Below, piece after piece: positions 1 to 64,000 of a DNA stretch of 64,000 nucleotides. Source of the stretch: Actinopolymorpha cephalotaxi (GTDB lineage: Bacteria > Actinomycetota > Actinomycetes > Propionibacteriales > Actinopolymorphaceae); contig NZ_JACBZA010000001.1 of NCBI RefSeq assembly GCF_013408535.1, positions 1,116,001-1,180,000 of the forward strand, written 5' to 3'. The notes under the pieces were generated by a model. The model searched no databases. It was given only the letters and a program-made list of their open reading frames with translations, and was not told where the DNA came from. Every line of letters starts with the position of its first letter. Within the stretch, counting starts at the first letter, position 1. A program made the position numbers and the translations under genes.

Positions 1-456
1 TGGTCGCGGATCGTGGCCGAGGTGGCGCCGGAGTTCCCCGACGTGACTGTCGACTACCTCCACGTGGACGCGGCGACCATCTTCCTGGTGACCGAGCCGG
101 AGCGGTTCGACGTGATCGTCACCGACAACCTCTTCGGCGACATCCTCACCGACCTGGCCGCGGCCGTCACCGGCGGAATCGGCCTGGCCGCCAGCGGCAA
201 CGTCAACCCCGACCGCACCGCGCCGTCGATGTTCGAGCCGGTGCACGGCTCCGCACCGTCGATCGCCGGGCAGGGCAAGGCCGACCCGACGGCGGCGATC
301 CTGTCCGCCGCGCTGCTGCTCGGCCACGTCGGCGAGCAGGCCGCGGCCCAGCGTGTCGAGGATGCGGTCGCGTTCGACATCGCGGCCCGGGTGGACGCGC
401 CGGCCCGCACGACCAGCCAGATCGGCGACGACATCGCCGAGCGAGTATCGAACTAG
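1..456 (+). CDS. leuB: 3-isopropylmalate dehydrogenase, C-terminal part (5' end outside window)
   Basis: Frame 1 is open from the first base and ends at TAG 454-456, so only about the last 150 residues are present. LeuB oxidatively decarboxylates 3-isopropylmalate with NAD in leucine synthesis. Visible family features are a [16 protein letters not shown] segment (metal and substrate-binding aspartates), then a [16 protein letters not shown] segment, which is the usual nucleotide-binding end region. It lies 191 bp upstream of ilvE on the same strand and near cimA and leuCD, so it belongs to a branched-chain amino acid district. An apparent start at 13 is an internal GTG. Isocitrate dehydrogenase is a distant alternative, but the context favours LeuB. 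Confidence 0.93.
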
Positions 457-485
457 GGTTCCGTCGCGTTCTCCGCCTCGGAGCC

Positions 486-518
486 AGCCGCCGTCCGCGA
501 TCCGCGTGGGCGGCGGTT
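486..518 (+). terminator. Probable leuB terminator hairpin
   Basis: An 8-bp outer stem (AGCCGCCG with CGGCGGTT) closes an imperfect G/C inner stem 30 bp after the leuB stop. A short T-rich stretch (ttctcgtttgt) follows. The form fits a factor-independent terminator with a weak T tract. Confidence 0.55.
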
Positions 519-635
519 CTCGTTTGTCCTACCGGCTGTCCGTTCGCCGGATTTCGTACGTCATCTCCCTCCTCGCGTGGGCGCCGGAGGGCCGTGCGAG
601 GGATCTCAGCCTCCGCGGGTCGAGCAACGATTGGG

Positions 636-641
636 TACGGT
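636..641 (+). promoter_or_regulatory. Candidate -10 box of ilvE (leaderless)
   Basis: TACGGT fits the actinobacterial TANNNT -10 consensus and lies 6 nt before the ilvE ATG, so transcription would start at or next to the A of the start codon. No convincing -35 hexamer is visible at 17-18 bp. No Shine-Dalgarno sequence precedes the ATG, which agrees with a leaderless mRNA. Confidence 0.4.
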
Positions 642-647
642 GCAGCC

Positions 648-1736
648 ATGACCGCAAGCCTCGAGTTCCGCCAGCAGCTCTCCTACTCCCCGGTGCCCAC
701 CGCGCGCCGGGAGGAGATCCTCGCCGCACCGGGATTCGGCAAGCACTTCACCGACCACATGGTCACGGTCACGTGGACCCCCGAGCAGGGCTGGCACGAC
801 GCGGTGGTCAAGCCCTACGGGCCGATCGCCCTCGACCCGGCCACGGCGGTCCTCCACTACGCGCAGGAGATCTTCGAGGGGCTCAAGGCCTACCGCCACG
901 CCGACGGCTCGGTGTGGACGTTCCGGCCGGAAGCCAACGCGGCCCGGTTCCAGCGTTCGGCCGCCCGGATGGCGTTGCCGCAACTCCCGGTTGACGACTT
1001 CGTGACGGCGCTCGACACCCTCGTCACGGTGGACGAGGCGTGGGTGCCCAACGGCGGTGAGGCGAGCCTGTACCTCCGCCCGTTCATGTTCGCCTCCGAG
1101 GTCTTCCTCGGGGTGCGGCCGGCCCAGCAGGTGAGCTTCGTGGTGATCGCGTCCCCGGCCGGGGCGTACTTCTCCCAGGGAGTGAAGCCGGTCTCGATCT
1201 GGCTCTCCGAGGACTACACTCGGGCGGCCCTCGGCGGCACGGGTGCGGCGAAGTGCGGCGGCAACTACGCCGCCAGCCTGGTCGCGCAGCAGGAGGCGAT
1301 CGCGAACGGCTGCGACCAGGTGGCGTTCCTGGACGCGGTCGACCGCCGCTGGGTGGAGGAGCTCGGCGGGATGAACCTCTACTTCGTCTACGACGACGGC
1401 CAGATCGTCACCCCCGAGCTGGGCACCATCCTCGAGGGCATCACCCGCGAGGCGATCATCACCCTGGCCACCGAGGCCGGGCACAAGGTCGAGGAACGCC
1501 GGATCGGCATCGACGAGTGGCGCGAGGGTGCCGCGTCCGGGCGGATCACCGAGGTCTTCGCCTGCGGCACCGCCGCCGTGCTCACCCCGGTCGGGACTCT
1601 GCGTTCGCGCCAGGGCGAGCTGGTGATCGGCGACGGCGGCGCCGGGCCGGTCACCACCCGGATCCGACAGCAGCTGCTGGACATCCAGTACGGCCGGACC
1701 GAGGACACCTACGACTGGCTGCACCGCGTCTGCTGA
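648..1736 (+). CDS. ilvE: Branched-chain amino acid aminotransferase
   Basis: A 362-residue fold-type IV PLP aminotransferase that interconverts Val, Leu and Ile with their 2-oxo acids using glutamate or 2-oxoglutarate. The PLP lysine is K202 in the motif GTGAAKCGGNYAAS. QEIFEGLKAY near residue 74 and NLYFVYDDG near residue 245 are also typical. ATG 648 was chosen because homologous sequence (MTASLEFRQQ) begins here and a -10-like box lies 6 nt upstream. An in-frame start at 594 would add an unconserved extension. It lies downstream of leuB and shares the pathway's last step. Length and motifs fit the family well. Confidence 0.95.
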   Translation: MTASLEFRQQLSYSPVPTARREEILAAPGFGKHFTDHMVTVTWTPEQGWHDAVVKPYGPIALDPATAVLHYAQEIFEGLKAYRHADGSVWTFRPEANAARFQRSAARMALPQLPVDDFVTALDTLVTVDEAWVPNGGEASLYLRPFMFASEVFLGVRPAQQVSFVVIASPAGAYFSQGVKPVSIWLSEDYTRAALGGTGAAKCGGNYAASLVAQQEAIANGCDQVAFLDAVDRRWVEELGGMNLYFVYDDGQIVTPELGTILEGITREAIITLATEAGHKVEERRIGIDEWREGAASGRITEVFACGTAAVLTPVGTLRSRQGELVIGDGGAGPVTTRIRQQLLDIQYGRTEDTYDWLHRVC

Positions 1737-1892
1737 CCTCTCGTCTCACTCAGCGCGTACGAACCGAAACTCTGTGTGCGCGCGGGCATCAATGGGAGTA
1801 CGTTGACTCCTGCGCAACGGGATCGCGGTGGCGCCCGGCCTTCTCCGGCGCCCCGCGCGGGCCGATCCTCACACAGGGAGTACGCACCACAC

Positions 1893-2156
1893 ATGACCGA
1901 ACGACCGACCCACGACAGCGCAGGCGTGAACCACCGCCTCAAGGGCACCTTCGATCTGGACCGCGCCGAGTGGCGCTCCTCCGTGGCCGGCGGTGACATC
2001 GAGGTCGCCTTCGTGGACGAACTCATCGGCATGCGCAACGCCCAGGATCCCGACGGCCCGGTGCTCGTGTTCACCGAGGACGAGTGGGAGGCGTTCCTGG
2101 CCGGGGCCAAGGACGGCGAGTTCGACCCGGAGGAGCTGGAGATACCGCTGACCTGA
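1893..2156 (+). CDS. DUF397 domain protein
   Basis: An 87-residue acidic protein. The motif order is W-R-S-S, then an I-E-V-A-F segment, then QDPDGPVLVFTEDEWEAFLAGAKDGEFD, which is the DUF397 signature of actinobacteria. DUF397 proteins usually sit beside an Xre-type regulator with a DUF5753 domain and are thought to act as its partner. No such regulator is within reach here, so this copy is an orphan. The start is ATG 1893, with GGGAG about 12 nt upstream. An in-frame start at 1776 would add an arginine-rich, unlikely extension. The molecular role is not established. Confidence 0.8.
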   Translation: MTERPTHDSAGVNHRLKGTFDLDRAEWRSSVAGGDIEVAFVDELIGMRNAQDPDGPVLVFTEDEWEAFLAGAKDGEFDPEELEIPLT

Positions 2157-2264
2157 GCGTCGCGGCCGTCCGGGCGGCGCGGCGGCAGACGTTTCCCGCG
2201 GCCGTGCCGCCGGGTACCTGCACACCACCACAGGTACACCCGGCACACGAAGGCTCTGCGACCC

Positions 2265-2519
2265 ATGCTCATGCACAACCTGATGCTCAACGACCTTGCC
2301 CATGCCCGGATCGCGGACCTGCACCGCGAGGTCGCGGCCATCCAGTTGGCCCGGCTCGCCCGCAAGCCCCGGCCCTGCGCGCCGTACCGCCCGGCTGTTC
2401 ACATCCCGCGCCAACGTGGACAGGCGCGGCCGCTCGCCGCACCCGAGCCCGGTCCGGCCCGGCGACGTGCCGTCCGCCTGCTCTCGCTCCTCGGGGTGCG
2501 CCGCTACGCGCCCAGGTGA
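2265..2519 (+). CDS. Small conserved-looking basic protein
   Basis: An 84-residue ORF. Its first 35 residues (helical, LNDLAHARIADLHREVAAIQLARLAR) resemble the short amphipathic proteins common in actinobacteria. The rest is Arg/Pro/Ala-rich and ends with a hydrophobic patch LLSLLGV. GAAGG lies about 10 nt before ATG 2265, and a second start at 2271 is possible. The last 16 bases overlap the 3' end of the convergent hydrolase gene. I do not recognise a function. The N-terminal pattern and ribosome site suggest it is real. Confidence 0.5.
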   Translation: MLMHNLMLNDLAHARIADLHREVAAIQLARLARKPRPCAPYRPAVHIPRQRGQARPLAAPEPGPARRRAVRLLSLLGVRRYAPR

Positions 2520-3769
2520 CGAACGAAGAACTCCCGTACGCCGGTCCGGACGGCCGGCACCGACCTTGCCGGCTCGATCGCGCCGACCAGGTCGGTCCGC
2601 GCGGCCGCGGTCATCAGCCCTGCCTGCTGTAGTTGGGGTGCGAACGCGGCGAAGTCGGTGAACGCCCAGTGCGCGGCGTCGTGGAGCTCCCGCCGCGTGG
2701 TCCATCCGCCCGGGTGCGCGAGCACCACCCGCCAGGCACGCTCCATCCCCGCCCGGTCGGGGAAACCGTCGGTTCCCCACAGGAGCAAGGGCCGGTTGAC
2801 GCCGTACTCCGCTACGGGAAACAACGGCCCCGGCTCGCCGGGCTGCTCGCCCGGGTGGTCCAGGTAGCCCTCCAGGTCGATCGCCGCGCCGGCCCTGCGG
2901 TCGTCGTACGCCGTCTGGGCCGCCGTCGTGCCACCCGCCGAGTGTCCGTACACGCCGATCCGGCGCTGGTCGACCGCGCGGGCCAGCCCGGGTGGAAGGG
3001 CCCGCCCGCCGGCGTCCGGGTTGCCGCCCGCGGCCAGCACCTCCACCTGGTCGAGTACGAACCGCAGGTCCGCGATCCGGGTCGCGATCATGGTGGCGAA
3101 CGTCGCCGGGTTCGAACGTGGGTCCTCGCGGAACGCGGTGGTGCGGATCACGTCGCCGCGGAAGTCGGTCGTACCGGGAAACTCCACCACCAGCGCGTCG
3201 CCGGGATGGTCGACGGTCACCACCACGAAGCCGTGACTGGCGAGGTCCTGGGCGAGGCCGGCGCCGAAGCCGCGCGGGTCGCCGCCGCCCGGGCTGTAGA
3301 GGAGTACGGGCCGGCGCACGGGCACGGCCGGCGCGTCCCGGTGCGCGTGCGTCATCGTCGCCGCCCAGTCCACCCCGGCCGGTGGCAACCCCGGATGCTG
3401 GTAGGGGCCCAGCGCGCCGAACACCGCTGCCGTGGCCGGGCTCAGCTGCGGCGCCGGCGGGTGACGCCGGACGCTGCGGGCGGGATAGAACACCGTTGCC
3501 ATGAGCTCGCGGACCGGGACGGTGCCGTCCCACGGGTCGCGCCGGGAACGGTCGACGAGGTACCAGGTGGTGTGCCCGACCGGGTGCGGTCCGGTCGGAG
3601 CCGGCAGCCGCAGGCGTACCCCGGCCGAGGCGGGGCCGGCCGTCGCGACGTCCGTGCCGGAGGCGGCCAGGACGGCGCCGAGGACGGCCGAGACGGTGAC
3701 GGCCCGCCGGGACGGCCGAGCAGGTCCGCGATGATCGGGATTCACTCGTACGTGGGACATGAACCGCAT
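2504..3769 (-). CDS. Secreted alpha/beta hydrolase, platelet-activating-factor acetylhydrolase-like
   Basis: A 421-residue protein with an N-terminal twin-arginine-like charged stretch (PSRRAV) and a hydrophobic segment around residues 24-45, consistent with export. The mature part begins with VRLRLPAPTGPHPVG and has the oxyanion segment LLYSPGGG. The nucleophile elbow is GHSAGG, an aspartate is available downstream, and the catalytic histidine is probably in HDAAHWAF. This order matches PAF-acetylhydrolase and lipase-like actinobacterial hydrolases, which cleave esters of lipids or polyesters. The substrate is unknown. ATG 3769 and ATG 3760 are both possible starts. It diverges from the ArsR-like regulator at 3886, which may control it. 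Confidence 0.8.
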   Translation of the reverse strand: MRFMSHVRVNPDHRGPARPSRRAVTVSAVLGAVLAASGTDVATAGPASAGVRLRLPAPTGPHPVGHTTWYLVDRSRRDPWDGTVPVRELMATVFYPARSVRRHPPAPQLSPATAAVFGALGPYQHPGLPPAGVDWAATMTHAHRDAPAVPVRRPVLLYSPGGGDPRGFGAGLAQDLASHGFVVVTVDHPGDALVVEFPGTTDFRGDVIRTTAFREDPRSNPATFATMIATRIADLRFVLDQVEVLAAGGNPDAGGRALPPGLARAVDQRRIGVYGHSAGGTTAAQTAYDDRRAGAAIDLEGYLDHPGEQPGEPGPLFPVAEYGVNRPLLLWGTDGFPDRAGMERAWRVVLAHPGGWTTRRELHDAAHWAFTDFAAFAPQLQQAGLMTAAARTDLVGAIEPARSVPAVRTGVREFFVRHLGA

Positions 3770-3885
3770 GGTGTCCCGCGTCCGGAACCGACACCATGGT
3801 TTCGACCTGACCCAGAAGGCTTGCCTACAAGGCCGGCCCTGGAGCTCGAGGTCGGTCCTGACGGCTTGCGCGACCGGGGGAAACG

Positions 3886-5004
3886 ATGATCCGCATCCGC
3901 CTCACCGCCGACGACCTGGCCGGGGTCCGGTTCGCGACCCGGCCGGCGCCGCTGCTGGAGCTGAACACGGCCTTGCTGATGATGGGCCGGACCGACGGCG
4001 GGTTGCTGTTCGGCGCCTGGCGCCGGCGGATGGCGCGTTCCCTGCCCGCGACCGTGCGGCCGATCGGCGACCTGGTGCCGGCCGGGGCGGCGCCGGGATT
4101 CCTGGACGTGTACGACGACACGTTGCCGGCGGCGCTGGACCGGCCGCGGACCTGGCGGCCGGAGCTCGTCCGTGCCGAGCTGGAACGCGTGTACGCACCT
4201 GCCCCGGCGGCGAAGCCCGTGCCGACGTGGATCCGTGCGCTGCACCGGGGCGAGGCCGACGCGTGGGAGGTGTTGCGCCGGGGTCAGCATGCGGCGTTCG
4301 AGACTGCCATCCGTCCGGTGTGGGGTGTGGTGCAGGACCTGCACCACGGGGAGTTCACCAGGCACGCGGCGACGGTCGCCGAGCACGGGATCGGCGCCGC
4401 GCTTCGTGGCCTGGTGACGGGTGCGCGCCTGCGCGGCCAGGTGTGGGAGGTGGACGCATCGGTCGAGCAGGACGTCGACGTGGCCGGGCGTGGCCTGGTG
4501 CTGATGCCGACGTTCCACTGGACCGGCCACCCGCTGGTCTGCGACCTGCCGGCGCTGCCGGACCTGCCGGTCGTCCTCACCTATGCGGCCGGCCAGGGGA
4601 CACCGCTTCCCACGGACGGAGTGGGGCGGACCGGTCCCGCGGGCGATGCTCGCGCCGGGCTGGCCGAGGTGCTCGGACGGACCCGCTTCGGGCTGCTGCT
4701 CCTGCTCGCCGACGGGCACACCACCAGCGACCTCGCCCGGCTGCTCGGGGTCGGCAACGCCACGGTGTCCGCGCATACCGCGGCACTGCGCGGAGCCGGG
4801 CTGATCACCACCGTGCGAACCGGGCGTTCCGTGCTGCACCGGCGCACCGCCCTCGGCGACCTGCTGGTCCGCCGTCAGGGCCCGGGCACGGCTACGGGGC
4901 CACCTCCGAGGTCACCCGCCAGTACGCCGGACCGTCCGGCTGCCGGTGCAACTCCCAGCGCTGGGTGGGCCGGAAGCTCTCGGCGAAGCGCTGGTCGTGG
5001 CTGA
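3886..5004 (+). CDS. ArsR-like winged-helix transcriptional regulator
   Basis: Residues 1-240 form an actinobacterial helical domain seen in DUF5937-type regulators (MIRIRLTADDLAGVRFA start). The winged helix spans about 255-335, with LGRTRFGLLLLLADGHTTSDLARLLGVGNATVSAHTAALRGAGLITTVRTGRSVLHRRT as its helix-turn-helix and wing. No metal-binding cysteine pair is visible, so the signal is unknown. ATG 3886 has a GGGGGAAACG ribosome site. The last 35 or so residues are Pro/Ser/Ala-rich and run 113 bp into the 3' end of the convergent ABC-F gene, probably after loss of an earlier stop. It probably regulates itself or the divergent hydrolase. Confidence 0.82.
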   Translation: MIRIRLTADDLAGVRFATRPAPLLELNTALLMMGRTDGGLLFGAWRRRMARSLPATVRPIGDLVPAGAAPGFLDVYDDTLPAALDRPRTWRPELVRAELERVYAPAPAAKPVPTWIRALHRGEADAWEVLRRGQHAAFETAIRPVWGVVQDLHHGEFTRHAATVAEHGIGAALRGLVTGARLRGQVWEVDASVEQDVDVAGRGLVLMPTFHWTGHPLVCDLPALPDLPVVLTYAAGQGTPLPTDGVGRTGPAGDARAGLAEVLGRTRFGLLLLLADGHTTSDLARLLGVGNATVSAHTAALRGAGLITTVRTGRSVLHRRTALGDLLVRRQGPGTATGPPPRSPASTPDRPAAGATPSAGWAGSSRRSAGRG

Positions 5005-6736
5005 CCGCGATCAGCGTTCCGCCGTAGCCCGCGAGCGCCTCGTCCAGCACGTCCAGCGACTCGAAGTCCAGGTAGTTGGTCGGCTCGTCCAGCAACAGCA
5101 GGTCCGAACCTCCGTTGACCAGGCAGGCCAGCAGCACCCGGCGGATCTCACCCGCCGACATCGTGCCCAGTGGGCGGCGGATCTGGTCGGCGTCGAAGAG
5201 GTAGGAGTCCAGCAGGCGTTCGGCATCCTCCTCATAGATCGGCACCTGACTACGCAGGTAGTCCAGCGCGGGCAGTGTCAACGGAAGGTTGTCATGCACC
5301 TGCGGCAGGACGCCGGGGGCGCGGGCGAGCCGCACCGTGCCGGCGGCCGGGGTGAGTGCACCGCTCAGCAGCGAGAGCAAGGTGGACTTGCCGGTGCCGT
5401 TCTCCCCGGAGACGAGCACCCGTTCGCCGCCTCGTACGGACGCCGAGAACGCCTGCCACAGCGGGCCGTTCCCCCGATCGGCGACCAGATCGGTGACACC
5501 CACCATCACCTCCTCCGGCGACGGGTCACCGGAAAGACCGAGCACCAGCGGCGGTCGTTCCTCCGGTCGCTCCAGCCAGCGCGCCGAGGTCATCTCCCGC
5601 ATCAACCTGCGCTCGCGCGCCTTCGCCTTGCGGGCCACCTTCTTGGCGTAGCGGCGGGCCTTGTCGTTGTGGGTGCCGAGTTCGGTACGCAAGGCCTGGT
5701 TGGCGGTGCGTTCGATGTCCTGCTCCAGCCGGCGGCGGAACTTCTCCTGCGCCTCCAGGTCGGCGAGCAACCGGACGCGGCGCCTGCGCTTCTCCTCGCG
5801 GTAGGCGGTGTAGCCGCCGACGTAGAACTCCGCCCGGTCGGTGAGCACGTCGAGCTCGACGATCCGGTGCACCAGGTGATCGAGGAACGCGCGGTCGTGG
5901 GTGACGAAGACCACCACTCCGCGATAGCCGCTGAGGTACTCGCCCAGCCAGGCGAGGCCGGTGGCGTCGAGGTGGTTGGTGGGTTCGTCCAGCAGCAGGA
6001 TGCCGGGTTCCTCCAGCAACAGCCGGGCGAGCAGGACGCGGGCCTGTTCGCCACCGCTGACGTCGCCCAGGCTGCGGTCCAGGTCGAGGTCGGCGACCCC
6101 AAGCCGGTGGCGTACCTCGTCCGCCCGTGCCTGTGCCTGCCAGCCACCCAGGAGGGCGAACCGGTCCTGTGCCGCGGCGTACTCCGCCAGCACGTCGTCG
6201 CCTGCACCTCCGGCGCCGGCACCGTCGGCACCCTCGGCACGGTCGGCATCCTCGGCACGGTCGGCATCCTCGGCGCCGGCCGACATCGCCGCCTCCAGCG
6301 CCCGCATCCGGGTGCTGAGTTCGGCGATCTCACCGAGTCCGGCGTCCAGGAACGCGCGGATCGTCGTGGTGGTGTCGGCGACCTGGGCGTCGAGGTATCC
6401 CACCCGGTCGTGCGGGCCGTACCGCACCGACCCGCGGTCGGCATGGTCCCGGCCGGCGAGGATGCGGAGCAAGGTGGACTTGCCGGCGCCGTTCTCGCCG
6501 ACCAGGCCGAGGCGTTCGCCCGCGTGGGCGACCAGGCTCACGTCGGCGAACAACGGCTCGCCGTCGTACGTCTTCGTCAGACCGGACGCGGTGAGGACGG
6601 GCGCCGCCGAGGTGCCGGAGGGAGAGCCGGCGGACGCGCCAGAAGCAGTGCCGGAAGCAGCGACAGAAGCAGCGGCAGAGGCAGTGCCAGAAGCAGAAGG
6701 TGCAGCGGAAACGGAGAAGGCAGTGGGGGCAGGCAT
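4892..6736 (-). CDS. ABC-F family ATPase (ribosome protection / translation factor type)
   Basis: A 614-residue soluble protein with two ABC domains in one chain and no membrane segment. Walker A motifs are GENGAGKST (from residue 80) and GENGTGKST. The signatures are VSGGEQ and MSAGE. Both domains carry an LLLDEPTN-type Walker B, and the interdomain linker is basic and helical (KVARKAKARERRLMRE). This is the ABC-F architecture, whose members act on the ribosomal E site. Some give macrolide, lincosamide or pleuromutilin resistance, while others are translation factors. The first 45 residues are a low-complexity Ser/Ala/Gly run, so the true start may be further in. The internal Asp/Ala repeat is described separately. 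The intergenic region upstream holds palindromes. Confidence 0.88.
   Translation of the reverse strand: MPAPTAFSVSAAPSASGTASAAASVAASGTASGASAGSPSGTSAAPVLTASGLTKTYDGEPLFADVSLVAHAGERLGLVGENGAGKSTLLRILAGRDHADRGSVRYGPHDRVGYLDAQVADTTTTIRAFLDAGLGEIAELSTRMRALEAAMSAGAEDADRAEDADRAEGADGAGAGGAGDDVLAEYAAAQDRFALLGGWQAQARADEVRHRLGVADLDLDRSLGDVSGGEQARVLLARLLLEEPGILLLDEPTNHLDATGLAWLGEYLSGYRGVVVFVTHDRAFLDHLVHRIVELDVLTDRAEFYVGGYTAYREEKRRRRVRLLADLEAQEKFRRRLEQDIERTANQALRTELGTHNDKARRYAKKVARKAKARERRLMREMTSARWLERPEERPPLVLGLSGDPSPEEVMVGVTDLVADRGNGPLWQAFSASVRGGERVLVSGENGTGKSTLLSLLSGALTPAAGTVRLARAPGVLPQVHDNLPLTLPALDYLRSQVPIYEEDAERLLDSYLFDADQIRRPLGTMSAGEIRRVLLACLVNGGSDLLLLDEPTNYLDFESLDVLDEALAGYGGTLIAVSHDQRFAESFRPTQRWELHRQPDGPAYWRVTSEVAP
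6218..6271 (+). repeat. Three 18-bp tandem units inside the ABC-F gene
   Basis: Two identical 18-nt units (6236-6253 and 6254-6271) and one degenerate unit (6218-6235) lie in tandem. On the coding strand they give Ala-Glu-Asp-Ala-Asp-Arg repeats between the first ABC domain's helical insert and its signature motif. Unit length is a multiple of three, so copy-number change would keep the frame. Confidence 0.85.
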
Positions 6737-7018
6737 GGGATCCCGGGGAACTCGAAGGGAGCCGCGGGTGGATCACCACGCGGCGCAGGGAATTGAGTTC
6801 CGATCAGCTGCCCACGGACCAGACCCTAACCAACTCCCGGCGTCCGGCTCAACCGGTATCCCGTCGCACCCCGAGTAACAGGCGTGCCCGCTGACCGGGC
6901 GGGTGGCACGCGGCGAGCCGTTGTTCAGCCGCTCCGCCGTGGATGCCCGGCGGGCTGAAGTGTGAAGCACTCGGGTGGCCAGAACCGCCGTACCGCTTCA
7001 CGCTTCTGCTGCGAGCGG

Positions 7019-7034
7019 CTCCTTCGCGAAGGAG
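7019..7034. repeat. 16-bp perfect palindrome
   Basis: CTCCTTCG followed by its exact complement CGAAGGAG with no spacer. No T tract follows on either side, so an operator is more likely than a terminator. Confidence 0.6.
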
Positions 7035-7127
7035 TGTTAAGACCCGCGGTGGTCCGGGCAACCTCTCGCTTTCACGCTTGTCCGGCTGCCGAGTGGCCGG
7101 TCGCCCATCGCGAGCGCGGAGGTCGGG

Positions 7128-7149
7128 GGATTCTTCCGCGGAAGAATCC
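7128..7149. repeat. 22-bp perfect palindrome
   Basis: The arms GGATTCTTCCG and CGGAAGAATCC meet without a spacer, giving perfect two-fold symmetry over 22 bp. It lies 390 bp upstream of the ABC-F start and about 190 bp upstream of the cimA leader. No run of T follows. A dimeric regulator binding site is the simplest reading. Confidence 0.65.
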
Positions 7150-7291
7150 AGGCGGCTGCCCGGACGGCATCGTTCAGCCTGTACCCACCTCGCATCCGCG
7201 GACCGGACCGGCATCCCGGGCGCGGCCCGGGGTACGGACGGGGGCGCGGCCGGACGCCCCCTGGACGGCCCGGAACCGGCCGGGAACGGTG

Positions 7292-7327
7292 GGTCACGTG
7301 ACCGGACGCACGTGGGTGTGCCACACT
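7292..7327 (+). promoter_or_regulatory. cimA leader promoter with overlapping palindrome
   Basis: GTGACC at 7298-7303 (-35 like) and CACACT at 7322-7327 (-10 like) are 18 bp apart. The -10 ends 7 nt before the leader-peptide ATG, so the transcript would be leaderless. A 12-bp palindrome, GGTCACGTGACC (7292-7303), covers the -35 and could be an operator. Confidence 0.45.
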
Positions 7328-7334
7328 GGCCCGC

Positions 7335-7367
7335 ATGGTCCCCTCCTACACCGTGATCATTACCTAG
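7335..7367 (+). CDS. Putative ten-residue leader peptide of cimA (MVPSYTVIIT)
   Basis: ATG 7335 to TAG 7365-7367 encodes ten residues, including the run Val-Ile-Ile. It lies 34 bp before a strong intrinsic terminator and about 170 bp before cimA, an isoleucine-pathway gene. Leader peptides rich in the regulated amino acids, followed by a terminator, are the classical sign of ribosome-mediated attenuation of ilv/leu genes. There is no ribosome site, but a -10-like box 7 nt upstream suggests leaderless translation. The reading is an inference from position and codon content. The ORF is too short for codon statistics. Confidence 0.55.
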   Translation: MVPSYTVIIT

Positions 7368-7427
7368 GCGCGCCGGACACCACCCCGTCCCGCGCGCAGA
7401 CCTCTCGCACCCCGCGAGAGGTTTTTT
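7368..7427 (+). terminator. Attenuator: pause-type hairpin plus intrinsic terminator before cimA
   Basis: The first hairpin (7368-7397) pairs GCGCGC and GGAC with GTCC and GCGCGC around an 8-nt loop, with one C-C mismatch. The second (7401-7421) pairs CCTCTCGC with GCGAGAGG and is followed at once by six T (7422-7427). The terminator lies upstream of cimA with no complete gene before it except the leader ORF, as expected for an attenuator. An explicit antiterminator pairing is not evident by eye. Confidence 0.75.
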
Positions 7428-7535
7428 GTTTGTCCGGCCCGGTCACCACCCCTCGACCGAGCCCCGGGCCGACGAGAGCCCCACCCGAACCCCCAACCTG
7501 AGTTCGATTTTCCGGTTCGCAAGGAGCGTCCCCCG

Positions 7536-9152
7536 ATGACCGACTTCCACGTGTACGACACGACGCTGCGCGACGGGGCCCAGCAAGAGGGTCTCAGCCT
7601 GTCGGTCGAGGACAAGCTGGCGATTGCCCGCCACCTCGACGAGCTCGGGGTCGGCTACATCGAGGGCGGGTGGCCCGGCGCCAACCCGAAGGACACGGAG
7701 TTCTTCCGCCGGGCGGGGGAGGAGCTCCGGCTCGGCCGGGCCACGCTCGCGGCGTTCGGCGCCACCTGCCGGGCCGGGGTGGCGGCCGCCGACGACCCGC
7801 TGGTCCGCGCGCTGCGCGACTCCGGTGCCGGCGTCGTCACGCTGGTGGCCAAGAGCCACGACCGGCACGTCGAGCACGCGCTGCGCACCACGCTGGCGGA
7901 GAACCTCGCGATGGTCCGCGACACCGTGGAGTTCCTGCGGGCCGGCGGTCAGCGCGTCTTCCTGGACGCCGAGCACTTCTTCGACGGCTACCGCGACAAT
8001 CCGGCGTACGCGCTGGAGGTGGTGCGTGTGGCAGCGGAGGCGGGCGCGGACGTGGTGGCGCTGTGCGACACCAACGGCGGCATGCTGCCCGACCAGGTGA
8101 GCGAGGTGGTGGCGAACGTGCTCGCCGGCACCGGCGCCCGGGTGGGCATCCACTGCCACAACGACGCGGGCTGCGCGGTGGCCAACACGATCGCCGCCGT
8201 CGACGCCGGCGCCACCCACGTGCAGGGAACGCTCAACGGCTACGGCGAACGCACCGGCAACGCCGACCTGGTGACCATCGTCGCCAACCTTCAGCTCAAG
8301 CGGGGCATGAGTCTGGTGCCCACGGCCGCGCTGGCGGAGGCGACCCGGATCGCCCACGCGGTCGCCGAGCTCACCAACATCCCGCCGTACTCCCGGCAGC
8401 CCTACGTCGGCGCGTCGGCCTTTGCCCACAAGGCGGGCCTGCACGCCAGCGCGATCAAGGTGGACCCGAACCTCTACCAGCACGCCGATCCGGCCGACGT
8501 CGGCAACGACATGCGGCTGCTGGTGTCGGACATGGCCGGCCGGGCGAGCATCGAGCTGAAGGGCCGCGAGCTGGGCTACGACCTCGCCGGCGACCGCGCA
8601 CTGGTCACCCGGATCACCGACCGGGTGAAGGCGATGGAGGCGCGCGGCTACACCTTCGAGGCGGCCGACGCGTCGTTCGAGCTGCTCCTGATCGAGGAGG
8701 TCGAGGGCGTACGCCCGACGTTCTTCGAGGTGGAGTCCTGGCGGGTGCTCACCGACTCCCAGCCCGGCGAGGAGGCGCTGTCGGAGGCGACCGTGAAGCT
8801 GCGGGCCGGCGGTGAACGCACGATCGTCACCGGCGAGGGCAACGGCCCGGTCAACGCGCTGGACGCGGCGCTGCGCGGGGCGATCGGGCAGGCGCACCCG
8901 GTGGTGGACAAGCTCGACCTGATCGACTACCGCGTCCGCATCCTCGACGCCGGCCACGGGACCGACGCCGTGATCAGAGTTCTGATCCAGCTGTCCGACG
9001 GCGAGGAGTCGTGGGAGACCGTCGGGGTCGGGCACAACATCATCGAGGCGTCCTGGGAGGCGCTGGTGGACGGTGTGACGTACGCCCTGGTGCGGGCGGG
9101 CGTCGAGCCGGCGCCCGCCGCCGAGCCCGCTCCCGCGGTCGGGCAGGTCTAG
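7536..9152 (+). CDS. cimA: (R)-citramalate synthase
   Basis: A 538-residue DRE-TIM metallolyase that condenses acetyl-CoA with pyruvate to citramalate, giving a threonine-independent route to 2-oxobutyrate and isoleucine. DTTLRDGAQQEG (residues 8-19) holds the metal-binding Asp, GIHCHNDAG (around residue 205) gives the metal-binding His pair, and LNGYGERTGNAD follows. The C-terminal 150 residues match the LeuA allosteric dimer domain. The sequence is closer to CimA than to LeuA in YIEGGWPGANPKD. AAGGAG precedes ATG 7536 by a normal distance. Regulation by the upstream leader is likely. Its stop overlaps the stop of the convergent gene at 9149. Confidence 0.9.
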   Translation: MTDFHVYDTTLRDGAQQEGLSLSVEDKLAIARHLDELGVGYIEGGWPGANPKDTEFFRRAGEELRLGRATLAAFGATCRAGVAAADDPLVRALRDSGAGVVTLVAKSHDRHVEHALRTTLAENLAMVRDTVEFLRAGGQRVFLDAEHFFDGYRDNPAYALEVVRVAAEAGADVVALCDTNGGMLPDQVSEVVANVLAGTGARVGIHCHNDAGCAVANTIAAVDAGATHVQGTLNGYGERTGNADLVTIVANLQLKRGMSLVPTAALAEATRIAHAVAELTNIPPYSRQPYVGASAFAHKAGLHASAIKVDPNLYQHADPADVGNDMRLLVSDMAGRASIELKGRELGYDLAGDRALVTRITDRVKAMEARGYTFEAADASFELLLIEEVEGVRPTFFEVESWRVLTDSQPGEEALSEATVKLRAGGERTIVTGEGNGPVNALDAALRGAIGQAHPVVDKLDLIDYRVRILDAGHGTDAVIRVLIQLSDGEESWETVGVGHNIIEASWEALVDGVTYALVRAGVEPAPAAEPAPAVGQV

Positions 9153-10099
9153 GACCCGTCCTGACCGGCGAGCTCGAGCAGGTCGTCGCAGGCTCTGACG
9201 AGCGCGTCGCGCAGCACCCCGGCGCGCTCGGCGAAGCCACGCTGCGCGGCGGCGTACTCCGCCCGGCCCTCCGGGGTCTCGATCGGGACCGGCCGGTAGC
9301 CCAGCGCGGACAGGTCGTACGGCGAGGCCCGCATGTCCAGCTCGCGGATCTCCCGGGCAAGCTCGAAACAGTCCGCGACCAGCTCCGAGCGCACGTGCGG
9401 TGACATCTTGTACGCCCACTTGTAGAGGTCCATGTTGGCGTGCAGGCACCCGGGCTGTTCGAGGTCACGCTGGGTCTCCCGGGCCGGGCGCAGGGTGTTG
9501 CGCGGCCGCGCCGGTTCGGTGAAGAAGCGGTACGCGTCGAAGTGCGAGCAGCGGATCCGGTGCGTCTCCACCACCTGGTCGGTGCCCTCGGCGCCCAGGC
9601 GCAGCGGCCACGCGGCGTGCCGGACCTCCTCCTGGGGCTGCCGATAGACCATCGCCCACTCGTGCAGGCCGAAGCAGCCGAGGAACGCGGGCCGCGCCCG
9701 GGTCGCCGCCAGCAGGTCCCGGATCCAGCGAACGGTGTCGACCCGGGCCGCGAGGGCGGCCGGATCGACCACCACGCCGGCCGGCACGGTGGTGTAGTCG
9801 CGGCTGTCGCCGTACGCCGACCTGGCGGCCGGGCCGGCCAGCACCACGCCGGCGCCGGGGTGCCAGCGCCGCAGCCGGGCAGGCCGCTGGGAGTAGTAGG
9901 TGAACAGGAAGTCCTCGACCGGGTGCGCCCGGCGTTCCCCGCGCCGGTCGAGGTGGGGCGCCAGCCAGGCGTCCACCCTCCGGAAGTGGGCGTCCCGGCG
10001 CGCCTGCCACTCCTGCTCGCGGAGCACCCGCACCGCCGGGACGGACTCCCCGGGGCCGGCCAGACGACGGGCCGGACGGGGAGGACTGGGCAGGCTCAC
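9149..10099 (-). CDS. Conserved actinobacterial protein often labelled 3-methyladenine DNA glycosylase
   Basis: About 316 residues. The motif FLFTYYSQRPARLRRWHPG near residue 65 and LGCFGLHEWAMVYR near residue 150 mark a family found almost only in actinobacteria. Databases commonly carry it under the name 3-methyladenine DNA glycosylase. I see no helix-hairpin-helix or other glycosylase motif, so I do not endorse that function. There are many His, Trp and Tyr residues, as in an enzyme core. GTG 10099 and GTG 10108 are both possible starts, and neither has a clear ribosome site. It is convergent with cimA, sharing stop-codon bases, and divergent from the FAH-family gene. Confidence 0.7.
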   Translation of the reverse strand: MSLPSPPRPARRLAGPGESVPAVRVLREQEWQARRDAHFRRVDAWLAPHLDRRGERRAHPVEDFLFTYYSQRPARLRRWHPGAGVVLAGPAARSAYGDSRDYTTVPAGVVVDPAALAARVDTVRWIRDLLAATRARPAFLGCFGLHEWAMVYRQPQEEVRHAAWPLRLGAEGTDQVVETHRIRCSHFDAYRFFTEPARPRNTLRPARETQRDLEQPGCLHANMDLYKWAYKMSPHVRSELVADCFELAREIRELDMRASPYDLSALGYRPVPIETPEGRAEYAAAQRGFAERAGVLRDALVRACDDLLELAGQDGS

Positions 10100-10213
10100 G
10101 GGTGCCACCGTACCCGCGGCCGCCGAGGGTCCGCCCCACGCCGACCCGCGCGTACCACCCGCGCCCGGTAGGCTGCGGACGCCGGTAGTCCGACAGATGG
10201 AGGCCAGAGCCCC

Positions 10214-10993
10214 TTGCGCATCGCCCGCTTCAGCGCCGGCGACGATCCCCGATACGCCGCGGTCGAAGGTGAACCAGGCACGGAGGTCCTCGCCGTCCTC
10301 GACGGAGATCCGCTCTACCGCCAGGTGCAGTTGACCGGTGAACGCCTGCCGCTCGCCGACGTGCGACTGCTCGCCCCGGTCATTCCCCGCAGCAAGGTGA
10401 TCGGCATCGGCCGCAACTACGCCGAGCACGCCGCCGAGCTGGGCAACGAGGTGCCCGAGGAGCCGCTGGTCTTCCTCAAGCCCAACACCTCCGTGATCGG
10501 GCCCGGCGACGGCATCGTCCACCCACCGCAGACTTCCGACCTGCACTACGAGGGCGAGCTGGCCGCGGTGATCGGCCGGATCTGCCGGCACGTGCCGGTC
10601 GAGCGCGCCGCCGAGGTCGTCTTCGGCTACACCATCGGCAACGACGTCACCGCCCGCGACCTGCAGCGGTCGGACAAGCAGTGGGCTCGGGCCAAGGGGT
10701 TCGACACGTTCTGCCCGCTCGGCCCGTGGATCGAGACCAGCCTGGACGTGTCCGACCTCGCGGTGACCACGACCGTGGGCGGGGAGGTACGCCAGTCCGG
10801 GCGTACGTCCCAGATGATCCACGACGTCCCCTCGCTGATCTCCTACGTCAGCAGCTTCATGACGCTGCTGCCGGGCGACGTCATCCTCACCGGTACGCCC
10901 GCGGGCGTCGGCCCCATGCGCGTGGGTGAGGAGGTGTCGGTGACCGTGGAAGGCCTCGGCACCCTCACCAACCGGGTGATCGGGCATGGCTAG
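10214..10993 (+). CDS. Fumarylacetoacetate hydrolase family protein
   Basis: A 259-residue FAH-fold enzyme. GIGRNYAEHAAELGN (near 66), DLHYEGELAAVIGR (metal-binding Glu pair near 114-116), YTIGNDVTARDLQ and VILTGTPAGVGPM appear in the family order. Members hydrolyse or decarboxylate acylpyruvates or oxaloacetate, and the actual substrate here is unknown. The start is TTG 10214, supported by GGAGG 10 nt upstream. The same gene precedes gltX in many actinobacteria. Its last codons overlap the gltX start by 8 bp, so the two genes are translationally coupled. Confidence 0.88.
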   Translation: MRIARFSAGDDPRYAAVEGEPGTEVLAVLDGDPLYRQVQLTGERLPLADVRLLAPVIPRSKVIGIGRNYAEHAAELGNEVPEEPLVFLKPNTSVIGPGDGIVHPPQTSDLHYEGELAAVIGRICRHVPVERAAEVVFGYTIGNDVTARDLQRSDKQWARAKGFDTFCPLGPWIETSLDVSDLAVTTTVGGEVRQSGRTSQMIHDVPSLISYVSSFMTLLPGDVILTGTPAGVGPMRVGEEVSVTVEGLGTLTNRVIGHG

Positions 10994-12491
10994 GGAGGGT
11001 TCAAGTAGGGGCTCGACCCCCGTCCGAACCAGGTTCGCGCCCTCACCGAGCGGTGACCTGCACGTCGGAAACATCCGTACGGCGTTGTACTCCTGGGCAT
11101 GGGCGCGCCACTGTGGCGGCAGTTTCGTGGTCCGGATCGAGGACACCGACCGGTCCCGGGTCTCACCGGACGCGGTGGCCGGGACGCTCGGCGCGTTGCG
11201 CTGGCTGGGCCTGGACTGGGACGAGGGGCCCGACGTCGGCGGTGAGTTCGGGCCGTACCGCCAGAGCGACCGCCTGCCGCTGTACCGCGAGTGGGTCGAC
11301 AGGTTCCTCGCCGACGGTACGGCGTACCACTGCTACTGCTCGCAGGAGGAACTCGACGGCGAGCGGGACGAGCAGCGCACCCAGGGGCTCCCGTCCGGAT
11401 ACGCCGGCAACTGCCGCGAGCTCACCACCGCGCAGGTCACCGCGCACCGCCGGGAGGGCAGGCGCCCGGTGGTCCGGTTCCGGATGCCGGAAGGCTCCAC
11501 CGTCGTACGCGACACCATCCGCGGCGAGATCGTCTTCGACCACGCGAACGTGCCCGACTTCGTGGTGCAGCGCTCCGACGGGTATCCGCTCTACAACCTC
11601 GCGGTGTCGGTGGACGACGCCATGATGCGGATCACCCACATCGTCCGCGGCGACGACCTGCTGGCCTCCACGCCCCGCCAGATCGCCATCCACGCGGCGA
11701 TGGGGGTGGCCGAGGCCGACCTGCCCGTCTACACCCACACCCCGGACATCCTGGCCGCGGACGGCTCGCCGCTGTCGTCGTGGCACAAGGCGGCGGGCAT
11801 CTCGTGGTACCGCGACCAGGGCTACCTCCCGGAGGCGATGGTCAACTACCTCGCGCTGCTGGGCTGGTCGCCGGGCGGTGACCGGGAGGAGCTGACGCTG
11901 GACGCGCTGGTCGAGTCGTTCGACCTCGAACGCGTGGGCGCGACCGCCGGCCGGCTCGACCCGCGCAAGCTGGACGCCATCAACGGCGACAAGATCCGGG
12001 CACTTCCCCCGGACGACCTCGTCGCACGGACGATGCCGTTCCTCACCCGGGCCGGCCTGGTGAGCGAACCCCCGACGCGGGAGCAGGCCCGCACGGTCGC
12101 GTCCGCCGCCCCGCTGATCCAGGAACGCCTCGTGCACCTCACCGAGGCGGCCGGCATGCTGGCGTTCCTGCTGGTGCCCGAGCACGTCTTCGACGTCGAT
12201 CCGGAGGAGGCCGCCCGGATCCTCACCGAGGACGCCAAGGCGGTCCTGGAGGCCGCCGAGGCTGCGCTGCGGGCGTTGCCGAAGTGGACCGACGAGGCGA
12301 TCGAACGCGCTCTGCGGCGCACCCTGGTCGACGAACTCGGCCGCAGGCCCAAGCGGGCGTTCGGACCGGTACGCGTGGCGGCCACTGGAAGCAGGGTGTC
12401 GCCGCCGCTGTTCGAGTCGCTCACCCTGCTGGGCCGCGAGCGCACGCTGGCCAGGATCCGCCGCGCGCTCGACCACCACGTCGGCGTCTGA
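10986..12491 (+). CDS. gltX: Glutamyl-tRNA synthetase with a degenerate KMSKS motif
   Basis: A 501-residue class I synthetase that ligates glutamate to tRNA-Glu, and in actinobacteria usually also to tRNA-Gln for the amidotransferase route. RFAPSPSGDLHVGNIRTALYSW carries the HIGH-type signature (LHVGN). GEFGPYRQS, YNLAVSVDDAMMRITHIVRGDDLL and GYLPEAMVNYLALLGWS are family motifs, and the C-terminal anticodon-binding domain is complete. The KMSKS-class loop (normally KLSKR) is P262-L-S-S-W266, so both lysines are missing. It overlaps the FAH gene and lies about 1.3 kb before tRNA-Gln and tRNA-Glu. It may be the only GluRS or a paralogue, which cannot be decided here. Confidence 0.9.
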   Translation: MAREGSSRGSTPVRTRFAPSPSGDLHVGNIRTALYSWAWARHCGGSFVVRIEDTDRSRVSPDAVAGTLGALRWLGLDWDEGPDVGGEFGPYRQSDRLPLYREWVDRFLADGTAYHCYCSQEELDGERDEQRTQGLPSGYAGNCRELTTAQVTAHRREGRRPVVRFRMPEGSTVVRDTIRGEIVFDHANVPDFVVQRSDGYPLYNLAVSVDDAMMRITHIVRGDDLLASTPRQIAIHAAMGVAEADLPVYTHTPDILAADGSPLSSWHKAAGISWYRDQGYLPEAMVNYLALLGWSPGGDREELTLDALVESFDLERVGATAGRLDPRKLDAINGDKIRALPPDDLVARTMPFLTRAGLVSEPPTREQARTVASAAPLIQERLVHLTEAAGMLAFLLVPEHVFDVDPEEAARILTEDAKAVLEAAEAALRALPKWTDEAIERALRRTLVDELGRRPKRAFGPVRVAATGSRVSPPLFESLTLLGRERTLARIRRALDHHVGV

Positions 12492-12620
12492 GCAGCGAGG
12501 CCCGGACCGAACCGCCGTCGGCCACAGGATTTGCCTGCGCATGGTGGTCGGGAAGGCGGATGCCGATGCATGATCTCTGCGCACACGCGACGACCAGCGT
12601 GCTCGACGGGGGAATCACTG

Positions 12621-13661
12621 ATGGCGTACGCACCTGGGCGGATCCAGCCCGACCGGCCCGAACCCACCGACGGACTCACCGACGGACTCATCGACGGGGC
12701 AGGGCAACCGAACTCCGACGCCGAGCAGGCGGCCGGGCCCGGTGAGGTCGGCCCGCTGTCACCGGCCGAGCAGGAGTTGCTGCGATCCCTGGTCGCCGAC
12801 GGCTGGGAGCTTCCGGTCGCGCTGACCGGGCAGCGCCGGCGGGTCGCGCAGGTCGCGCCCGCGCTGTATCCGCTCGCGGTCGCCGCGCACCGCGCCCGCC
12901 GCCGGGTGCGCTGGCTCACCTCCGGCACGCACTGGGCGCGCGAGCGCGCCGCCGAACCCCTGCCGGTACGGGTGAAGCGGCACAACTCGTTGTTGCTGCG
13001 CCAGTTGGGCGAGAGCGAGATGTGGCTGCAGCACAACAAGGTCGCCAACCTCAGGTTGGCAGCGCCCCGGGTGTCCGGACTGTTGATCAGGCCGGGGGAG
13101 ACGCTGTCGTTCTGCCGTACGGTCGGAAAGGCGACCAGGCGGCGCGGATTCGTCGACGGGATGCTGCTGTCCAACGGCAAGGCGCGCGCGGGCCTGGGCG
13201 GCGGCATCTGCCAGCTGGCCAACCTGCTGCACTGGATGTTCCTGCACAGTCCGCTGACCGTCGTCGAACGCTCCGCGCACGGCTGGGACCCGTTCCCCGA
13301 CAACGGCCGGGTGATTCCGTGGGGCACCGGCTGCGCCGTCTTCTACAACTACGTCGACCTGCAGGTGCGCAACGACACCGACGCGACGTTCCAGGTGCTG
13401 ACCGGGGTCGGCGACCGCTACCTCGAGGGCGAGCTGCGCGCCGACCGGGAGCTGCCGCACTCCTACTCGGTGTACGCCCAGGACGAGCAGTTCCTGACCC
13501 TCGGCGGCCGGCACTTCCGCCGCAACGAGATCTGGCGGTCGGTGATCGACCGGCGTACCGGCAACCGCGTACGCGAGGAACTCCTCAAGCGGAACTTCGC
13601 TCTCGCGACCTACGTGCCCAAGGGATTCGAGGCGGGGCAAGCCGGGGCGAAGCGTGAGTGA
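12621..13661 (+). CDS. VanW family protein
   Basis: A 346-residue protein. The VanW signature is clear: AAPRVSGLLIRPGETLSFCRTVGKATRRRGFVDGMLLSNGK, then AGLGGGICQLANLLHWMFLHSPL and ERSAHGWDPFPD. VanW was first seen in VanB-type glycopeptide clusters, but its biochemical role is unknown and most actinobacterial copies are not in resistance clusters. No other van gene is near. The first 50 residues are Asp/Gly/Pro-rich, and no signal peptide is visible. ATG 12621 is preceded by GGGGGA at 7-8 nt. An in-frame ATG at 12570 is less well placed. Confidence 0.85.
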   Translation: MAYAPGRIQPDRPEPTDGLTDGLIDGAGQPNSDAEQAAGPGEVGPLSPAEQELLRSLVADGWELPVALTGQRRRVAQVAPALYPLAVAAHRARRRVRWLTSGTHWARERAAEPLPVRVKRHNSLLLRQLGESEMWLQHNKVANLRLAAPRVSGLLIRPGETLSFCRTVGKATRRRGFVDGMLLSNGKARAGLGGGICQLANLLHWMFLHSPLTVVERSAHGWDPFPDNGRVIPWGTGCAVFYNYVDLQVRNDTDATFQVLTGVGDRYLEGELRADRELPHSYSVYAQDEQFLTLGGRHFRRNEIWRSVIDRRTGNRVREELLKRNFALATYVPKGFEAGQAGAKRE

Positions 13662-13757
13662 CCCGGTCGCTTTGGGGTCCGCGACCGGCCTCGGGTATTC
13701 TGCTTCGCGGCTCACCACCCCGGCGCTTTCGCCGGCTCGGGGCGGAGGGTCGTCCCA

Positions 13758-13829
13758 TGGGGTATGGGGTAATTGGCAGCCCGACTGGTTCTGGTCCAGT
13801 TAGTCTAGGTTCGAGTCCTAGTACCCCAG
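13758..13829 (+). tRNA. tRNA-Gln (anticodon CTG)
   Basis: The acceptor stem TGGGGTA/TACCCCA and anticodon stem ACTGG/CCAGT are perfect. The loop TTCTGGT gives anticodon CTG, and the T arm contains GGTTCGAGTCC. The length is 72 nt with discriminator G and no encoded CCA. It pairs in context with gltX and the following tRNA-Glu. Confidence 0.95.
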
Positions 13830-13877
13830 CGAGTGAGTTGATGAGGCTCTTGCTAGAGTTCAGCTCGCTTCTTCGAA

Positions 13878-13950
13878 GGCCCCGTTGTGTAGCGGCCTAG
13901 CACGCCGCCCTCTCAAGGCGGTAGCGCCGGTTCGAATCCGGTCGGGGCTA
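13878..13950 (+). tRNA. tRNA-Glu (anticodon CTC)
   Basis: The acceptor stem GGCCCCG pairs with CGGGGCT (one G-U), the anticodon stem is CCGCC/GGCGG, and the loop CTCTCAA gives anticodon CTC. The T arm CCGGTTCGAATCCGG is canonical. The length is 73 nt with discriminator A. It lies 48 bp after tRNA-Gln. Confidence 0.96.
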
Positions 13951-13956
13951 CAACGC

Positions 13957-13995
13957 GCGAAGGCCCCCTTCCCAGTCCGGGAAGGGGGCCTTCGC
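13957..13995 (+). terminator. Strong 17-bp terminator stem after the tRNA pair
   Basis: GCGAAGGCCCCCTTCCC pairs perfectly with its complement across a 5-nt loop, starting 7 nt after tRNA-Glu. The T tract is absent. Such U-less stems are common in high-GC actinobacteria. Confidence 0.8.
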
Positions 13996-14034
13996 CATTC
14001 CTGGCCCTCTGTTCGTACGCCGGGGCCGGCGGCG

Positions 14035-14101
14035 CGGTCACTCAGCCGCGCGCCGCAGGGCGCACTGCACCCGCGGGGCGGTCACTCAGCCGCGCGCCGC
14101 A
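14035..14101. repeat. 23-bp direct repeat at the 3' end of ndgR
   Basis: The same 23 bp occurs at 14035-14057 and 14079-14101. The second copy is the last codons plus stop of ndgR and the first lies just downstream of the stop. It looks like a partial tandem duplication of the gene end, 44 bp apart. Confidence 0.8.
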
Positions 14102-14801
14102 AGGCCTCCGACAGGCGTTCGGCGGCCGCCATCACCGCCGGGGCGTGCATCCGGCCGGGCTGGCGGGACAGGCGTTCCAGCGGCCCGGACACCGACACGG
14201 CCGCGACCACCTTGCCCGAAGGCGAGCGGATCCCCGACGACACCGAGGCCACGCCGGTCTCCCGTTCGCCCACGCTCTGTGCCCAGCCGCGGCGGCGCAC
14301 GGCGGCCAGCGTGGCGGCGGTGAACTTCGCGCCCTGCAGGCCGCGGTGCATTCGCTCCGGTTCCTCCCAGGCAAGCAGGATCTGTGCCGCGGAGCCCGCC
14401 TGCATGGTCAGCTGGGTGCCCACCGGGATGCTGTCGCGCAGCCCCGTCGGCCGGTCGGCGGCGGCGACGCAGACGCGCCCCTCTCCCTGCCGGCGGAACA
14501 GTTGTGCGGACTCCCCGGTGATGTCGCGGAGCCGGGCCAGGACGGGCCCGGCGGCGGCCAGCAGGCGGTCCTCGCCGGCGGCCGCGGCGAGCTCGCCGAG
14601 CCGGGGGCCGAGGATGAACCGGCCCTGCATGTCCCGGGCGACCAGCCGGTGGTGCTCCAGGGCCACCGCCAGGCGGTGTGCGGTGGGCCTGGCGAGCCCG
14701 GTGACCTGGACCAGGCCGGCCAGGGTCGCGGGACCGGCTTCCAGAGCCCCGAGTACGAGCGCGGCCTTGTCAAGTACGCCGACTCCGCTAGAGTTGTCCA
14801 T
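14082..14801 (-). CDS. ndgR: IclR-family regulator of leucine biosynthesis, NdgR type
   Basis: A 239-residue regulator. The winged helix-turn-helix covers residues 8-60 ([35 protein letters not shown] region), and the IclR effector domain spans about 75-235 ([19 protein letters not shown]). It is divergent from leuC, the standard place of NdgR/LtbR in actinobacteria, where it controls leuCD and other amino acid genes. ATG 14801 lies 6 nt after a -10 box (CAATAT on the minus strand), so the mRNA appears leaderless. A palindrome fills the promoter spacer, which supports autorepression. Confidence 0.92.
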
Positions 14802-14807
14802 GACTCG

Positions 14808-14836
14808 ATATTGCAGTCTCGAATTCCGAGACGCAA
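14808..14836 (-). promoter_or_regulatory. ndgR promoter with operator inside its spacer
   Basis: On the minus strand, TTGCGT (14836-14831) and CAATAT (14813-14808) are separated by exactly 17 bp and the start codon begins 6 nt after the -10. The inverted repeat GTCTCG-N5-CGAGAC (14816-14832) fills the spacer and touches the -35. Bound protein would block ndgR and could act on leuC transcription in the other direction. Confidence 0.65.
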
Positions 14837-14946
14837 GTCCAGGAGTCCAAATCGGCCGTCGCTCCGGCCCGGTGACCGAGGAGACGGACCGCGGAGCGTC
14901 CGCGACATCACTTCACGAAAGCATTCACACACCAGGAGGCAGCAGC

Positions 14947-16359
14947 ATGGGGACCACCCTTGCGGAGAAGTTGTGGGAGGAGCACGTCGTACGTCGTGGC
15001 GAGGGTGAGCCCGACCTCCTCTACATCGACCTCCACCTGGTCCACGAAGTCACCAGCCCGCAGGCGTTCGACGGGCTGCGGCTCGAGGGCCGGCCGGTCC
15101 GGCGTCCCGACCTCACGATCGCCACCGAGGACCACAACGTACCCACGATCGACGTCGACAAGCCGATCGCCGACCCGGTGTCGCGTACGCAGGTGGAAAC
15201 CCTGCGGCGCAACTGCGAGGAGTTCGGCATCCGGCTGCACCCGCTCGGTGACGCCGAGCAGGGCATCGTGCACGTCGTCGGCCCGCAGCTGGGGCTCACC
15301 CAGCCCGGCACCACGGTGGTGTGCGGCGACTCGCACACCTCGACCCACGGTGCGTTCGGCGCGCTGGCGTTCGGGATCGGCACCAGCGAGGTCGAGCACG
15401 TGCTCGCCACCCAGACGCTGCCGCAGAGCCGGCCGAAGACGATGGCGGTCACCGTCGACGGTCAGCTGGCCGAGGGCGTCACGCCGAAGGACCTCGTGCT
15501 CGCGTTGATCGCGAAGGTCGGCACCGGCGGCGGTCAGGGCCACGTCGTGGAGTACCGCGGCGAGGCGTTCCGCACGATGTCGATGGAAGGCCGGATGACG
15601 GTCTGCAACATGTCCATCGAGTGGGGTGCCAAGGCCGGCCTGGTGGCCCCCGACGAGACCACGTTCGCCTACCTGGAAGGGCGTCCGCACGCGCCGAAGG
15701 GCGCGGACTGGGATGCCGCGGTGGCCTACTGGCAGACGCTGCGCACCGACGACGACGCGGTCTTCGACCGCGAGGTGACGCTGGACGCCGGCTCGATCAC
15801 GCCCTTCGTGACCTGGGGAACCAACCCCGGCCAGGGCGTTCCGCTCGGCGCGAGCGTCCCGCACCCCACCGACTTCGACGACCCCGACGCGCGGCGTTCG
15901 GCCGAGCGTGCGCTGGAGTACATGGGCCTTCGGGCCGGTACGCCGATGCGCGACATCGCCGTGGACACGGTGTTCCTCGGCTCGTGCACCAACGGCCGGA
16001 TCGAGGACCTGCGCGCGGCCGCGGCCGTGGTGCGCGGACGCTCGGTGGCCGAAGGCGTACGCATGTTGGTGGTTCCGGGCTCGGGCCGGGTTCGGCTGCA
16101 GGCCGAGGACGAGGGCCTGGACGTGATCTTCAAGGAGGCCGGGGCCGAGTGGCGTGGCGCCGGATGCTCGATGTGTCTCGGGATGAACCCTGACCAGCTG
16201 ACACCGGGGGAGCGCAGCGCCTCGACCTCCAACCGCAACTTCGAAGGCAGGCAGGGCAAGGGTGGCCGTACGCACCTCGTGTCCCCGTTGGTGGCCGCCG
16301 CGACCGCGGTTTCCGGCCGCCTCGCCGCACCCGCCGACCTGCCGTCCGTCACCGCCTGA
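14947..16359 (+). CDS. leuC: 3-isopropylmalate dehydratase large subunit
   Basis: A 470-residue aconitase-superfamily subunit that isomerises 2- to 3-isopropylmalate with LeuD. The [4Fe-4S] ligands are C347 (GSCTNGR) and C407/C410 (CSMCLG). [32 protein letters not shown] is the conserved substrate-site region. ATG 14947 has AGGAGG at 8 nt. Longer in-frame readings back to 13885 run through the tRNAs and are not real. It is divergent from ndgR and followed after 15 bp by leuD. Expression is probably set by NdgR and leucine. Confidence 0.97.
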
Positions 16360-16374
16360 ACCCGGGAGCACACC

Positions 16375-16986
16375 ATGGACAAGTTCACCTTGCACAGCGG
16401 CAAGGCGCTTCCCCTGCGCCGGGCCAACGTGGACACCGACCAGATCATCCCCGCCGTCTACCTGAAGCGGGTCACCCGCACCGGCTTCGGAGACGGCCTG
16501 TTCGCCGCGTGGCGCGGCGACCCCGACTTCGTACTCAACCGGCCCGAACACCAGGGCGCCTCGATCCTGGTCGCCGGCCCCGACTTCGGCACCGGATCCT
16601 CGCGTGAGCACGCCGTCTGGGCGCTGCAGGACGCGGGCTTCCAGGTCGTGCTGTCCTCCCGCTTCGGCGACATCTTCCGTGGCAACTCGGGCAAGGCCGG
16701 CCTGCTGGCAGCCCTGGTGGACCAGAAGGTGATCGAACGCCTGTGGGCGTTGCTGGAGGAGGCGCCGGAGACCAAGGTGTCGGTCGACCTGGAACACCGG
16801 CTGGTGCTCGCGGGCTCGGGTCCGGACGCGATCCGGGAGACCTTCGACCTCGACGACTACACCCGCTGGCGGTTGCTGGAGGGACTGGACGACATCGGGC
16901 TCACGCTCTCCCACGTCACCGAGATCGACGCCTACGAAGCCCGTCGGCCCACCCACAAGCCGACCACGCTGCCGGTGCTCGCGTGA
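16375..16986 (+). CDS. leuD: 3-isopropylmalate dehydratase small subunit
   Basis: A 203-residue swivel-domain partner of Leu[30 protein letters not shown] at the N-terminus and [44 protein letters not shown] at residues 60-105 are the family hallmarks. It starts 15 bp after leuC with GGGAG before the ATG, so the two are one operon. A 17-bp hairpin terminator follows 72 bp after the stop. Length and motifs are normal. Confidence 0.97.
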
Positions 16987-17058
16987 CGTAGAACACCTTC
17001 CCCCGGGGGCGAAACCGACCCGCACCACGGTGCCGCGACCCCTTCTGGGAACGCTTCC

Positions 17059-17098
17059 AGCCCGGTGCGGAGCCGCGAAACCGGCTCCGCACCGGGCT
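17059..17098 (+). terminator. leuCD terminator hairpin
   Basis: The 17-nt arms AGCCCGGTGCGGAGCCG and its complement pair perfectly around the loop cgaaac, and tcttcgt follows. It lies 72 bp after the leuD stop. Confidence 0.85.
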
Positions 17099-17654
17099 TC
17101 TTCGTGCAGTCGTGCGCGACATGCCGGGTGCGACACGCCGAAGCGAGTGAAGTCTTCGCTGACTTTTTTTCAGATTTTCTCGACGTCCCGAACGTCGGCC
17201 GGGAACCGGTGCCGGCGCCCTTGCACGGTGGGGATCCCGGACCGTCCACCCTGGTTGACGATCTTGCTCGCCGAGGCCGCGACCTCGGCGACGGCGGCCG
17301 TCACGACGGCGGTTCCTCCGGCCGGGCCGCCGGCCTGCGCCGCACCGCCGGAGATCCGTGAGTACGCCAGACCCCAATCGTGCAAGGGGTTTTCGCTGTC
17401 GATTCGACCGCGCCACCCGGACCGGGAGGTGCACCCGTCGCCGGTGCGAGACGCTGTCGAGGGGGCGGGCGGGGGGCCAGAGCCGAGGCCGCATCCCCAA
17501 CCAGAGCAGGGGACCGGCGGCCCGTCGAGGCGGCTCCCGACCCGTCCGGACAGTCGGTTCGGGTGGGCTTCGGGTATGCATTGAACACGCGCGAACGGGG
17601 CAGTATCCCCGTCGACATTGGGAACCGGTGGCGACGGTGACGGAGGAACGGCGC
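17099..17654. other. 556-bp intergenic region upstream of hupB with no recognisable gene
   Basis: ORFs here overlap one another in all frames and show no family motif or ribosome site. A second, weak terminator-like element is seen at 17150-17170 (AAGTC/GACTT stem followed by T), and a small inverted repeat (CGACGT-N5-ACGTCG) starts near 17180. The length suggests a long hupB control region. A non-coding RNA cannot be excluded. Confidence 0.5.
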
Positions 17655-17660
17655 TACATT
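17655..17660 (+). promoter_or_regulatory. Candidate -10 box of hupB
   Basis: TACATT matches TANNNT, 60 bp before the hupB GTG, so the 5' leader would be about 53 nt and would include the GGAGGG ribosome site at 17710-17715. A good -35 is not visible at the expected distance. Confidence 0.35.
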
Positions 17661-17720
17661 CCCTAACGTGCGCAAGAACCGAGCGCAGGCTCGTATCAAT
17701 CCCGTTCACGGAGGGAAACA

Positions 17721-18293
17721 GTGAACAAGTCCCAGCTGGTCGAGGTGCTCGCTTCGCGCTTCGACGACAACAAGAAGGATGCGCAGCACGCGCTCGAGTC
17801 CGTGATCGACACGATCACTCGTGCTGTGGCGTCCGGAGAAAAGGTGGCGATCACCGGCTTCGGCGCGTTCGAGAAGATCGACCGCCCGGCCCGGATGGTC
17901 CGCAACCCCCGCACGGGCGAGCGTAAGCGCGCCAAGAAGACGTCGGTGCCGAAGTTCCGCGCTGGTGCGGAGCTGAAGGCCGTCGTCTCCGGTGCCAAGA
18001 AGCTGCCGAAGCTCGCCGCGGCCAAGAAGACCACGACGACCGGTCGCGCGGCCACCAAGACCGCCGCCACGAAGACCGCCGCCACCAAGTCCGCGGCCAG
18101 CAAGGTCGCCGCCACCAAGGCGCCGGCCAAGAAGACCGCGGCCAAGAAGGCGACGACGGGGCGCGCCACCAAGGCGACGACCGCCAAGAAGACCGCGGCC
18201 AAGAAGACCACGGGCACGGCGGCCAAGAAGGCCACGGCGACGAAGAAGGCCACCACCAAGCGGACTCCGGCCAAGCGCACCGCCAAGCGCTGA
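17721..18293 (+). CDS. hupB: HU-family DNA-binding protein with Lys/Ala-rich tail (HupB type)
   Basis: A 190-residue nucleoid protein. Residues 1-92 are the HU fold (MNKSQLVEVLASRFDDNKKDAQ, then ITGFGAFEKIDRPARMVRNPRTGE with the DNA-intercalating Arg-Asn-Pro arm). Residues 93-190 are a low-complexity tail of KKTAAKK, ATK and PAK repeats like the histone H1-like tail of actinobacterial HupB/HupS. The tail adds nonspecific DNA binding and is a target of lysine modification in relatives. GTG 17721 has GGAGGG at 5 nt. A terminator follows 39 bp after the stop. Confidence 0.95.
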   Translation: MNKSQLVEVLASRFDDNKKDAQHALESVIDTITRAVASGEKVAITGFGAFEKIDRPARMVRNPRTGERKRAKKTSVPKFRAGAELKAVVSGAKKLPKLAAAKKTTTTGRAATKTAATKTAATKSAASKVAATKAPAKKTAAKKATTGRATKATTAKKTAAKKTTGTAAKKATATKKATTKRTPAKRTAKR

Positions 18294-18332
18294 CGGCGTT
18301 CCACCGGTCACCGACCGGACCATGCAGGACGT

Positions 18333-18372
18333 AAGCGAAGGGCCGATCCCCTCGGGGCTCGGCCCTTCGCTT
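18333..18372 (+). terminator. hupB terminator hairpin
   Basis: AAGCGAAGGGCCGA pairs with TCGGCCCTTCGCTT (14 bp) around a loop that can itself pair CCCC with GGGG. It may also serve the convergent genes on the other strand. Confidence 0.85.
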
Positions 18373-18440
18373 GTGTCCGCTCGTGATCAGTACCCGGCAG
18401 GTCGGCACGCCGGCTCAGTACGGCAGTTCAGTACGGGAGC

Positions 18441-18650
18441 TCAGTACGGCAGCGTGTAGATGTGCAGTGAACTCACCCGGGTCCCCGGCTCGTCCGGGGT
18501 CGTCAACTCCACCTGGACTCGTTGCCCGATCCGCAGCCCGCGAAGGCCGGCGGGCAGGGCGGTGGCGTCGTACGGCAACTCGACTCCGTCGTCGGCCAGT
18601 ACAGTGCCCGCACGAGAGCTCGGGTCGAAGGTTCGCACCGTCGCCTGCAT
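18441..18650 (-). CDS. Small cold-shock-like (OB-fold) protein
   Basis: A 69-residue protein starting MQATVRTFDPSSRAGTVLADDG, a cold-shock-type beginning in which the usual KWFN is replaced by R-T-F-D. It then has LPYDATAL and GQRVQVELTTPDEPGTRVSSLHI, consistent with an OB fold. Similar short proteins lie beside cofC in many actinobacteria. RNP1/RNP2 aromatic residues are mostly missing, so nucleic acid binding is not assured. Start ATG 18650 leaves 83 bp to the cofC stop. It is convergent with hupB. Confidence 0.7.
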   Translation of the reverse strand: MQATVRTFDPSSRAGTVLADDGVELPYDATALPAGLRGLRIGQRVQVELTTPDEPGTRVSSLHIYTLPY

Positions 18651-18733
18651 GACCCGCAGCCTAGGGCATTCGCCGCGGGCGGGGCGTCCACTCGGCACGA
18701 CGTCGCCGGGTCTCTCGAGATGCCGGGTGACCC

Positions 18734-19432
18734 TCAGGAAGTTCCGGTCTCCGCCACCGGGTCGCCACGCCGGGCCATCGCCGCGAGGGCTGCCCGGGTC
18801 CGCGGTCCGACGCCCAGATCCCTGGCCTGGTGGAGATCCGCGCCGGTGTCGACGTCGCGGCGTACGGACGTGATCGGCACCGGCGTCAGCTCGACCGCGC
18901 CGGCGTCCAGGTGTGCCCGGCGCGACGGTCCGCCGAACCTCGGCGCGAAGTCCACGCCCGGCGCCGTGCAGTACAGCGTCGTGCCCACACCCGCGGCGTC
19001 CGGGACGAACGACGTCGGCCAGGCCGTCGCGGCGTCGAGTGCCGTCGTCAGCTCGTTCGGCCGCAGGGCAGGAAGATCGGCGAGCATGGCGGCCACGGCG
19101 CCGTCGGGGCGGCGCGAACGCGCCAGCCGGGCACCGTGCTGCAGTGCGGCGTTCAGCCCGGCGGCGGGTTCGTCGGTGACGGCGACCGCACCGACCCCGG
19201 CCAGCACCGCGGCGAACTCCTGGTCGGGAGTGATCGCCAGCAGCTCGACCACCCGTGGGCACGCGAGAGCAGCGGTGATGGTGTCGATCGCCATCGCCTG
19301 TGCGAGTTCGGTGCGATGCCCACCGGCGAACGGTGCGAGCCGGGACTTTCCGACCGCCGCGGGTTTCACGGGCACCACCAGGCTCCAGCCGATGGAACCG
19401 GCCGGAGCCACGGGACGTTCTTGCGTTGACAT
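18734..19432 (-). CDS. cofC: 2-phospho-L-lactate / phosphoenolpyruvate guanylyltransferase
   Basis: A 232-residue nucleotidyltransferase that makes the GDP-activated precursor of coenzyme F420 (CofC/FbiD). VVPVKPAAVGKSRLAPFAGGHR near residue 15 is the nucleotide and phosphate-binding loop, and MLADLPALRPNEL near residue 118 carries the metal-binding Asp. The C-terminal GPSRRAH-LDAGA segment is typical. The ATG at 19432 fits the family. Upstream in-frame starts back to 19513 add an unconserved basic stretch. An F420-type LLM oxidoreductase at 49385 agrees with F420 use. Confidence 0.9.
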   Translation of the reverse strand: MSTQERPVAPAGSIGWSLVVPVKPAAVGKSRLAPFAGGHRTELAQAMAIDTITAALACPRVVELLAITPDQEFAAVLAGVGAVAVTDEPAAGLNAALQHGARLARSRRPDGAVAAMLADLPALRPNELTTALDAATAWPTSFVPDAAGVGTTLYCTAPGVDFAPRFGGPSRRAHLDAGAVELTPVPITSVRRDVDTGADLHQARDLGVGPRTRAALAAMARRGDPVAETGTS

Positions 19433-19589
19433 CGCCCCGATCCTCTCAGCCTCGGGCAAGCGACCCCGACCCGCCGGTCGACACCGGTTGCCGCGTACCT
19501 CACACTTTGGCAAGCGGCGCGGCCAGTGGGCCTGCGGCCGGCGTCAGCTCAGCTCCCTCACGTTGGTGAGGATCGACGAGGAGGACAGC

Positions 19590-20333
19590 GTGCCCCTGCC
19601 CCGCACCGGTCGGGCCTACGACATCGCCGTCGGCGCAATTCGGCCAGCCATGGCGACTTTCACCAGGCGTGACTGGCGAGGTGGCGAGCACATACCACGC
19701 GAGGGTGGTTTCATCGCGGTCACCAACCATCTGTCCTACTTCGACCCGATCGCGCTCGGGCACTTCCTGCACGAGCAGGGACGCGCGGTTCGCTTCCTGG
19801 CCAAGGCAAGCCTGTTCGACATTCCGGTGGTCGGCAGGTTCCTGCGGTCGGCGGGTCAGATCCCGGTGCACCGGGAGAAGCGCACCGCGGGCGACGCGCT
19901 CAAGGAAGCCTGCCAGGCAGTCGATCGCGGCGAGTGCGTCGTGGTCTACCCCGAGGGAACGATCACCCGCGACCCCGACCTGTGGCCGATGGTCGGCAAG
20001 ACGGGTGCGGTCCGGATCGCCTTGCGTACTGGATGTGAGATCGTTCCCATCGCACAGTGGGGTGCGCAGGACGTGTTGCTCCCGTACGCCAAGATTCCCC
20101 GGTTGCTGCCCCGCAAGACGATGCGGATGCAGGCCGGACCGGCGTTCGACCTGTCGGCCTACCGCGACGTCCCGTTCACTCCGTCGCTGTTGAAGAAGGC
20201 CACGAACGAACTCATGGACGTGCTCACCCGGATGGTGGCGGGTCTGCGGCACGAGTCCCCGCCGGCCGTGCGGTTCGATCCGGGCAAGACCGGCCTGCCC
20301 AGCATCGGCAACCCGTACAAGCGGCGGGCGTAG
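19590..20333 (+). CDS. 1-acyl-sn-glycerol-3-phosphate acyltransferase family protein
   Basis: A 247-residue PlsC-family enzyme. The acyltransferase motifs are in order: NHLSYFDPI (H-X4-D, block I), PVHREKR (block II) and VVYPEGTITRDPDL (block III). It would transfer a fatty acyl chain to lysophosphatidate or a related acceptor at the membrane. No long transmembrane segment is seen, only a hydrophobic N-terminal patch. GTG 19590 has AGGAGG 5 nt upstream, whereas longer readings cross cofC. It lies 14 bp before gpsA, so glycerol-3-phosphate supply and acylation are probably one operon. Confidence 0.9.
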   Translation: MPLPRTGRAYDIAVGAIRPAMATFTRRDWRGGEHIPREGGFIAVTNHLSYFDPIALGHFLHEQGRAVRFLAKASLFDIPVVGRFLRSAGQIPVHREKRTAGDALKEACQAVDRGECVVVYPEGTITRDPDLWPMVGKTGAVRIALRTGCEIVPIAQWGAQDVLLPYAKIPRLLPRKTMRMQAGPAFDLSAYRDVPFTPSLLKKATNELMDVLTRMVAGLRHESPPAVRFDPGKTGLPSIGNPYKRRA

Positions 20334-20347
20334 GGCTGGTCCTTCGC

Positions 20348-21355
20348 ATGACCGGGGCGGCGGTCCTCGGCGCCGGCTCCTGGGGCACGGCGTTCGCGCT
20401 GGTGCTCGCCGACGCGGGCGCGACGGTCGGCCTGTGGGCCCGGCGGCGGGCGCTCGCCGACGCGATGACGGAGCGGCGGGAGAACCCCGACTACCTGCCC
20501 GGGGTGCGGTTGCCGGCGGCGGTGACCGCGACCGCGGACGTCGAGACCGCGTTGGCCGGAACGCGCTACGTGTTCCTCGCCGTACCCGCGCAGGAGTTGC
20601 GTTCCCACCTGGTCCGGTGGGCGCCGCTGGTCCCCGCCGACGCCGTGCTGGTCAGTTTGGCCAAGGGTGTCGAACTCCACTCCGGCAAGCGGATGAGCGA
20701 GGTGATCGCCGAGGCGGCCGGGGTTCGGCCCGAGCGGGTCGCCGTCGTCACCGGTCCCAACCTCGCCCGCGAGGTGGCCGAACGACAGCCGGCGGCGAGC
20801 GTCGTCGCGTCCGTGGACGCCGGCGTGGCGAGGCGACTGCAGCGGGTGTGCCACTCACCGGCGTTCCGGCCGTACACCAACGCCGACGTGGTGGGGTGCG
20901 AACTCGCGGGCGCGGCGAAGAACGTCATCGCGCTCGCGGTCGGAATCGCCGTGGGGCTGGGGTTCGGCGACAACACCAGGGCGTCGCTCATCACCCGCGG
21001 ACTGGCCGAGGTGACCCGGCTCGGTGTGGCCCTGGGCGCGGACCCGCACACGTTCGCGGGACTGGCCGGGCTGGGCGACCTGGTGGCCACCTGCTCGTCC
21101 CCGCTGTCGCGCAACCGTCAGCTCGGCACGGCCCTGGGGGAGGGGCGCACGGTCGCCGAGGCCGGCGCCGGCAGCCGGCAGGTCGCCGAGGGCGTACGTA
21201 CCTGCGCGGCGATCCTCGAGCTCGCCGGCCGGCACCGGGTGGAGATGCCGGTCGCCGAGCACGTGACCCGGGTCGTCCGCGGCGAGCTGTCGCCCTCGCA
21301 CCTGATCGCCAGCCTGGTCAGCCGCGGCGCGAAGCCCGAACGCCACGGCTGGTGA
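20348..21355 (+). CDS. gpsA: Glycerol-3-phosphate dehydrogenase [NAD(P)+]
   Basis: A 335-residue enzyme that reduces dihydroxyacetone phosphate to sn-glycerol-3-phosphate for phospholipid synthesis. The Rossmann motif is GAGSWGTAFALVLADAG at residues 7-23. VFLAVPAQELR, SLAKGVE, GPNLAREVA, AGAAKNVIALAVGIAVGLGFGDN (catalytic Lys) and AGLGDLVATCSS follow in the usual order. ATG 20348 was chosen because the homologous sequence starts here, 14 bp after the acyltransferase. It ends 3 bp before the convergent PLP-enzyme gene. Confidence 0.96.
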   Translation: MTGAAVLGAGSWGTAFALVLADAGATVGLWARRRALADAMTERRENPDYLPGVRLPAAVTATADVETALAGTRYVFLAVPAQELRSHLVRWAPLVPADAVLVSLAKGVELHSGKRMSEVIAEAAGVRPERVAVVTGPNLAREVAERQPAASVVASVDAGVARRLQRVCHSPAFRPYTNADVVGCELAGAAKNVIALAVGIAVGLGFGDNTRASLITRGLAEVTRLGVALGADPHTFAGLAGLGDLVATCSSPLSRNRQLGTALGEGRTVAEAGAGSRQVAEGVRTCAAILELAGRHRVEMPVAEHVTRVVRGELSPSHLIASLVSRGAKPERHGW

Positions 21356-21358
21356 CGC

Positions 21359-22618
21359 TCAGCCGGCGTCGGCGTCGGCGCCGGCATCGCCACCGACGGC
21401 CGACAGGGCCGCGGACAGGTCGGCCCACAGGTCCTCGACGTCCTCGACACCGACGCTGAGCCGCACCAGGTTGTCGGGAATCGTGGCGCTCTCACCCGGC
21501 CACCGGCGCCGGCGTTCCAGGGTCGACTCGACCCCGCCGAGGCTGGTCGCGCGCACCCACAGCCTGGTCGCCGTCGTGAGCGCCTCGGCGGCCTCGGCGC
21601 CGCCGCGTACCTCCACCGCCACGACGGCGCCGTACGCGGACATCTGTGCGGTCGCACGGGCGTGGCCGGGATCGTCGCGCAGCCCGGGATACCGCACTCT
21701 GTCCACCGCCGGGTGCTGGGCCAGCCGGTGCGCCAGGACGGCGGCGTTGGCGCACGCGCGCTCGACCCGCAGGGGCAGGGTGCGCAGGCCGCGCAGGGCC
21801 AGCCAGGTCTCGAACGCCCCCGGTGTCGCGCCGAGCTTGCGGCGCCGGGAGTCCAGCAGGTCGTGCAGCTCGTTCCCGCGTTCGGTCGGCGCGGTCACCA
21901 GCGCGCCGAGCACGAGGTCGCTGTGGCCGGCGAGGTACTTCGTCGCCGAGTGCAGCACGACGTCCGCGCCGTACTCCAGCGGGCGCTGCAGCATCGGGGT
22001 CGCGAACGTGTTGTCGACCACCACGGCCGCGCCGGCCTCCCGTGCGCCCGCGCACAGGGCGGGCAGGTCGGCGACCTCCAGCGCGGGGTTGGTGGGTGAC
22101 TCCAGGATCACCAGGTCGGCGCCGGGCAGCAGTGCCAGCGTGCCCTCGGTGTCGGCGATGTCGACCAGCGGCGCCGCGCTGAGCCGTCCGGACTCCACCA
22201 GGTCGGCCAGCTGCCCGACGGTGCCGAGGTAGGCGTGCCGGGGCGCGACCACCACCCCACCGACCGGAACCAGGTCGAGGATCGTGGCGACCGCCGCCAG
22301 GCCCGAGGGGAAGGCCAGCGCCCGGCCGCCCTCCAGGGCGCCCAGCACCTCCTCGAACGCCGTCCAGGTGGGGTTGGCGTACCGGCCGTACTCCAGGTCC
22401 CCGCCGGCGACGTAGGTGGAGGCGAGCACCAGCGGCGGGTTCAGCGGCTGGTCCGGGTCGTGCGGTGGCCGGCCGGCGGTGACCGCCACCGTGTCCAGGC
22501 CGAGTGCGGGCGCGCCCGGCGAGTGTGACGGCGACTGTTCCGGCGACTGCGCCATCGGCGTGGACTGTGACTGGGCCGGAGGCTGCTCCGGCGCGGCGTG
22601 CTCCTCGAAGTCGGACAT
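21359..22618 (-). CDS. Cys/Met metabolism PLP-dependent enzyme, cystathionine gamma-synthase/lyase family
   Basis: A 419-residue fold-type I enzyme. LASTYVAGGDLEYGRYANPTWTAFEEVLGALEGG holds the phosphate-binding Tyr-Arg, ESPTNPALEVADL and VVDNTFATPMLQRPLEYGADVVLHSATKYLAGHSD include the PLP-binding Lys, and SLGGVESTLERRRRWP lies near the C-terminus. The first 45 residues (Gln/Ser/Pro-rich) are an unconserved extension. The family covers cystathionine gamma-synthase, gamma-lyase and methionine gamma-lyase, and the sequence alone does not settle which. ATG 22618 is used. It diverges from ddl with a 74-bp gap. Confidence 0.88.
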   Translation of the reverse strand: MSDFEEHAAPEQPPAQSQSTPMAQSPEQSPSHSPGAPALGLDTVAVTAGRPPHDPDQPLNPPLVLASTYVAGGDLEYGRYANPTWTAFEEVLGALEGGRALAFPSGLAAVATILDLVPVGGVVVAPRHAYLGTVGQLADLVESGRLSAAPLVDIADTEGTLALLPGADLVILESPTNPALEVADLPALCAGAREAGAAVVVDNTFATPMLQRPLEYGADVVLHSATKYLAGHSDLVLGALVTAPTERGNELHDLLDSRRRKLGATPGAFETWLALRGLRTLPLRVERACANAAVLAHRLAQHPAVDRVRYPGLRDDPGHARATAQMSAYGAVVAVEVRGGAEAAEALTTATRLWVRATSLGGVESTLERRRRWPGESATIPDNLVRLSVGVEDVEDLWADLSAALSAVGGDAGADADAG

Positions 22619-22692
22619 ACACCGATTCTTCCCGAGTCGCACCCGAGCTGACCGGTCAGCGGCCGATGTCGGCGACCGGTAGGGTCAGGCCG

Positions 22693-23856
22693 GTGAGTGA
22701 GTACGAGCGGGGTCCGCAGGCGGGTGAAGACCCGTCCGCGCGGACCGGACGCAAGCCCCGGGTGGCCGTCGTCTTCGGTGGCCGCAGTTCCGAGCATGCC
22801 GTGTCGTGCGCGACCGCCGGCAGCGTGTTGCGGGCACTGGACCGGGAGCGTTACGACGTCATCCCCGTCGGTATCACCGTCGACGGCCGCTGGGTGCTGG
22901 AGAAGGACGACCCGGAGCGGCTCGCGATCGGTGCGGGCCGGCTGCCCGAGGTCGACGAGAAGGGCACCGCGGTGGTGCTCGCCAACGACCGCGGCGGCGA
23001 GCTGGTCTCGCTCGACCCGGCGACGGTGCCCGGCACCCTCGGTGAGGTCGACGTCGTCTTTCCGCTGCTGCACGGGCCGTTCGGTGAGGACGGCACGCTC
23101 CAGGGCCTGCTGGAGATGGCCGACGTCCGCTACGTCGGCGCCGGTGTGCTCGCCAGCGCGGTCGCCATGGACAAGCACTTCGCCAAGCTCGTCTTCTCCG
23201 GCCAGGGCTTCCCGGTGGTGCCCTACACCCTGCTGAAGCCCGGTGCCTGGGCGGCCGACCGGTCCGCGTGCGAGGAGGCGGTCGCCTCCCTCGGCTACCC
23301 GGTCTTCGTCAAGCCCACCCGCGGCGGTTCGAGCATCGGCATCACCAAGGTGAGCCGGCCGCAGGACCTCGGCGAGGCGGTGGAGAAGGCCGCGGCGCAT
23401 GACCCCAAGGTGCTCGTGGAGGCCGCGGTCGAGGGTGCCCGGGAGATCGAGTGCGGTGTGCTGGAGAGCCTCGACGGCGGGCCCCCGCGGGCCAGCGCGG
23501 TCGCGGAGATCCGGTACGGCACGGAGTACGAGTTCTACGACTTCGAGGCGAAGTACCTCGACGACGAGCGGCACGTCGACCTGGCGCTGCCGGCGTCCCT
23601 GGACGAGAAGTCCACCCGGCAGGTGCAGGAGATCGCGGTGCGGGCGTTCGAGGCGCTGGGCGCCGAGGGCCTGGCCCGGGTCGACTTCTTCCTCCGCAAC
23701 GACGGCACCCTCCTGCTGAACGAGATCAACACGATGCCGGGGTTCACTCCGTACTCCATGTTCCCGCGGATGTGGGCCGCCAGCGGAGTCGACTACGCCG
23801 CCCTGTGCGACCACCTGATCCAGCTCGCCCTGCGCAGACCGACCGGCCTGCGCTGA
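22693..23856 (+). CDS. ddl: D-alanine--D-alanine ligase
   Basis: A 387-residue ATP-grasp ligase that makes D-Ala-D-Ala for peptidoglycan. VAVVFGGRSSEHAVSCATAGSVL at the N-terminus, FPLLHGPFGEDGTLQGLLE, PVFVKPTRGGSSIGITKV (ATP loop), EIECGVLE and LNEINTMPGFTPYSMFPRMW are all present. The position that usually carries Tyr or Phe in the D-Ala/D-Lac switch was not decisive by eye. GTG 22693 is the likely start, with AGGGTCAGG upstream. ATG 22666 in the same frame is an alternative. The nearby vanW-like gene does not change the assignment. Confidence 0.95.
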   Translation: MSEYERGPQAGEDPSARTGRKPRVAVVFGGRSSEHAVSCATAGSVLRALDRERYDVIPVGITVDGRWVLEKDDPERLAIGAGRLPEVDEKGTAVVLANDRGGELVSLDPATVPGTLGEVDVVFPLLHGPFGEDGTLQGLLEMADVRYVGAGVLASAVAMDKHFAKLVFSGQGFPVVPYTLLKPGAWAADRSACEEAVASLGYPVFVKPTRGGSSIGITKVSRPQDLGEAVEKAAAHDPKVLVEAAVEGAREIECGVLESLDGGPPRASAVAEIRYGTEYEFYDFEAKYLDDERHVDLALPASLDEKSTRQVQEIAVRAFEALGAEGLARVDFFLRNDGTLLLNEINTMPGFTPYSMFPRMWAASGVDYAALCDHLIQLALRRPTGLR

Positions 23857-24028
23857 CTCGTGAGCCGCCGGCCCGGCGGCTCGCCGACGGGTTCGGTTCG
23901 CCCGGGACGTACGCAGCGCCTGGGCGGGCCCGGAGGACGGGGGGTCCTCTGACGCACGGCCACCGCGTCGGGGGACCCCTGCGGTGCGCTCCGAGGGGAG
24001 CGGACCGCAGGGCTCGGTCGATGAGACG

Positions 24029-24505
24029 TCAGACGCAGGGCGTACGCACGGGGACGGCCTGCCGGACCGCCGCCGCGACGTCCACCAGTGCGTTCGACGG
24101 CGGTTGGTACGCCGAGGGCACCGACAGCTCGACGTAGGCGTCCCGGCCGATGGTGGTGAAGATGTAGCCGCGGGTGGCGCGTTCGGAGAACCACCCCACG
24201 TGGTCGATCGCCAGGCAGTCCGAGGAGGTCCGCAGCTTCGCCGGCCGGTGCACGCCGCAGCGCAGCAGGATGGGCGGGTCCCCCCATGCCGCGGCGTTGG
24301 CGGAGGCCGGCTGCACCACCCGCGCGGACTCGCCGAGCACCTGCGCGGGCAGCGCGGCGAAGAGCCTTCGGCAGGCGGCCTCGGCGGCACCGGTCGGATG
24401 GGGCGGCTCGACGCGTACCGTCGGCTCGCCGCAGCCCGCCGCGAACACCCCGAGCGCGGCGAGCGCGAGGGACGCGGCGAGCAACCGGGACGGTGGCCGG
24501 GTCAG
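24029..24505 (-). CDS. DUF3515 family lipoprotein
   Basis: About 158 residues. A hydrophobic signal segment (LLAASLALAALGVFAAGC) ends in a lipobox cysteine. The body (LPAQVLGESARVV...WGDPPILLRCG) and the C-terminal segment GRDAYVELSVPSAYQPPSNALVDVAAAV match DUF3515, a family of unknown function. The start is uncertain. CTG 24505, overlapping the TGA of the upstream Lrp-like gene, would give an Arg-containing n-region, while TTG 24484 would leave no positive charge. Neighbours ddl and thiL are the usual ones in actinobacteria. Confidence 0.8.
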   Translation of the reverse strand: MTRPPSRLLAASLALAALGVFAAGCGEPTVRVEPPHPTGAAEAACRRLFAALPAQVLGESARVVQPASANAAAWGDPPILLRCGVHRPAKLRTSSDCLAIDHVGWFSERATRGYIFTTIGRDAYVELSVPSAYQPPSNALVDVAAAVRQAVPVRTPCV

Positions 24506-24735
24506 ATGTGGACCACCGGGCAGGTGAGGGTCCGGGTGATGCCGTTGATCCCCTGCACCTGGGCGACGACGAGCCGGCCGAGCTCGTCGACGTTGTGGGC
24601 CTCGGCCCGGACGATCACGTCGTACGGACCGGTGACGTCCTCGGCGAGGGTGACGCCGGTGATGTGCGAGATCTCCTCGGCGACCTCGGCCGCCCTTCCG
24701 ACCTCGGTCTGGATGAGGATGTAGGCCTGAACCAT
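24502..24735 (-). CDS. Stand-alone Lrp/AsnC ligand-binding (RAM) domain protein
   Basis: A 77-residue protein consisting only of the RAM fold: MVQAYILIQTEVGRAAEVAEEI, VTLAEDVTGPYDVIVRAEA, and the end GINGITRTLTCPVVHI. It has no helix-turn-helix. Such one-domain proteins form octamers that bind amino acids and may modulate full-length Lrp regulators. The gene is upstream of, and overlaps, the DUF3515 gene. ATG 24735 is well placed with GAGAGGAC upstream. The function is inferred from the family only. Confidence 0.9.
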   Translation of the reverse strand: MVQAYILIQTEVGRAAEVAEEISHITGVTLAEDVTGPYDVIVRAEAHNVDELGRLVVAQVQGINGITRTLTCPVVHI

Positions 24736-25103
24736 CGATACGTCCTCTCGGGCTGGAGGGCCTCACCTCGCGGTCGTTCGCACGATCGTCTCGGTGGTGA
24801 TGCTCCAAGGTCGGTCAAGTGAGTGAGCACGGTATCGCGAGGTGGGCGTTCCGCGCGCCCCCACCCTGCAAGCCGTCGGCCAGCGGGCCTCGCGGCGACG
24901 GCGCTCGGCGGCAAACCTGAGGGATGTTTCAGACGCTACCCCGGTCCGGGCCGTCGGCAAGGGTGCCCGGCGAGGTGCGTACGGGTGCCCGCATAGGTGC
25001 TCGGGCGGGTGCCCGGCGAAGGTGCACCGTGCCGGTTCCCTCCTGGGTGGGACACGGCACGATGAGGGCTGACATCAACGACGCGAGGTCAGGAGCGGCG
25101 CAG

Positions 25104-26153
25104 GTGACGCAGATCAGGGGAACTCAGGCGGGCTCTCGACGGTCGGACGGCGGCGAGGGTACCGGCGGCAGTGTGGCGGAGCTGGGGGAGTTCGGGCTCA
25201 TCGCCGCGATGAGCGCACGCCTGCCGACCGGCCCGGACGTCCTGCTCGGCCCCGGTGACGACGCGGCCGTGATCTCGGTTCCGGACAACCGCGTGGTCGC
25301 CACCACCGACATGCTGGTCGAGGGCCGGCACTTCCGCCGCGACTGGTCGCCGGCGTACGACGTGGGCCGCAAGGCGGCGGCCCAGAACCTCGCCGACGTC
25401 GCCGCCATGGGGGCCGTCCCCACCGCGTTGCTGGTGAGCTTCGGGGCGCCGCCGGACCTGCCGGCGCAGTGGGCGCTGGAGTTCGCCGACGGGCTCCGGG
25501 ACGAGACGACGGCGGCGGGGGCGTCGGTGGCCGGCGGGGACGTGGTGGCGTCGGGCCCGATCGTCATCTCGATCACCGCGCTCGGCACCCTTCAGGGACG
25601 GGCGCCGCTGACCCGGTCCGGCGCGCGGTCAGGCGACGTGGTCGCCGTGTGCGGGCGGCTCGGCTGGTCCGCGGCGGGGCTCACCGTCCTGGGCCGGGGC
25701 TTCCGGTCGCCGCGGGTGGTCGTGGAGGCGCACCGCCGGCCCGAACCCCCGTACGACGCGGGCCCGGAGGCGGCCGCGCTGGGAGCGAGCGCGCTGATCG
25801 ACGTGAGCGACGGACTGCTCGCCGACCTGGGGCACGTGGCCCGGGCCAGCGGAGTGCGCATCGACGTGGACACCAGCACGCTGGAGGTCGCGGATCCGCT
25901 GCGCGCCGTCGCGGCGGCGATCAACGCCGACCCGCTGGCGTTCGTGCTCACCGGCGGCGAGGACCACGCGCTGGCCGCGACGTTCGGACCGGACGTCGAG
26001 CTCCCCGAGCGGTGGCAGGTCGTCGGCCGGGTGCTCCCGGCGCAGGAGCGGGGACAGCAGGCCGAGGGGCAGCCCCGGCCGAGCGACGAGCCGCCGGTGA
26101 CGGTGGACGGCGAGGTGTACGACGGCCCGGCCGGCCACGACCACTTCCGCTGA
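25104..26153 (+). CDS. thiL: Thiamine-monophosphate kinase
   Basis: A 349-residue PurM/AIR-synthase-fold kinase that phosphorylates thiamine monophosphate to thiamine diphosphate. VLLGPGDDAAVI, ATTDMLVEGRHFRRDW, AAQNLADVAAMGA, VVAVCGRLGWSAAGL and LIDVSDGLLADLGHVARASGV give the metal and ATP sites. GTG 25104 is preferred, with AGGAG 8 nt before it. ATG 25062 lacks a ribosome site. The C-terminus (residues 320-349) is extended and Pro/Gln-rich. No TPP riboswitch is visible upstream. It is followed by a short tandem repeat and a strong hairpin. Confidence 0.93.
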   Translation: MTQIRGTQAGSRRSDGGEGTGGSVAELGEFGLIAAMSARLPTGPDVLLGPGDDAAVISVPDNRVVATTDMLVEGRHFRRDWSPAYDVGRKAAAQNLADVAAMGAVPTALLVSFGAPPDLPAQWALEFADGLRDETTAAGASVAGGDVVASGPIVISITALGTLQGRAPLTRSGARSGDVVAVCGRLGWSAAGLTVLGRGFRSPRVVVEAHRRPEPPYDAGPEAAALGASALIDVSDGLLADLGHVARASGVRIDVDTSTLEVADPLRAVAAAINADPLAFVLTGGEDHALAATFGPDVELPERWQVVGRVLPAQERGQQAEGQPRPSDEPPVTVDGEVYDGPAGHDHFR

Positions 26154-26186
26154 GGTCCGCCGAGGTCCGCCGAGATCCGCTGAGTT
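26147..26186. repeat. Four degenerate 10-bp tandem units at the end of thiL
   Basis: Units close to TCCGCYGAGR repeat head to tail from the last thiL codons through its TGA into the intergenic space. Confidence 0.6.
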
Positions 26187-26205
26187 TTCGGGCCGGACAC
26201 GCCGA

Positions 26206-26239
26206 GTGGCCGGTCACCCCCGGGAGGGTGACCGGCCAC
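26206..26239. terminator. Bidirectional terminator between thiL and rpmB
   Basis: GTGGCCGGTCACCC and its complement form a 14-bp perfect stem around a 6-nt loop between two convergent genes. The symmetry allows action on both strands. There is no long T tract on either side. Confidence 0.75.
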
Positions 26240-26323
26240 GTCGGTCGATCGGTCTGTGAAGGATCTACCTTCGATCCAGGTTGGGGTACGGCGTGCGCAC
26301 GTCCCGCGGCAGGTGGGGCGGGG

Positions 26324-26509
26324 TCAGCGAGTGACCTTGCCCGCCTTCAGGCAGGAGGTGCAGACATTGACCCGCTTCGGAGTGCCGTGGACGGTCGCAC
26401 GAACCCGCTGGATGTTGGGGTCGAACCGTCGACGGGTGCGCCGCTTCGAGTGCGACACGTTGTTGCCGAATTCGGGCCCCTTGCCACAAACGTCGCAGAC
26501 GGCAGCCAC
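26324..26509 (-). CDS. rpmB: 50S ribosomal protein L28, zinc (C+) form
   Basis: A 61-residue L28. The N-terminus is [32 protein letters not shown] and the C-terminus has [13 protein letters not shown], so CXXC pairs at both ends can bind zinc. Actinobacteria often hold a second, cysteine-free copy used under zinc starvation. This is the zinc-dependent one. GTG 26509 is the start, and the longer reading to 26617 runs into the recG promoter area. It is divergent from recG. Confidence 0.96.
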
Positions 26510-26673
26510 CGGAGACACTCTCCCGAGCAAGATGAGGACATGGACCGCTGCCCAGCGCACGCCAAAGCGGACCGGGCAACCGGTTGAGAGTATCCGACGT
26601 CCACACGAAAGCGCCAACCGGCCCGTCGGGGGTGCCGCCCGCTAGCCTCGACGGCAACGACCGTGGAGGTGTG

Positions 26674-28938
26674 ATGGCAAAGCTCCTGCGGCTTCCGGAG
26701 AAGGCCGAGCTGGGCATGCCGTTGTCGGGGTTCGCGAAGGCCGACGTGCTGAAGGCGATGCGCGACCGCCTGGAGCTGGCGACCCTCGGCGACCTGCTGC
26801 GACATTACCCCCGGCGCTACGTCCAGCGCGGTGAGCTCACCAACCTCCGCTCCCTCCGGGTGGGCGAGGAGGTCACTGTCCAGGCGGAGATCAAGTCGGT
26901 GAACCTCCGCTCGATGAAGACCCGTCGGGGCGACCTCCTCGAGGTCGTGGTGACCGACGGCCATGACGAGCTGAAACTGACGTTCTTCAACCAGCCGTGG
27001 CGGGCCAAGGACCTCCACAAGGGCGTGCGCGGGCTGTTCGCCGGAAAGATCGACTCCTACCGCGACACCTTTCAGCTCAGCCATCCGCACTACGTGCTCT
27101 TCGGTCAGCAGTCCGACCCCGACTCCGACCCGGACTCGATCGTGGAGGAGTTCGCCGGTGCGCTGATGCCCATCTACCCCTCCACCGCCAAGGCCGCGAC
27201 CTGGAGCATCGCCCGGGTCGTGCGCAAGGTGCTGGACGCGCTGGGAGAGGTGCCCGACCCGATCCCCGCGCCGGTACGCGAGCGCCGGGGCCTGCTCGGC
27301 CTGAAGGAGGCGTTCGAGGCGATTCACCGGCCGGAATCCATGGCCGACGTCGACGCCGCCCGTAAGCGGTTCCGGTTCGAGGAGGCGTTCGTCCTGCAGA
27401 CCGAGCTGGCCCGCCGCCGGTCGGCCGCCCGGCAGCTGCCCGCGCGTCCCCGGGTCGCCGGCGAGGGCGGGCTGCGCGCGGCGTTCGAGGCCAGGCTGCC
27501 GTTCGCGCTCACCGACGGCCAGCGCGCGGTGGGTGCCGACGTCGCGGCCGACCTGGCCCGCGACCACCCGATGCAACGCCTCCTGCAGGGTGAGGTGGGC
27601 AGCGGCAAGACGGTCTGCGCGCTGCTGGCGATGCTCACCGTGGTCGACGCCGGTGGCCAGGCCGCGCTGCTCGCGCCCACCGAGGTGCTCGCCCAGCAGC
27701 ACTATCGTTCGATCACGGCCCTGCTCGGCCCGCTCGCCGAGCGCGGCTTCATCGGCGGCGCCGACGACGGCACCCGGGTGGCGCTGCTGACCGGCGGGCA
27801 GGGCACCGCCGCCCGCCGCAAGGCGCTCCTCGAGGCGGCCTCCGGCGAGGCCGGTGTGGTGGTGGGCACGCACGCCCTGCTGGAGGACAAGGTGCAGTTC
27901 GCCGACCTCGGGCTGGTGGTGGTCGACGAGCAGCACCGGTTCGGCGTGGAGCAACGCGCCGCGCTCACCGGCAAGGCCGGCGGCACGCCTCCGCACGTGC
28001 TGGTGATGACCGCCACCCCGATCCCGCGCACGGTCGCCATGACCGTGTTCGGTGACCTGGAGGTGTCCACGCTCAGCGAGCTGCCGAGCGGACGCGCGCC
28101 GATCCAGACCAACGTCGTTCCGCTGGCGGAGAAGCCCGACTGGATCGACCACGCGTGGCGCCGGGTGCGCCAGGAGGTCGACTCCGGGCGGCAGGTGTAC
28201 GTCGTCTGCCCGCGGATCGGCGACGACGGTGACGGCGGGGACACCAAGCGCCGCGGCGCAGGTGGTCCCGGCGAGGACACCGACCTTTCCGACCTCCCGG
28301 CCGACGTCGAGGCGGACGGCACCCGGGAGATGACCGCGGTGGTCGCGCTCGCCGCCGAGCTCGCCGAGGGGCCGCTCGCCGGGCTGCGGGTCGAGCAGCT
28401 GCACGGCCGGCAGCCCTCCGACGCCAAGGACGCCGCGATGCGCAGGTTCGCCGCGGGCGAGATCGACGTCCTGGTCGCGACCACGGTGATCGAGGTCGGC
28501 GTCGACGTACCCAACGCCTCCACGATGGTGGTGATGGACGCCGACTGGTTCGGGGTCTCCCAGCTGCACCAGCTGCGCGGCCGGGTAGGTCGCGGCGGCC
28601 ACCCCGGGCTGTGCCTGCTGGTGACCGGTGCCGCCGAAGGCTCACCGGCCCGGTCCCGGATGGACGCGGTGGCCTCTACCACCGACGGGTTCGAGCTCAG
28701 CCGGATCGACCTCCAGCACCGCCGGGAGGGCGACGTCCTCGGCGCCGACCAGTCCGGGCGCCGGTCGAGCCTGCGGATGCTCGCGGTGATCCGGGACGAG
28801 AAGGTGATCGCCCAGGCCCGCACCGACGCCGCGGAGGTGGTCGACGCCGACCCCGGCCTGCGCGGTGAGCCCGCGCTGGCGGAGGCGGTGGCGGCGCTGT
28901 ACGACGACGACCGAGCCGACTACCTCGAGAAGACCTGA
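26674..28938 (+). CDS. recG: ATP-dependent DNA helicase RecG
   Basis: A 754-residue branch-migration helicase that remodels stalled forks and Holliday junctions. The N-terminal wedge/OB domain (residues 1-200) has DLLRHYPRRY and VTDGHDELKLTFFNQPW. The superfamily II motor has GEVGSGKTVCALLAML (Walker A), VVDEQHRFGVEQR (DEQH box), MTATPIPRT and HQLRGRVGRGGHPG. The loop containing GDDGDGGDTKRRGAGG after the VVCPRI motif is a low-complexity insertion. ATG 26674 has GGAGG 4 nt upstream. The FakA-like kinase gene that often lies between rpmB and recG is absent here. Confidence 0.96.
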   Translation: MAKLLRLPEKAELGMPLSGFAKADVLKAMRDRLELATLGDLLRHYPRRYVQRGELTNLRSLRVGEEVTVQAEIKSVNLRSMKTRRGDLLEVVVTDGHDELKLTFFNQPWRAKDLHKGVRGLFAGKIDSYRDTFQLSHPHYVLFGQQSDPDSDPDSIVEEFAGALMPIYPSTAKAATWSIARVVRKVLDALGEVPDPIPAPVRERRGLLGLKEAFEAIHRPESMADVDAARKRFRFEEAFVLQTELARRRSAARQLPARPRVAGEGGLRAAFEARLPFALTDGQRAVGADVAADLARDHPMQRLLQGEVGSGKTVCALLAMLTVVDAGGQAALLAPTEVLAQQHYRSITALLGPLAERGFIGGADDGTRVALLTGGQGTAARRKALLEAASGEAGVVVGTHALLEDKVQFADLGLVVVDEQHRFGVEQRAALTGKAGGTPPHVLVMTATPIPRTVAMTVFGDLEVSTLSELPSGRAPIQTNVVPLAEKPDWIDHAWRRVRQEVDSGRQVYVVCPRIGDDGDGGDTKRRGAGGPGEDTDLSDLPADVEADGTREMTAVVALAAELAEGPLAGLRVEQLHGRQPSDAKDAAMRRFAAGEIDVLVATTVIEVGVDVPNASTMVVMDADWFGVSQLHQLRGRVGRGGHPGLCLLVTGAAEGSPARSRMDAVASTTDGFELSRIDLQHRREGDVLGADQSGRRSSLRMLAVIRDEKVIAQARTDAAEVVDADPGLRGEPALAEAVAALYDDDRADYLEKT

Positions 28939-29041
28939 GCCCGGCCCCGCCGGACAGCTCTCCTCGCCAACTGCCGGCCGCCGCCCGCCGGGTGACGGCC
29001 TGATCCCGGCGCGGCCCCCTGCGTGCGAGAGGATGGCGAGG

Positions 29042-30230
<1,189 letters not shown>

Positions 30231-30313
30231 CCGGCCCGGTTCGGGCCGAGGGCGACGTCGCCCGACTCCCCGCTGCCGACTCGGCAAGGGGCCGCATTCG
30301 GAAAGGACACATC

Positions 30314-30976
30314 GTGGACGTGCAGCACAAGCTCGACGAGCTCCGCCGGATGGTGCAGAGCGCCCGGTCGGTGCCGCTGTCCGCGTCGTGCCTGGTCAAC
30401 CGGACGGAGTTGCTCGCCGGGTTCGACGAGGCGCAGCGGATGTTCCCGGAGGAGTTCGAGACGGCGCGCAAGGTGGCCGCCGACCGGGACGCGATCGTCG
30501 CCGAGGGGCGGGCCGAGGCCGACCGGCTGGTCGAGGAGGCCCGCCGCGAGCGTGCCGAGCTCGTCGAACGCACCGACATCCATCGCGAGGCCCACACCGC
30601 CGCCGACGAGCTGACCGCCAAAGCTCAGGAGGAGGCCGACGGGCTGCGCCGTGAGGTCGACGACTACGTCGACGGCAAGCTGGCCGGCTTCGAGATCGCC
30701 CTGCAGAAGACGCTGGCCTCGGTGGCCCTCGGCCGGGAGGAGTTGCGTGGCCGCGGCGCGGGCGCCGGCCGGGGTGGCGGCGGCCCGAAGTCGCCGGCGG
30801 AGGTCGACGAGTACGTCGAGACCAAGCTCGGCAGGTTCGAGCAGTCCCTACGCAGGACCCTGGACTCGGTGACCCGTGGCCGGGAACGCCTGCGCGACCG
30901 CAGCGGCCTCGACGACTCCTTCGCCGGCGGCGACCCGGACGGGCCCCCGCTGCCCGGTGAGCGACCCGACGAGTGA
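30314..30976 (+). CDS. Coiled-coil protein (DivIVA / F0-subunit-b-like) with internal repeat
   Basis: A 220-residue, highly charged helical protein with no membrane segment. Residues 40-110 form a long heptad coiled coil rich in Glu, Arg and Ala. Two copies of a 33-residue unit follow: V115 onward (VDDYVDGKLAGFEIALQKTL) and V164 onward (VDEYVETKLGRFEQSLRRTL), separated by a Gly-rich linker. Proteins of this kind lie between coaD and yceD in many actinobacteria and are labelled ATP synthase subunit B-like or cell-division initiation proteins. The function is not known. GTG 30314 has GAAAGGA upstream. Confidence 0.85.
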   Translation: MDVQHKLDELRRMVQSARSVPLSASCLVNRTELLAGFDEAQRMFPEEFETARKVAADRDAIVAEGRAEADRLVEEARRERAELVERTDIHREAHTAADELTAKAQEEADGLRREVDDYVDGKLAGFEIALQKTLASVALGREELRGRGAGAGRGGGGPKSPAEVDEYVETKLGRFEQSLRRTLDSVTRGRERLRDRSGLDDSFAGGDPDGPPLPGERPDE

Positions 30977-31211
30977 CCGACGAGACTCGGGCGAGTGCCC
31001 GGCCGGTCCCGGGCGGTCGGTCCGTCCGGATGCGTCCGGGTTCGACCGGGATTCGTCCGGGTCGGCGCCCCGCGTCCCGTACGCTCCCGGCACGGACACG
31101 GGGAGCGAGCGACCGGGCCGCGTTGAGTGCACCACCGCCCCTCGGGTACTCTCGATAGCCGGTCTCGATCGAGGCCGAATCCAGCCCTGCGACCCAGAAA
31201 GCAAGGACGCC

Positions 31212-31802
31212 TTGAGCACCGTCGACCCTCAGGCGCCGCTCGTGTTCGACACTCGCGAGCTCGGCCGCCGCCCGGGGGCACAACGTAAGCTCCAGCGTTC
31301 GGTGCCCGCACCGGCTGGACTCGGCATCGACGTCCTCGGCGTACCCGAAGGCAGCGACCTCGAGCTCGCACTGCGGCTCGAGTCGGTGGTGGAGGGGGTG
31401 CTCGCGTCCGGCACGGCGCGGGTGCTGCTGACCGGTGAGTGCGTGCGGTGCCTGGAGCCACTCGAGCAACCGTTCGACGTGGACTTCCAGGAGCTGTACG
31501 TCTTCCCGGAGAGCGAGATCGAGGACGACGAGGCGAGTCGGCTCGAGGGCGACCTGCTCGACCTCGAGCCGGTGGTGCGTGACACGGTTGTGCTCGCGTT
31601 GCCGTACCAACCGGTGTGCAGAGACGACTGTCCGGGGCTGTGTCCGCAGTGCGGCGCGCGCCTGGCAGACGACCCTGAGCACCAGCACGAGGCGGCGATC
31701 GACCCTCGATGGGCGGCGCTGGCCACGGTCGTGCCGGACGACCAGAACGACACGGACAACGAGGTCGCGGGTTCGCCCCGACGGCCCGAGGTAAAGGAGT
31801 AG
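31212..31802 (+). CDS. YceD/DUF177 family protein
   Basis: A 196-residue protein of the family that precedes rpmF in most bacteria. [23 protein letters not shown] at the start, [30 protein letters not shown] and [25 protein letters not shown] with the zinc-like cysteine cluster are typical. Relatives are implicated in 23S rRNA accumulation and ribosome assembly, though the mechanism is unclear. TTG 31212 is the likely start, with AAGGAC 5 nt upstream. The rpmF GTG follows after 4 bp, so the two are tightly coupled. Confidence 0.88.
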
Positions 31803-31806
31803 TGGC

Positions 31807-31998
31807 GTGGCCGTTCCCAAGCGGAGGGTTTCGCGGAGCAACACCCGCAGCCGGCGGGCGCAGTGGAAGGCGTCGGCCCCGCAGCTGGTCGTCTGCGCCA
31901 ACCCCGCGTGCCGGGCCTCGCACCTGCCGCACCGTGCGTGCCCGCAGTGTGGGCAGTACGGTCCTCGTGCCGGGCGCCGTCAGGTCATCGACGTCTGA
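31807..31998 (+). CDS. rpmF: 50S ribosomal protein L32, zinc form
   Basis: A 63-residue L32: [21 protein letters not shown] at the N-terminus, then [20 protein letters not shown], a four-cysteine zinc ribbon. GTG 31807 follows the yceD stop by 4 bp. It is the normal neighbour of yceD and rnc. Confidence 0.96.
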
Positions 31999-32035
31999 GT
32001 TTCGGTCTGAGTCAGTGGATCGCCTCGGGGGGACA

Positions 32036-32803
32036 GTGGCGTACGCCGAGCTGAACACCAAGCTTGGTCTGGTGCTGGACGACGCGTTGCTCGAACGCGC
32101 CCTGACACACCGGTCGTACGCCTACGAGAACGGCGGCCTGCCGACCAACGAGCGCCTGGAGTTCCTGGGCGACGCGGTGCTCGGCCTGGTGATCACCGAC
32201 GCGTTGTTCCGCACGCATCCCGACCTGTCCGAGGGACAGCTCGCGAAGCTGCGGGCGGCGGTGGTCAACATGCGGGCGCTCGCCGACGTCGCCCGGCGAC
32301 TGGACCTGGGCAAGTACATCCGTCTCGGCCGCGGTGAGGAGACCACCGGCGGCCGGGACAAGTCGTCGATCCTCGGCGACGCGGTCGAGGCGGTCATCGG
32401 CGCGGTCTACCTAGCCGGTGGTTTCCCGCTGGCGCAGGAGTTCGTGCACCGGCTGTTCGACCCGCTGCTGGAGGCGTCGGCCCGGCTGGGCGCCGGTCTG
32501 GACTGGAAGACCAGCCTCCAGGAGCTCACGGCACGTGCCTCGCTGGGCGTGCCGGAGTACGTCGTGGAGGAGCGCGGCCCCGACCACGAGAAGGTGTTCA
32601 CCGCGCACGTCGTGGTCGGTGGCACCGACCACGGCGTCGGCACCGGCCGCAGCAAGAAGGAAGCCGAGCAGCAGGCCGCCGAGGCGGCCTGGACGGCGAT
32701 CCGCACCATGCTGGGCGAGAGCACCGACGGCTCGGCCGACCAGTCGAGCGGCGGTTCTGCCGACCGGCCCACCGGCGGCGCCGCGGGTGCGGCTCCGGCC
32801 TGA
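32036..32803 (+). CDS. rnc: Ribonuclease III
   Basis: A 255-residue double-strand-specific endoribonuclease. The catalytic signature [20 protein letters not shown] is near residue 40 and [22 protein letters not shown] carries the second acidic pair. A dsRNA-binding domain follows ([20 protein letters not shown] ... [16 protein letters not shown]). The last 30 residues are a Ser/Gly/Ala-rich tail. GTG 32036 has GGGGGGA 4 nt before it, and GTG 32015 in frame is less likely. It is followed after 15 bp by mutM. Confidence 0.95.
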
Positions 32804-32818
32804 GCGAGGGGATCGGGC

Positions 32819-33676
32819 ATGCCGGAGTTGCCCGAGGTCGAGGTCGTCCGCGCGGGCATCGAGAAGCTCGTCGTCGGGCACGCGATCGCCACTGTCGCGG
32901 TCGGTCATCCTCGTCCGGTACGCCGGCACCTGGCCGGCCCGCAGGACTTCGCCGACCAGTTGGTCGGGCACCGCGTCGTGGGAGCCCGGCGGCGCGGGAA
33001 GTATCTCTGGCTGCCACTGGACAACGGCGACGCCCTGCTGGCCCATCTGGGCATGAGTGGCCAGTTCGTCGTCGTACCCACCGAACACCCGGACGAACCC
33101 CATCTGCGGGTCCGGTTCACGTTCACCGACCAGCCGGACTGGGAGTTGCGGTTCGTCGACCAGCGGATGTTCGGCGGCCTGTCGATCAGTCCCGGCGGCG
33201 CCGAGCTTCCGGCCGAGATCGTGCACATCGCCCGGGACCCGATCGATCCCGAATTCGCCGACGACGACTTCGTGGCCGCGCTGCGCCGCCGTCGCACCGG
33301 TGTCAAGCGCGCCTTGCTCGACCAGCGGCTGATCTCCGGTGTGGGCAACATCTACGCCGACGAGGCGTTGTGGCGGGCGCGCCTGCACTACGCAAGGGCG
33401 ACCGACACGCTGCGACGAACCGAGGCGCGGACGTTGCTGGCCGAGATCCGCACCGTGATGAACGCCGCTCTCGCTGCCGGCGGAACGTCGTTCGACAGTC
33501 TCTACATCAACGTCAACGGCGAAAGCGGTTACTTCGCGCGTTCGCTTTCTGTGTACGGCAGGGAAGGCGAACCCTGTGAACGTTGCGGAAACGCCGTGCG
33601 GCGGGATCCCTTCATGAATCGGTCGTCCTTCACCTGCCCGAGGTGTCAGCCCCGTCCGCGTCGCGGTCGCTGGTGA
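32819..33676 (+). CDS. mutM: Formamidopyrimidine-DNA glycosylase (Fpg)
   Basis: A 285-residue base-excision repair enzyme that removes 8-oxoguanine and FapyG and nicks the abasic site. The N-terminal [14 protein letters not shown] gives the catalytic Pro and Glu after Met removal. [31 protein letters not shown] (helix-two-turn-helix) and a C-terminal [24 protein letters not shown] zinc finger are complete. ATG 32819 with GAGGGGA upstream is clear. A 330-bp gene-free region follows. Confidence 0.95.
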
Positions 33677-33893
33677 CTTCCACCACGTCGGCACATATTT
33701 CCGGCGTACGCCGGACAACTGCCGCCGGCGACATGGAAAGTTGTTTTCCCTTGTGTACAAGGGATCTGACCCGAGATTCAGTCCGTCATGAAAGTGATGA
33801 CACCGCTTCGTCCGTCCTGCGGTCCGGTGGAGATATTGCCGGACAAGTGGGGAGTGCGATCACTTGACTACGGTGGGTCGCGGTGCGGTCACC
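33677..33893. other. Intergenic region after mutM with two inverted repeats
   Basis: No credible ORF is seen. A perfect 16-bp palindrome lies at 33700-33715 (TCCGGCGT with ACGCCGGA) and an inverted repeat TCCCTTGT-GT-ACAAGGGA at 33747-33764. Base composition is more A/T-rich than in the genes. The promoter of the downstream small gene follows. Confidence 0.6.
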
Positions 33894-33922
33894 TTGACGG
33901 CATGGCCCTGTGGTGAGATTCT
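33894..33922 (+). promoter_or_regulatory. Promoter of the small coiled-coil gene at 34008
   Basis: TTGACG (33894-33899) and GATTCT (33917-33922) are 17 bp apart. The untranslated leader would be about 80 nt, with GTGGAGGA just before the ATG. Confidence 0.5.
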
Positions 33923-34007
33923 AGAAACACCGCCGCGCTCCCTGCCCCACTTGAGTGCTGCGACATTGCGACCCAAACCTTAGGTCACTCAGCGTGGAGG
34001 ACCCCCT

Positions 34008-34205
34008 ATGGCGAAAGCGCTCCTCGGCCACGTCGGTGGCCCCGACCCCCGTCTGGTCTCCGAGGTGCGACGTCTGCAAAAGCGAGTATCGGATCTGGAG
34101 GCGCATGTCATGCGTCTTCAGGCAGAAAACGACTCTCTCTCCGCAGTGGTGCACGAAGACCAACTGCTCACCATCGACGCCCGGCACGAGCCCGCGTTGA
34201 CCTGA
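34008..34205 (+). CDS. Small conserved coiled-coil protein
   Basis: A 65-residue protein, MAKALLGHVGGPDPRLVSEVRRLQKRVSDLEAHVMRLQAENDSL and on. The N-terminus MAKALLGHVGGPD looks conserved in actinobacteria, and residues 16-47 form a leucine-zipper-like coiled coil. TGGAGGA lies 8 nt before ATG 34008. It has its own promoter and a strong terminator, so it is a single-gene unit. The function is unknown. Dimerisation is likely from the heptads. Confidence 0.82.
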   Translation: MAKALLGHVGGPDPRLVSEVRRLQKRVSDLEAHVMRLQAENDSLSAVVHEDQLLTIDARHEPALT

Positions 34206-34253
34206 GGGAGATCCGGTCTCACTGAGTGGACCAGCCTCGAAAGACCGAGATGG

Positions 34254-34286
34254 AACGGGACGCCTCATCTGAGGCGTCCCGTTTTG
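34254..34286 (+). terminator. Intrinsic terminator after the small coiled-coil gene
   Basis: A 14-bp perfect stem (AACGGGACGCCTCA with its complement) and 2-nt spacer end in a T-rich tract (gttttgttgt), 48 bp after the stop. Confidence 0.85.
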
Positions 34287-34494
34287 TTGTGCCTGGAATG
34301 CTTCGGACGAGGTTTTCCCCGCCGCGTCGCGAACGGCTCCGGCGCTCACCACCGGTATCGTCGGGCACAGGTCCCCACCGGCCCGTACGGGCTGTGGACC
34401 TCCGCACCCGGACCAGTGCCCAGACCACGCCCAGGCCGGCGCCCCGGACCACCGAGTCCCGGCCCGGCCCCGGAAGCACCGAGGAGAGCGCGCG

Positions 34495-37400
34495 TTGTAC
34501 CTCAAGAGCCTGACGCTCCGTGGGTTCAAGTCGTTCGCGTCCTCGACGACCCTGCACTTCGAGCCGGGCATCACCTGCGTGGTCGGCCCGAACGGCTCGG
34601 GCAAGAGCAACGTCGTCGATGCGATCGCCTGGGTGATGGGTGAGCAGGGGGTCAAGAGCCTGCGCGGCGGCAAGATGGAGGACGTCATCTTCGCCGGTAC
34701 GTCCGGGCGGGCCCCGCTGGGCCGGGCCGAGGTGATCCTCACCATCGACAACAGCGACGGCGCCCTGCCGATCGACTACGCCGAGGTCACCATCAGCCGG
34801 ATGATGTTCCGCAACGGCGGGTCCGAGTACAGCATCAACGGCCGCACGTCCCGGCTCCTCGACGTCCAGGAACTCCTCTCCGACTCCGGCATCGGCCGGG
34901 AGATGCACGTCATCGTCGGACAGGGCCGGCTCGACTCGATCCTGCACGCGACGCCGGAGGACCGGCGCGGCTTCGTCGAGGAGGCGGCCGGCGTCCTCAA
35001 GCACCGCAAGCGCAAGGAGAAGGCGCTTCGCAAGCTGGACGCCACCGAGGGAAACCTCACCCGGCTGCAGGACCTCCTCACCGAGATCAGGCGCGCCCTG
35101 CGGCCGCTGGGCAAGCAGGCCGAGGCCGCCCGCAAGGCGGCGGTGATCCAGGCCGACGCGCGCGATGCCCGGCTGCGGCTGCTCGCCGACGATCTCGGCC
35201 AGCTCACCACGACGCTGGCCAAGGAGGTCGCCGACGAGTCCGCGGTCCGCGAGCGCCGGGCCGCCGTCGAGCGCGAGCTGAGCGTCGCGCAGGCGCAGGA
35301 GGCCGAGCTGGAGGAGAGCCTGCGGGCGGACGCTCCGCGGGTGGCCCGGGCTCAGGAGACGTGGTACCGCCTGTCCAGCCTGAAGGAGCGGCTGGGCGGC
35401 ACCGCCGGCCTGGCCGTCGAGCGCAGCCGCCATCTCGCCGAGGCGCGGGAGGAGGAACGCCCCGGCCGCGACCCCGACCAGCTGGAGGAGGAGGCGGCCC
35501 GGGTGCGGGCCGAGGAGGAGGCGATCGCCGCCGAGACCGAGTCCCACCGCGAGGCGCTGGACCAGGCGGTCGGGAACCGGCAGGCCTCCGAGCGGGCGCT
35601 GGCGGAGGAGGAACGCCGGATCGCCGCGCTGTCCCGCGCCGCCGCGGACCGGCGCGAGGGGCTGGCCCGGCTCACCGGCCAGGTCAACTCCGTACGCAGC
35701 CGGCTGGAGGCTCGCGAGGCCGAGGTCGAGCGCCTCACCGCCGCCCGGGCCGAGGCGAGTGCCCGCGCCGAGCAGGCGCAGGAGGAGTTCGTCGGGGTGG
35801 AGAGCCAGGTCGCGAGCCTGGACGCCGGGGAGCGTGGCCTGGACGCGGTGTACGAGTCCGCGCAGACCGCCCTGGAGACGCTCGAGGAACAGCTCGTGAC
35901 GTTGCGCCAGGACCAGCAGGAGGCCGAACGCGAACGCGCTGCCCTGGCCGCCCGCAAGGAGGCGCTGGAGCTGGGCCTGGCCCGCAAGGACGGCGCCGCC
36001 GAGCTGCTCGCCGCCACCGAACGCGTGTCCGGCCAGCTCGGCTCGGTCGCCGCCCTGCTGTCGGTGGAGCCCGGCTACGAGGCGGCCGTCGCCGGCGCGC
36101 TGGGCCGGGCGGCCGACGCGGTGGCGGTGGAGTCGGTCGACTCGGCCGTGGCCGCGCTGCACCACCTGCGAACCGAGGACCTCGGCCGGGCCGGCTTGCT
36201 GGTCGGCGGCGCCGGCCCGGGCGCCGAGGGCGCTCCGTCGGACTGGCCCGCTCTGCCGCCCGGCGCCCGCTACGCCGTCGACGTGGCCAGCGCGCCGGCG
36301 CAGGTGCTGCCCGCGCTGGTCCGGCTGCTGGCCAGGGTCGCCGTGGTCGACGACCTCGCCGCGGCCCGGGCGCTGGTCGCCGACCAGCCGGACGTGATGG
36401 CGGTGACCCGCGAGGGCGACCTGCTGGGCGCCCACACCGCGTACGGCGGATCGTCGGCCCAGCCCAGCCTGCTGGAGGTCCAGGCCGCCGTCGACGACGC
36501 CACCGAGCGGCTGCGCGAGGCGAGCGCACGGGCCGAGCGCCTGCGCGCCGAACGCGCCGAGGCGGAGGAACGCCGCAAGGCCGCCGCGGCCGGTGCGGAG
36601 CAGGCCCTCAGCCGGCTGCACGAGTCCGACGCCGAGCTCGCTGCGGTCGCCGAACGCCTGGGCCAGCTCGGCTCGGCGGCCCGGTCGGCGCAGGCGGAGG
36701 CCGAGCGGCTCGGCACCGCGATCGAGGAGGCCCGCCAGGCCGTCGTCCGCGACCAGAGCGGGCTGGGTGAGCTGCAGGAGCGGCTGTCCACCGCCGAGGA
36801 CAGCCCGGACGAGGAACCCTCCACCGACGAGCGCGACCGGCTCGCCGAGGTGTGCCGCGACGGCCGCCAGCGGGAGATGGAGGCCCGGCTCGGGCTGCGT
36901 ACCGCCGAGGAACGCGGCCGGGCGATGTCCGGCCGCGCCGACTCCCTGGAGCGGGCGGCCCGCGAGGAGCGGGCGGCCCGTGAACGCGCCCGGGTGCGCC
37001 GGGAACGCCGCGCCCGTGAGGCGGAGGTCGCCACCGCCGTCCTCGCCGCCGTACGCCAGGTTCTCGCCCGGCTGGAAGGCTCGCTGGCCGCGGCCGGGCG
37101 GGAGCGGCAGGAGGCCGAACAGGCCCGCACCGCCCGCGAGGCGCAGATCAACACCGTCCGGCAGAAGGTCCGCGCCCTGGCCGGCGAGCTGGACGAGCTG
37201 ACCAACTCGGTGCACCGCGACGAGATGGCCCGGGCCGAGCAGCGGCTGCGGATCGAGCAGCTGGAGACCCGCGCCATCGAGGAGCTGGGCGTCGACCCGG
37301 AGACCCTCGCCCGCGAGTACGGCCCGGAGGTGCCCGTTCCGCCGTCCCCGCCCGCCCCGGGTGAGGAGGCCGAGGGCGAGCCGCGTCCCTACGACCGGGC

Positions 37401-38055
37401 CGAGCAGACCAAGCGGCTCAAGGCCGCCGAACGCCAGCTGAACCTCCTGGGCAAGGTCAACCCGCTCGCGCTGGAGGAGTTCGCGGCGATGGAGGAACGC
37501 CACACGTTCCTGTCCCGCCAGCTGGAGGACCTCCGCGCCACCCGCAAGGACCTGATGGAGATCGTCCGGGAGGTCGACGAGCGGGTCGAGCAGGTGTTCA
37601 CCGCGGCCTACCGCGACGTGGAGAAGCAGTTCGAGCAGGTGTTCGACCGGCTCTTTCCGGGCGGCGACGGGCGGCTCGTCCTGACCAACCCCGACGACAT
37701 GCTCACCACGGGCATCGAGGTCGAGGCCCGCCCGCCGGGCAAGAAGGTCAAGCGCCTCTCGCTGCTGTCCGGCGGCGAACGCTCGCTGGTCGCGGTGGCT
37801 TTCCTGGTCGCGTTGTTCAAGGCCCGGCCCAGCCCGTTCTACCTCCTTGACGAGGTGGAGGCGGCGCTGGACGACACCAACCTCGGCCGGCTGCTGGAGA
37901 TCTACGAGGAGCTACGGGAGAACAGCCAGCTGCTCGTCGTCACCCACCAGAAGCGCACGATGGAGGTCGCGGACGCGCTGTACGGCGTGTCGATGCGCGG
38001 CGACGGCGTGTCGGCGGTGATCAGCCAGCGGATGCGGGAGGCGGAGTCCGCGTAG
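34495..38055 (+). CDS. smc: Chromosome segregation protein SMC
   Basis: A 1186-residue condensin ATPase. The N-terminal half-ATPase starts MYLKSLTLRGFKSFASSTTL with Walker A GPNGSGKSN at 31-39. Coiled coils flank a hinge around residues 505-660 (GQLGSVAALLSVEPGYEAAVAGALG ... DVMAVTREGDLLGAHT). The C-terminal half has the signature LSLLSGGERSLVAVAFLVALF and Walker B YLLDEVEAALDD. With ScpA/B it compacts and separates chromosomes. TTG 34495 has GAGGAGAG upstream and matches the family start. The acylphosphatase gene common between mutM and smc is missing. Confidence 0.97.
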   Translation: MYLKSLTLRGFKSFASSTTLHFEPGITCVVGPNGSGKSNVVDAIAWVMGEQGVKSLRGGKMEDVIFAGTSGRAPLGRAEVILTIDNSDGALPIDYAEVTISRMMFRNGGSEYSINGRTSRLLDVQELLSDSGIGREMHVIVGQGRLDSILHATPEDRRGFVEEAAGVLKHRKRKEKALRKLDATEGNLTRLQDLLTEIRRALRPLGKQAEAARKAAVIQADARDARLRLLADDLGQLTTTLAKEVADESAVRERRAAVERELSVAQAQEAELEESLRADAPRVARAQETWYRLSSLKERLGGTAGLAVERSRHLAEAREEERPGRDPDQLEEEAARVRAEEEAIAAETESHREALDQAVGNRQASERALAEEERRIAALSRAAADRREGLARLTGQVNSVRSRLEAREAEVERLTAARAEASARAEQAQEEFVGVESQVASLDAGERGLDAVYESAQTALETLEEQLVTLRQDQQEAERERAALAARKEALELGLARKDGAAELLAATERVSGQLGSVAALLSVEPGYEAAVAGALGRAADAVAVESVDSAVAALHHLRTEDLGRAGLLVGGAGPGAEGAPSDWPALPPGARYAVDVASAPAQVLPALVRLLARVAVVDDLAAARALVADQPDVMAVTREGDLLGAHTAYGGSSAQPSLLEVQAAVDDATERLREASARAERLRAERAEAEERRKAAAAGAEQALSRLHESDAELAAVAERLGQLGSAARSAQAEAERLGTAIEEARQAVVRDQSGLGELQERLSTAEDSPDEEPSTDERDRLAEVCRDGRQREMEARLGLRTAEERGRAMSGRADSLERAAREERAARERARVRRERRAREAEVATAVLAAVRQVLARLEGSLAAAGRERQEAEQARTAREAQINTVRQKVRALAGELDELTNSVHRDEMARAEQRLRIEQLETRAIEELGVDPETLAREYGPEVPVPPSPPAPGEEAEGEPRPYDRAEQTKRLKAAERQLNLLGKVNPLALEEFAAMEERHTFLSRQLEDLRATRKDLMEIVREVDERVEQVFTAAYRDVEKQFEQVFDRLFPGGDGRLVLTNPDDMLTTGIEVEARPPGKKVKRLSLLSGGERSLVAVAFLVALFKARPSPFYLLDEVEAALDDTNLGRLLEIYEELRENSQLLVVTHQKRTMEVADALYGVSMRGDGVSAVISQRMREAESA

Positions 38056-38165
38056 GACCGCCTCGGACAGGCCGTGGGTTCCGTCGGGGCCGGTCGGTGA
38101 TCTTCGCCGGCGGGTAAGCGAATCGGTGAGTCCGACCGGTGGCAATACCGAAAGAGGCGAGCCCG

Positions 38166-39239
38166 GTGAGTCCCGCTTCCGTACGACGCGTCTGCGCCTG
38201 CCTGATCGGCGTACTCCTCGCCGCCGGGTCGGTGGCCTGCTCCGACGGGGGTTCGCCGGCGCCGGGCGCCTCGACCTCCTCGAGCGCATCCAGGACCGCG
38301 AGCCCGGCCTCGGCGAGCCCCGCCTCCGCGAGCCCTGCCTCGGCGAGCCCGGCCGCGCGCGCCCGGGCAGCCCGGCCGAAGCCGGTGACCGTCTCCGACG
38401 TGAACGGCGCGGTGCGGCTGCGGGCACCGGCCCGCCGGGTGGTGGCGCTGGACTGGACGTACGCCGAGGACCTGCTGGCGGTCGGTGTCCGGCCGGTCGG
38501 CGTGGCGGACAAGGCCGGTTACGCGGCCTGGGTCGGCGGCGGTCCGCGGCTGGACCGCACCACGGCCGAGGTCGGGCCGCGCCAGCAGCCCGACCCGACG
38601 GTCGTACGTGCTTTGCGGCCCGACCTCATCCTCGTCGGCAAGGACGAGACCAATGCTCTGGTGGCGCAGATGCGCCGGATCGCGCCGGTGCTGGTGTTCG
38701 ACCCGTACCGGCCAGACATGTCCGCCTGGACGGAGATGCGAACGACGTTCGCGGCGGTGGCCCGGGCGGTCGGCCGCGGCGACCAGGCCGCCTGGGTGCT
38801 GCGCCAACTGGACGACGCGATCGTGCGGGACCGCTCGAAGCTGGCCGCCGCGGGTGCGGCGAACCTGCCGGTGGCGCTCGCCCAGGGGTACTCCGTGGAG
38901 GGCGTGCCCACGATCCGGATGTTCGGGCGAACCTCGCTGGCCGGGGATCTGCTGGGCCGGCTCGGCCTGCAGAACGGCTGGCGGGGAGAGCCGGACCAGT
39001 ACGGCCTCTCCACGGTCGGCCCCGCCGACCTCGGCCAGGTGTCGTCGGCGGACTTCCTCTACCTGGCCGACCGGCGCAACGACATCTTCACCGGTGCCAT
39101 GACCGACGGGCCGGCCTGGCGGGGACTCGCGTTCGCCGCCGAGGGACGGGTGCACCGGCTCGGCACGAGGACGTGGTTCTTCGGCGGGCCACTGTCAACC
39201 CGAGCTTGCGCCGACGCGCTCGTGCGTGCGTTGAGCTGA
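38166..39239 (+). CDS. Iron-siderophore-type substrate-binding lipoprotein
   Basis: A 357-residue secreted lipoprotein. The signal peptide RRVCACLIGVLLAAGSVAC ends at a lipobox Cys near residue 25. Residues 30-75 are a Ser/Ala/Pro spacer built from a 5-residue repeat. The rest is a two-lobed FecB/FhuD/BtuF fold: RRVVALDWTYAEDLLAVGVRPVGVADKAGYAAWV, then QPDPTVVRALRPDLILVGKDE and VLVFDPY. It would deliver ferric siderophore or a similar ligand to an importer. No permease or ATPase is adjacent, so it is an orphan. GTG 38166 was chosen for the signal peptide. Confidence 0.85.
   Translation: MSPASVRRVCACLIGVLLAAGSVACSDGGSPAPGASTSSSASRTASPASASPASASPASASPAARARAARPKPVTVSDVNGAVRLRAPARRVVALDWTYAEDLLAVGVRPVGVADKAGYAAWVGGGPRLDRTTAEVGPRQQPDPTVVRALRPDLILVGKDETNALVAQMRRIAPVLVFDPYRPDMSAWTEMRTTFAAVARAVGRGDQAAWVLRQLDDAIVRDRSKLAAAGAANLPVALAQGYSVEGVPTIRMFGRTSLAGDLLGRLGLQNGWRGEPDQYGLSTVGPADLGQVSSADFLYLADRRNDIFTGAMTDGPAWRGLAFAAEGRVHRLGTRTWFFGGPLSTRACADALVRALS
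38300..38354 (+). repeat. 15-bp tandem repeats in the lipoprotein spacer
   Basis: Three 15-nt units (38300, 38315, 38330) close to GAGCCCCGCCTCSGC plus a partial fourth encode Ser-Pro-Ala-Ser-Ala units in the region between lipobox and binding domain. The units are in frame, so length changes would be tolerated. Confidence 0.8.
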
Positions 39240-39488
39240 CCTGGCTGCGTTCGAGGCGTTCGACCCGTGCCTGGGTGTGTCCGCGCTGTCGTGACACCTG
39301 ATGCCGGGTTTCTCCTTTCCTGACGGCGATCCGGCGCTCGGACGAGTGGTGCATGTCGGCCGGATGGGCCGATTCGGCAAGCGGGCAAGAGATCTCGCGC
39401 GCGCTGGAGAAGGAATTCGTCGTGCCCCCAGCAGATTTCGGTCGGGCGGAAGCGTTTTCGTCGCACCGGGGGAGGGGACTCTCACCAT

Positions 39489-39677
39489 GTGATTGCTCTC
39501 ATCGGCTCGCTGCTGGCGATAACGACGCTGGCGCTGGTGGTCATGGCGCTCGTCGCGGTCTTCGCCCGTACTCCGAGCACACCCACGCCCGAAGAGGACG
39601 CCAACCACCACCAGGACGCACATCTGCTCCATCCCGACCGTTCCGGCCTGAACGGGCAGTACGAAGACGCCGCCTGA
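39489..39677 (+). CDS. Small single-pass membrane protein
   Basis: A 62-residue protein. Residues 1-26 (MIALIGSLLAITTLALVVMALVAVFA) form one transmembrane helix and the rest is a polar His/Asp-rich tail. GTG 39489 is preceded by a strong GGGGGAGGGGA site about 10 nt upstream. An overlapping ORF ending at 39492 is less convincing. It lies between the binding lipoprotein and the convergent M56 gene. No family is recognised. The ribosome site and helix make it a likely gene. Confidence 0.5.
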   Translation: MIALIGSLLAITTLALVVMALVAVFARTPSTPTPEEDANHHQDAHLLHPDRSGLNGQYEDAA

Positions 39678-39710
39678 CGAACCGTGCCGCCCGACGAGCC
39701 TGCCGCCCGA

Positions 39711-40631
39711 TCAGGCCAGGTGCTCGGCCAGCCGGGCGAGCCACGGCACGGCCAGGGTGAGCGTCGGCACGACCACCAGTGCGGCCGCCGCCAGGTAGGT
39801 GGTGGTCGCGAGGACCCGGTGGGGTTCACCGGGCTGAGCCAGCCGGCGTATCCGGGCGAGGGTCCCGGTGCCCCCGGCGGCCAGCCCGCCGGCCGGTGCG
39901 GCCGGGGTGGACGCCAGCGTCACCAGGGCACGGGCGACCGGGGGAGCACCGACCCGGCGCCGCGCGGCGTCGTCGGCAAGCATCTCCACCAGCAGGTGGG
40001 CGCGGTCGAACGCCGTCCGGCTGCGTACCCAGCGCGGAAACGCCTGCCGCAGCGCGGTGAACGCCTCCAACACCAGGTCGTGGCGAGCTCGCAGGTGCGC
40101 GCGTTCGTGCGCGAGCACCGCCTCCAGCTCCTCGGGGGCGAGCTGGTCCAGGGCGCCGGAGGACACCACGACGCGGGAGCACCGCACCCCCGGCAGGCAG
40201 TACGCGAACGGCGTGCTCTCGGCGAGCACCCGGACGCCGGACTCCTCATCGTGCAGCCGTGCGGGGTCGCCGAGGCGCTCGCCGGGCGTGCCCACCAGGT
40301 CGACCACCATCCGGTGGTGCCGGCGCCGCGCCCGGGTGCGGACCGCGACCTGCACGGTCGCCCACGCCAGCCGGACCGCGACCACGACGGTGAGCGCAGT
40401 GACGGCAAGCTGCAGGCCGGTCCGCGCCGCACCCTGCCCGGGATGCAGCAGGACGTCGGTGCCCAGGCTCAGGCCGGCGCCGAGGGCGGCGAGGACGGCG
40501 GCCAGTGCCAGCGCCTGCCACAGCACCAGCGCCGCGCGGGGGACCAGCGAGGGCCACCGTGCGCGGCCGAGGAGCTCGGGCACCGGCCAGGTCAGCAGCA
40601 GCGCCAGCGCACCCAGGACGACCGGCGTCAT
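39711..40631 (-). CDS. M56 family membrane metallopeptidase (BlaR1-like sensor)
   Basis: A 306-residue membrane protein. Hydrophobic segments at about 3-18, 32-58, 75-92 and 280-300 place a zinc protease domain between them. The motif H175-E-R-A-H179 is the HEXXH zinc site, preceded by STPFAYCLPGVRCSRVVVSSGALDQL, the M56 core. In BlaR1/MecR1 systems such proteases lead to inactivation of the partner repressor. A beta-lactam-sensing domain is absent here, so the signal differs. The gene begins 2 bp after the blaI stop. Control through the TACGAC operator upstream of blaI is expected. Confidence 0.9.
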   Translation of the reverse strand: MTPVVLGALALLLTWPVPELLGRARWPSLVPRAALVLWQALALAAVLAALGAGLSLGTDVLLHPGQGAARTGLQLAVTALTVVVAVRLAWATVQVAVRTRARRRHHRMVVDLVGTPGERLGDPARLHDEESGVRVLAESTPFAYCLPGVRCSRVVVSSGALDQLAPEELEAVLAHERAHLRARHDLVLEAFTALRQAFPRWVRSRTAFDRAHLLVEMLADDAARRRVGAPPVARALVTLASTPAAPAGGLAAGGTGTLARIRRLAQPGEPHRVLATTTYLAAAALVVVPTLTLAVPWLARLAEHLA

Positions 40632-40633
40632 GA

Positions 40634-41038
40634 TCAGCTCCGGGGGGGCCGTCGGCGGGAGGGCCGGGTGGCGAGGGCGTCCACCTCGGCGAGGGCCTCG
40701 CGCAGGGCGGCGGCCTCCTCCGGGGACGCCTGGTCGACGAACCGGACGAGGGCGGCGGCGCGGGTGGCCCCGGTGCCGGCGCCGTCGAGCGCCTCGCGCA
40801 TCAGGTCGGCGACCAACTGGTCCTGGCCCGCGGCCGCCTGGTAGCGATAGGCGCGGCCGTCGCGTACCCGGAGGACGACCCCCTTCTTCGCCAGCCGGTC
40901 CAGGACCGTCATCACCGTGGTGTAGGCCAGGTCACGTTCGACCGCCAGCGCCTCGTGGACCTCGCGCACCGTGACCGGCTCGGTGGCGGACCAGACGTGC
41001 TCCATGACCTCGCGTTCGAGGTTTCCCAACCGCGCCAT
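40634..41038 (-). CDS. BlaI/MecI/CopY family transcriptional repressor
   Basis: A 134-residue penicillinase-repressor-type winged helix: MARLGNLEREVMEHVWSATEPVTVREVHEAL, AYTTVMTVLDRLAKKGVVLRVRDGRAYRYQA, then a dimerisation helix region LVADLMREALDG. The C-terminus is basic (SRRRPPRS). Start ATG 41038 lies 7 nt after TAGAAT on the minus strand, so the mRNA is probably leaderless. A 17-bp inverted repeat overlaps this -10. An M56 protease gene follows in the same operon. The same operator stands before cydA, so this repressor probably controls cydABDC too. Confidence 0.92.
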   Translation of the reverse strand: MARLGNLEREVMEHVWSATEPVTVREVHEALAVERDLAYTTVMTVLDRLAKKGVVLRVRDGRAYRYQAAAGQDQLVADLMREALDGAGTGATRAAALVRFVDQASPEEAAALREALAEVDALATRPSRRRPPRS

Positions 41039-41045
41039 GCCCGCG

Positions 41046-41066
41046 ATTCTACGACGCTGCGTCGTA
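41046..41066 (-). promoter_or_regulatory. BlaI-type operator overlapping the blaI -10 box
   Basis: TACGAC-gctgc-GTCGTA (41050-41066) is a 17-bp inverted repeat with perfect 6-bp arms. On the minus strand its last TA forms the first two bases of TAGAAT (41051-41046), the -10 box of blaI, 7 nt before the ATG. The arrangement fits autorepression. The same arms recur at 42433-42449. Confidence 0.75.
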
Positions 41067-41207
41067 CTCGGCCGGTCCCGGTGGCGGGGACGGCTGTGGG
41101 ATCGATCACGCGGCGGGTGCTCGAGCGGGTGCCCGGCGGGTGCGGAGCCCGCCGAGGGCGGGGCCGCCGGTTTGGCCGCGCGCCGGGCGATAGGTATCGT
41201 CCCGCCG

Positions 41208-42362
41208 GTGGTGACACCTGCCGCTGATCCCGGAACACCCTCCTCCGACCCGGTGAAGCCGTCCTCCGACGGTGACCCCCGCCACGTGGGCGCGAGGGGT
41301 GATGCCATCACCGACGGCGCTGCCACGGAGAGTAGGCCCGAGGCGACCGGGCGGGTGCCGAAGACCCGGGACCCGTTCTTCGACAACGCGAAGTACATCG
41401 CGATCGTGCTGGTGGTGGCCGGTCACGCGATGGAGGCGCTGCGTGACGTGCCGGTGGGCAAGGCGCTCTACCTCTTTCTCTACATGTTCCACATGCCGGT
41501 GTTCATCATCGTGTCCGGCTACTTCTCCCGGCGCTTTCCGTACTCGAAGAACAAGGCCCGCAAGCTCATCACGCAGTTGCTGGTGCCGTACGTGATCTTC
41601 CAGATCGTGTACCTGCTGCTGGGCCGGTTCGTCGGCGGCCGCGATGTCAACCCGACCTTGCTCGACCCGTACTTCCTGGTGTGGTTCCTGCTGGCGCTGT
41701 TCGCCTGGCGGTTGTCGACACCGGTCTGGCTGCGGATCCGCTGGCCGTTGCTGGTGGCGGTGCTGATCTCGCTGGCGGCCGGGCTGCAGGAACTTCCCGG
41801 CGTGCTGGAGACCGGCCGGATCCTCAGCCTGCTGCCGTTCTTCGTTCTCGGGATGATGCTGAAGCCGGAGCACTTCGCCTACCTGCGCAGGCGCTGGGTG
41901 CGCATCCTGGCCGTCCCGGTGCTGGCCGGCGGCCTGGTGGTCGCCTACTGGGCGCAGACCCGGATGAGTGTGGAGTGGGTCTTCTGGCGGCGCAGCAACG
42001 GGTACCTGGGGGTGGACAACCTCACGGGTACGGCCATGCGGGTGGGGATGCTGGTGTGTGCCACCACCCTGTCGGCGGCCTTCCTCGCGCTGGTGCCCTC
42101 GAAGAAGACGTGGTTCACCGCGCTGGGCGCGATCACGTTGTACGTCTACCTCCTGCACGGCATCCCGGTGAAGGTGGCCGACTACCTCGGCGGGTACGAC
42201 CACCCCGCGCTGCACACCACGCTCGGCGTCCTGGCCGTCGCGGTGGCCGGCGTGCTGCTCGCGGGGCTGCTGTCCACGCCGCCGGTGCGAGCGGCGGTCC
42301 GGTGGGCGGTCGAGCCGAAGCTGGACTGGGCGTTCCGGTCGCGTCCCCGCGGGCTCGGGTAG
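41208..42362 (+). CDS. Acyltransferase-3-like integral membrane protein
   Basis: A 384-residue protein. After about 60 disordered residues it has FFDNAKYIAIVLVVAGHAMEALRD, the usual acyltransferase-3/fucose O-acetylase start with its His, then FLYMFHMPVFIIVSGYFSRRF. About nine further hydrophobic segments follow, ending with LGAITLYVYLLHGIPVKVADYL. Such proteins O-acetylate polysaccharides or other surface sugars. The substrate is unknown. GTG 41208 or 41211 may be the start. It lies between the blaI and cydA operators and is divergent from blaI. Whether it is under the same control is open. Confidence 0.8.
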   Translation: MVTPAADPGTPSSDPVKPSSDGDPRHVGARGDAITDGAATESRPEATGRVPKTRDPFFDNAKYIAIVLVVAGHAMEALRDVPVGKALYLFLYMFHMPVFIIVSGYFSRRFPYSKNKARKLITQLLVPYVIFQIVYLLLGRFVGGRDVNPTLLDPYFLVWFLLALFAWRLSTPVWLRIRWPLLVAVLISLAAGLQELPGVLETGRILSLLPFFVLGMMLKPEHFAYLRRRWVRILAVPVLAGGLVVAYWAQTRMSVEWVFWRRSNGYLGVDNLTGTAMRVGMLVCATTLSAAFLALVPSKKTWFTALGAITLYVYLLHGIPVKVADYLGGYDHPALHTTLGVLAVAVAGVLLAGLLSTPPVRAAVRWAVEPKLDWAFRSRPRGLG

Positions 42363-42432
42363 GGCTCGGGTAGAGCTGCTCGGCTAGGGCACTGCACTTC
42401 GCGTCACCGCGCCGGCGCGATGTGAGCAAGGT

Positions 42433-42465
42433 TACGACGCTCTGTCGTACTACAAGAAGTAGTAT
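42433..42465 (+). promoter_or_regulatory. Tandem BlaI-type operators and -10 box of cydA
   Basis: Two 17-bp inverted repeats overlap by 2 bp: TACGAC-gctct-GTCGTA (42433-42449) and TACTAC-aagaa-GTAGTA (42448-42464). TAGTAT at 42460-42465 is a good -10 box and lies within the second repeat. The cydA ATG is 6 nt downstream, so the mRNA should be leaderless. The first operator has the same arms as the blaI operator at 41050. Confidence 0.75.
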
Positions 42466-42471
42466 TCAGGC

Positions 42472-43932
42472 ATGGGTGCAGTCGACCTCGCACGGTGGCA
42501 GTTCGGCATCACCACCGTCTACCACTTCCTCTTCGTCCCGCTGTCGATCGGACTCTCGGCGATCGTGGCCGGCCTGCAGACCGCGTGGTTCGTCACGAAG
42601 GCGCGGCGCTACCTCACGTTGACGAAGTTCTTCGGCACGATCTTCATCGTCAACTTCGCCGTCGGCATCGTGACCGGGCTGATCCAGGAGTTCCAGTTCG
42701 GGATGAACTGGAGCGCCTACTCGCGGTTCGTCGGCGACATCTTCGGCGTACCGCTGGCGATCGAGGGCCTGCTCGCGTTCTTCCTGGAGTCGACGTTCCT
42801 CGGCCTGTGGGTGTTCGGCTGGAACCGGCTGCCGCGGGTGGTGCACCTCGGCTGCATCTGGCTGGTCGCCATCGGCACCCAGATCTCGGCGTACGTCATC
42901 CTGAGTGTGAACGCCTGGATGCAGCATCCCGTCGGCTACCGGATCGACCCGGCGACCGGCCGGGCGGAACTCACCGACTTCACCGCCCTACTGACGAACC
43001 CGGTCGCGATCCAGGCCGGCCTGCACACCGCGGCGGCGTGCCTGCTCACCGGCGGCGCCCTGGTGGCGGGCGTGGCGTTCTGGCACCTGGCCCGGCCCTC
43101 CGCGACCGACGCCGCCCGGGCCGCGTTTCGTACCGCGGCCAAGGTGGGTTCGGGTGTGGTGGTCGCCGCGGCCCTGGGCGTGGTCGTCACCGGCGACTCG
43201 ATGATGAAGCTGATGACCCAGCTGCAGCCGATGAAGGTGGCCGCGGCCGAGGGGCTGTTCGACACCGAGCAGCCCGCGGGGTTCTCGCTGCTCACCCTGG
43301 GGACGGCGGACGGGCGGCGGGAACTGTGGAGCTTCAGGTTTCCCGACCTGCTGTCGTTCCTCGCCACCGGAAGCTTCACCGGCAAGGTGGAGGGCGTCAA
43401 CCAGCTGCAGGCCAAGGCGGTCGCGGCGTTCGGACCCGGCGACTACGTGCCGAACGTGCCGGTGACCTACTGGAGCTTCCGGCTGATGATGGGCCTCGGT
43501 CTGCTCGCGGCGTTCCTTGCCCTGGTCGGGCTGCTGGTGCTGCGCAAGCCGGGGTTGCTCGCCAACCGCTGGGTGCCCCGGGTCGCGTTGACGGTGCCGT
43601 TCCTTCCGCTGCTGGCGAACAGCTTCGGCTGGCTGTTCACCGAGGGCGGCCGTCAACCGTGGCTTGCATACGGGCTGTTCCAGACCGCGGACGGGGTTTC
43701 GCCGGGCACCGCCGCCTGGCAGGTCGCCGTGTCGCTGGCCGTCTTCACGATCGTGTACGGCGTACTGGCGGTGGTGGAGTTCGGCCTGCTGCGGCGGGTC
43801 GCCCGGCAGGTGCCCGACCTGCCGCCCGACGACGGCGACCAGGCGAGCCCCGCACCGCCCGGACGTGACTCCGGCGACCGGGACGCCGAGGACTCCGACG
43901 ACGCCGACCGCCCGGTCACCTTCGCCTACTGA
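42472..43932 (+). CDS. cydA: Cytochrome bd ubiquinol/menaquinol oxidase subunit I
   Basis: A 486-residue membrane subunit that carries the three hemes of the bd oxidase and oxidises quinol. The N-terminal ARWQFGITTVYHFLFVPLSIGLS contains a heme-ligand His. WMQHPVGYRID, the GRQPW motif (TEGGRQPWLAYGL) and nine or so hydrophobic helices are present. The periplasmic Q-loop is of the short type seen in Gram-positives. The last 45 residues are Asp/Pro-rich and cytoplasmic. ATG 42472 follows tandem BlaI-type operators by 8 bp and has no ribosome site. It is the first gene of a four-gene operon. Confidence 0.96.
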   Translation: MGAVDLARWQFGITTVYHFLFVPLSIGLSAIVAGLQTAWFVTKARRYLTLTKFFGTIFIVNFAVGIVTGLIQEFQFGMNWSAYSRFVGDIFGVPLAIEGLLAFFLESTFLGLWVFGWNRLPRVVHLGCIWLVAIGTQISAYVILSVNAWMQHPVGYRIDPATGRAELTDFTALLTNPVAIQAGLHTAAACLLTGGALVAGVAFWHLARPSATDAARAAFRTAAKVGSGVVVAAALGVVVTGDSMMKLMTQLQPMKVAAAEGLFDTEQPAGFSLLTLGTADGRRELWSFRFPDLLSFLATGSFTGKVEGVNQLQAKAVAAFGPGDYVPNVPVTYWSFRLMMGLGLLAAFLALVGLLVLRKPGLLANRWVPRVALTVPFLPLLANSFGWLFTEGGRQPWLAYGLFQTADGVSPGTAAWQVAVSLAVFTIVYGVLAVVEFGLLRRVARQVPDLPPDDGDQASPAPPGRDSGDRDAEDSDDADRPVTFAY

Positions 43933-43962
43933 CGGTCTGCTCGAAAAGACAGGAGCGTAACG

Positions 43963-44949
43963 ATGGACCTGCCGACGCTGTGGTTCGGGTTGATCGTCTT
44001 CTTTTGGACGCTCTACTTCGTCCTGGAGGGCTTCGACTTCGGAGTAGGTGTGCTCGCCCGCGTGCTCGGCCGCGACGAGGCGGAGCGGGGCAGGCTGCTG
44101 TCCACCATCGCACCGGTCTGGGACGGCAACGAGGTGTGGCTGGTGGTGGCCGGCGGCGCGATGTTCGCGGCCTTTCCCGGGTGGTACGCCACCCTGACCA
44201 GCGTCTACTACCTCCCGCTGGTCGCGATCCTGGTGGCGCTGATCCTGCGCGGTGTCGCACTGGAGTTCCGCGGCAAGCACGACGACGACCGCTGGCGCCG
44301 CCGGTGCGACCTGGGAGTCGCGGTCGGCTCGGCGCTCCCGCCGCTGGCGTGGGGCATCGCGCTGGCCGGTGCGGCCCGTGGCCTCCCGCTGGACGGTCGC
44401 GGTGTGCTCGTCGGCGGTCTCGGTGCACTCCTGCATCCGTACGCCCTGCTGGGCGGATGCGCGCTGCTCGCGCTGTGCCTGCTACACGGTGCGGCGTTCC
44501 TGAGGCTGCGCACGACCGGTGAACTGCGGGCTCGGGCGAGCCGGGCGCTGGCGGTGACGGGTGTTCCGGCCGTCCTGCTCGGCGGCGGGTTCTGGCTGTG
44601 GACCGCGCTGCGAGCCGGTCCCGCTGGCGGGCTGTCCGGGTGGGTCGACCTGGTGGGTGTGGTGGCTGCCCTGGGCGTGGTGGCCGGGGTGGTGCTGCGC
44701 CACGACGGCTGGGCTTTCGCGGGCACCACGGCCGCGGTCGGCGCCACCGTGGTGGCGATCTTCTGCTCGGCTTTCCCTGTGTTGATGCCGTCCACGCTCG
44801 GCCGGATGCACGACCTGACGGTGCTCACCGAGGCGTCACCGGCGTACGGGCTGCGCATCCTCACCATCGCCGGGCTGGTGACCCTGCCGGCCGTACTCGC
44901 CTACCAGGGCTGGTCCTACTGGGTCTTCCGCAGGCGGGTGGCCGGATGA
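43963..44949 (+). CDS. cydB: Cytochrome bd oxidase subunit II
   Basis: A 328-residue polytopic partner of CydA. MDLPTLWFGLIVFFWTLYFVLEGFDFGVGVL at the N-terminus, APVWDGNEVWLVVAGGAMFAAFPGWYA and RGVALEFRGKHDD are the subunit II hallmarks. AGGAGCG lies before ATG 43963, 30 bp after cydA. The stop overlaps the start of cydD (ATGA), so translation is coupled. The bd oxidase is used at low oxygen and under respiratory stress. Confidence 0.96.
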   Translation: MDLPTLWFGLIVFFWTLYFVLEGFDFGVGVLARVLGRDEAERGRLLSTIAPVWDGNEVWLVVAGGAMFAAFPGWYATLTSVYYLPLVAILVALILRGVALEFRGKHDDDRWRRRCDLGVAVGSALPPLAWGIALAGAARGLPLDGRGVLVGGLGALLHPYALLGGCALLALCLLHGAAFLRLRTTGELRARASRALAVTGVPAVLLGGGFWLWTALRAGPAGGLSGWVDLVGVVAALGVVAGVVLRHDGWAFAGTTAAVGATVVAIFCSAFPVLMPSTLGRMHDLTVLTEASPAYGLRILTIAGLVTLPAVLAYQGWSYWVFRRRVAG

Positions 44950-46667
44950 GCGGGGCGGGAACGTCCGTGCGCCCGCTCGACCCGCGGCTGCTGCGGTACG
45001 CCCGGTCCAGTGCGGTGTACGTCGGGCTGACCGCCGGGATCGGCGCGGTGGCGGCCGGCCTGGTGATCGCCCAGGCCACCGTGCTGGCCGACGTGATCAG
45101 CGGGGTGTTCGGCGGGGCGTTCGGTGGTGTGCAGACCGAGTATGGAAGGGCGCTTGCCCTGCTGGGGCTGGTGATCGCGGCCCGGGCCGGGCTCGCGTGG
45201 GGCCAGGAGGTGGCCGCCCAGCGTTCCTCGGCCGCTGTCAAGGCGACCTTGCGGCGGCGGATCAGCGAGCACGTCGCCGAGCTCGGCCCGTCCTGGCTGG
45301 GGACCGAACGCCGGGCGGCGCTGACCACGTTGGTGACATCGGGCCTGGACGCGCTGGACGGCTACTTCGCGCGCTACCTGCCGCAACTCGTGCTCGCCAC
45401 CATCGTCCCGGCCGCCGTCGTGGTGTGCCTGTTCACCGCCGACCCGCTGTCCGCGGCGATCGTGGCGCTCACCCTGCCGCTGATCCCGGTCTTCATGGTG
45501 CTGGTGGGGCTGGCCACCAGGGCACGGACCAGGCGGCGGTGGCGGGCGCTGGCAGTGCTGGCGCACCACTTCGCCGACGTTGTCGCGGGACTGCCCACCC
45601 TGAAGCTGTTCGGCCGGGCGAAGGCACAGGCCCGGGCACTGCGCGAGGTGTCCGACGAGCACCGGCGGGAGTCGCTGGCCACCCTGCGGATCGCGTTCCT
45701 GTCCGCGCTCGTCCTCGAACTGCTGGCCACCCTGTCGGTGGCACTGGTCGCGGTCGGGATCGGGCTGCGGCTGGTCGAGGGTGAGCTGGACCTGCGGACG
45801 GCGGTGCTGGTCCTGGTGCTGGCGCCGGAGGCGTACCTCCCGTTGCGGATGGTGGGCACGCACTTCCACGCCAGTGCCGACGGGCTCGCCGCGGCGGAGG
45901 AGGCGTTCCGGGTGCTGGAGACGCCGCTGCCCCACCGAGGTGCGGGCGACGTGGACCCGGGCAAGGTCACCTTGACGGTACGAGACCTCGAGATCCGCTA
46001 CCCCGACCGCGACGCGCCGGCCCTGGCCGGATTGACGATGACCGTTCGTCCGGGGGAGACCGTGGCGGTCACCGGACCGAGCGGCGCGGGCAAGTCCACC
46101 TTGCTGGCCGGTCTGCTCGGCTTCGTGCTCCCGGCGTCCGGTGAGGTGCTGGCCGGGGCGCACGACCTGGCCCGCGTCGACCCGGTTGCCTGGCGGGCAG
46201 GCGTCGCCTGGGTGCCCCAACGTCCTTACCTGCTTGCGGGAACCATCGCGGACAACATCCGGATCGGTGACCCCGAAGCCGACCGCGGCCACGTCGTCGC
46301 CGCGCTGGCCCGCGCCGGTGCCGGTGACCTGGACCCGGACCGGCCGGTAGGGGAGCGTGGCGCGGGGCTGTCCGCCGGTCAGGTGCGCCGGGTCGCGCTC
46401 GCCCGGGCGCTGGTGCGGGTGGATCGGCGGCTGGCGGCCGGCCAGGGCTGCCTGCTGTTGCTGGACGAACCCACCGCGGGACTGGACTCCGGAACCGAGG
46501 AGCAGGTGCGGGCCGAACTCACCCGGCTGCGGACGAACGGCGTCACCACGATCGTGGTCACGCACCGCCCGACGCTCCTCCCACTTGCCGACCGGGTCGT
46601 GGAGGTACCTCTGCGAACGACCCCCACCTCGCGGCCCGGTCGCCCTCTCACCGGAGTGCCCGCATGA
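44946..46667 (+). CDS. cydD: Thiol reductant ABC exporter subunit CydD
   Basis: A 573-residue half-transporter needed for bd oxidase assembly (export of cysteine/glutathione-type thiols in relatives). Six membrane helices occupy residues 20-310. The ABC domain has GPSGAGKSTLLAGLLG (Walker A), LSAGQVRRVALARAL (signature) and LLLLDEPTAGLD (Walker B). ATG 44946 overlaps the cydB stop, and its own stop overlaps the cydC start in the same ATGA manner. The operon order cydABDC is normal for actinobacteria and Bacillus-like relatives. Confidence 0.93.
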   Translation: MSGAGTSVRPLDPRLLRYARSSAVYVGLTAGIGAVAAGLVIAQATVLADVISGVFGGAFGGVQTEYGRALALLGLVIAARAGLAWGQEVAAQRSSAAVKATLRRRISEHVAELGPSWLGTERRAALTTLVTSGLDALDGYFARYLPQLVLATIVPAAVVVCLFTADPLSAAIVALTLPLIPVFMVLVGLATRARTRRRWRALAVLAHHFADVVAGLPTLKLFGRAKAQARALREVSDEHRRESLATLRIAFLSALVLELLATLSVALVAVGIGLRLVEGELDLRTAVLVLVLAPEAYLPLRMVGTHFHASADGLAAAEEAFRVLETPLPHRGAGDVDPGKVTLTVRDLEIRYPDRDAPALAGLTMTVRPGETVAVTGPSGAGKSTLLAGLLGFVLPASGEVLAGAHDLARVDPVAWRAGVAWVPQRPYLLAGTIADNIRIGDPEADRGHVVAALARAGAGDLDPDRPVGERGAGLSAGQVRRVALARALVRVDRRLAAGQGCLLLLDEPTAGLDSGTEEQVRAELTRLRTNGVTTIVVTHRPTLLPLADRVVEVPLRTTPTSRPGRPLTGVPA

Positions 46668-48316
46668 CCGGGACGACCGGGATGCCCGGGACGCCCGCCA
46701 GGACAGGGGTTCGGCTCGTCCTCGCCGCGGCAGCGGGCGTCGCGGCGGCGGCCAGCGCCGTCGCCCTGCTGGCCACCTCGGCCTGGCTGATCTCGCGGGC
46801 CGCCCAGCATCCGCCGGTGCTGGTGCTGATGGTCGCGATCGTGGCGGTGCGCGCTTTCGGGCTCGGCCGGGGTGTGCTGCGCTACGTCGAACGGCTGCTC
46901 GCGCACGACTCGGCGTACCGGCTACTGGGTGACGTCCGGTCCGACGCCTACCGCCGGCTGGAGCGACTGGCCCCAGGCGGGCTGGCGGCGTTCCGCTCCG
47001 GTGACCTGCTCTCTCGGCTGGTCGCCGACGTGGACGCGGTGCTGGACGTGATCCTGCGGGTGGCGCTGCCGGTGACGGCGGTCGGCATCACCGGAGCGGC
47101 CACGGCGGTGTTCCTCGGGCTGGTCCTTCCGGCCGCCGGGGTGGCGACCGCGGTCTGTGTGGCAGTGGCGCTGCTCGTGGTGCCGTGGCTGGTGGCCCGA
47201 TCCGGCCGGGCGGCCGAGCGTGCGGTCGCACCCGAGCGCGGCCGGCTGGCAACCGCCACCACCGAACTCCTCGACGGCGCTCCGGACCTGCTGGCCTACG
47301 GTGCGGCCGGCCCGGTGCTGGACCACGTACGAGCAAGCACCGAACGGCTCCGGCGGGCCGAACGCAGGTCGGCCTGGAGCGCCGGGCTCGGTTCGGCCGG
47401 GCTGGTGCTGGCGGTCGGCGCGGCCTGCTGGGTGGGACTCACGGCGGGGGTGCCCGCGGTCGCCGGCGGGCGGCTGGACCCGGTGCTGCTGGCCGTGGTG
47501 GCGCTGGTCCCGCTGGCCCTGGCCGACGTGTTCGCCGCGATCCCGGCGGCGGCGCTCGGCGCCGCGCGGGCACGTCCGGCGCTGGCCCGGCTGGCGCAAC
47601 TGCGGTCGGCACCGGAGCCGGTGGCCGAACCCGAGCAGCCGTTGCCGCTGCCGCCCGGCCCCCACCACCTGCGGGTGCACGACCTCGCAGTGCGCTGGTC
47701 GCCGGACACGCCGTGGGTGTTCGCCGGTGTCAACCTGGACCTGCCACCCGGCAGGCGGATCGCGGTGGTCGGGCCGAGCGGATGCGGTAAGAGCACGCTC
47801 GCGCAGGCGCTGGTGCGGTTCGTCGAGCCGGGCCGGGGGCGGATCAGCCTGGACGGTGTGGACGTACGCAGGTTCGCCACCGACGACGTGCGCACGGTGG
47901 TCAGCCTGTGCGCCCAGGACGCGCACATCTTCGACACCACCCTCGCCGAGAACGTCCGGCTGGCCAGGCCCGGCGCCGACGACACCGACGTACGTCACGC
48001 ACTGGCGCAAGCTCGCCTGCTGGACCGGCTGGAATCGTTCCCAGAAGGCATCCACACCCGGGTCGGCGAACACGGCGAACGGCTGTCCGGCGGGGAACGC
48101 CAACGGCTGGCGCTGGCCCGTTGCCTGCTGGCCGGTACGCCGGTGGTGGTGTTCGACGAACCCACCGAGCACCTGGCTGAGCCGGACGCGACCGCGCTCA
48201 CCCGCGATCTGCTCGCCGCCACCGGTGACCGAACCGTCGTCCTCGTCACCCACCGCGCCGTGCCGGCCGACCTGGTGGACGAGGTGCTGGACCTGGGGAT
48301 GCTCACCGCCCGGTGA
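46664..48316 (+). CDS. cydC: Thiol reductant ABC exporter subunit CydC
   Basis: A 550-residue half-transporter forming a heterodimer with CydD. The transmembrane region spans about 15-290 with ASAVALLATSAWLISRAAQHPPV, a CydC-typical beginning. The ABC domain has GPSGCGKSTLAQALVRF, LSGGERQRLALARCLLAG and VVVFDEPTEHLAEPDA. ATGA overlap with cydD gives coupling. The 3' end overlaps the convergent dapA-like gene by 14 bp. With CydD it supports heme insertion into CydAB. Confidence 0.93.
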   Translation: MTGTTGMPGTPARTGVRLVLAAAAGVAAAASAVALLATSAWLISRAAQHPPVLVLMVAIVAVRAFGLGRGVLRYVERLLAHDSAYRLLGDVRSDAYRRLERLAPGGLAAFRSGDLLSRLVADVDAVLDVILRVALPVTAVGITGAATAVFLGLVLPAAGVATAVCVAVALLVVPWLVARSGRAAERAVAPERGRLATATTELLDGAPDLLAYGAAGPVLDHVRASTERLRRAERRSAWSAGLGSAGLVLAVGAACWVGLTAGVPAVAGGRLDPVLLAVVALVPLALADVFAAIPAAALGAARARPALARLAQLRSAPEPVAEPEQPLPLPPGPHHLRVHDLAVRWSPDTPWVFAGVNLDLPPGRRIAVVGPSGCGKSTLAQALVRFVEPGRGRISLDGVDVRRFATDDVRTVVSLCAQDAHIFDTTLAENVRLARPGADDTDVRHALAQARLLDRLESFPEGIHTRVGEHGERLSGGERQRLALARCLLAGTPVVVFDEPTEHLAEPDATALTRDLLAATGDRTVVLVTHRAVPADLVDEVLDLGMLTAR

Positions 48317-49202
48317 GCCGCCGGAGGTGGTCGTACTCCTGCGCGGACGGCGGGTCGACGCCGACCCGCACCGGACCGGCCGGCAGCCCCAGCAGGTCCA
48401 GCGCGGCCTTCAGGCTCGCCACACCACCGGACAGCGCGTACACCACCGTGTCAACCTCGGCTTGCGCACGCTTCTCGGCTTCCTCGTCGCCGGCCCGCAC
48501 CGCGGCCGCCAGGTCCAGGAACGGCGCCGGGAAGGCGGCGGAGACACCGGAGACGACGCCGGTACCACCGATGCGGTGGACGCGGGCCAGGTCGATGTCC
48601 GCACCGGAGTAGACCGCGAACCCCGGTGGCAGCGCCGCGCGGTAGGCGGCCACCGCGTCGACCGGCGCTCCGCTGACCTTCACCCCGGCCAGACCTGGGA
48701 TCGTTGCCAGCTCGGCCATCAGCGGCACGTCGACCCTGGTGTTGGTGAGGCTTTCGAAGAGGTATGCGTACACCGGCACTCCACCGGCCGCGTCGGCGAC
48801 GGAACGGAAGTGGTCGAGCACCACCTGCCTGCTCGCCGGGTGGTAGTAGGGCGTGAGCGCGGCGAGCCTGCGGGCACCGAGGCCGACCGACGCCCGGGTG
48901 AGCGCCACGGCCTGGTACGTCGTCGCTGCCCCGACGTGGGCGAAGACGCCGTCCGCGTTCGGCCAGACCTCCAGCGCGGCCTCCACCACGGCAAGGCGTT
49001 CGGCGTCGGACAACGCGACGAACTCGCCGTTCGTACCGGCGACAAGTACGCCGTCCACGCCGTAGTCCGCGACGCGAGCGAGCAGGGTGCGAACCCCGAC
49101 GAGGTCCAGCGACCGGTCGGGACCGAACGGCGTCGGCACCGCGGTGATCAGCTGGAGGCCGGGCAGCGAGTCGGGCAGCGGGTCGGGCAACTGGTCGGGC
49201 AT
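48303..49202 (-). CDS. DapA/dihydrodipicolinate synthase family lyase
   Basis: A 299-residue (beta/alpha)8 aldolase. TAVPTPFGPDRSLDLVGVRTLLARV, VLVAGTNGEFVALSDAER (GTTGE-like pyruvate loop), LTPYYHPASRQVVLDHF and GVKVSGAP with the Schiff-base Lys are clear. The loop GTNGE instead of GTTGE is common in non-DapA members such as KDG aldolase or hydroxyproline-pathway lyases. So it may not be the lysine-pathway enzyme. ATG 49202 was chosen. The longer in-frame reading crosses the intergenic space. It is single and convergent with cydC. Confidence 0.85.
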   Translation of the reverse strand: MPDQLPDPLPDSLPGLQLITAVPTPFGPDRSLDLVGVRTLLARVADYGVDGVLVAGTNGEFVALSDAERLAVVEAALEVWPNADGVFAHVGAATTYQAVALTRASVGLGARRLAALTPYYHPASRQVVLDHFRSVADAAGGVPVYAYLFESLTNTRVDVPLMAELATIPGLAGVKVSGAPVDAVAAYRAALPPGFAVYSGADIDLARVHRIGGTGVVSGVSAAFPAPFLDLAAAVRAGDEEAEKRAQAEVDTVVYALSGGVASLKAALDLLGLPAGPVRVGVDPPSAQEYDHLRRLTGR

Positions 49203-49384
49203 GAGTGTCCGTTTCGTCGTCGGGTCATCCTGCGTGGTCGTGCGCACTCGGCCGGTGAACCCGGCGTCCGATACCGGTCGTGCTCCCTCGCGCGGCCACC
49301 TGGGCGTCACCGATCGTTCGTCGGCTGTCGGTAAGGTCCCAAGCGAGGTGTCCGGTAAGCGGACACGACGAAGGGACCCCACGC

Positions 49385-50350
49385 ATGACAACGCGTTTCG
49401 GTGTGTTCGTACCCCAAGGCTGGCGGATGGATCTGAACGAGATCGCCGACCCGGTCGAACAGTACGAAGCGATGACGGCCGTCGCCAAGGCCGCGGACGA
49501 GGGACCGTGGGACTCGATCTGGGTCTACGACCACTTCCACACGGTGCCCGAGCCCACGCCGAACACCACGTTCGAGTGCTGGACCATCACCTCCACGCTG
49601 GTGCGCGACACCAAGCGGGTCAACGTGGGCCAGATGGTCGGCTGCAACGGCTACCGTCACCCGGCGCTGTACGCGAAGATCGCCTCCACGGTCGACGTCG
49701 CGAGCCACGGCCGCCTCTACGCCGGCATCGGCGCGGGCTGGTACGAGAACGAGTGGAAGGCCTACGGCTACGAGTGGCCGGAGCTGCGGGACCGGATGGG
49801 TGCGTTCCGCGAGGCCACCGAGCTCATCTACAAGATGTGGACCGAGGACGCACCGGTCTTCAACGGCAAGTACTACTCCATCGACAAGCCGTACAACGAG
49901 CCGAAGGGCGCGCGTAAGCCGCACCCGTCGTTCTGGATCGGCGGCGGTGGCGAGAAGGTCACGCTGAAGCTGGTCGCGAAGTACGGCGACGCGGCCAACA
50001 TCGGTGGCGGTGACCCGGAGGCGTTCAAGCACAAGGCGTCCGTGCTCAAGGCGCACTGCGACAAGCTGGGCCGCGACTACGACTCGATCATCAAGTCGAC
50101 CAGCCTGAACGTGTTCCCGATCGAGGCCGGTGCCGACCCCGAGAAGGCCACCGCGAAGGCCCGTGGCCGGCAGAGCTACGAGCAGTTCGCCGACGCCAAC
50201 GTCGTGGGCACCTCCGACGAGATCGCCGCGAAGGTGGAGGCGCTGGTCGAGGCCGGTTCGGACTACCTCATCACCTACATCCCCGGCGTGGCCTACGACC
50301 ACGAGCCGCTGCACCGGTTCGCTTCCGAGATCATCCCGCGCTTCAGCTGA
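49385..50350 (+). CDS. LLM-class F420-dependent oxidoreductase
   Basis: A 321-residue luciferase-like monooxygenase-fold protein. FGVFVPQGWRMDLNEIADPVEQYEAM, SIWVYDHFHTVP, VGQMVGCNGYRHPALYAKIASTVDVASHGRLYAGIGAGWYENEWKAYGYEWP (with the LxxGIGAGW F420-binding element) and FWIGGGGEKVTLKLVAKYGDAANI are typical. It probably uses reduced F420 made through CofC in this genome. The substrate is unknown. ATG 49385 has GAAGGGA at 7 nt. A 16-bp hairpin follows 35 bp after the stop. Confidence 0.9.
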   Translation: MTTRFGVFVPQGWRMDLNEIADPVEQYEAMTAVAKAADEGPWDSIWVYDHFHTVPEPTPNTTFECWTITSTLVRDTKRVNVGQMVGCNGYRHPALYAKIASTVDVASHGRLYAGIGAGWYENEWKAYGYEWPELRDRMGAFREATELIYKMWTEDAPVFNGKYYSIDKPYNEPKGARKPHPSFWIGGGGEKVTLKLVAKYGDAANIGGGDPEAFKHKASVLKAHCDKLGRDYDSIIKSTSLNVFPIEAGADPEKATAKARGRQSYEQFADANVVGTSDEIAAKVEALVEAGSDYLITYIPGVAYDHEPLHRFASEIIPRFS

Positions 50351-50385
50351 GGCTGTACGCGGCGGTTCGGATCCGCCAGGACGCT

Positions 50386-50422
50386 CGGGCCCGCTTCCTC
50401 CATCGCGGAGGAGGCGGGCCCG
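50386..50422 (+). terminator. Terminator hairpin after the LLM oxidoreductase gene
   Basis: CGGGCCCGCTTCCTCC pairs with GGAGGAGGCGGGCCCG (16 bp, one T-G pair) around a 5-nt loop, then ttcgctgttc. Confidence 0.8.
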
Positions 50423-50488
50423 TTCGCTGTTCAGCGCCATGTCGGATTCCCGCCAGGATCGATCCGGGCGAAAGGCTAGGTTGACGGC

Positions 50489-51058
50489 ATGCGTACTTCC
50501 ATCAGCGCCCGGCCCACGTCGGCGAGCGCGACGGCCACCGCGGCCACGGCCCGGCCCGCGACACCGGCCGCCGACCGGCGCACCCACACCGTCGTCGACA
50601 GTCCGGTCGGGCCGCTCACGCTGGTCGCCACCGACGGTGTGCTCGCCGGCCTCTACATGACCGACCAGCGGCACCGGCCCGGCCCGGAGACTTTCGGTGT
50701 CCCGGACCCGGACGGGTTCGAGGAGGTCACCGCGCAGTTGGAGGCGTACTTCGCCGGCCGGCTCCGCGAGTTCGACCTACCGCTCGCGCCGGTGGGCACG
50801 GAGTTCCAGCAGCAGGTGTGGGCCGGGCTGCGGTCCATCCCGTACGGCGAGACCCGGGGCTACGGCGAGCTCGCCCGTGAGCTCGGACGGCCGGCCGCGT
50901 CCAGGGCGGTCGGCCTCGCCAACGGCCGCAACCCGATCGGCATCATCGTGCCCTGCCACCGGGTGGTGGGATCGACCGGAAGTCTCACCGGGTACGGCGG
51001 CGGGCTCGAGCGCAAGCAGTTCCTGCTGGACCTCGAACGCCGGGTCCGCGCGGCCTGA
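50489..51058 (+). CDS. ogt: Methylated-DNA--[protein]-cysteine S-methyltransferase
   Basis: A 189-residue suicide alkyltransferase that removes O6-alkyl groups from guanine. The active-site motif is PCHRV with Cys156. FQQQVWAGLRSIPYGETRGYGELARELGRPAASRAVGLANGRNPI is the DNA-binding and Asn-hinge region. The first 30 residues (Ala/Thr/Pro-rich) look unconserved, and the enzyme core starts around residue 33. No ribosome site is obvious before ATG 50489. It stands as a single gene. Confidence 0.93.
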   Translation: MRTSISARPTSASATATAATARPATPAADRRTHTVVDSPVGPLTLVATDGVLAGLYMTDQRHRPGPETFGVPDPDGFEEVTAQLEAYFAGRLREFDLPLAPVGTEFQQQVWAGLRSIPYGETRGYGELARELGRPAASRAVGLANGRNPIGIIVPCHRVVGSTGSLTGYGGGLERKQFLLDLERRVRAA

Positions 51059-51095
51059 GCCCGCGGGCAGCTTCGGCGCTGAGGTCACGAAAGGA

Positions 51096-51137
51096 GAGAC
51101 GTAGTAGTTGCGTCGACTACTACGTCTCGTCTAGGCT
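51096..51137 (+). promoter_or_regulatory. Promoter and 33-bp inverted-repeat operator of the TrmB-like gene
   Basis: GAGACGTAGTAG (51096-51107) and its complement CTACTACGTCTC (51117-51128) form perfect 12-bp arms around 9 nt. TTGCGT (51108-51113) and TAGGCT (51132-51137), 18 bp apart, are likely -35 and -10 boxes. The GTG start is 8 nt after the -10, so the mRNA is leaderless. The repeat surrounds the -35, as expected for autoregulation. Confidence 0.65.
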
Positions 51138-51145
51138 CGCGTCAC

Positions 51146-51994
51146 GTGATCGACGAACTGGTGCGGGTGGGGTTCTCCTCCCAGGAGGCCCGGGTCTACG
51201 TCGCGGCGCTGAGGCAGCCGTCGGCGACCGGCTACGAGCTCGCCAAACTCGCAGGGCTGCAGCGCGCGAACGTCTACCAGGTGCTGGCCTCGCTGACCGA
51301 CCGCGGCGTCGTGGAGCAGGTCGGCGACGGGCCCGCGCGATTCCTCGCCCAGCCGCCGGCCCAGGTGCTCGGGCGGATCAAGCACGAGACCGCCCGGCGG
51401 TGCGACGCGCTCGTCGCCGACCTCGCCGCGCTGTCCGGGCCGGCGCAGCCCACCGCGTTCTGGAGCCTGAAGGGCCGGGAGTCGGTGATCGAGCGCGCCG
51501 GCGCCCTGGTCGCGGACGCCCGGGACCGGGTCGCGGTGTGCCTGTGGGCCGACGACCTGGACTGGCTGGGTGAGCCGCTGCGCGCCGCCGCCCGGTCGGG
51601 CTGCCATGTCGTGGTCAACGTCTTCGGTGACGTACCGGTCGACTTCGGCGAGGTCTACCGCCACGAGCCGCCCGCGAAGACCGTCGGCGGCCACCTGCTC
51701 ACCCTCGCCGTGGACTCCACCACGGCCCTCATCGCCTCCCTGGACGACCCCGCCGCGGCCGTGCACACAGAACATCCGGCGCTGCTGAGGGTGGTGGAGA
51801 AACTCATCCGGGACGAGGCCTACCTCGCCGCCATCTACGACCAGCTCCGGCCGCAACTGGAGGAGACGTTCGGTCCGCACCTGGTCGACCTGCGCTCGAA
51901 GCTGCTCCCGGCCGAGCAGGCCAGTGCGCTGCTGTCGGTGGTCGGTTTCGGCGCGGACGCGCCGGTCGTGGAGGAGCTGCTCCCCTCGGAGTAG
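51146..51994 (+). CDS. TrmB-family transcriptional regulator
   Basis: A 282-residue regulator. The winged helix occupies residues 1-70: MIDELVRVGFSSQEARVYVAALRQPSATGYELAKLAGLQRANVYQVLASLTDRGVVEQVGDGPARFLAQPP. Residues 100-225 resemble the PLD-like TrmB sensor domain (FWSLKGRESVIERAGALVADARDRVAVCLW). TrmB proteins usually sense sugars or metabolites. The 33-bp inverted repeat in its promoter suggests autocontrol. The PurA-like gene starts 109 bp downstream on the same strand and is the best candidate partner. Confidence 0.88.
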   Translation: MIDELVRVGFSSQEARVYVAALRQPSATGYELAKLAGLQRANVYQVLASLTDRGVVEQVGDGPARFLAQPPAQVLGRIKHETARRCDALVADLAALSGPAQPTAFWSLKGRESVIERAGALVADARDRVAVCLWADDLDWLGEPLRAAARSGCHVVVNVFGDVPVDFGEVYRHEPPAKTVGGHLLTLAVDSTTALIASLDDPAAAVHTEHPALLRVVEKLIRDEAYLAAIYDQLRPQLEETFGPHLVDLRSKLLPAEQASALLSVVGFGADAPVVEELLPSE

Positions 51995-52103
51995 CGCGAG
52001 ACCGCCCGGTCGGGTGGTGCGACATCAGTGCGTGCACGGGGTGCAGAAAGCGCTGCCGTGCAGGGAATCCGTGTGCTCGAACGTCTGTAAAGGATGGGTT
52101 GAC

Positions 52104-53111
52104 ATGGGTGCGGTCGTCATCGTGGACGCGTTGTGGGGAGACTCCGGCAAGGGCAAGGTGTGCGCGCACCTCGCCGTCAGTGACAAGGCGCCGTTGGCAG
52201 TACGCGCGGGGGTCGGCACCAACGCCGGCGCGAGCGTGACGCTGGACGACGGCACGCTCGTTCGCGCGCGGCAGTTGCCGACCGGGTGGATCAACCCGGG
52301 TACGACCGTCGCGGTGGGGTCCGGCGTCCTCGTCGACCCGGCCGTGCTGGCCGGCGAGGTGGCGAGGTTCGGCCTCGCCGGCCGGGTGCTCGTGGACGGT
52401 CGCTGCGCCCTGATCGAGCCCGAGCACGTCGAGGCCGAACGCGCCGACGCGCACCTGGCCACGACGGTCGGTTCGACCTGCACCGGAAACGGCGCCGCCC
52501 GGGCGGACTTCGTGCTCCGCCGGGCGCGGCAGGCCCGCGACGAGCCGGCCCTCGCGCCGTACCTCAGCGACGTCGCCCGGCACGTGAACGACGTGGCCCG
52601 CGACGGTCTGGTCCTGGTGGAGGGGTCGCAGGGAACCCTGCTGTCGTTGGGATTCAGCGACGAGTACCCCTACACCACCTCCGGCAACTGCACCGCCGCC
52701 GCGGCGATGGACGACGTGGGCCTGAACTGGCGGCTGGTGCAGGACGTGCTGATGGTGGTCAAGGCACTGCCGACGCGGGTCGGCGAGGGGCCGCTGCCGT
52801 ACGAACTACCCGAGGAGGAGGTGCTCCGGCGCGGCATCGCGGAGTACGGCGTGGTCACCGGACGGCCGCGGCGCAAGGCCGGCCGGCTGGACCGGGACCT
52901 CCTCGGCTACGCCGCGATGCTCAACGGGCCCACGCAGATCGCGTTGACGTTCTGCGACCATGTGGACCCGACGATGCGCGGCACCCGTGACGCCGCCGCG
53001 ATCACCGCACCGGTCCGGGCGCTGATCGAGCAGGTCGAACACGACACCGGAGCGCCGGTGGTGTTGCTGGACACCGGTCCGGGCCTCAGCGACATGATCG
53101 ACCTCCGCTGA
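52104..53111 (+). CDS. Divergent adenylosuccinate-synthetase (PurA) paralogue
   Basis: A 335-residue protein, much shorter than standard bacterial PurA (about 430). W11-G-D-S-G-K-G-K18 is the phosphate loop with the catalytic Asp13 kept, but Glu14 is Ser. VEGSQGTLLSLGFSDEYPYTTSGNCTAAAA and T252-G-R-P-R-R257 are family motifs. The guanine-specificity motif TKLD is T282-F-C-D285, so GTP use is doubtful. PurA normally joins IMP and aspartate. Here another nucleotide or amino acid substrate is possible. ATG 52104 has AAGGA upstream. It follows a TrmB regulator and has no purine genes nearby. Confidence 0.8.
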   Translation: MGAVVIVDALWGDSGKGKVCAHLAVSDKAPLAVRAGVGTNAGASVTLDDGTLVRARQLPTGWINPGTTVAVGSGVLVDPAVLAGEVARFGLAGRVLVDGRCALIEPEHVEAERADAHLATTVGSTCTGNGAARADFVLRRARQARDEPALAPYLSDVARHVNDVARDGLVLVEGSQGTLLSLGFSDEYPYTTSGNCTAAAAMDDVGLNWRLVQDVLMVVKALPTRVGEGPLPYELPEEEVLRRGIAEYGVVTGRPRRKAGRLDRDLLGYAAMLNGPTQIALTFCDHVDPTMRGTRDAAAITAPVRALIEQVEHDTGAPVVLLDTGPGLSDMIDLR

Positions 53112-53278
53112 ACCCGCGGGGGTTGCCACCAAGGTCCTCCGGCCAGGTGCGAGGCGGACCGTGGTGACCGAACGCGTTCTACTCCTCAGTGCGGAGACCC
53201 ACAAAACGCTGACGAGAAATCGCTCGATTTACCTTGTGAGTAAGGGGTTTCCTACGAGCGGAAGTCGATCTTGTGCGG

Positions 53279-53284
53279 TAGACT
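53279..53284 (+). promoter_or_regulatory. -10 box of the HNH/DUF222 gene
   Basis: TAGACT lies 7 nt before GTG 53292, consistent with a leaderless mRNA. No -35-like hexamer is visible at the expected distance. Confidence 0.4.
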
Positions 53285-53291
53285 CGAACAC

Positions 53292-55232
53292 GTGAGCGAC
53301 GGCGGTGAGTGCTTCGGCGACGACCTGGGCGATGGCCCGGGTCGTCGCCGGGTGCTGCCGGATGGGTTCGCTGATGTGCCGGGTGGGCCGCGGCTTGCGG
53401 TGCTGCTGGCTTCGGTGGATCGCGGGGTGTGTAACGGGTTCGAGGTGGAGGAGCGGGCCAGGGCGTGGCGGCGGCTGATCGGCTGGGCGGAGGCCGAGTG
53501 TCTGGCCGAGGTGAACGAGCTGGCCTACGCCGAACCCGGTATGCCCGACGAGCCGGCGCAGCGCAGTCCCGAGATGGACCCGATGACCCAGGCCGTGCTG
53601 GAACCTTTGCTGCGGTGGTCGGGCTACCACGCCAGCTGGTATCTGGCGCTGGCCCTCACCCTGCCCCGCCTGCCCCGTGTGCGTGCGGCGCTGGCGTCCG
53701 GTGGGCTGGAGCTGCCCGACGTGCGGGCGATCGTCGATCGGATCACCGACGCGAAACCCGACCTGTGGGGTGCGGTCGAGGACGCGATCTTCCCGAAGGT
53801 GCTGGAACTTCGGGGCGGGTTGTTGCGGGCGAAGGTGGAGGCGGAGGTCGTGAAGGCCGACCCCGAGGCTGCCGGCAAGCGGCACCGGGCCGCGCGGACG
53901 GGGCGGAACGTGGCGATCTGGCCGGCTGTCGACGGTGTCGCCGACCTGGCGATTCGGGGTCTGTCCGCTGATCAGGCCGCGGAGGCGTACGGGTACATCG
54001 ACGCGATTGCCCGTGCCGTGAAGTCTGCCGGCGACCCCCGCAAGCTGAGCCAGCTACGCGCGGACGTCGCCTTCTCCCTGCTCAGCGGCGCCGCCGACAT
54101 CATCGACTGCTCCGCCCCCACGCACGCCGACCAGCCGCACGACCAGGCCGAGCGGGACGAAGGCGTCCAGGGCCAGGCCCCGCAGAGCCAGGCCGCGCAA
54201 GACGAGGCGCAGGACGACTCCGGGCAGGACGACTCCGGGCAGCAGCCCGCGGACGGTGACACTCCGCAGGAGCGGGCCGACCCTGGAACCGACGACGAAA
54301 CGCAGCCCGAAGGTGAGTCGGAGGAGCAGGCTCAGGGAGAGACCGAGCAGGGTGGGCAGGGGCACTGTGCTGTGCACCGGTTCCCCGACCATGACCTGCA
54401 CGACAGCTGGTGTGAGTGTGGGAACTGTTCTCCGGCACCGGTGGCCAGCTGCACAGTGTGTGGTGCGGCCGCGATGAACCGGGTCCGAGTCCACGACATC
54501 ACCGCCCACCAGGCCGCAGCCCGCAACGCCGAACCGCCGGGACAGCCCGACCCACCCGATCCGCCGGGTCAGCCTGATCCACCTGATTCGCCGACGGGCA
54601 ATTCCACATCGCCGCCACTGCCACCGCCGTGGACCTCTTCGCAGCCGAGCTGGGGTCCGATCAAGACGCGCGCCAAGGTGCAGCTGAACATGCCGCTGAC
54701 TACCCTGATGGGGCTGTCCACCCGGCCCGGTGAGCTCGGCGGGTTCGGACCGGTCATCACCGAGGTGGCTCGCCGGATCGTGGCGAACCATCTCGACAAC
54801 CCCGAGGCCAGATTCAGCGTCGGGGTCACTCACCCGGTCACCGGGCGGTTACTGCACCTGCATCCGATACCTGCGAGGTTCCTGCGCGGACTGCAGGCCG
54901 AGCTCGTCCATGCCCGCGACCAGCGGTGTGTGTGGACCACCTGCCGCCGCCCGGCCGCGACGTGTCACCTGGACCACAACACCGAGTACGCCGACGGCGG
55001 AGAAACCTCCGTGGACAACATCGCGCCCCTGTGCGCGCGTCACCACAAAGCCAAGACCGAACGGGACTGGAAGCTGAAGCAGACCGGGCCAGGAGAGCAC
55101 ACCCTCACCGACCCGTTCGGCCGCAAGTACCACAGCGGAGCGCCCTCCCTCACCGACCCGGTTGAACCAGCCGAGCCCGTGCCGGCCACCGCCGGAGTGC
55201 GGTCGGCCGAGGACGACCTCCCGCCGTTCTGA
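53292..55232 (+). CDS. DUF222 / HNH endonuclease domain protein (13E12-repeat family)
   Basis: A 646-residue protein. The DUF222 helical domain spans about 30-270 (RARAWRRLIGWAEAECLAEVNELAYAEP to LSQLRADVAFSLLSGAADI). A 200-residue low-complexity insert follows, rich in Gln, Asp and Pro, with a Cys/His cluster (CAVHRFPDHDLHDSWCECGNC, CTVCG). Then comes a second conserved part and an HNH nuclease near the C-terminus (CHLDHNTEYADGGETSVDNIAPLCARHHKAKTE). Such genes are numerous in actinobacteria and may be nucleases of mobile origin. No flanking repeats are seen. GTG 53292 follows a -10 box by 7 nt. Confidence 0.88.
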   Translation: MSDGGECFGDDLGDGPGRRRVLPDGFADVPGGPRLAVLLASVDRGVCNGFEVEERARAWRRLIGWAEAECLAEVNELAYAEPGMPDEPAQRSPEMDPMTQAVLEPLLRWSGYHASWYLALALTLPRLPRVRAALASGGLELPDVRAIVDRITDAKPDLWGAVEDAIFPKVLELRGGLLRAKVEAEVVKADPEAAGKRHRAARTGRNVAIWPAVDGVADLAIRGLSADQAAEAYGYIDAIARAVKSAGDPRKLSQLRADVAFSLLSGAADIIDCSAPTHADQPHDQAERDEGVQGQAPQSQAAQDEAQDDSGQDDSGQQPADGDTPQERADPGTDDETQPEGESEEQAQGETEQGGQGHCAVHRFPDHDLHDSWCECGNCSPAPVASCTVCGAAAMNRVRVHDITAHQAAARNAEPPGQPDPPDPPGQPDPPDSPTGNSTSPPLPPPWTSSQPSWGPIKTRAKVQLNMPLTTLMGLSTRPGELGGFGPVITEVARRIVANHLDNPEARFSVGVTHPVTGRLLHLHPIPARFLRGLQAELVHARDQRCVWTTCRRPAATCHLDHNTEYADGGETSVDNIAPLCARHHKAKTERDWKLKQTGPGEHTLTDPFGRKYHSGAPSLTDPVEPAEPVPATAGVRSAEDDLPPF

Positions 55233-55265
55233 AGCCTGGCCGTGAACCGTCCGAGCGCTGTCTGC

Positions 55266-56141
55266 TCAGCTGGTCACGTCCCGGCCGGCGAACCTCGCCC
55301 ATGCGGCGGCGAGGAAAACCGCTGTGTAGGCAAGGGAAAGCCACAGCCCCGGCGCCACCGACTCGGTGGCCAGAGGTGAGCGCAGCAGGTCGCCGAAGCC
55401 GGTCCAGTAGTGGGTGGGGAGGTACGGATGCAGCCAGTCCAGCTGGGGGATCACGTCCAGGATCTGACTGCTCAGGCTGAGGATCACGGTCGCGATGGTG
55501 GCCCCGATGGGTTGTTCGGTCAGCGTGGACACGAACAACCCGATCGCACCCAGCGTGGACAGGCAGACCGCGAGGTAGACACAGACCAGCAGCAGCCGGC
55601 CCAGCCCCTCGGCGAAGCCCACCTGGACGCCGGACAGCAACACCATCGGCCCACCACCGAAGAGAATCAGCCCGGCGACCGCGCCCACCGCGGCGACCAG
55701 CAGCGTGCAGGCGAACGCGAACACCACGATCCCGGCGTACTTCACCGCCAGCAGCCGGGTGCGTTCGACCGGTACGGCGAGCAGGCCGCGCAACGTGCCC
55801 TGGTTGGCCTCCCCGGCCACGGCGTCGCCGGCGATCGCCGACACCGCGAGCGGAAGGAACAACGGGAGTTCGACGGTGAGCGCGGCGAGTGCCACGAACA
55901 GTCCGTTCGAGGTGATGCCGGCGAAGAAGTTCGGGCCGTCCGCACCACCGCCGCGCGACGACGGCGAGGACAGCTTCACCGAGACGGCGATGATGAGGGG
56001 TACGGCGGCCAGCACTGCCATCCCCGCCCAGTTGCGCCGGCGGCCGAACAGCAGCGTCAGCTCGGACCAGAAGAACCGCGGGCTCACCCGGCGGTGCGGC
56101 CGCGCGCTGGCCCGGCCGACGATCGGCTCAGCCGCTGACAT
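55266..56141 (-). CDS. ABC-2 type transporter permease
   Basis: A 291-residue integral membrane protein with about six hydrophobic segments (41-56, 80-105, 135-163, 172-205, 216-240, 263-285). GDAVAGEANQGTLRGLLAVPVERTRLLAVKYAGIVVF is the coupling-helix region typical of ABC-2 exporters. It overlaps the ATPase gene upstream by 14 bp, so both are one operon with the LolA-like gene. It probably exports a lipid, peptide or drug. The substrate is unknown. Confidence 0.88.
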   Translation of the reverse strand: MSAAEPIVGRASARPHRRVSPRFFWSELTLLFGRRRNWAGMAVLAAVPLIIAVSVKLSSPSSRGGGADGPNFFAGITSNGLFVALAALTVELPLFLPLAVSAIAGDAVAGEANQGTLRGLLAVPVERTRLLAVKYAGIVVFAFACTLLVAAVGAVAGLILFGGGPMVLLSGVQVGFAEGLGRLLLVCVYLAVCLSTLGAIGLFVSTLTEQPIGATIATVILSLSSQILDVIPQLDWLHPYLPTHYWTGFGDLLRSPLATESVAPGLWLSLAYTAVFLAAAWARFAGRDVTS

Positions 56142-57120
56142 CGAAGCCCTCCCCGGTCAGTGACACGAACACGTCCTCCAGTCCGGGGGTCTGCACACCG
56201 AACGCACGTACGGGCACGCCGTCCTCGACCAGCACCGGCACGATCTTCTCCGGCGGCACGTCGCCGATCAGCGCGCTCACCTTCGTCCCGGCCACGGACA
56301 GCCCTGTCAACCCGAACCTGCGCAGCGTCCCTTCGGCGAGATCGGGTCGTTCGGTCTCCACCTCGACCCGGGCCTGCGCGCTCGACCGCACCTGTGCCAG
56401 CGGCGCCTGGGTCAGCAGCTTCCCGACGTGCATGACGCCCACGTGGGAACAGATCTGCTCGACCTCCGACAGCAGGTGCGTGGACAACATGACGGTCGCG
56501 CCGTCGCGAGCCAGGTCGGTGACGAGGTTGCGCACCTCGCGGGTTCCTTGCGGGTCCAGCCCGTTGGTGGGTTCGTCGAGGATCAGCAGGTCGCGAGGCT
56601 GGAGGAGGACGGCGGCCAGCCCCAGCCGTTGCCGCATACCGAGGGAGTAGGCGCGGTAGCGCTTGCGGGCGGCGGCGAGCAGTCCCACCCGGTCCAGCGC
56701 GGCGTCCACGCGAGCGCGCGCGGTCGCCGGGTCCGCCGTACGGTCGGCGGCGTCCAGCCGGTGCAGGTTGGCGCGTCCGGACAGGTAGGGGTGGAACGCC
56801 GGACCTTCCACCAGGGCGCCAATCCGGGGGAGTGCCTGCGCCGACTCCCGGGGAATCGCCCGGCCGAGGAGCTCGTGCCGGCCGGCGGTCGGGCGGACCA
56901 GGCCGAGCAGCATCCGGATCGTGGTCGTCTTGCCCGAGCCGTTCGGCCCGAGAAAGCCGTAGACGGCGCCGGTCGGCACGGTCAGGTCGAGGTCGTCGAC
57001 CGCGACCTGACCGGACCGGAACCTCTTGCGCAGTCCGTACGTACGGATCGCCGGCGTGTCCTCGTCGTGGTGCCCGCCGGACCGGCCGGCGGACACCACG
57101 GCGGACGTTGCCTCGGTCAC
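56128..57120 (-). CDS. ABC transporter ATP-binding protein
   Basis: A 330-residue ATPase. GPNGSGKTTTIRMLLGL (Walker A, near residue 60), YSLGMRQRLGLAAVLL (signature), LLILDEPTNGLDPQGTREV (Walker B) and an H-loop STHLLSEVEQ are complete. The last 90 residues (VEVETERPDLAEGTLRRFG and on) form the C-terminal extension common in DrrA/CcmA-like exporters. It overlaps the LolA-like gene by 4 bp and the permease gene by 14 bp. Together they make an export module. Confidence 0.92.
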   Translation of the reverse strand: MTEATSAVVSAGRSGGHHDEDTPAIRTYGLRKRFRSGQVAVDDLDLTVPTGAVYGFLGPNGSGKTTTIRMLLGLVRPTAGRHELLGRAIPRESAQALPRIGALVEGPAFHPYLSGRANLHRLDAADRTADPATARARVDAALDRVGLLAAARKRYRAYSLGMRQRLGLAAVLLQPRDLLILDEPTNGLDPQGTREVRNLVTDLARDGATVMLSTHLLSEVEQICSHVGVMHVGKLLTQAPLAQVRSSAQARVEVETERPDLAEGTLRRFGLTGLSVAGTKVSALIGDVPPEKIVPVLVEDGVPVRAFGVQTPGLEDVFVSLTGEGFDVSG

Positions 57121-58244
57121 CTGGCGGACCCGGCGACGGAGTACAACCTGTCCGGCGACACCGCGCCGGCCAGCACCCGGCCGTCGTCGGTGACCAGCAC
57201 GGAGAACAGCGAGCCCTTCAAAAGGCGCCCGCTTCCCCAGGAGCCGCTCACCCTGGGCAGCGAGTTCAGCACCTGGCCGAGCTCGCCGAGCTGGTCACCC
57301 CGCCCACCCTTGCCGGGCGCGGCCGCCCGCTCGGAGGGCATCGTGGCCACGACCACACTGGTCCAGCCCTTGCCGACCACCCGCGGTTCCTGCGCCTGCT
57401 TGGCCGGGGCGCGCTTGTGGGAGGCGGGCCCCTCGCCGGACCCCTTCTCGCCCTCGGTCACCTTCGTGCCGGGCGGCGGGGTGAACCGGAACTGGTCGGC
57501 ACTGGGCCGGGTGAAGCTGATCGAGGTGAACCCGACCTGGAACGCCGGCTCGCTCGCGCCCTTGGCGAACACCTGCACCTGCAGGGGAACGTGCCGGGCG
57601 CCGTCGATCGCCAGCCGCACCTGGCCGACGAGGGAGGAGGAGTCGCGCGGGGTGAGAATCAGCAGGTACGCCGACCGGCCGGCCACCTTCGCGGTGCCGT
57701 CGGTGGTGACCTTCGTGGTCGGGTCGAGCGCCTTCAGCGCCTGGTCGGCGGCTTCCTGCGGCGTCTTCGGCAGGTCCGCGGGCAGCTTCGAGGCGTCCGG
57801 AGCGGCATGCTCCGACTTCGCCGGCAGGGTGCGGTGGGTGGCCGAGCGCTCCTGGCTGGACCACATCCACAGGTCGGAGCCGTTGCGTACGACATCGGAC
57901 TCGCCGAGCGTGCCGAGCAGCGCCAGGCGTACCCGCTGCGGACCGTCGAACCACACCCGCAGGGTGTGGCTGCCGCTGACGAGCGAGCTGAGGTCGGAGC
58001 TGCCGCCTCCGCCGTTCAGGGCGGGAAGCTCGGGAAGTCCGAGGTCGGACTGCTGGGAGACGGTGCCGGAGAACGGTGCGGGGTCGGCCTTCTGCAGGTC
58101 GACCAGCAGCTGGGCGGCGGTCCGGGGCGGCAGCGCGCCGGCCGCGTCGGCCCGCAGCATGGTGCCGGTCGTGCCGGCGGCGAGCACCAGCGCCAGGACG
58201 GCCACCGGGGCCAGCCAGCGCAGGGCGGGGCGGGACGGGAACAA
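57117..58244 (-). CDS. LolA-like secreted (lipo)protein-carrier-fold protein
   Basis: About 375 residues. After a short basic start, residues 9-35 (LAPVAVLALVLAAGTTGTML) are a signal or anchor helix. LLVDLQKADPAPFSGTVSQQSDLGLP, VWFDGPQRVRLALLGTLGESDVVRNGSDLWMWSSQERSATH and RDSSSLVGQVRLAIDGARHVPLQVQVFAKG resemble the LolA/LppX or DUF2092 beta-half-barrel that binds lipids. TTG 58244 is preferred because AGGAGG stands 6 nt upstream. It overlaps the ATPase start (ATGA). It diverges from a two-component system, which probably regulates it. Confidence 0.82.
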   Translation of the reverse strand: MFPSRPALRWLAPVAVLALVLAAGTTGTMLRADAAGALPPRTAAQLLVDLQKADPAPFSGTVSQQSDLGLPELPALNGGGGSSDLSSLVSGSHTLRVWFDGPQRVRLALLGTLGESDVVRNGSDLWMWSSQERSATHRTLPAKSEHAAPDASKLPADLPKTPQEAADQALKALDPTTKVTTDGTAKVAGRSAYLLILTPRDSSSLVGQVRLAIDGARHVPLQVQVFAKGASEPAFQVGFTSISFTRPSADQFRFTPPPGTKVTEGEKGSGEGPASHKRAPAKQAQEPRVVGKGWTSVVVATMPSERAAAPGKGGRGDQLGELGQVLNSLPRVSGSWGSGRLLKGSLFSVLVTDDGRVLAGAVSPDRLYSVAGSAR

Positions 58245-58420
58245 GCCGGGCCTCCTCAAGAGATCTCCGCAAGGAGTGAAGGACGTCGGCCCCATCCTGC
58301 GTGGTGCGGCCTGTGAGCACGCTGAGAAGGCCCCCTAAGGGTTTCCTCGGGGTCCCTCCGGCGGGCGATTCCGTCCCCGCGTGCTCGCTGGGCGGCGCGT
58401 CGCGTGTCACGCTGGTGAGC

Positions 58421-59092
58421 GTGCGACTGCTGCTCGTCGAGGACGAACCCCGGCTCGGCCGGGCCCTGGTGCGCGGCCTGTCCGCCGAGGGTTTCGTGGT
58501 GGACCTCGCCACCGACGGCCGTGACGGGCTGGACCGTGCACTGCACGGTGAGTACGACGCGGTGGTGCTGGACGTGATGCTGCCCGCCATGTCCGGGTAC
58601 GACGTCGTACGCGCGCTGCGCGCGGAGCAGCACTGGGTTCCGGTGCTGATGCTGTCGGCCAAGGACGGGGAGTACGACCAGGCCGACGGGCTGGACGCCG
58701 GCGCCGACGACTACCTCACCAAGCCGTTCTCCTACGTCGTGCTGGTGGCCAGGCTGCGCGCCCTGCTGCGCCGTGGCGCCCCGGAGCGGCCGACCGTGCT
58801 GGCCGCCGGTGACCTCACTCTCGACCCGGCCAGCCGGCGGGTGACCCGGGCGGGCGCGGAGATCACGTTGACCGCCCGGGAGTTCGCGTTGCTGGAGTAC
58901 CTCATCCGGCGGCCCGGCGACGTGGTGACCAAGATCGAACTGCTCGACCACGTGTGGGACGCCACCGACGACACCGACCCGAACGTCGTCGAGGTGTACG
59001 TCGGCTACCTCCGCCGCAAGATCGGCCGGTCGGCGCTGGAGACAGTGCGCGGAGCGGGGTATCGCCTGGCCGCCGACGTGACCGTGAGGTGA
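58421..59092 (+). CDS. OmpR-family response regulator
   Basis: A 223-residue regulator. The receiver domain has VRLLLVEDEPRLGRALVRGL with the acidic pair, phospho-acceptor Asp51 (VVLDVMLP), and Lys in DYLTKPFS. The DNA-binding winged helix is LTLDPASRRVTRAGAEITLTAREFALLEYLIRRPGDVV ... NVVEVYVGYLRRKIG. GTG 58421 or GTG 58415 is the start. Sensor kinase follows after 4 bp. It diverges from the LolA-ABC operon, its likely target. Confidence 0.92.
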   Translation: MRLLLVEDEPRLGRALVRGLSAEGFVVDLATDGRDGLDRALHGEYDAVVLDVMLPAMSGYDVVRALRAEQHWVPVLMLSAKDGEYDQADGLDAGADDYLTKPFSYVVLVARLRALLRRGAPERPTVLAAGDLTLDPASRRVTRAGAEITLTAREFALLEYLIRRPGDVVTKIELLDHVWDATDDTDPNVVEVYVGYLRRKIGRSALETVRGAGYRLAADVTVR

Positions 59093-59096
59093 GCCG

Positions 59097-60500
59097 GTGA
59101 ACGCGAGCGGGCCGGCCCGCCGGTGGCACCGGCTGACCCTGCGGGGCCGGCTGATCCTGATCGGCTCGGTCGGGGTGGCCGCCGGGCTCGCGCTGGGCGG
59201 CCTGATCCTGGTCCGGACGCTGGAGTTCACCCTGCAGCGCAGCCTGGACGAGGGCGCGGTCGGCACGGCCCGCGACGTCGCCGCGCTCGCCCACGCCGGC
59301 CGGTTGTCCGACCCGATCCCGGTCGGCGGAGGGGTGTCGTTCGTGCAGGTCGTCGACGGGCAGGGCCGGGTGACCGCGGCGTCCGCGGGTGCGGACCGGC
59401 TGGTGCCGGCGCTGCGGCCGGGCGACCTCACGGCGGCGCGCGGTGGTGCCCGGCTGACCGTGGACGGGGAACAGCTGGGGATCACCGGCGCGGTCCGGGT
59501 CGTCGGTGAGCCGCTGCCGGGCGGGCGGACCGTGCTGGTCGCGGTGTCCGAACGCGGGATGGCCGAGTCGATCAGCGTCGTCAAGGGAACGTTGCTGGTG
59601 GCGTTCCCGATCCTGGTCGGGCTGCTGGCCGCGGTCGCGTGGCGGGTGGTCGGCTGGACGCTCGCGCCGGTGGAGGCGCTGCGGCGTGGCGCGGCCGAGA
59701 TCACCGGGGCGAGTTCGGCGCGGCGGCTCCCGGTGCCGCCCGGCAACGACGAGGTGCACCGGCTCGCGGTGACGCTGAACGACATGCTCGCGCGGCTGGA
59801 GTCGACCCGGGGACGGCAGCGGGCGTTCGTCGCCGACGCGGCGCACGAGCTCCGCAGCCCGCTGGCCAGCATGCGTACCCAGCTGGAGGTCGCCGTCCGG
59901 CTGGACGCAGCCGCAACCGCCACCGACACCGCGCCGGGGAGCGGCCCGCCGGCCGAACTCCTCACCGACCTGCTCACCGACGTGAACCGGCTGGCCGACC
60001 TGACCAACGACCTGTTGCTGCTGGCCCGGGCCGACGAGGGCGCCCTGCACCGGGGGACCGATCAGGTCGACGTGGCCGCACTGGCCAAGGAGGTCGCCGG
60101 AAGGTACGCCGGTGCGCGGGTGCCGGTCCGGGTGGACGCGCCCGAGGCCCGGTGGGTGTGCGGCACGCCGGGCGCGCTGCGGCAGCTGATCGGCAACCTC
60201 GCCGACAACGCCGTACGGCACGCCGCCGGCGAGGTGCGGGTCGCGGTGGAGGACTCCGGAGAGGGCGTGCTGCTCACCGTCACCGACGACGGTCCCGGGG
60301 TCGCGCCCGCGGACCGGGAGCGGGTGTTCGACCGGTTCACCCGGCTGGACGACGCCCGGGCCCGCGACGACGGCGGCAGCGGGCTGGGCCTGGCGATCGT
60401 GCGGGAGTTGGCCCGCCTGCACGGCGGCACGGTGACGCTGGCCGACGCGGGTCCCGGCGTACGGGCCGAGGTACGCCTGCCCGCCGCCGACCGGCCCTGA
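59097..60500 (+). CDS. Two-component sensor histidine kinase
   Basis: A 467-residue membrane kinase with two transmembrane helices (about 19-41 and 164-182) flanking an extracytoplasmic sensor of about 120 residues. A HAMP region follows. The phospho-His is H250 in FVADAAHELRSPLASMRTQ. ATP-binding N, G1 and G2 boxes are LIGNLADNAVRHA, VTDDGPGV and GGSGLGLAIVRELA. GTG 59097 is 4 bp after the regulator stop, so the pair is co-translated. The signal is unknown, possibly an envelope stress related to the neighbouring export operon. Confidence 0.92.
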   Translation: MNASGPARRWHRLTLRGRLILIGSVGVAAGLALGGLILVRTLEFTLQRSLDEGAVGTARDVAALAHAGRLSDPIPVGGGVSFVQVVDGQGRVTAASAGADRLVPALRPGDLTAARGGARLTVDGEQLGITGAVRVVGEPLPGGRTVLVAVSERGMAESISVVKGTLLVAFPILVGLLAAVAWRVVGWTLAPVEALRRGAAEITGASSARRLPVPPGNDEVHRLAVTLNDMLARLESTRGRQRAFVADAAHELRSPLASMRTQLEVAVRLDAAATATDTAPGSGPPAELLTDLLTDVNRLADLTNDLLLLARADEGALHRGTDQVDVAALAKEVAGRYAGARVPVRVDAPEARWVCGTPGALRQLIGNLADNAVRHAAGEVRVAVEDSGEGVLLTVTDDGPGVAPADRERVFDRFTRLDDARARDDGGSGLGLAIVRELARLHGGTVTLADAGPGVRAEVRLPAADRP

Positions 60501-60590
60501 CCGGCTGTGGCCCGCTCTGATCAGCCCTGATCGGCGGTGACCGCCCCGGGCGTCGGCGGGTTCCGGCCCGGTCTGGGAGGATGAACGACC

Positions 60591-61778
60591 GTGGAGTACG
60601 TCGTCGCAGCCATCGTCATCGCCGTCATCGCCCTCGGCGCCGCCGGAACCTTCCTCCTCACCCGGGGCCGCCGGCGTGAGCTACCGCCTCAGGCGGACCG
60701 GGGCACCGGCACCATCTCGCGCCCCGCCGGGGAGGAGTCCGAGGCGGAAGGTCCCGTCGCGACCGCCGAGCGCCCGAGCGGCACCGGCGCCCCCGCGCCG
60801 CCCACCGAGGAACTCGACCTCGTCGAGCCGCCCACGCCCACCGTGGAGCGGCCCGAACCCGCCCAGGGCCGGCTGGTCCGGCTTCGTTCCCGGCTGGCGC
60901 GTTCGCAGAGCACGCTCGGCAAGGGCCTGCTGGCGATGCTGTCCCGGGACCGGATCGACGAGGACACCTGGGAGGAGATCGAGGACTCCCTGTTGTCCGC
61001 CGACGTCGGCGTGCGCCCGACCCAGGAGCTGGTCGAGCGGCTGCGCACCCGGGTGCGGGTCGAGGGCGTCGCCAGCCCCGGCCAGGCGCGGGAGATCCTC
61101 CGATCGGAGTTGCTGCACCTCGTCGGCACCGATCTGGACCGGACGGTGCACGCCGACCGTACGGCCACCAACCCCGCCGTGGTGCTCGTCGTCGGCGTCA
61201 ACGGCACCGGCAAGACGACCACCTGCGGCAAGCTCGCCCGGGTCCTCGTCGCCGAGGACAAGGACGTCATCCTGGGCGCCGCCGACACCTTCCGCGCCGC
61301 CGCGGTCGCCCAGCTGGCCACCTGGGGCGAGCGGGTCGGCGTACCCACCGTGCGGGGCCCGGAGGGCGGCGACCCCGCCAGTGTGGCGTTCGACGCGGTG
61401 AAGGCCGGCGTCGAGCAGGAGTCCGACGTGGTGATCGTCGACACCGCCGGCCGGCTGCACACCAAGACCGGCCTGATGGACGAGCTCGGCAAGGTCAAGC
61501 GGGTGATCGAGAAGCAGGCGCCGGTGAGCGAGGTGCTGCTGGTCATCGACGCCACCACCGGGCAGAACGGCCTCACCCAGGCCCGGGTGTTCGCCGAGGT
61601 GGTCGACGTCACCGGCATCGTGCTCACAAAGCTGGACAGCACCGCCAAGGGCGGCATCATCATCGCCGTGCAGCGCGAACTCGGCGTGCCGGTGAAGCTC
61701 GTCGGACTCGGCGAGGGCGCCGACGACCTCGCGCCGTTCGCTCCGGAGGAGTTCGTCGACGCGCTGCTCGCGGACTGA
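60591..61778 (+). CDS. ftsY: Signal recognition particle receptor FtsY
   Basis: A 395-residue SRP GTPase that docks ribosome-SRP complexes at the membrane. Residues 1-25 form a membrane helix (VVAAIVIAVIALGAAGTFLLT) as in actinobacteria. A Pro/Glu-rich linker runs to about 85. The NG domain has VVGVNGTGKTTTCGKLA (G1), DTAGRLHTKTGLMDEL (G3), LTKLDSTAKGG (G4) and the closing LVGLGEGADDLAPFAPEEFVDALL. GTG 60591 lacks a strong ribosome site. In many relatives it lies close to smc. Here about 22 kb separate the two. Confidence 0.96.
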   Translation: MEYVVAAIVIAVIALGAAGTFLLTRGRRRELPPQADRGTGTISRPAGEESEAEGPVATAERPSGTGAPAPPTEELDLVEPPTPTVERPEPAQGRLVRLRSRLARSQSTLGKGLLAMLSRDRIDEDTWEEIEDSLLSADVGVRPTQELVERLRTRVRVEGVASPGQAREILRSELLHLVGTDLDRTVHADRTATNPAVVLVVGVNGTGKTTTCGKLARVLVAEDKDVILGAADTFRAAAVAQLATWGERVGVPTVRGPEGGDPASVAFDAVKAGVEQESDVVIVDTAGRLHTKTGLMDELGKVKRVIEKQAPVSEVLLVIDATTGQNGLTQARVFAEVVDVTGIVLTKLDSTAKGGIIIAVQRELGVPVKLVGLGEGADDLAPFAPEEFVDALLAD

Positions 61779-61812
61779 CGACCGGCAGTTGGCGGTTGGC
61801 AGTGACCCGACG

Positions 61813-62559
61813 ATGAACGAACGGGTGTGGGCGGCGCACGCCGACGCCTGGCAGGCGATGGGCCGGATCCGGGTGGCCGACGGCGGGGGCGCCGCGCTGC
61901 TGCCGGGCTGTGCGGTGATGGCCTCCGGTCTGCCGTACCCGCAGTGGAACAACGGCGACGTGACCGACCCGGCGCTGTTCGACCTGGACCAGGTGCGCGC
62001 GTGGTACGCCCCTCGAGGCGTCCCGTGGGGCGTGCGGGTGCCGGCGGGCACGCCATGGCCGTACGGGCGGTGGCTGTTCCGGAAGCGGTGCATGGCGCTG
62101 GCGGTGCCGGCGTACGAACGTCCGGTGGCGATGCCGCCGGGGCTCGTCGTCACACCGGCCAGGCCGGACGAGGCGGAGTTGTTCGCCACCGTGGACGCGG
62201 AGGCGTTCGGCGACCCGGTGGAGCAGAACCTCGCCTGGGTACGCCCGCAACTCGGCGCCGACGGTTTCCGGTCCGTGCTGGCCAGGCTGGACGGCGAGCC
62301 GGTCGGCGTGGCCACCGGCATCCGCACCAGCGGTTCGGGTGGGGAGAGCGTCGGCGTCTTCGGCGTGGGTGTCCTGCCGCGGGCCCGCCGGCGGGGGATC
62401 GGCGCCGCGCTCACAGCGGACATCCTGGCCTGGGGGTTCGGCGGCGGCGCGACGCTCGCCCACCTGAATCCCGAGACCGAGGAGGCCGCCCGGCTGTACA
62501 CGCGGCTGGGTTTCGCCGAGGTCGCCGGCCTGGACATCTACGTCGGCCTCGACGGCTGA
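61813..62559 (+). CDS. GNAT family N-acetyltransferase
   Basis: A 248-residue protein. The N-terminal 110 residues have no clear motif and look like a decayed or distinct GNAT-like domain. The C-terminal domain from about residue 113 (LVVTPARPDEAELFATVDAEAF) has the acetyl-CoA loop VGVLPRARRRGIGAALTADIL and LNPETEEAARLYTRLGF. It would acetylate an amine, unknown which. ATG 61813 is used, and the in-frame 61789 start adds 8 residues. It lies 34 bp after ftsY but may not be co-regulated. Confidence 0.85.
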   Translation: MNERVWAAHADAWQAMGRIRVADGGGAALLPGCAVMASGLPYPQWNNGDVTDPALFDLDQVRAWYAPRGVPWGVRVPAGTPWPYGRWLFRKRCMALAVPAYERPVAMPPGLVVTPARPDEAELFATVDAEAFGDPVEQNLAWVRPQLGADGFRSVLARLDGEPVGVATGIRTSGSGGESVGVFGVGVLPRARRRGIGAALTADILAWGFGGGATLAHLNPETEEAARLYTRLGFAEVAGLDIYVGLDG

Positions 62560-62620
62560 CGGTCTCTGCCGACCTCCTGTGCAAGGCTGGGTCGAGCACA
62601 CCGACGCAGGAGGAGTGGCG

Positions 62621-63934
62621 ATGACCAGCACCGACCGGGACACCGACCTGCTCGCCCGGCACCGCGCGGTGATGCCGAACTGGCAGGCGCTCTACTACGA
62701 CGACCCGCTGGAGATCGTCGGCGGGCAGGGGCGCCGGGTCACCGGCGGTGACGGCCGGACCTACCTCGACTTCTTCGCCGGGATCCTCAGCAACTCCCTC
62801 GGGTACGGCGTACCCGAGATCACCGAGGCCGTCCGCCGCCAGCTCGACACCGGCGTGGTGCACACCTCCACCGCCTACCTCGGCCGGGCGCAGGTGGAGT
62901 ACGCCGAGCGGGTCGCGGAGCTGTCCGGCATCCCGGACGCGAAGGTGTTCTTCGTCAACTCCGGCACCGAGGCCAACGAGGCCGCGCTGCTGCTCACCAC
63001 CCACGCGCGGCGCAGCAACCAGGTGCTGGCGCTGCGCAACTCCTACCACGGCCGCGCGTTCGCCACGGTGGCGATCACCGGCAACCGGAGCTGGGGCACC
63101 AGCTCGCTGTCCCCGGTGCACGTGAGCTACGTGTACGGCGGCTACCGCTACCGCAGCCCGTTCCGCCACCTGTCCGACGCCGACTACATCGAGGCGTGCG
63201 TGGAGGACCTGCGCGACGTCATCGCGACCACCACCGCGGGCGACGTGGCGTGCATGATCACCGAGCCGATCCAGGGCGTGGGCGGGTTCGCCACCCCGCC
63301 GGACGGGCTGTTCGGCGCGATGAAGCAGGTGCTGGACGAGTACGGCATCCACTTCGTCAGCGACGAGGTGCAGACCGGCTGGGGCCGGACCGGCGAGCAC
63401 TTCTGGGGCTACCAGGCACACGACGTGGTGCCCGACGTGCTGACGTTCGCCAAGGGCGCCGCCGGTGGGCTGGCGATCGGCGGCGTGGTCGCCCGTGCGG
63501 AGCTGATGGACGGGCTGAACGCGAGCGGGCTGTCGACGTTCGGCGGCAACCCGCTGGCGATGGCCGCCGCGAACGCGACCCTGGACTACCTGCTCGCCCA
63601 CGACGTGCAGGCCAACGCCGCCAAGCTCGGGGCGAGGCTGATGTCGGGCCTGCGGGCCCTGGCCGACGGCACGAACATCGTCGGCGACGTACGCGGCAAG
63701 GGACTGATGATCGGCCTGGAGCTGGTCGAGCCGGGCACCGACACGCCCAGCCCGCGGGCCGCGGGGATGGTGCTGGCGGAGTGCCGGCGCGGCGGGCTGC
63801 TGGTCGGCAAGGGCGGCCTGCACGGGAACGTCATCCGGATCGGGCCGCCGCTCACCCTCACCGAGGACGAGGCCGAGGAAGGGCTGGCGATCGCCTCCGA
63901 CGCGATCGGGCGGGTGTACGAGGCGCTGGTCTGA
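62621..63934 (+). CDS. Class III PLP-dependent aminotransferase
   Basis: A 437-residue fold-type I aminotransferase. YLDFFAGILSNSLGYGVPEITEAV, VFFVNSGTEANEAALLLTTHARRSNQVLALRNSYHGRAFATVAITGN, ITEPIQGVGGF, FVSDEVQTGWGRTGEHFWGY and LTFAKGAAGGLAIGG (PLP Lys) give a full active site. Members include ornithine, GABA and alanine-glyoxylate aminotransferases. NSYHGR and QGVGGFATPPDG are closest to alanine-glyoxylate/beta-alanine type enzymes. The substrate is not certain. ATG 62621 has AGGAG 7 nt upstream. Confidence 0.88.
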   Translation: MTSTDRDTDLLARHRAVMPNWQALYYDDPLEIVGGQGRRVTGGDGRTYLDFFAGILSNSLGYGVPEITEAVRRQLDTGVVHTSTAYLGRAQVEYAERVAELSGIPDAKVFFVNSGTEANEAALLLTTHARRSNQVLALRNSYHGRAFATVAITGNRSWGTSSLSPVHVSYVYGGYRYRSPFRHLSDADYIEACVEDLRDVIATTTAGDVACMITEPIQGVGGFATPPDGLFGAMKQVLDEYGIHFVSDEVQTGWGRTGEHFWGYQAHDVVPDVLTFAKGAAGGLAIGGVVARAELMDGLNASGLSTFGGNPLAMAAANATLDYLLAHDVQANAAKLGARLMSGLRALADGTNIVGDVRGKGLMIGLELVEPGTDTPSPRAAGMVLAECRRGGLLVGKGGLHGNVIRIGPPLTLTEDEAEEGLAIASDAIGRVYEALV

Positions 63935-63960
63935 GGTAACACGCCGGTCACCTGAGTTCA

Positions 63961-63993
63961 TCCGGATTCGTCCGGAATCCATCCGGATCCGGA
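63961..63993. repeat. Four phased TCCGGA palindromes at the window end
   Basis: TCCGGA occurs at 63961, 63971, 63982 and 63988. The first three are about one helical turn apart. The window stops shortly after, so the next gene and the role of the array are not visible. Confidence 0.5.
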
Positions 63994-64000
63994 AACTCCT

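Follow-up and report, generated by a model that had tools for sequence, protein, structure and literature searches.

The locus described here raises the question of how cimA, the gene for (R)-citramalate synthase, might be controlled by a short leader in which an open reading frame (ORF) with isoleucine codons is followed by two hairpins that do not overlap, and what in such a leader could oppose termination. The window, i.e. the whole 64,000-nucleotide stretch of Actinopolymorpha cephalotaxi DNA that was analysed, belongs to a genome of one contig (6.86 Mb) and carries cimA at 7536..9152 on the forward strand, identified by the equivalog model TIGR00977 (624 bits, cut-off 450). The nearest named records of the encoded protein come from Nocardioidaceae, Pedococcus and Kribbella. 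Downstream of cimA lie a fumarylacetoacetate-hydrolase-like gene and then gltX, behind which genes for tRNA-Gln(CTG) and tRNA-Glu(CTC) are found at 13758-13951 (+). The upstream neighbour (4892-6736) encodes a two-domain ABC ATPase (PF00005 twice), ABC-F-like by eye; as it is divergent, on the reverse strand, the terminator discussed below serves no same-strand upstream gene.

An earlier note on this DNA had described a leader ORF, MVPSYTVIIT, at 7335..7367, a hairpin at 7368..7397 and a terminator at 7401..7427, all on the forward strand, and these coordinates are exact in the sequence. The ORF, whose reading frame was compared across leaders, runs from ATG (7335) through GTC CCC TCC TAC ACC GTG ATC ATT ACC to TAG (7365-7367), and codon comparison across leaders marks the ATC ATT pair (Ile-Ile, 7356..7361) as its sensor codons. 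The hairpin, called H1 here, adjoins the stop codon; in its outer stem GCGCGC (7368-7373) pairs with GCGCGC (7392-7397), and a C7374/C7391 mismatch is followed by pairing of GGAC (7375-7378) with GTCC (7387-7390). An AGA linker (7398..7400), able to pair with the U-tract, leads into the intrinsic terminator, in which CCTCTCGC (7401-7408) and GCGAGAGG (7414-7421) form an 8-bp stem around the loop ACCCC, followed by TTTTTT (7422-7427). A terminator scan of 6850-7600 returned this single site, with 0.4 expected, and the fold of 7335-7427, in which H1 and the terminator appear side by side, reaches -40 kcal/mol compared to -21.4 (sd 2.7) in 200 dinucleotide shuffles (z -6.9). An AAGGAG at 7521..7526 (+) is, by eye, the likely Shine-Dalgarno box of cimA.

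The earlier note had also placed a promoter-like pair so that transcription would start at the leader ATG. This pair consists of a weak -35-like GTGACC (7298..7303, +), seen by eye, and, 18 nt further on, a -10-like CACACT (7322..7327, +) that ends 7 nt before the ATG, consistent with a leaderless start. The -10-like box gains support from comparison, lying 5-10 nt before the start in 116 leaders and 6-8 nt before it in 102 of them (the start itself having been chosen by the box), whereas a generic promoter scan of the leader region gave nothing at threshold.

CimA is present in 8 of 8 genomes of the family and 177 of 196 of the order, and all of the 30 loci fetched from the order, which were the best-scoring 30, carry the element before cimA. 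Their common layout is an ORF that ends in one or more Ile codons, a single further residue and the stop, followed by GCGCG...CGCGC, by ACCTC...GAGGT with its T-run, and by cimA. In the alignment of these loci 93.6% of cells pair and 8 of the 20 pairs vary on both sides, giving a covariation score of 0.281 compared to 0.133 for shuffled alignments and at most 0.065 for slid structures, and by this comparison H1 and the terminator covary; the count of pairs changing on both sides was, taken alone, matched by 171 of 500 shuffles. The leader element before cimA is thus not a chance arrangement.

The covariance search of related leaders that the earlier note had proposed was run with R1, a covariance model of the cimA-type leader that includes the Ile columns, and its expectation of a leader ORF conserved in relatives was borne out in 30 of 30 order loci. 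R1 finds only one place in the A. cephalotaxi genome at E<=10. Across the class it has matches in 226 of 394 genomes, from 97 of 138 genera, and 310 of the 394 encode CimA; both occur in 221 genomes, R1 only in 5, cimA only in 89 and neither in 79. Among loci selected by the CimA protein alone, 34 of 80 match at E<3e-7, two of them (L243, L245) from Acidimicrobiia by record title. The 89 of 310 cimA genomes with no R1 match count against the model proposed below, though 39 of them fall in one family (f29) with small genomes and the other misses are partly filter losses, because loci from Amycolatopsis, Kutzneria, Lentzea and Pseudonocardia match when searched alone. In a freshwater-type group of actinobacterial loci (L192-L203, L212), which we infer to represent f29, cimA begins at the end of the preceding gene, an ilvE-like gene by eye, and there is no space for a leader. 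Two Nitriliruptoria loci (L229, L231) seem, by eye, to combine an Ile-rich leader with a long hairpin before cimA and to lack a T-run terminator, and an output other than a terminator may be used there. One genome (G430) has two near-equal R1 matches (L052, L145; G430:C24:108911-108984 and G430:C3:143-216), the second lying at a contig end before a cimA start; CimA was counted once in this genome.

Considering the question of what the leader senses, the start of each leader was picked from the -10-like box and a start codon alone, blind to codon content. Three of the 119 cimA leaders (L035, L111, L258), in which H1 or the terminator had been mis-assigned by the automatic search, and one of 26 non-cimA leaders (L112) were left out before counting. 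The frame chosen in this way holds at least one Ile codon in 111 of 116 leaders and at least two in 103. The Ile columns held by R1 inflate such counts, and a separate count was therefore made on 56 protein-selected leaders, where at least one Ile codon is found in 52 and at least two in 51, with a mean of 2.38 Ile codons per leader in the chosen frame compared to 0.04 and 0.18 in the other two. The four exceptions are Kribbella-like loci (L028, L032, L033, L183), in which the next ATG yields peptides like MKNYRVIIT (by eye); these and L134, having no Ile codon in the box-chosen frame, are omitted from the codon and footprint counts on 111 leaders. The trp-type feature of a translated leader ORF with end-product codons is thus present in 52 of the 56, translation being predicted.

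By codon comparison, the conserved sensor residue is isoleucine. It makes up 24% of residues over the 111 leaders, with valine at 5%, and the 52 protein-selected leaders contain 133 Ile and 26 Val codons out of 508; valine, which the earlier note had named as a second end product sensed before cimA, was dropped on these counts. ATT accounts for 57 of the 133 Ile codons compared to 15 of 836 in the cimA genes at these protein-selected loci, and over the cimA elements generally this rare codon makes up about half of leader Ile codons and about 3% of those in the genes; CTT and GTA are, by eye, frequent in the leaders of other genes described next. The Ile codons stand 5-6 nt from H1 in 48 of the 52 leaders. 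The leader stop codon lies either 1-4 nt before H1 or 10-23 nt past its first base, so that in both layouts a terminating ribosome would cover the 5' arm of H1. We set aside a second ORF that begins within the U-tract (in some loci as GGAGGTTTTTTCATG), because its frame relative to cimA is not fixed (by eye).

Related leaders occur before other branched-chain genes. The further places from 27 genomes with several R1 matches were fetched and precede ilvB, leuS and, once, leuA, alongside three more cimA loci (L147, L155, L167) and three poor or chance matches (L173 at a contig end, L178 before a release-factor-like gene, and L179). The matches before ilvB, leuS and leuA are weaker than those of the cimA type, and 26 of the 33 non-cimA loci entered passed the helix thresholds. 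Six downstream proteins were scanned (two IlvB, two LeuS, one LeuA, and one, that of L107, with no NCBIfam match), the others being named by eye from translations. Peptides before leuS end in LLLT or LLLP, those before ilvB in LVLH, LVVT or LVIP, and that before leuA in LLLIE; at the level of sequence, the sensor codons follow the downstream gene, with Leu/Val codons before leuS, ilvB and leuA.

The conserved ORF, its Ile frame and the change of codons with the downstream gene together point to a ribosome-sensing attenuator for isoleucine and not valine. Attenuation of cimA by isoleucine supply, as the earlier note had suggested, is strongly supported by comparison (the ORF, Ile codons at a fixed distance, covarying hairpins and gene-dependent codons), and we consider it likely that the element is an isoleucine-responsive, ribosome-dependent transcription attenuator in which H1 opposes termination. 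RNA polymerase would start at or beside the leader ATG and a ribosome would load on the leaderless transcript. With ample Ile-tRNA, it would pass ATC-ATT and reach the stop codon, where its footprint would cover the H1 5' arm, H1 would be blocked from forming, the terminator at 7401-7427 would fold and cimA would be off. When Ile-tRNA is scarce, the ribosome would halt on the Ile codons just upstream of H1, leaving it free to fold, and H1 itself, with no separate 2:3 helix, would oppose closing of the abutting terminator, leaving cimA on. We infer the start site, the isoleucine response and the opposition of H1 to termination; since starvation should raise cimA, the presence of H1 should mean read-through, which makes H1 probably the antiterminator.

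Equilibrium folding of full leaders under a ribosome mask was abandoned, as the terminator won at every codon even in five E. coli controls, and the mask was instead moved along each leader with the RNA folded up to just before the terminator 3' arm. In this model, at a mask edge of +12, a ribosome whose A site holds the first codon of the Ile run leaves the H1 5' arm paired in 102 of 111 leaders, and one at the stop codon does so in 2 of 111. The result depends on the chosen edge, H1 being free on the first codon in 109 leaders at +9, 71 at +13 and 30 at +15.

A classical trp-type attenuator would require stalling to free a 2:3 region that takes up the terminator 5' arm, H1 serving as a protective or pause hairpin. 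Leader ORF, hairpin and terminator do stand in the textbook order, an intrinsic terminator between leader and first gene is supported by scan, fold and covariation, and the accessible text of PMC1262725 calls Streptomyces leuS leaders classical. The helix competing for the terminator 5' arm is what fails to appear. In the E. coli trp, thr, leu, ilv and his controls this arm is 0.8-1.0 paired at some sensor codons, with variation within the sensor run (e.g. 0.35-0.81 in his), and 0.02-0.41 paired with the ribosome at the stop codon, whereas a ribosome on the first Ile codon of the 111 cimA leaders leaves it paired at a median of 0.06 and above 0.5 in only one. None of the 111 cimA leaders, and one of 25 leaders of other genes, shows more upstream complementarity to the arm than shuffles do; in the E. 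coli controls this complementarity gives z of -2.0 (trp), -4.2 (thr), -2.1 (leu), -2.2 (his) and -0.9 (ilv). Upstream pairing with the terminator 3' arm, at p<=0.05 in 7 of 111, is about at chance level. A trp-type mechanism is accordingly improbable. The earlier note had rightly been puzzled by hairpins that do not overlap and offer no textbook antiterminator; of the two ways out that it gave, a pairing located elsewhere finds no support in these searches, and a mechanism unlike the textbook case fits the folding, in which H1 toggles and no 2:3-type pairing arises. With the ribosome at the stop, RNA freed upstream pairs the terminator 5' arm above 0.5 in 27 of 111 leaders (0.60 in the window), and the reverse logic that this would imply is not general, being conceivable, within the folding model, for the window alone.

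H1 might instead extend outward and take the basal nucleotides of the terminator, as in the boundary-sharing 'fast attenuator' proposed for C. glutamicum ilvBNC. H1 and terminator abut, H1 reaches the terminator's first C in several of the ilvB leaders, and a weak extension of H1 by T7365-A7398 or by a G.A/A.G step is, by eye, conceivable in the window. Contiguous outward extension gives no pair in 109 of 116 cimA leaders, one pair in 7, and none in 20 of 25 leaders of other genes, and the shared boundary nucleotides that define the Corynebacterium ilvB-II kind are in this sense lacking; the explanation is unlikely, if a little less so than the trp-type one. If H1 were only a pause hairpin, letting the ribosome catch up so that ribosome-polymerase coupling and not RNA structure decided the outcome, the simple build of H1, a GC-rich stem that varies in length and lacks a conserved loop, would be unsurprising, but uncoupling of stalled ribosomes would make termination more likely under starvation, opposite to what a biosynthetic gene needs, and the fixed distance between sensor and H1 would be unneeded; we regard this as highly improbable. 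An untranslated riboswitch, T-box or protein-binding leader, which a conserved structured leader before a biosynthetic gene could suggest, is scarcely credible, as no Rfam family, T-box included, matches at its curated gathering threshold (best sub-threshold match 23.7 bits, cut-off 58.8), one frame of the conserved unpaired segment yields Ile codons, and there is no conserved loop core.

Returning to H1 as the probable antiterminator, the base pairs of H1 and those of the terminator can coexist, and pairing therefore does not account for the inhibitory step. H1 is 23 to 77 nt long, and 3 nt separate it from the first C of the terminator in 93 of 119 leaders, while extension of the terminator into the U-tract leaves 0 or 1 nt to H1 in 112 of 116. 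That the length of H1 varies when the gap is near constant suggests a steric block by H1 in the RNA exit channel. The short gap was rejected as a diagnostic, as 32 of 43 other terminator-like sites have an upstream paired base 0-3 nt away (some of these sites may be leader elements missed by the search) and the gap to upstream pairing is also 1 nt in E. coli trp and ilv. A more far-reaching proposal, which we put forward only tentatively and rather doubt, is a family of attenuators without antiterminator pairing before cimA, ilvB, leuS and leuA of actinobacteria, retargeted by exchange of sensor codons, in which the stalled ribosome would permit H1, and the near-linkerless H1 would physically keep the basal pairs of the terminator open in the exit channel of RNA polymerase.

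Among described systems, the cimA leader most resembles the Corynebacterium ilvBNC leader (ilvB-II motif; accessible text of PMC10272879, PMC11109978 and PMC11857589) and that of M. tuberculosis ilvB1 (accessible text of PMC13236596). These published leaders, according to the sources, have a (near-)leaderless ORF, as is predicted for the cimA leader; they share with it branched-chain codons just before a terminator-abutting hairpin, a feature of the actinobacterial ilvB/leuS kind, and a proposal that a ribosome at the stop codon masks the antiterminator hairpin. The present leader differs in its gene, cimA, and in its Ile codons. In Corynebacterium, as far as the same texts go, a base-paired antiterminator shares terminator nucleotides, and none was found in the cimA leaders; the logic of H1 as antiterminator is that proposed for M. 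tuberculosis in the accessible part of PMC13236596. There, changing LVVI to AAAA in the ilvB leader abolishes induction, and in C. glutamicum replacing three Val codons with Ala abolishes the Val response (work cited in the text available from PMC11857589). Two other results, that altered codons in the ilvB leader of S. coelicolor were without effect (PMC1262725, in part) and that loss of the leader start codon in C. glutamicum lowered ilvB expression by 80% (PMC11857589, in part), do not fit a bare 'H1 free = on' rule. The Streptomyces leuS and ilvB leaders (PMC1262725 and PMC8079986, accessible text) have the same layout and are found by the cimA-leader model, and differ in their Leu or Leu/Val codons and, for leuS, in an H1 base of CCGCG. 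A leuA LEU element is described in the accessible part of PMC1262725 as a pseudoknot with its base stem on the Shine-Dalgarno box. As in E. coli trp, thr, leu, ilv and his, the position of a ribosome on end-product codons would decide termination; in those attenuators stalling sequesters the terminator 5' arm, whereas in the cimA leaders it would leave the arm free and permit H1, and the cimA leader differs from the trp type in missing the textbook antiterminator.

No cimA or citramalate leader is described in the literature titles and abstract starts searched, subscription journals and supplements lying outside this scope. The terms cimA and citramalate are absent from PMC8079986, PMC11109978, PMC8632094, PMC10272879 and PMC6429828, cimA is absent from the accessible text of PMC13236596, and a cimA leader goes unmentioned in that of PMC1262725. 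The cimA leader is apparently an unreported and widely spread member of the actinobacterial branched-chain leader kind. If true, the citramalate route to isoleucine would be under ribosome-sensing control in a large part of Actinomycetia, through a gene unnamed in the accessible parts of the published leader reports examined. More than 100 aligned leaders, in which H1 and not an antiterminator pairing would respond to the ribosome, make the antiterminator-less working of actinobacterial branched-chain leaders testable at the H1/terminator junction.

Some leaders of other genes deserve separate mention. The ilvB of A. cephalotaxi itself (L266, G000:C1:1107004-1108689), some 16 kb before cimA, is preceded by a leader of like layout with Ile-Leu-Val-Leu codons, reading MRPQILVLHSRAG (by eye, below the R1 threshold). 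The same genome has, outside the window, a pair of neighbouring leuS genes (L272-L275, G000:C1:3127997-3134118), each with its own Leu-type leader and terminator; the peptides are MRTALLLIEPR and MSVVLLLTGPR (again by eye and below the R1 threshold). Another leader, L168, has a peptide identical to S. lividans LeuL2 as given in the accessible part of PMC8079986. Finally, L107 (G365:C37:281433-283814) is an Ile-type leader, MFALVIIM, before a protein of 107 residues that matches an ACT domain weakly, below threshold, and is perhaps a lone regulatory subunit.

Follow-up and report, generated by a model that had tools for sequence, protein, structure and literature searches.

Actinopolymorpha carries a gene pair of the BlaI repressor and M56 protease type beside its cytochrome bd operon, which raises the question of whether this pair controls respiration, and through which DNA element. 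We analysed a 64-kb window, meaning the whole stretch of DNA under study, in which the blaI-M56 pair is divergent from an acyltransferase gene and cydABDC (42472-48316). The gene identities given in the original prediction were confirmed (as Penicillinase_R, M48/M56-type protease, Acyl_transf_3, CydA, CydB, CydD and CydC), and the coordinates are collected in Table 1. A gene for a periplasmic binding protein (PF01497, 38139-39239), possibly involved in metal, heme, siderophore or cobalamin uptake, lies close to the pair on its M56 side and has homologues near the BlaI/M56 pair in other family genomes, G002 and G007 among them. A short ORF of ~62 aa with one hydrophobic helix (39489-39678) is located between it and the M56 gene.

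Table 1 Coordinates of genes and candidate control elements at the blaI-M56/cydABDC locus and at a third candidate target.
Feature	Position	Strand	Remarks
M56/BlaR-type membrane metalloprotease, 306 aa	39711-40631	-	Pfam M48; downstream of blaI
blaI, BlaI/MecI-family winged-helix repressor, 134 aa	40634-41038	-	PF03965, E 2.4e-29
Proposed blaI -10 hexamer TAGAAT	41046-41051 (read 41051 to 41046)	-	from sequence and alignment; relatives TAGAAT or TAGGAT
Operator O1 TACGACGCTGCGTCGTA	41050-41066	.	exact TACKAC-N5-GTMGTA; candidate autoregulatory site at blaI
Acyltransferase-3 membrane protein (Acyl_transf_3), between the operators	41208-42362	+	PF01757
Crp-like site TGTGA-N6-TTACG	42421-42436	+	2 mismatches to TGTGA-N6-TCACA; partly overlaps O2
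Operator O2 TACGACGCTCTGTCGTA	42433-42449	.	exact dyad upstream of cydA; exact in 6/6 genus genomes
Operator O3 TACTACAAGAAGTAGTA	42448-42464	.	exact dyad; overlaps cydA -10 box; exact in 6/6 genus genomes
Proposed cydA -10 hexamer TAGTAT	42460-42465	+	read from sequence
cydA, cytochrome bd oxidase subunit I	42472-43932	+	PF01654, E 1.7e-155
cydB, cytochrome bd oxidase subunit II	43963-44949	+	PF02322, E 5.4e-95
cydD, ABC exporter subunit for bd assembly	44946-46667	+	TIGR02857, E 4.3e-179
cydC, ABC exporter subunit for bd assembly	46664-48316	+	TIGR02868, E 2.4e-173
Third candidate operator	G000:C1:3977051-3977067 (L005 1501-1517; L156 6052-6068)		exact dyad; 48 bp upstream of a membrane-protein gene

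The dyads that had been predicted at blaI and cydA were all three found to be exact and at the positions given for them. O2 and O3 overlap by 2 bp, and O1 shares two bases with the proposed blaI -10 box TAGAAT; at the third candidate operator, located elsewhere in the genome, the dyad is also followed by TAGTAT. The proposed overlap with the blaI and cydA -10 boxes fits these assignments, and at all three promoters the right arm GTMGTA is the source of the first -10 bases, which suggests repression through promoter covering. A consensus scan found no sigma-70 promoter at blaI or cydA because the -35 hexamers are poor. Both proposed -10 boxes are near the start codons, so the two transcripts would be nearly leaderless.

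Matches to this operator were rare. With up to one mismatch allowed, the window contained no dyads beyond O1, O2 and O3, and window shuffles gave a mean of 0.06 dyads and never reached three. In the genome-wide scan that the original prediction had proposed, exact matches were likewise scarce (six in 6.86 Mb versus one for a reversed-pattern control), but the one-mismatch motif was not enriched (53 versus 80 in the reversed control), and weight was therefore placed only on exact sites in promoter position. Two exact sites, C1:225751 and C1:4610600, were dropped as operators, both being within coding sequence (a peptidase gene, L001, and a phosphotransferase gene, L006). The third candidate target encodes a four-helix membrane protein of 115 aa for which no family was found in Pfam or NCBIfam. 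The same genome also contains a second, distant cydA-type gene (G000:C1:6855266-6856564) with no dyad nearby.

Comparison of related genomes showed that the dyads are conserved in the genus and in related genera, at blaI as well as at cydA. All three locus dyads and the third-target dyad are kept in 6/6 genus genomes, and at blaI, cydA and the third target the twelve arm bases are unchanged among them and the five spacer bases vary. The O1 arms are invariant, again with a variable spacer, in 8/8 family genomes. Two of these comparisons involve other genera of the same family: G006 has two dyads at cydA and a single one at blaI, and the gene content between them differs; in G007, where blaI and cydA are ~2 Mb apart, dyads are kept at both (one at blaI; one exact and two near-exact at cydA) and an exact dyad is also present upstream of its copy of the third-target gene. 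A further G007 site, 2508934, lacks a clear promoter context and was set aside. The acyltransferase gene, which had been suggested as a possible part of the unit, was absent from the G006, Kribbella, Aeromicrobium and Actinoplanes loci. Because it is confined to the genus, and because blaI and cydA are directly divergent in most lineages, we exclude it; judged by gene context, it is a genus-level insertion outside the conserved unit.

To describe the wider distribution, 80 loci of BlaI relatives were compared. The blaI-M56 pair and cydAB lie next to each other in divergent orientation, separated by a region with one to three dyads, in Kribbella, Aeromicrobium, Microlunatus, Nocardioides, Cellulomonas, Pseudokineococcus, Dactylosporangium and many Actinoplanes relatives. 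Where blaI adjoins a cyd gene without a TACKAC dyad, TTCTAC-N5-GTAGAA is carried instead, with equal spacing and drifted arms. In a survey of the class (138 genomes drawn, 110 cydA upstream regions of 250 bp tested), the exact dyad was present in 32/110 regions versus 0 of the shuffles, and a dyad with at most one mismatch in 40/110 versus 0.36% of the shuffles. We then used the general dyad THCKAC-N5-GTMGDA, whose shuffle rate is 1.4%, and counted BlaI matches as strong from 100 bits upwards. The general dyad was found upstream of cydA in 43/45 genomes with a strong BlaI match versus 7/47 genomes below that limit (Fisher p 2e-16, indicative only, since the surveyed genomes share ancestry and the p-value therefore overstates their independence). 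Of the seven low-scoring genomes with a dyad, six have cydA adjoined by a diverged blaI, and in five of these the arms are TTCTAC; the remaining one falls just under the limit. The conservation of the dyad and its co-occurrence with BlaI support the central claim of the original prediction, namely that the operator is shared, that BlaI is its most likely ligand and that cydABDC is a target. In another lineage (loci L313, L315 and L317-L320), a BlaI/M56 pair was observed near a gene for a distant CydA-type bd oxidase (~31-36% identical), and most of these loci contain TTCTAC-N5-GTAGAA dyads.

The repressor itself belongs to a well-delimited type. It matches positions 1-114 of the 115 of PF03965 with 102.5 bits (cut-off 22.6), matches its mycobacterial orthologues at ~60%, and matches the structure of M. 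tuberculosis Rv1846c (PDB 2g9w) over residues 2-122 (phmmer E 8.9e-40), with nearly the same residues in the recognition-helix region. Together with the adjacent sensor-less BlaR, this closeness to Rv1846c indicates from sequence that the pair is of the M. tuberculosis BlaI/BlaR type.

The dyad might nevertheless belong to another regulator, either a BlaI paralogue or an unrelated factor, with blaI as a mere neighbour. Three further BlaI paralogues, 41-46% identical, are encoded in the genome, and two of them (L036 and L037) carry in their promoters CTAC/GTAG-rich dyads whose arms differ or whose spacer is 7 bases long (in one case TACTAC arms with the 7-base spacer), so cross-talk is possible. 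We consider this explanation very improbable, as this blaI type has a dyad at its own promoter in all genomes of the family, and almost all of its mycobacterial, Kribbella, Actinoplanes and Aeromicrobium orthologues have one too; the presence of the dyad at cydA also follows this BlaI type. In lineages with TTCTAC arms at cydA, moreover, blaI is adjacent and the arms of its dyads have drifted likewise. At position 43, within the recognition-helix region, 96/96 aligned TACKAC-type proteins have M and 7/7 TTCTAC-type proteins have L, a split that fits direct recognition by BlaI, with phylogeny as a confounder.

The M56 protein contains the HExxH motif as HERAH at residues 175-179, and its zinc-protease residues H, E, H, E and D are invariant in 18 relatives, as is a cysteine at residue 145 in an AYC motif upstream of HExxH, which is a candidate sensing residue. 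It scored above the Pfam cut-off for M48 and below it for M56 (25.7 bits, cut-off 31), and is ~55% identical to the mycobacterial partners. Hydropathy predicted 4 TM helices, with the chain ending after the fourth. The AlphaFold model (pLDDT 86) was aligned to the membrane and protease region of S. aureus BlaR1, residues 1-289 (Z 11.4, rmsd 5.0, 226 residues); ZMPSTE24-type proteases reached about the same Z and covered less of the model. A phmmer search of the protein against the PDB returned noise only, and Foldseek found no match to the model at E below 0.001. Sequence, hydropathy and model agree that a penicillin-binding domain is absent from the 306-aa protein, in line with the sensor of this kind that had been proposed.

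In staphylococci, M56-type relief is triggered by beta-lactams through a sensor domain. The absence from this M56 protein of the sensor domain that drives BlaR1 is one reason to ask whether BlaI represses but is relieved without proteolysis, with BlaI itself sensing a ligand or metal in the manner of CopY, or with M56 serving another substrate. BlaI also scores against the CopY/TcrY copper-repressor model, though far under its cut-off. We regard non-proteolytic relief as unlikely: the M56 gene is conserved beside this BlaI type in nearly all loci examined, its catalytic residues do not vary, and the cyanobacterial PetR/PetP pair operates by protease-dependent loss of the repressor (PMC7896320). 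Relief of BlaI through cleavage by M56, argued from analogy, would be the better reading.

Mycobacterial genomes have blaI away from cydA, yet the exact dyad was found in 29/29 Mycobacterium cydA promoters with a placeable start; it is also present at cydA in Williamsia, Flexivirga and Janibacter. Total exact-site counts in the mycobacterial genomes are similar to those of the reversed control, and recurrence at the same genes was therefore taken as the evidence. The dyad recurs upstream of ATP synthase I in five genomes (225-237 bp from the predicted start in four), and at the promoters of a NorB-type nitric oxide reductase, a CtaG-type oxidase assembly factor, DUF4383, an 84-aa protein and a glyoxalase-like gene. 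The NorB-type sites were seen in L194, L427 and L441, and the CtaG-type sites, 11 bp upstream of the gene, in L189 and L428, a position through which BlaI might be connected to the assembly of copper oxidases. Another mycobacterial exact match, TACGACGAAAAGTAGTA, was set aside, as it is conserved together with its spacer and can be read as YDEK-stop, with no gene start beside it; it is probably coding.

The abstract of Sala 2009 is said to name ATP synthase, blaC-sigC, rv1456c and rv3921c as BlaI targets in M. tuberculosis, with cyd not among them. What ties the mycobacterial dyad to BlaI is the ATP synthase site: the Rv1303 promoter is bound by M. tuberculosis BlaI in EMSA (PMC12565901). ATP synthase genes are listed under BlaI in PMC5874750 and PMC8265638, and the latter lists sigC as well. 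A published statement that the promoters of the cytochrome bd and ATP synthase genes are bound by BlaI in M. tuberculosis is given in PMC5473688, which cites Sala 2009 for it and also describes the mycobacterial BlaR as lacking a beta-lactam sensor. What our comparisons add is the conservation of the BlaI-cyd link across the class and its exact operator; in a literature search covering few subscription journals, no paper describing such class-wide conservation was found. In the atpB loci of 8 family genomes, no dyad was detected at up to 2 mismatches, and this missing ATP synthase site is a regulon difference within the same protein family.

The mycobacterial BlaI is described as the blaC repressor (PMC8265638, PMC5473688), and the pair could accordingly be a beta-lactam response system with cydA as a side target. 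This seems to us a highly improbable account of the Actinopolymorpha pair, given that its M56 protein has no penicillin-binding sensor, that no beta-lactamase gene stands beside any exact site in this genome, and that the targets seen repeatedly in mycobacteria are cyd, ATP synthase, nitric oxide reductase and the CtaG-type factor.

Other regulators of cytochrome bd were also considered. The original prediction had placed respiration under protease-relieved rather than Rex control. That contrast holds in so far as no good match to the Rex box TGTGAAC-N2-GTTCACA was found upstream of cydA (the best, at 42421, has 4 mismatches), but it has to be softened, since Rex is encoded in the genome and a Crp-like half-site is present. 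The TGTGA at 42421-42425 is invariant over three genera and abuts O2, which makes it probable that Crp or a similar activator also works at cydA, as in M. smegmatis (PMC7739888). By comparison, a Streptomyces-like cydA (L214) has a Rex-type box, TGTGAACGCTTTCACA, upstream and no BlaI dyad. In M. smegmatis, cydAB induction has been explained through Crp, with BlaI not mentioned, and a 7.3-fold induction was left after both Crp sites were mutated (PMC7739888).

Taken together, we hold it to be highly probable that BlaI represses cydABDC and its own operon at the -10 dyads and controls the promoter of the 115-aa membrane protein as well, and that M56 is the sensor that inactivates it. From what is known of the family, a BlaI dimer would bind the 17-bp dyads TACKAC-N5-GTMGTA through its winged-helix domains. 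O1 would cover the -10 region of the blaI-M56 operon, providing autoregulation, and the overlapping O2 and O3 would cover the cydABDC -10 region and the segment just upstream, so that RNA polymerase would be kept off both promoters. On a respiratory or metal signal, M56 would inactivate BlaI and thereby induce the regulatory pair along with cytochrome bd, with the Crp-like activator probably acting at the adjacent TGTGA site. As for the signal, our guess is that M56 responds to copper itself or to a failing copper-dependent main oxidase branch (through low oxygen, an inhibitor or copper shortage). Copper shortage or copper-oxidase failure is attractive because cytochrome bd is copper-free. It is further suggested by the raised cyd and ATP synthase transcripts of an M. 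tuberculosis sigC mutant in copper-poor medium (PMC7924339), and by the copper-to-heme swap that PetR/PetP carries out through proteolysis of the repressor (PMC7896320).

A broader reading, which we put forward tentatively and place slightly short of evenly balanced, is that the sensor-less BlaI/M56 pairs of Actinobacteria, mycobacterial ones included, have cytochrome bd control as their ancestral and principal function, with M56 sensing respiratory-chain failure or copper, perhaps through the invariant AYC cysteine, and with any beta-lactam role secondary. The repressor would then also coordinate ATP synthase, nitric oxide reductase and copper-oxidase assembly in some lineages. Cytochrome bd allows actinobacteria, mycobacteria among them, to continue respiration under low oxygen or with the main oxidase blocked, and induction of the cyd operon is only partly accounted for by Crp, Rex and two-component systems. 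A BlaI operator at every testable mycobacterial cydA promoter, together with a membrane protease, is a concrete candidate for the missing regulator. By this evidence, the 'beta-lactamase repressor' of mycobacteria may be chiefly a respiratory regulator, in functional parallel to the cyanobacterial copper switch.

Among known systems, M. tuberculosis BlaI/BlaR (Rv1846c/Rv1845c) is alike in repressor type and in having an M56 partner without an extracellular beta-lactam sensor (PMC5473688). It differs in that the mycobacterial blaI is apart from cydA, whereas the Actinopolymorpha pair adjoins the cyd operon, and in that Actinopolymorpha shows neither an ATP synthase site nor a beta-lactamase link. 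The S. aureus BlaI/MecI and BlaR1/MecR1 systems share the repressor and protease folds, as far as the model indicates, but the Actinopolymorpha M56 lacks their penicillin-binding sensor, its targets are respiratory and the operator arms are different. Crp control in M. smegmatis concerns the same operon, and a Crp-like TGTGA element stands beside the dyads in Actinopolymorpha; Crp, however, is an activator. Rex control of cydABCD in Streptomyces likewise places a transcriptional repressor on this operon, through another protein and another box. In cyanobacteria, a BlaI/BlaR1-type pair also governs electron transport: PetR, a BlaI-like regulator, and PetP, a BlaR1-like protease, exchange a copper protein for a heme protein within a four-protein regulon (PMC7896320), and cytochrome bd, too, is a copper-free alternative to a copper oxidase. 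The differences are that PetR represses petE and activates petJ, and that a copper response is reported for PetR/PetP, where copper is a guess for the Actinopolymorpha pair.
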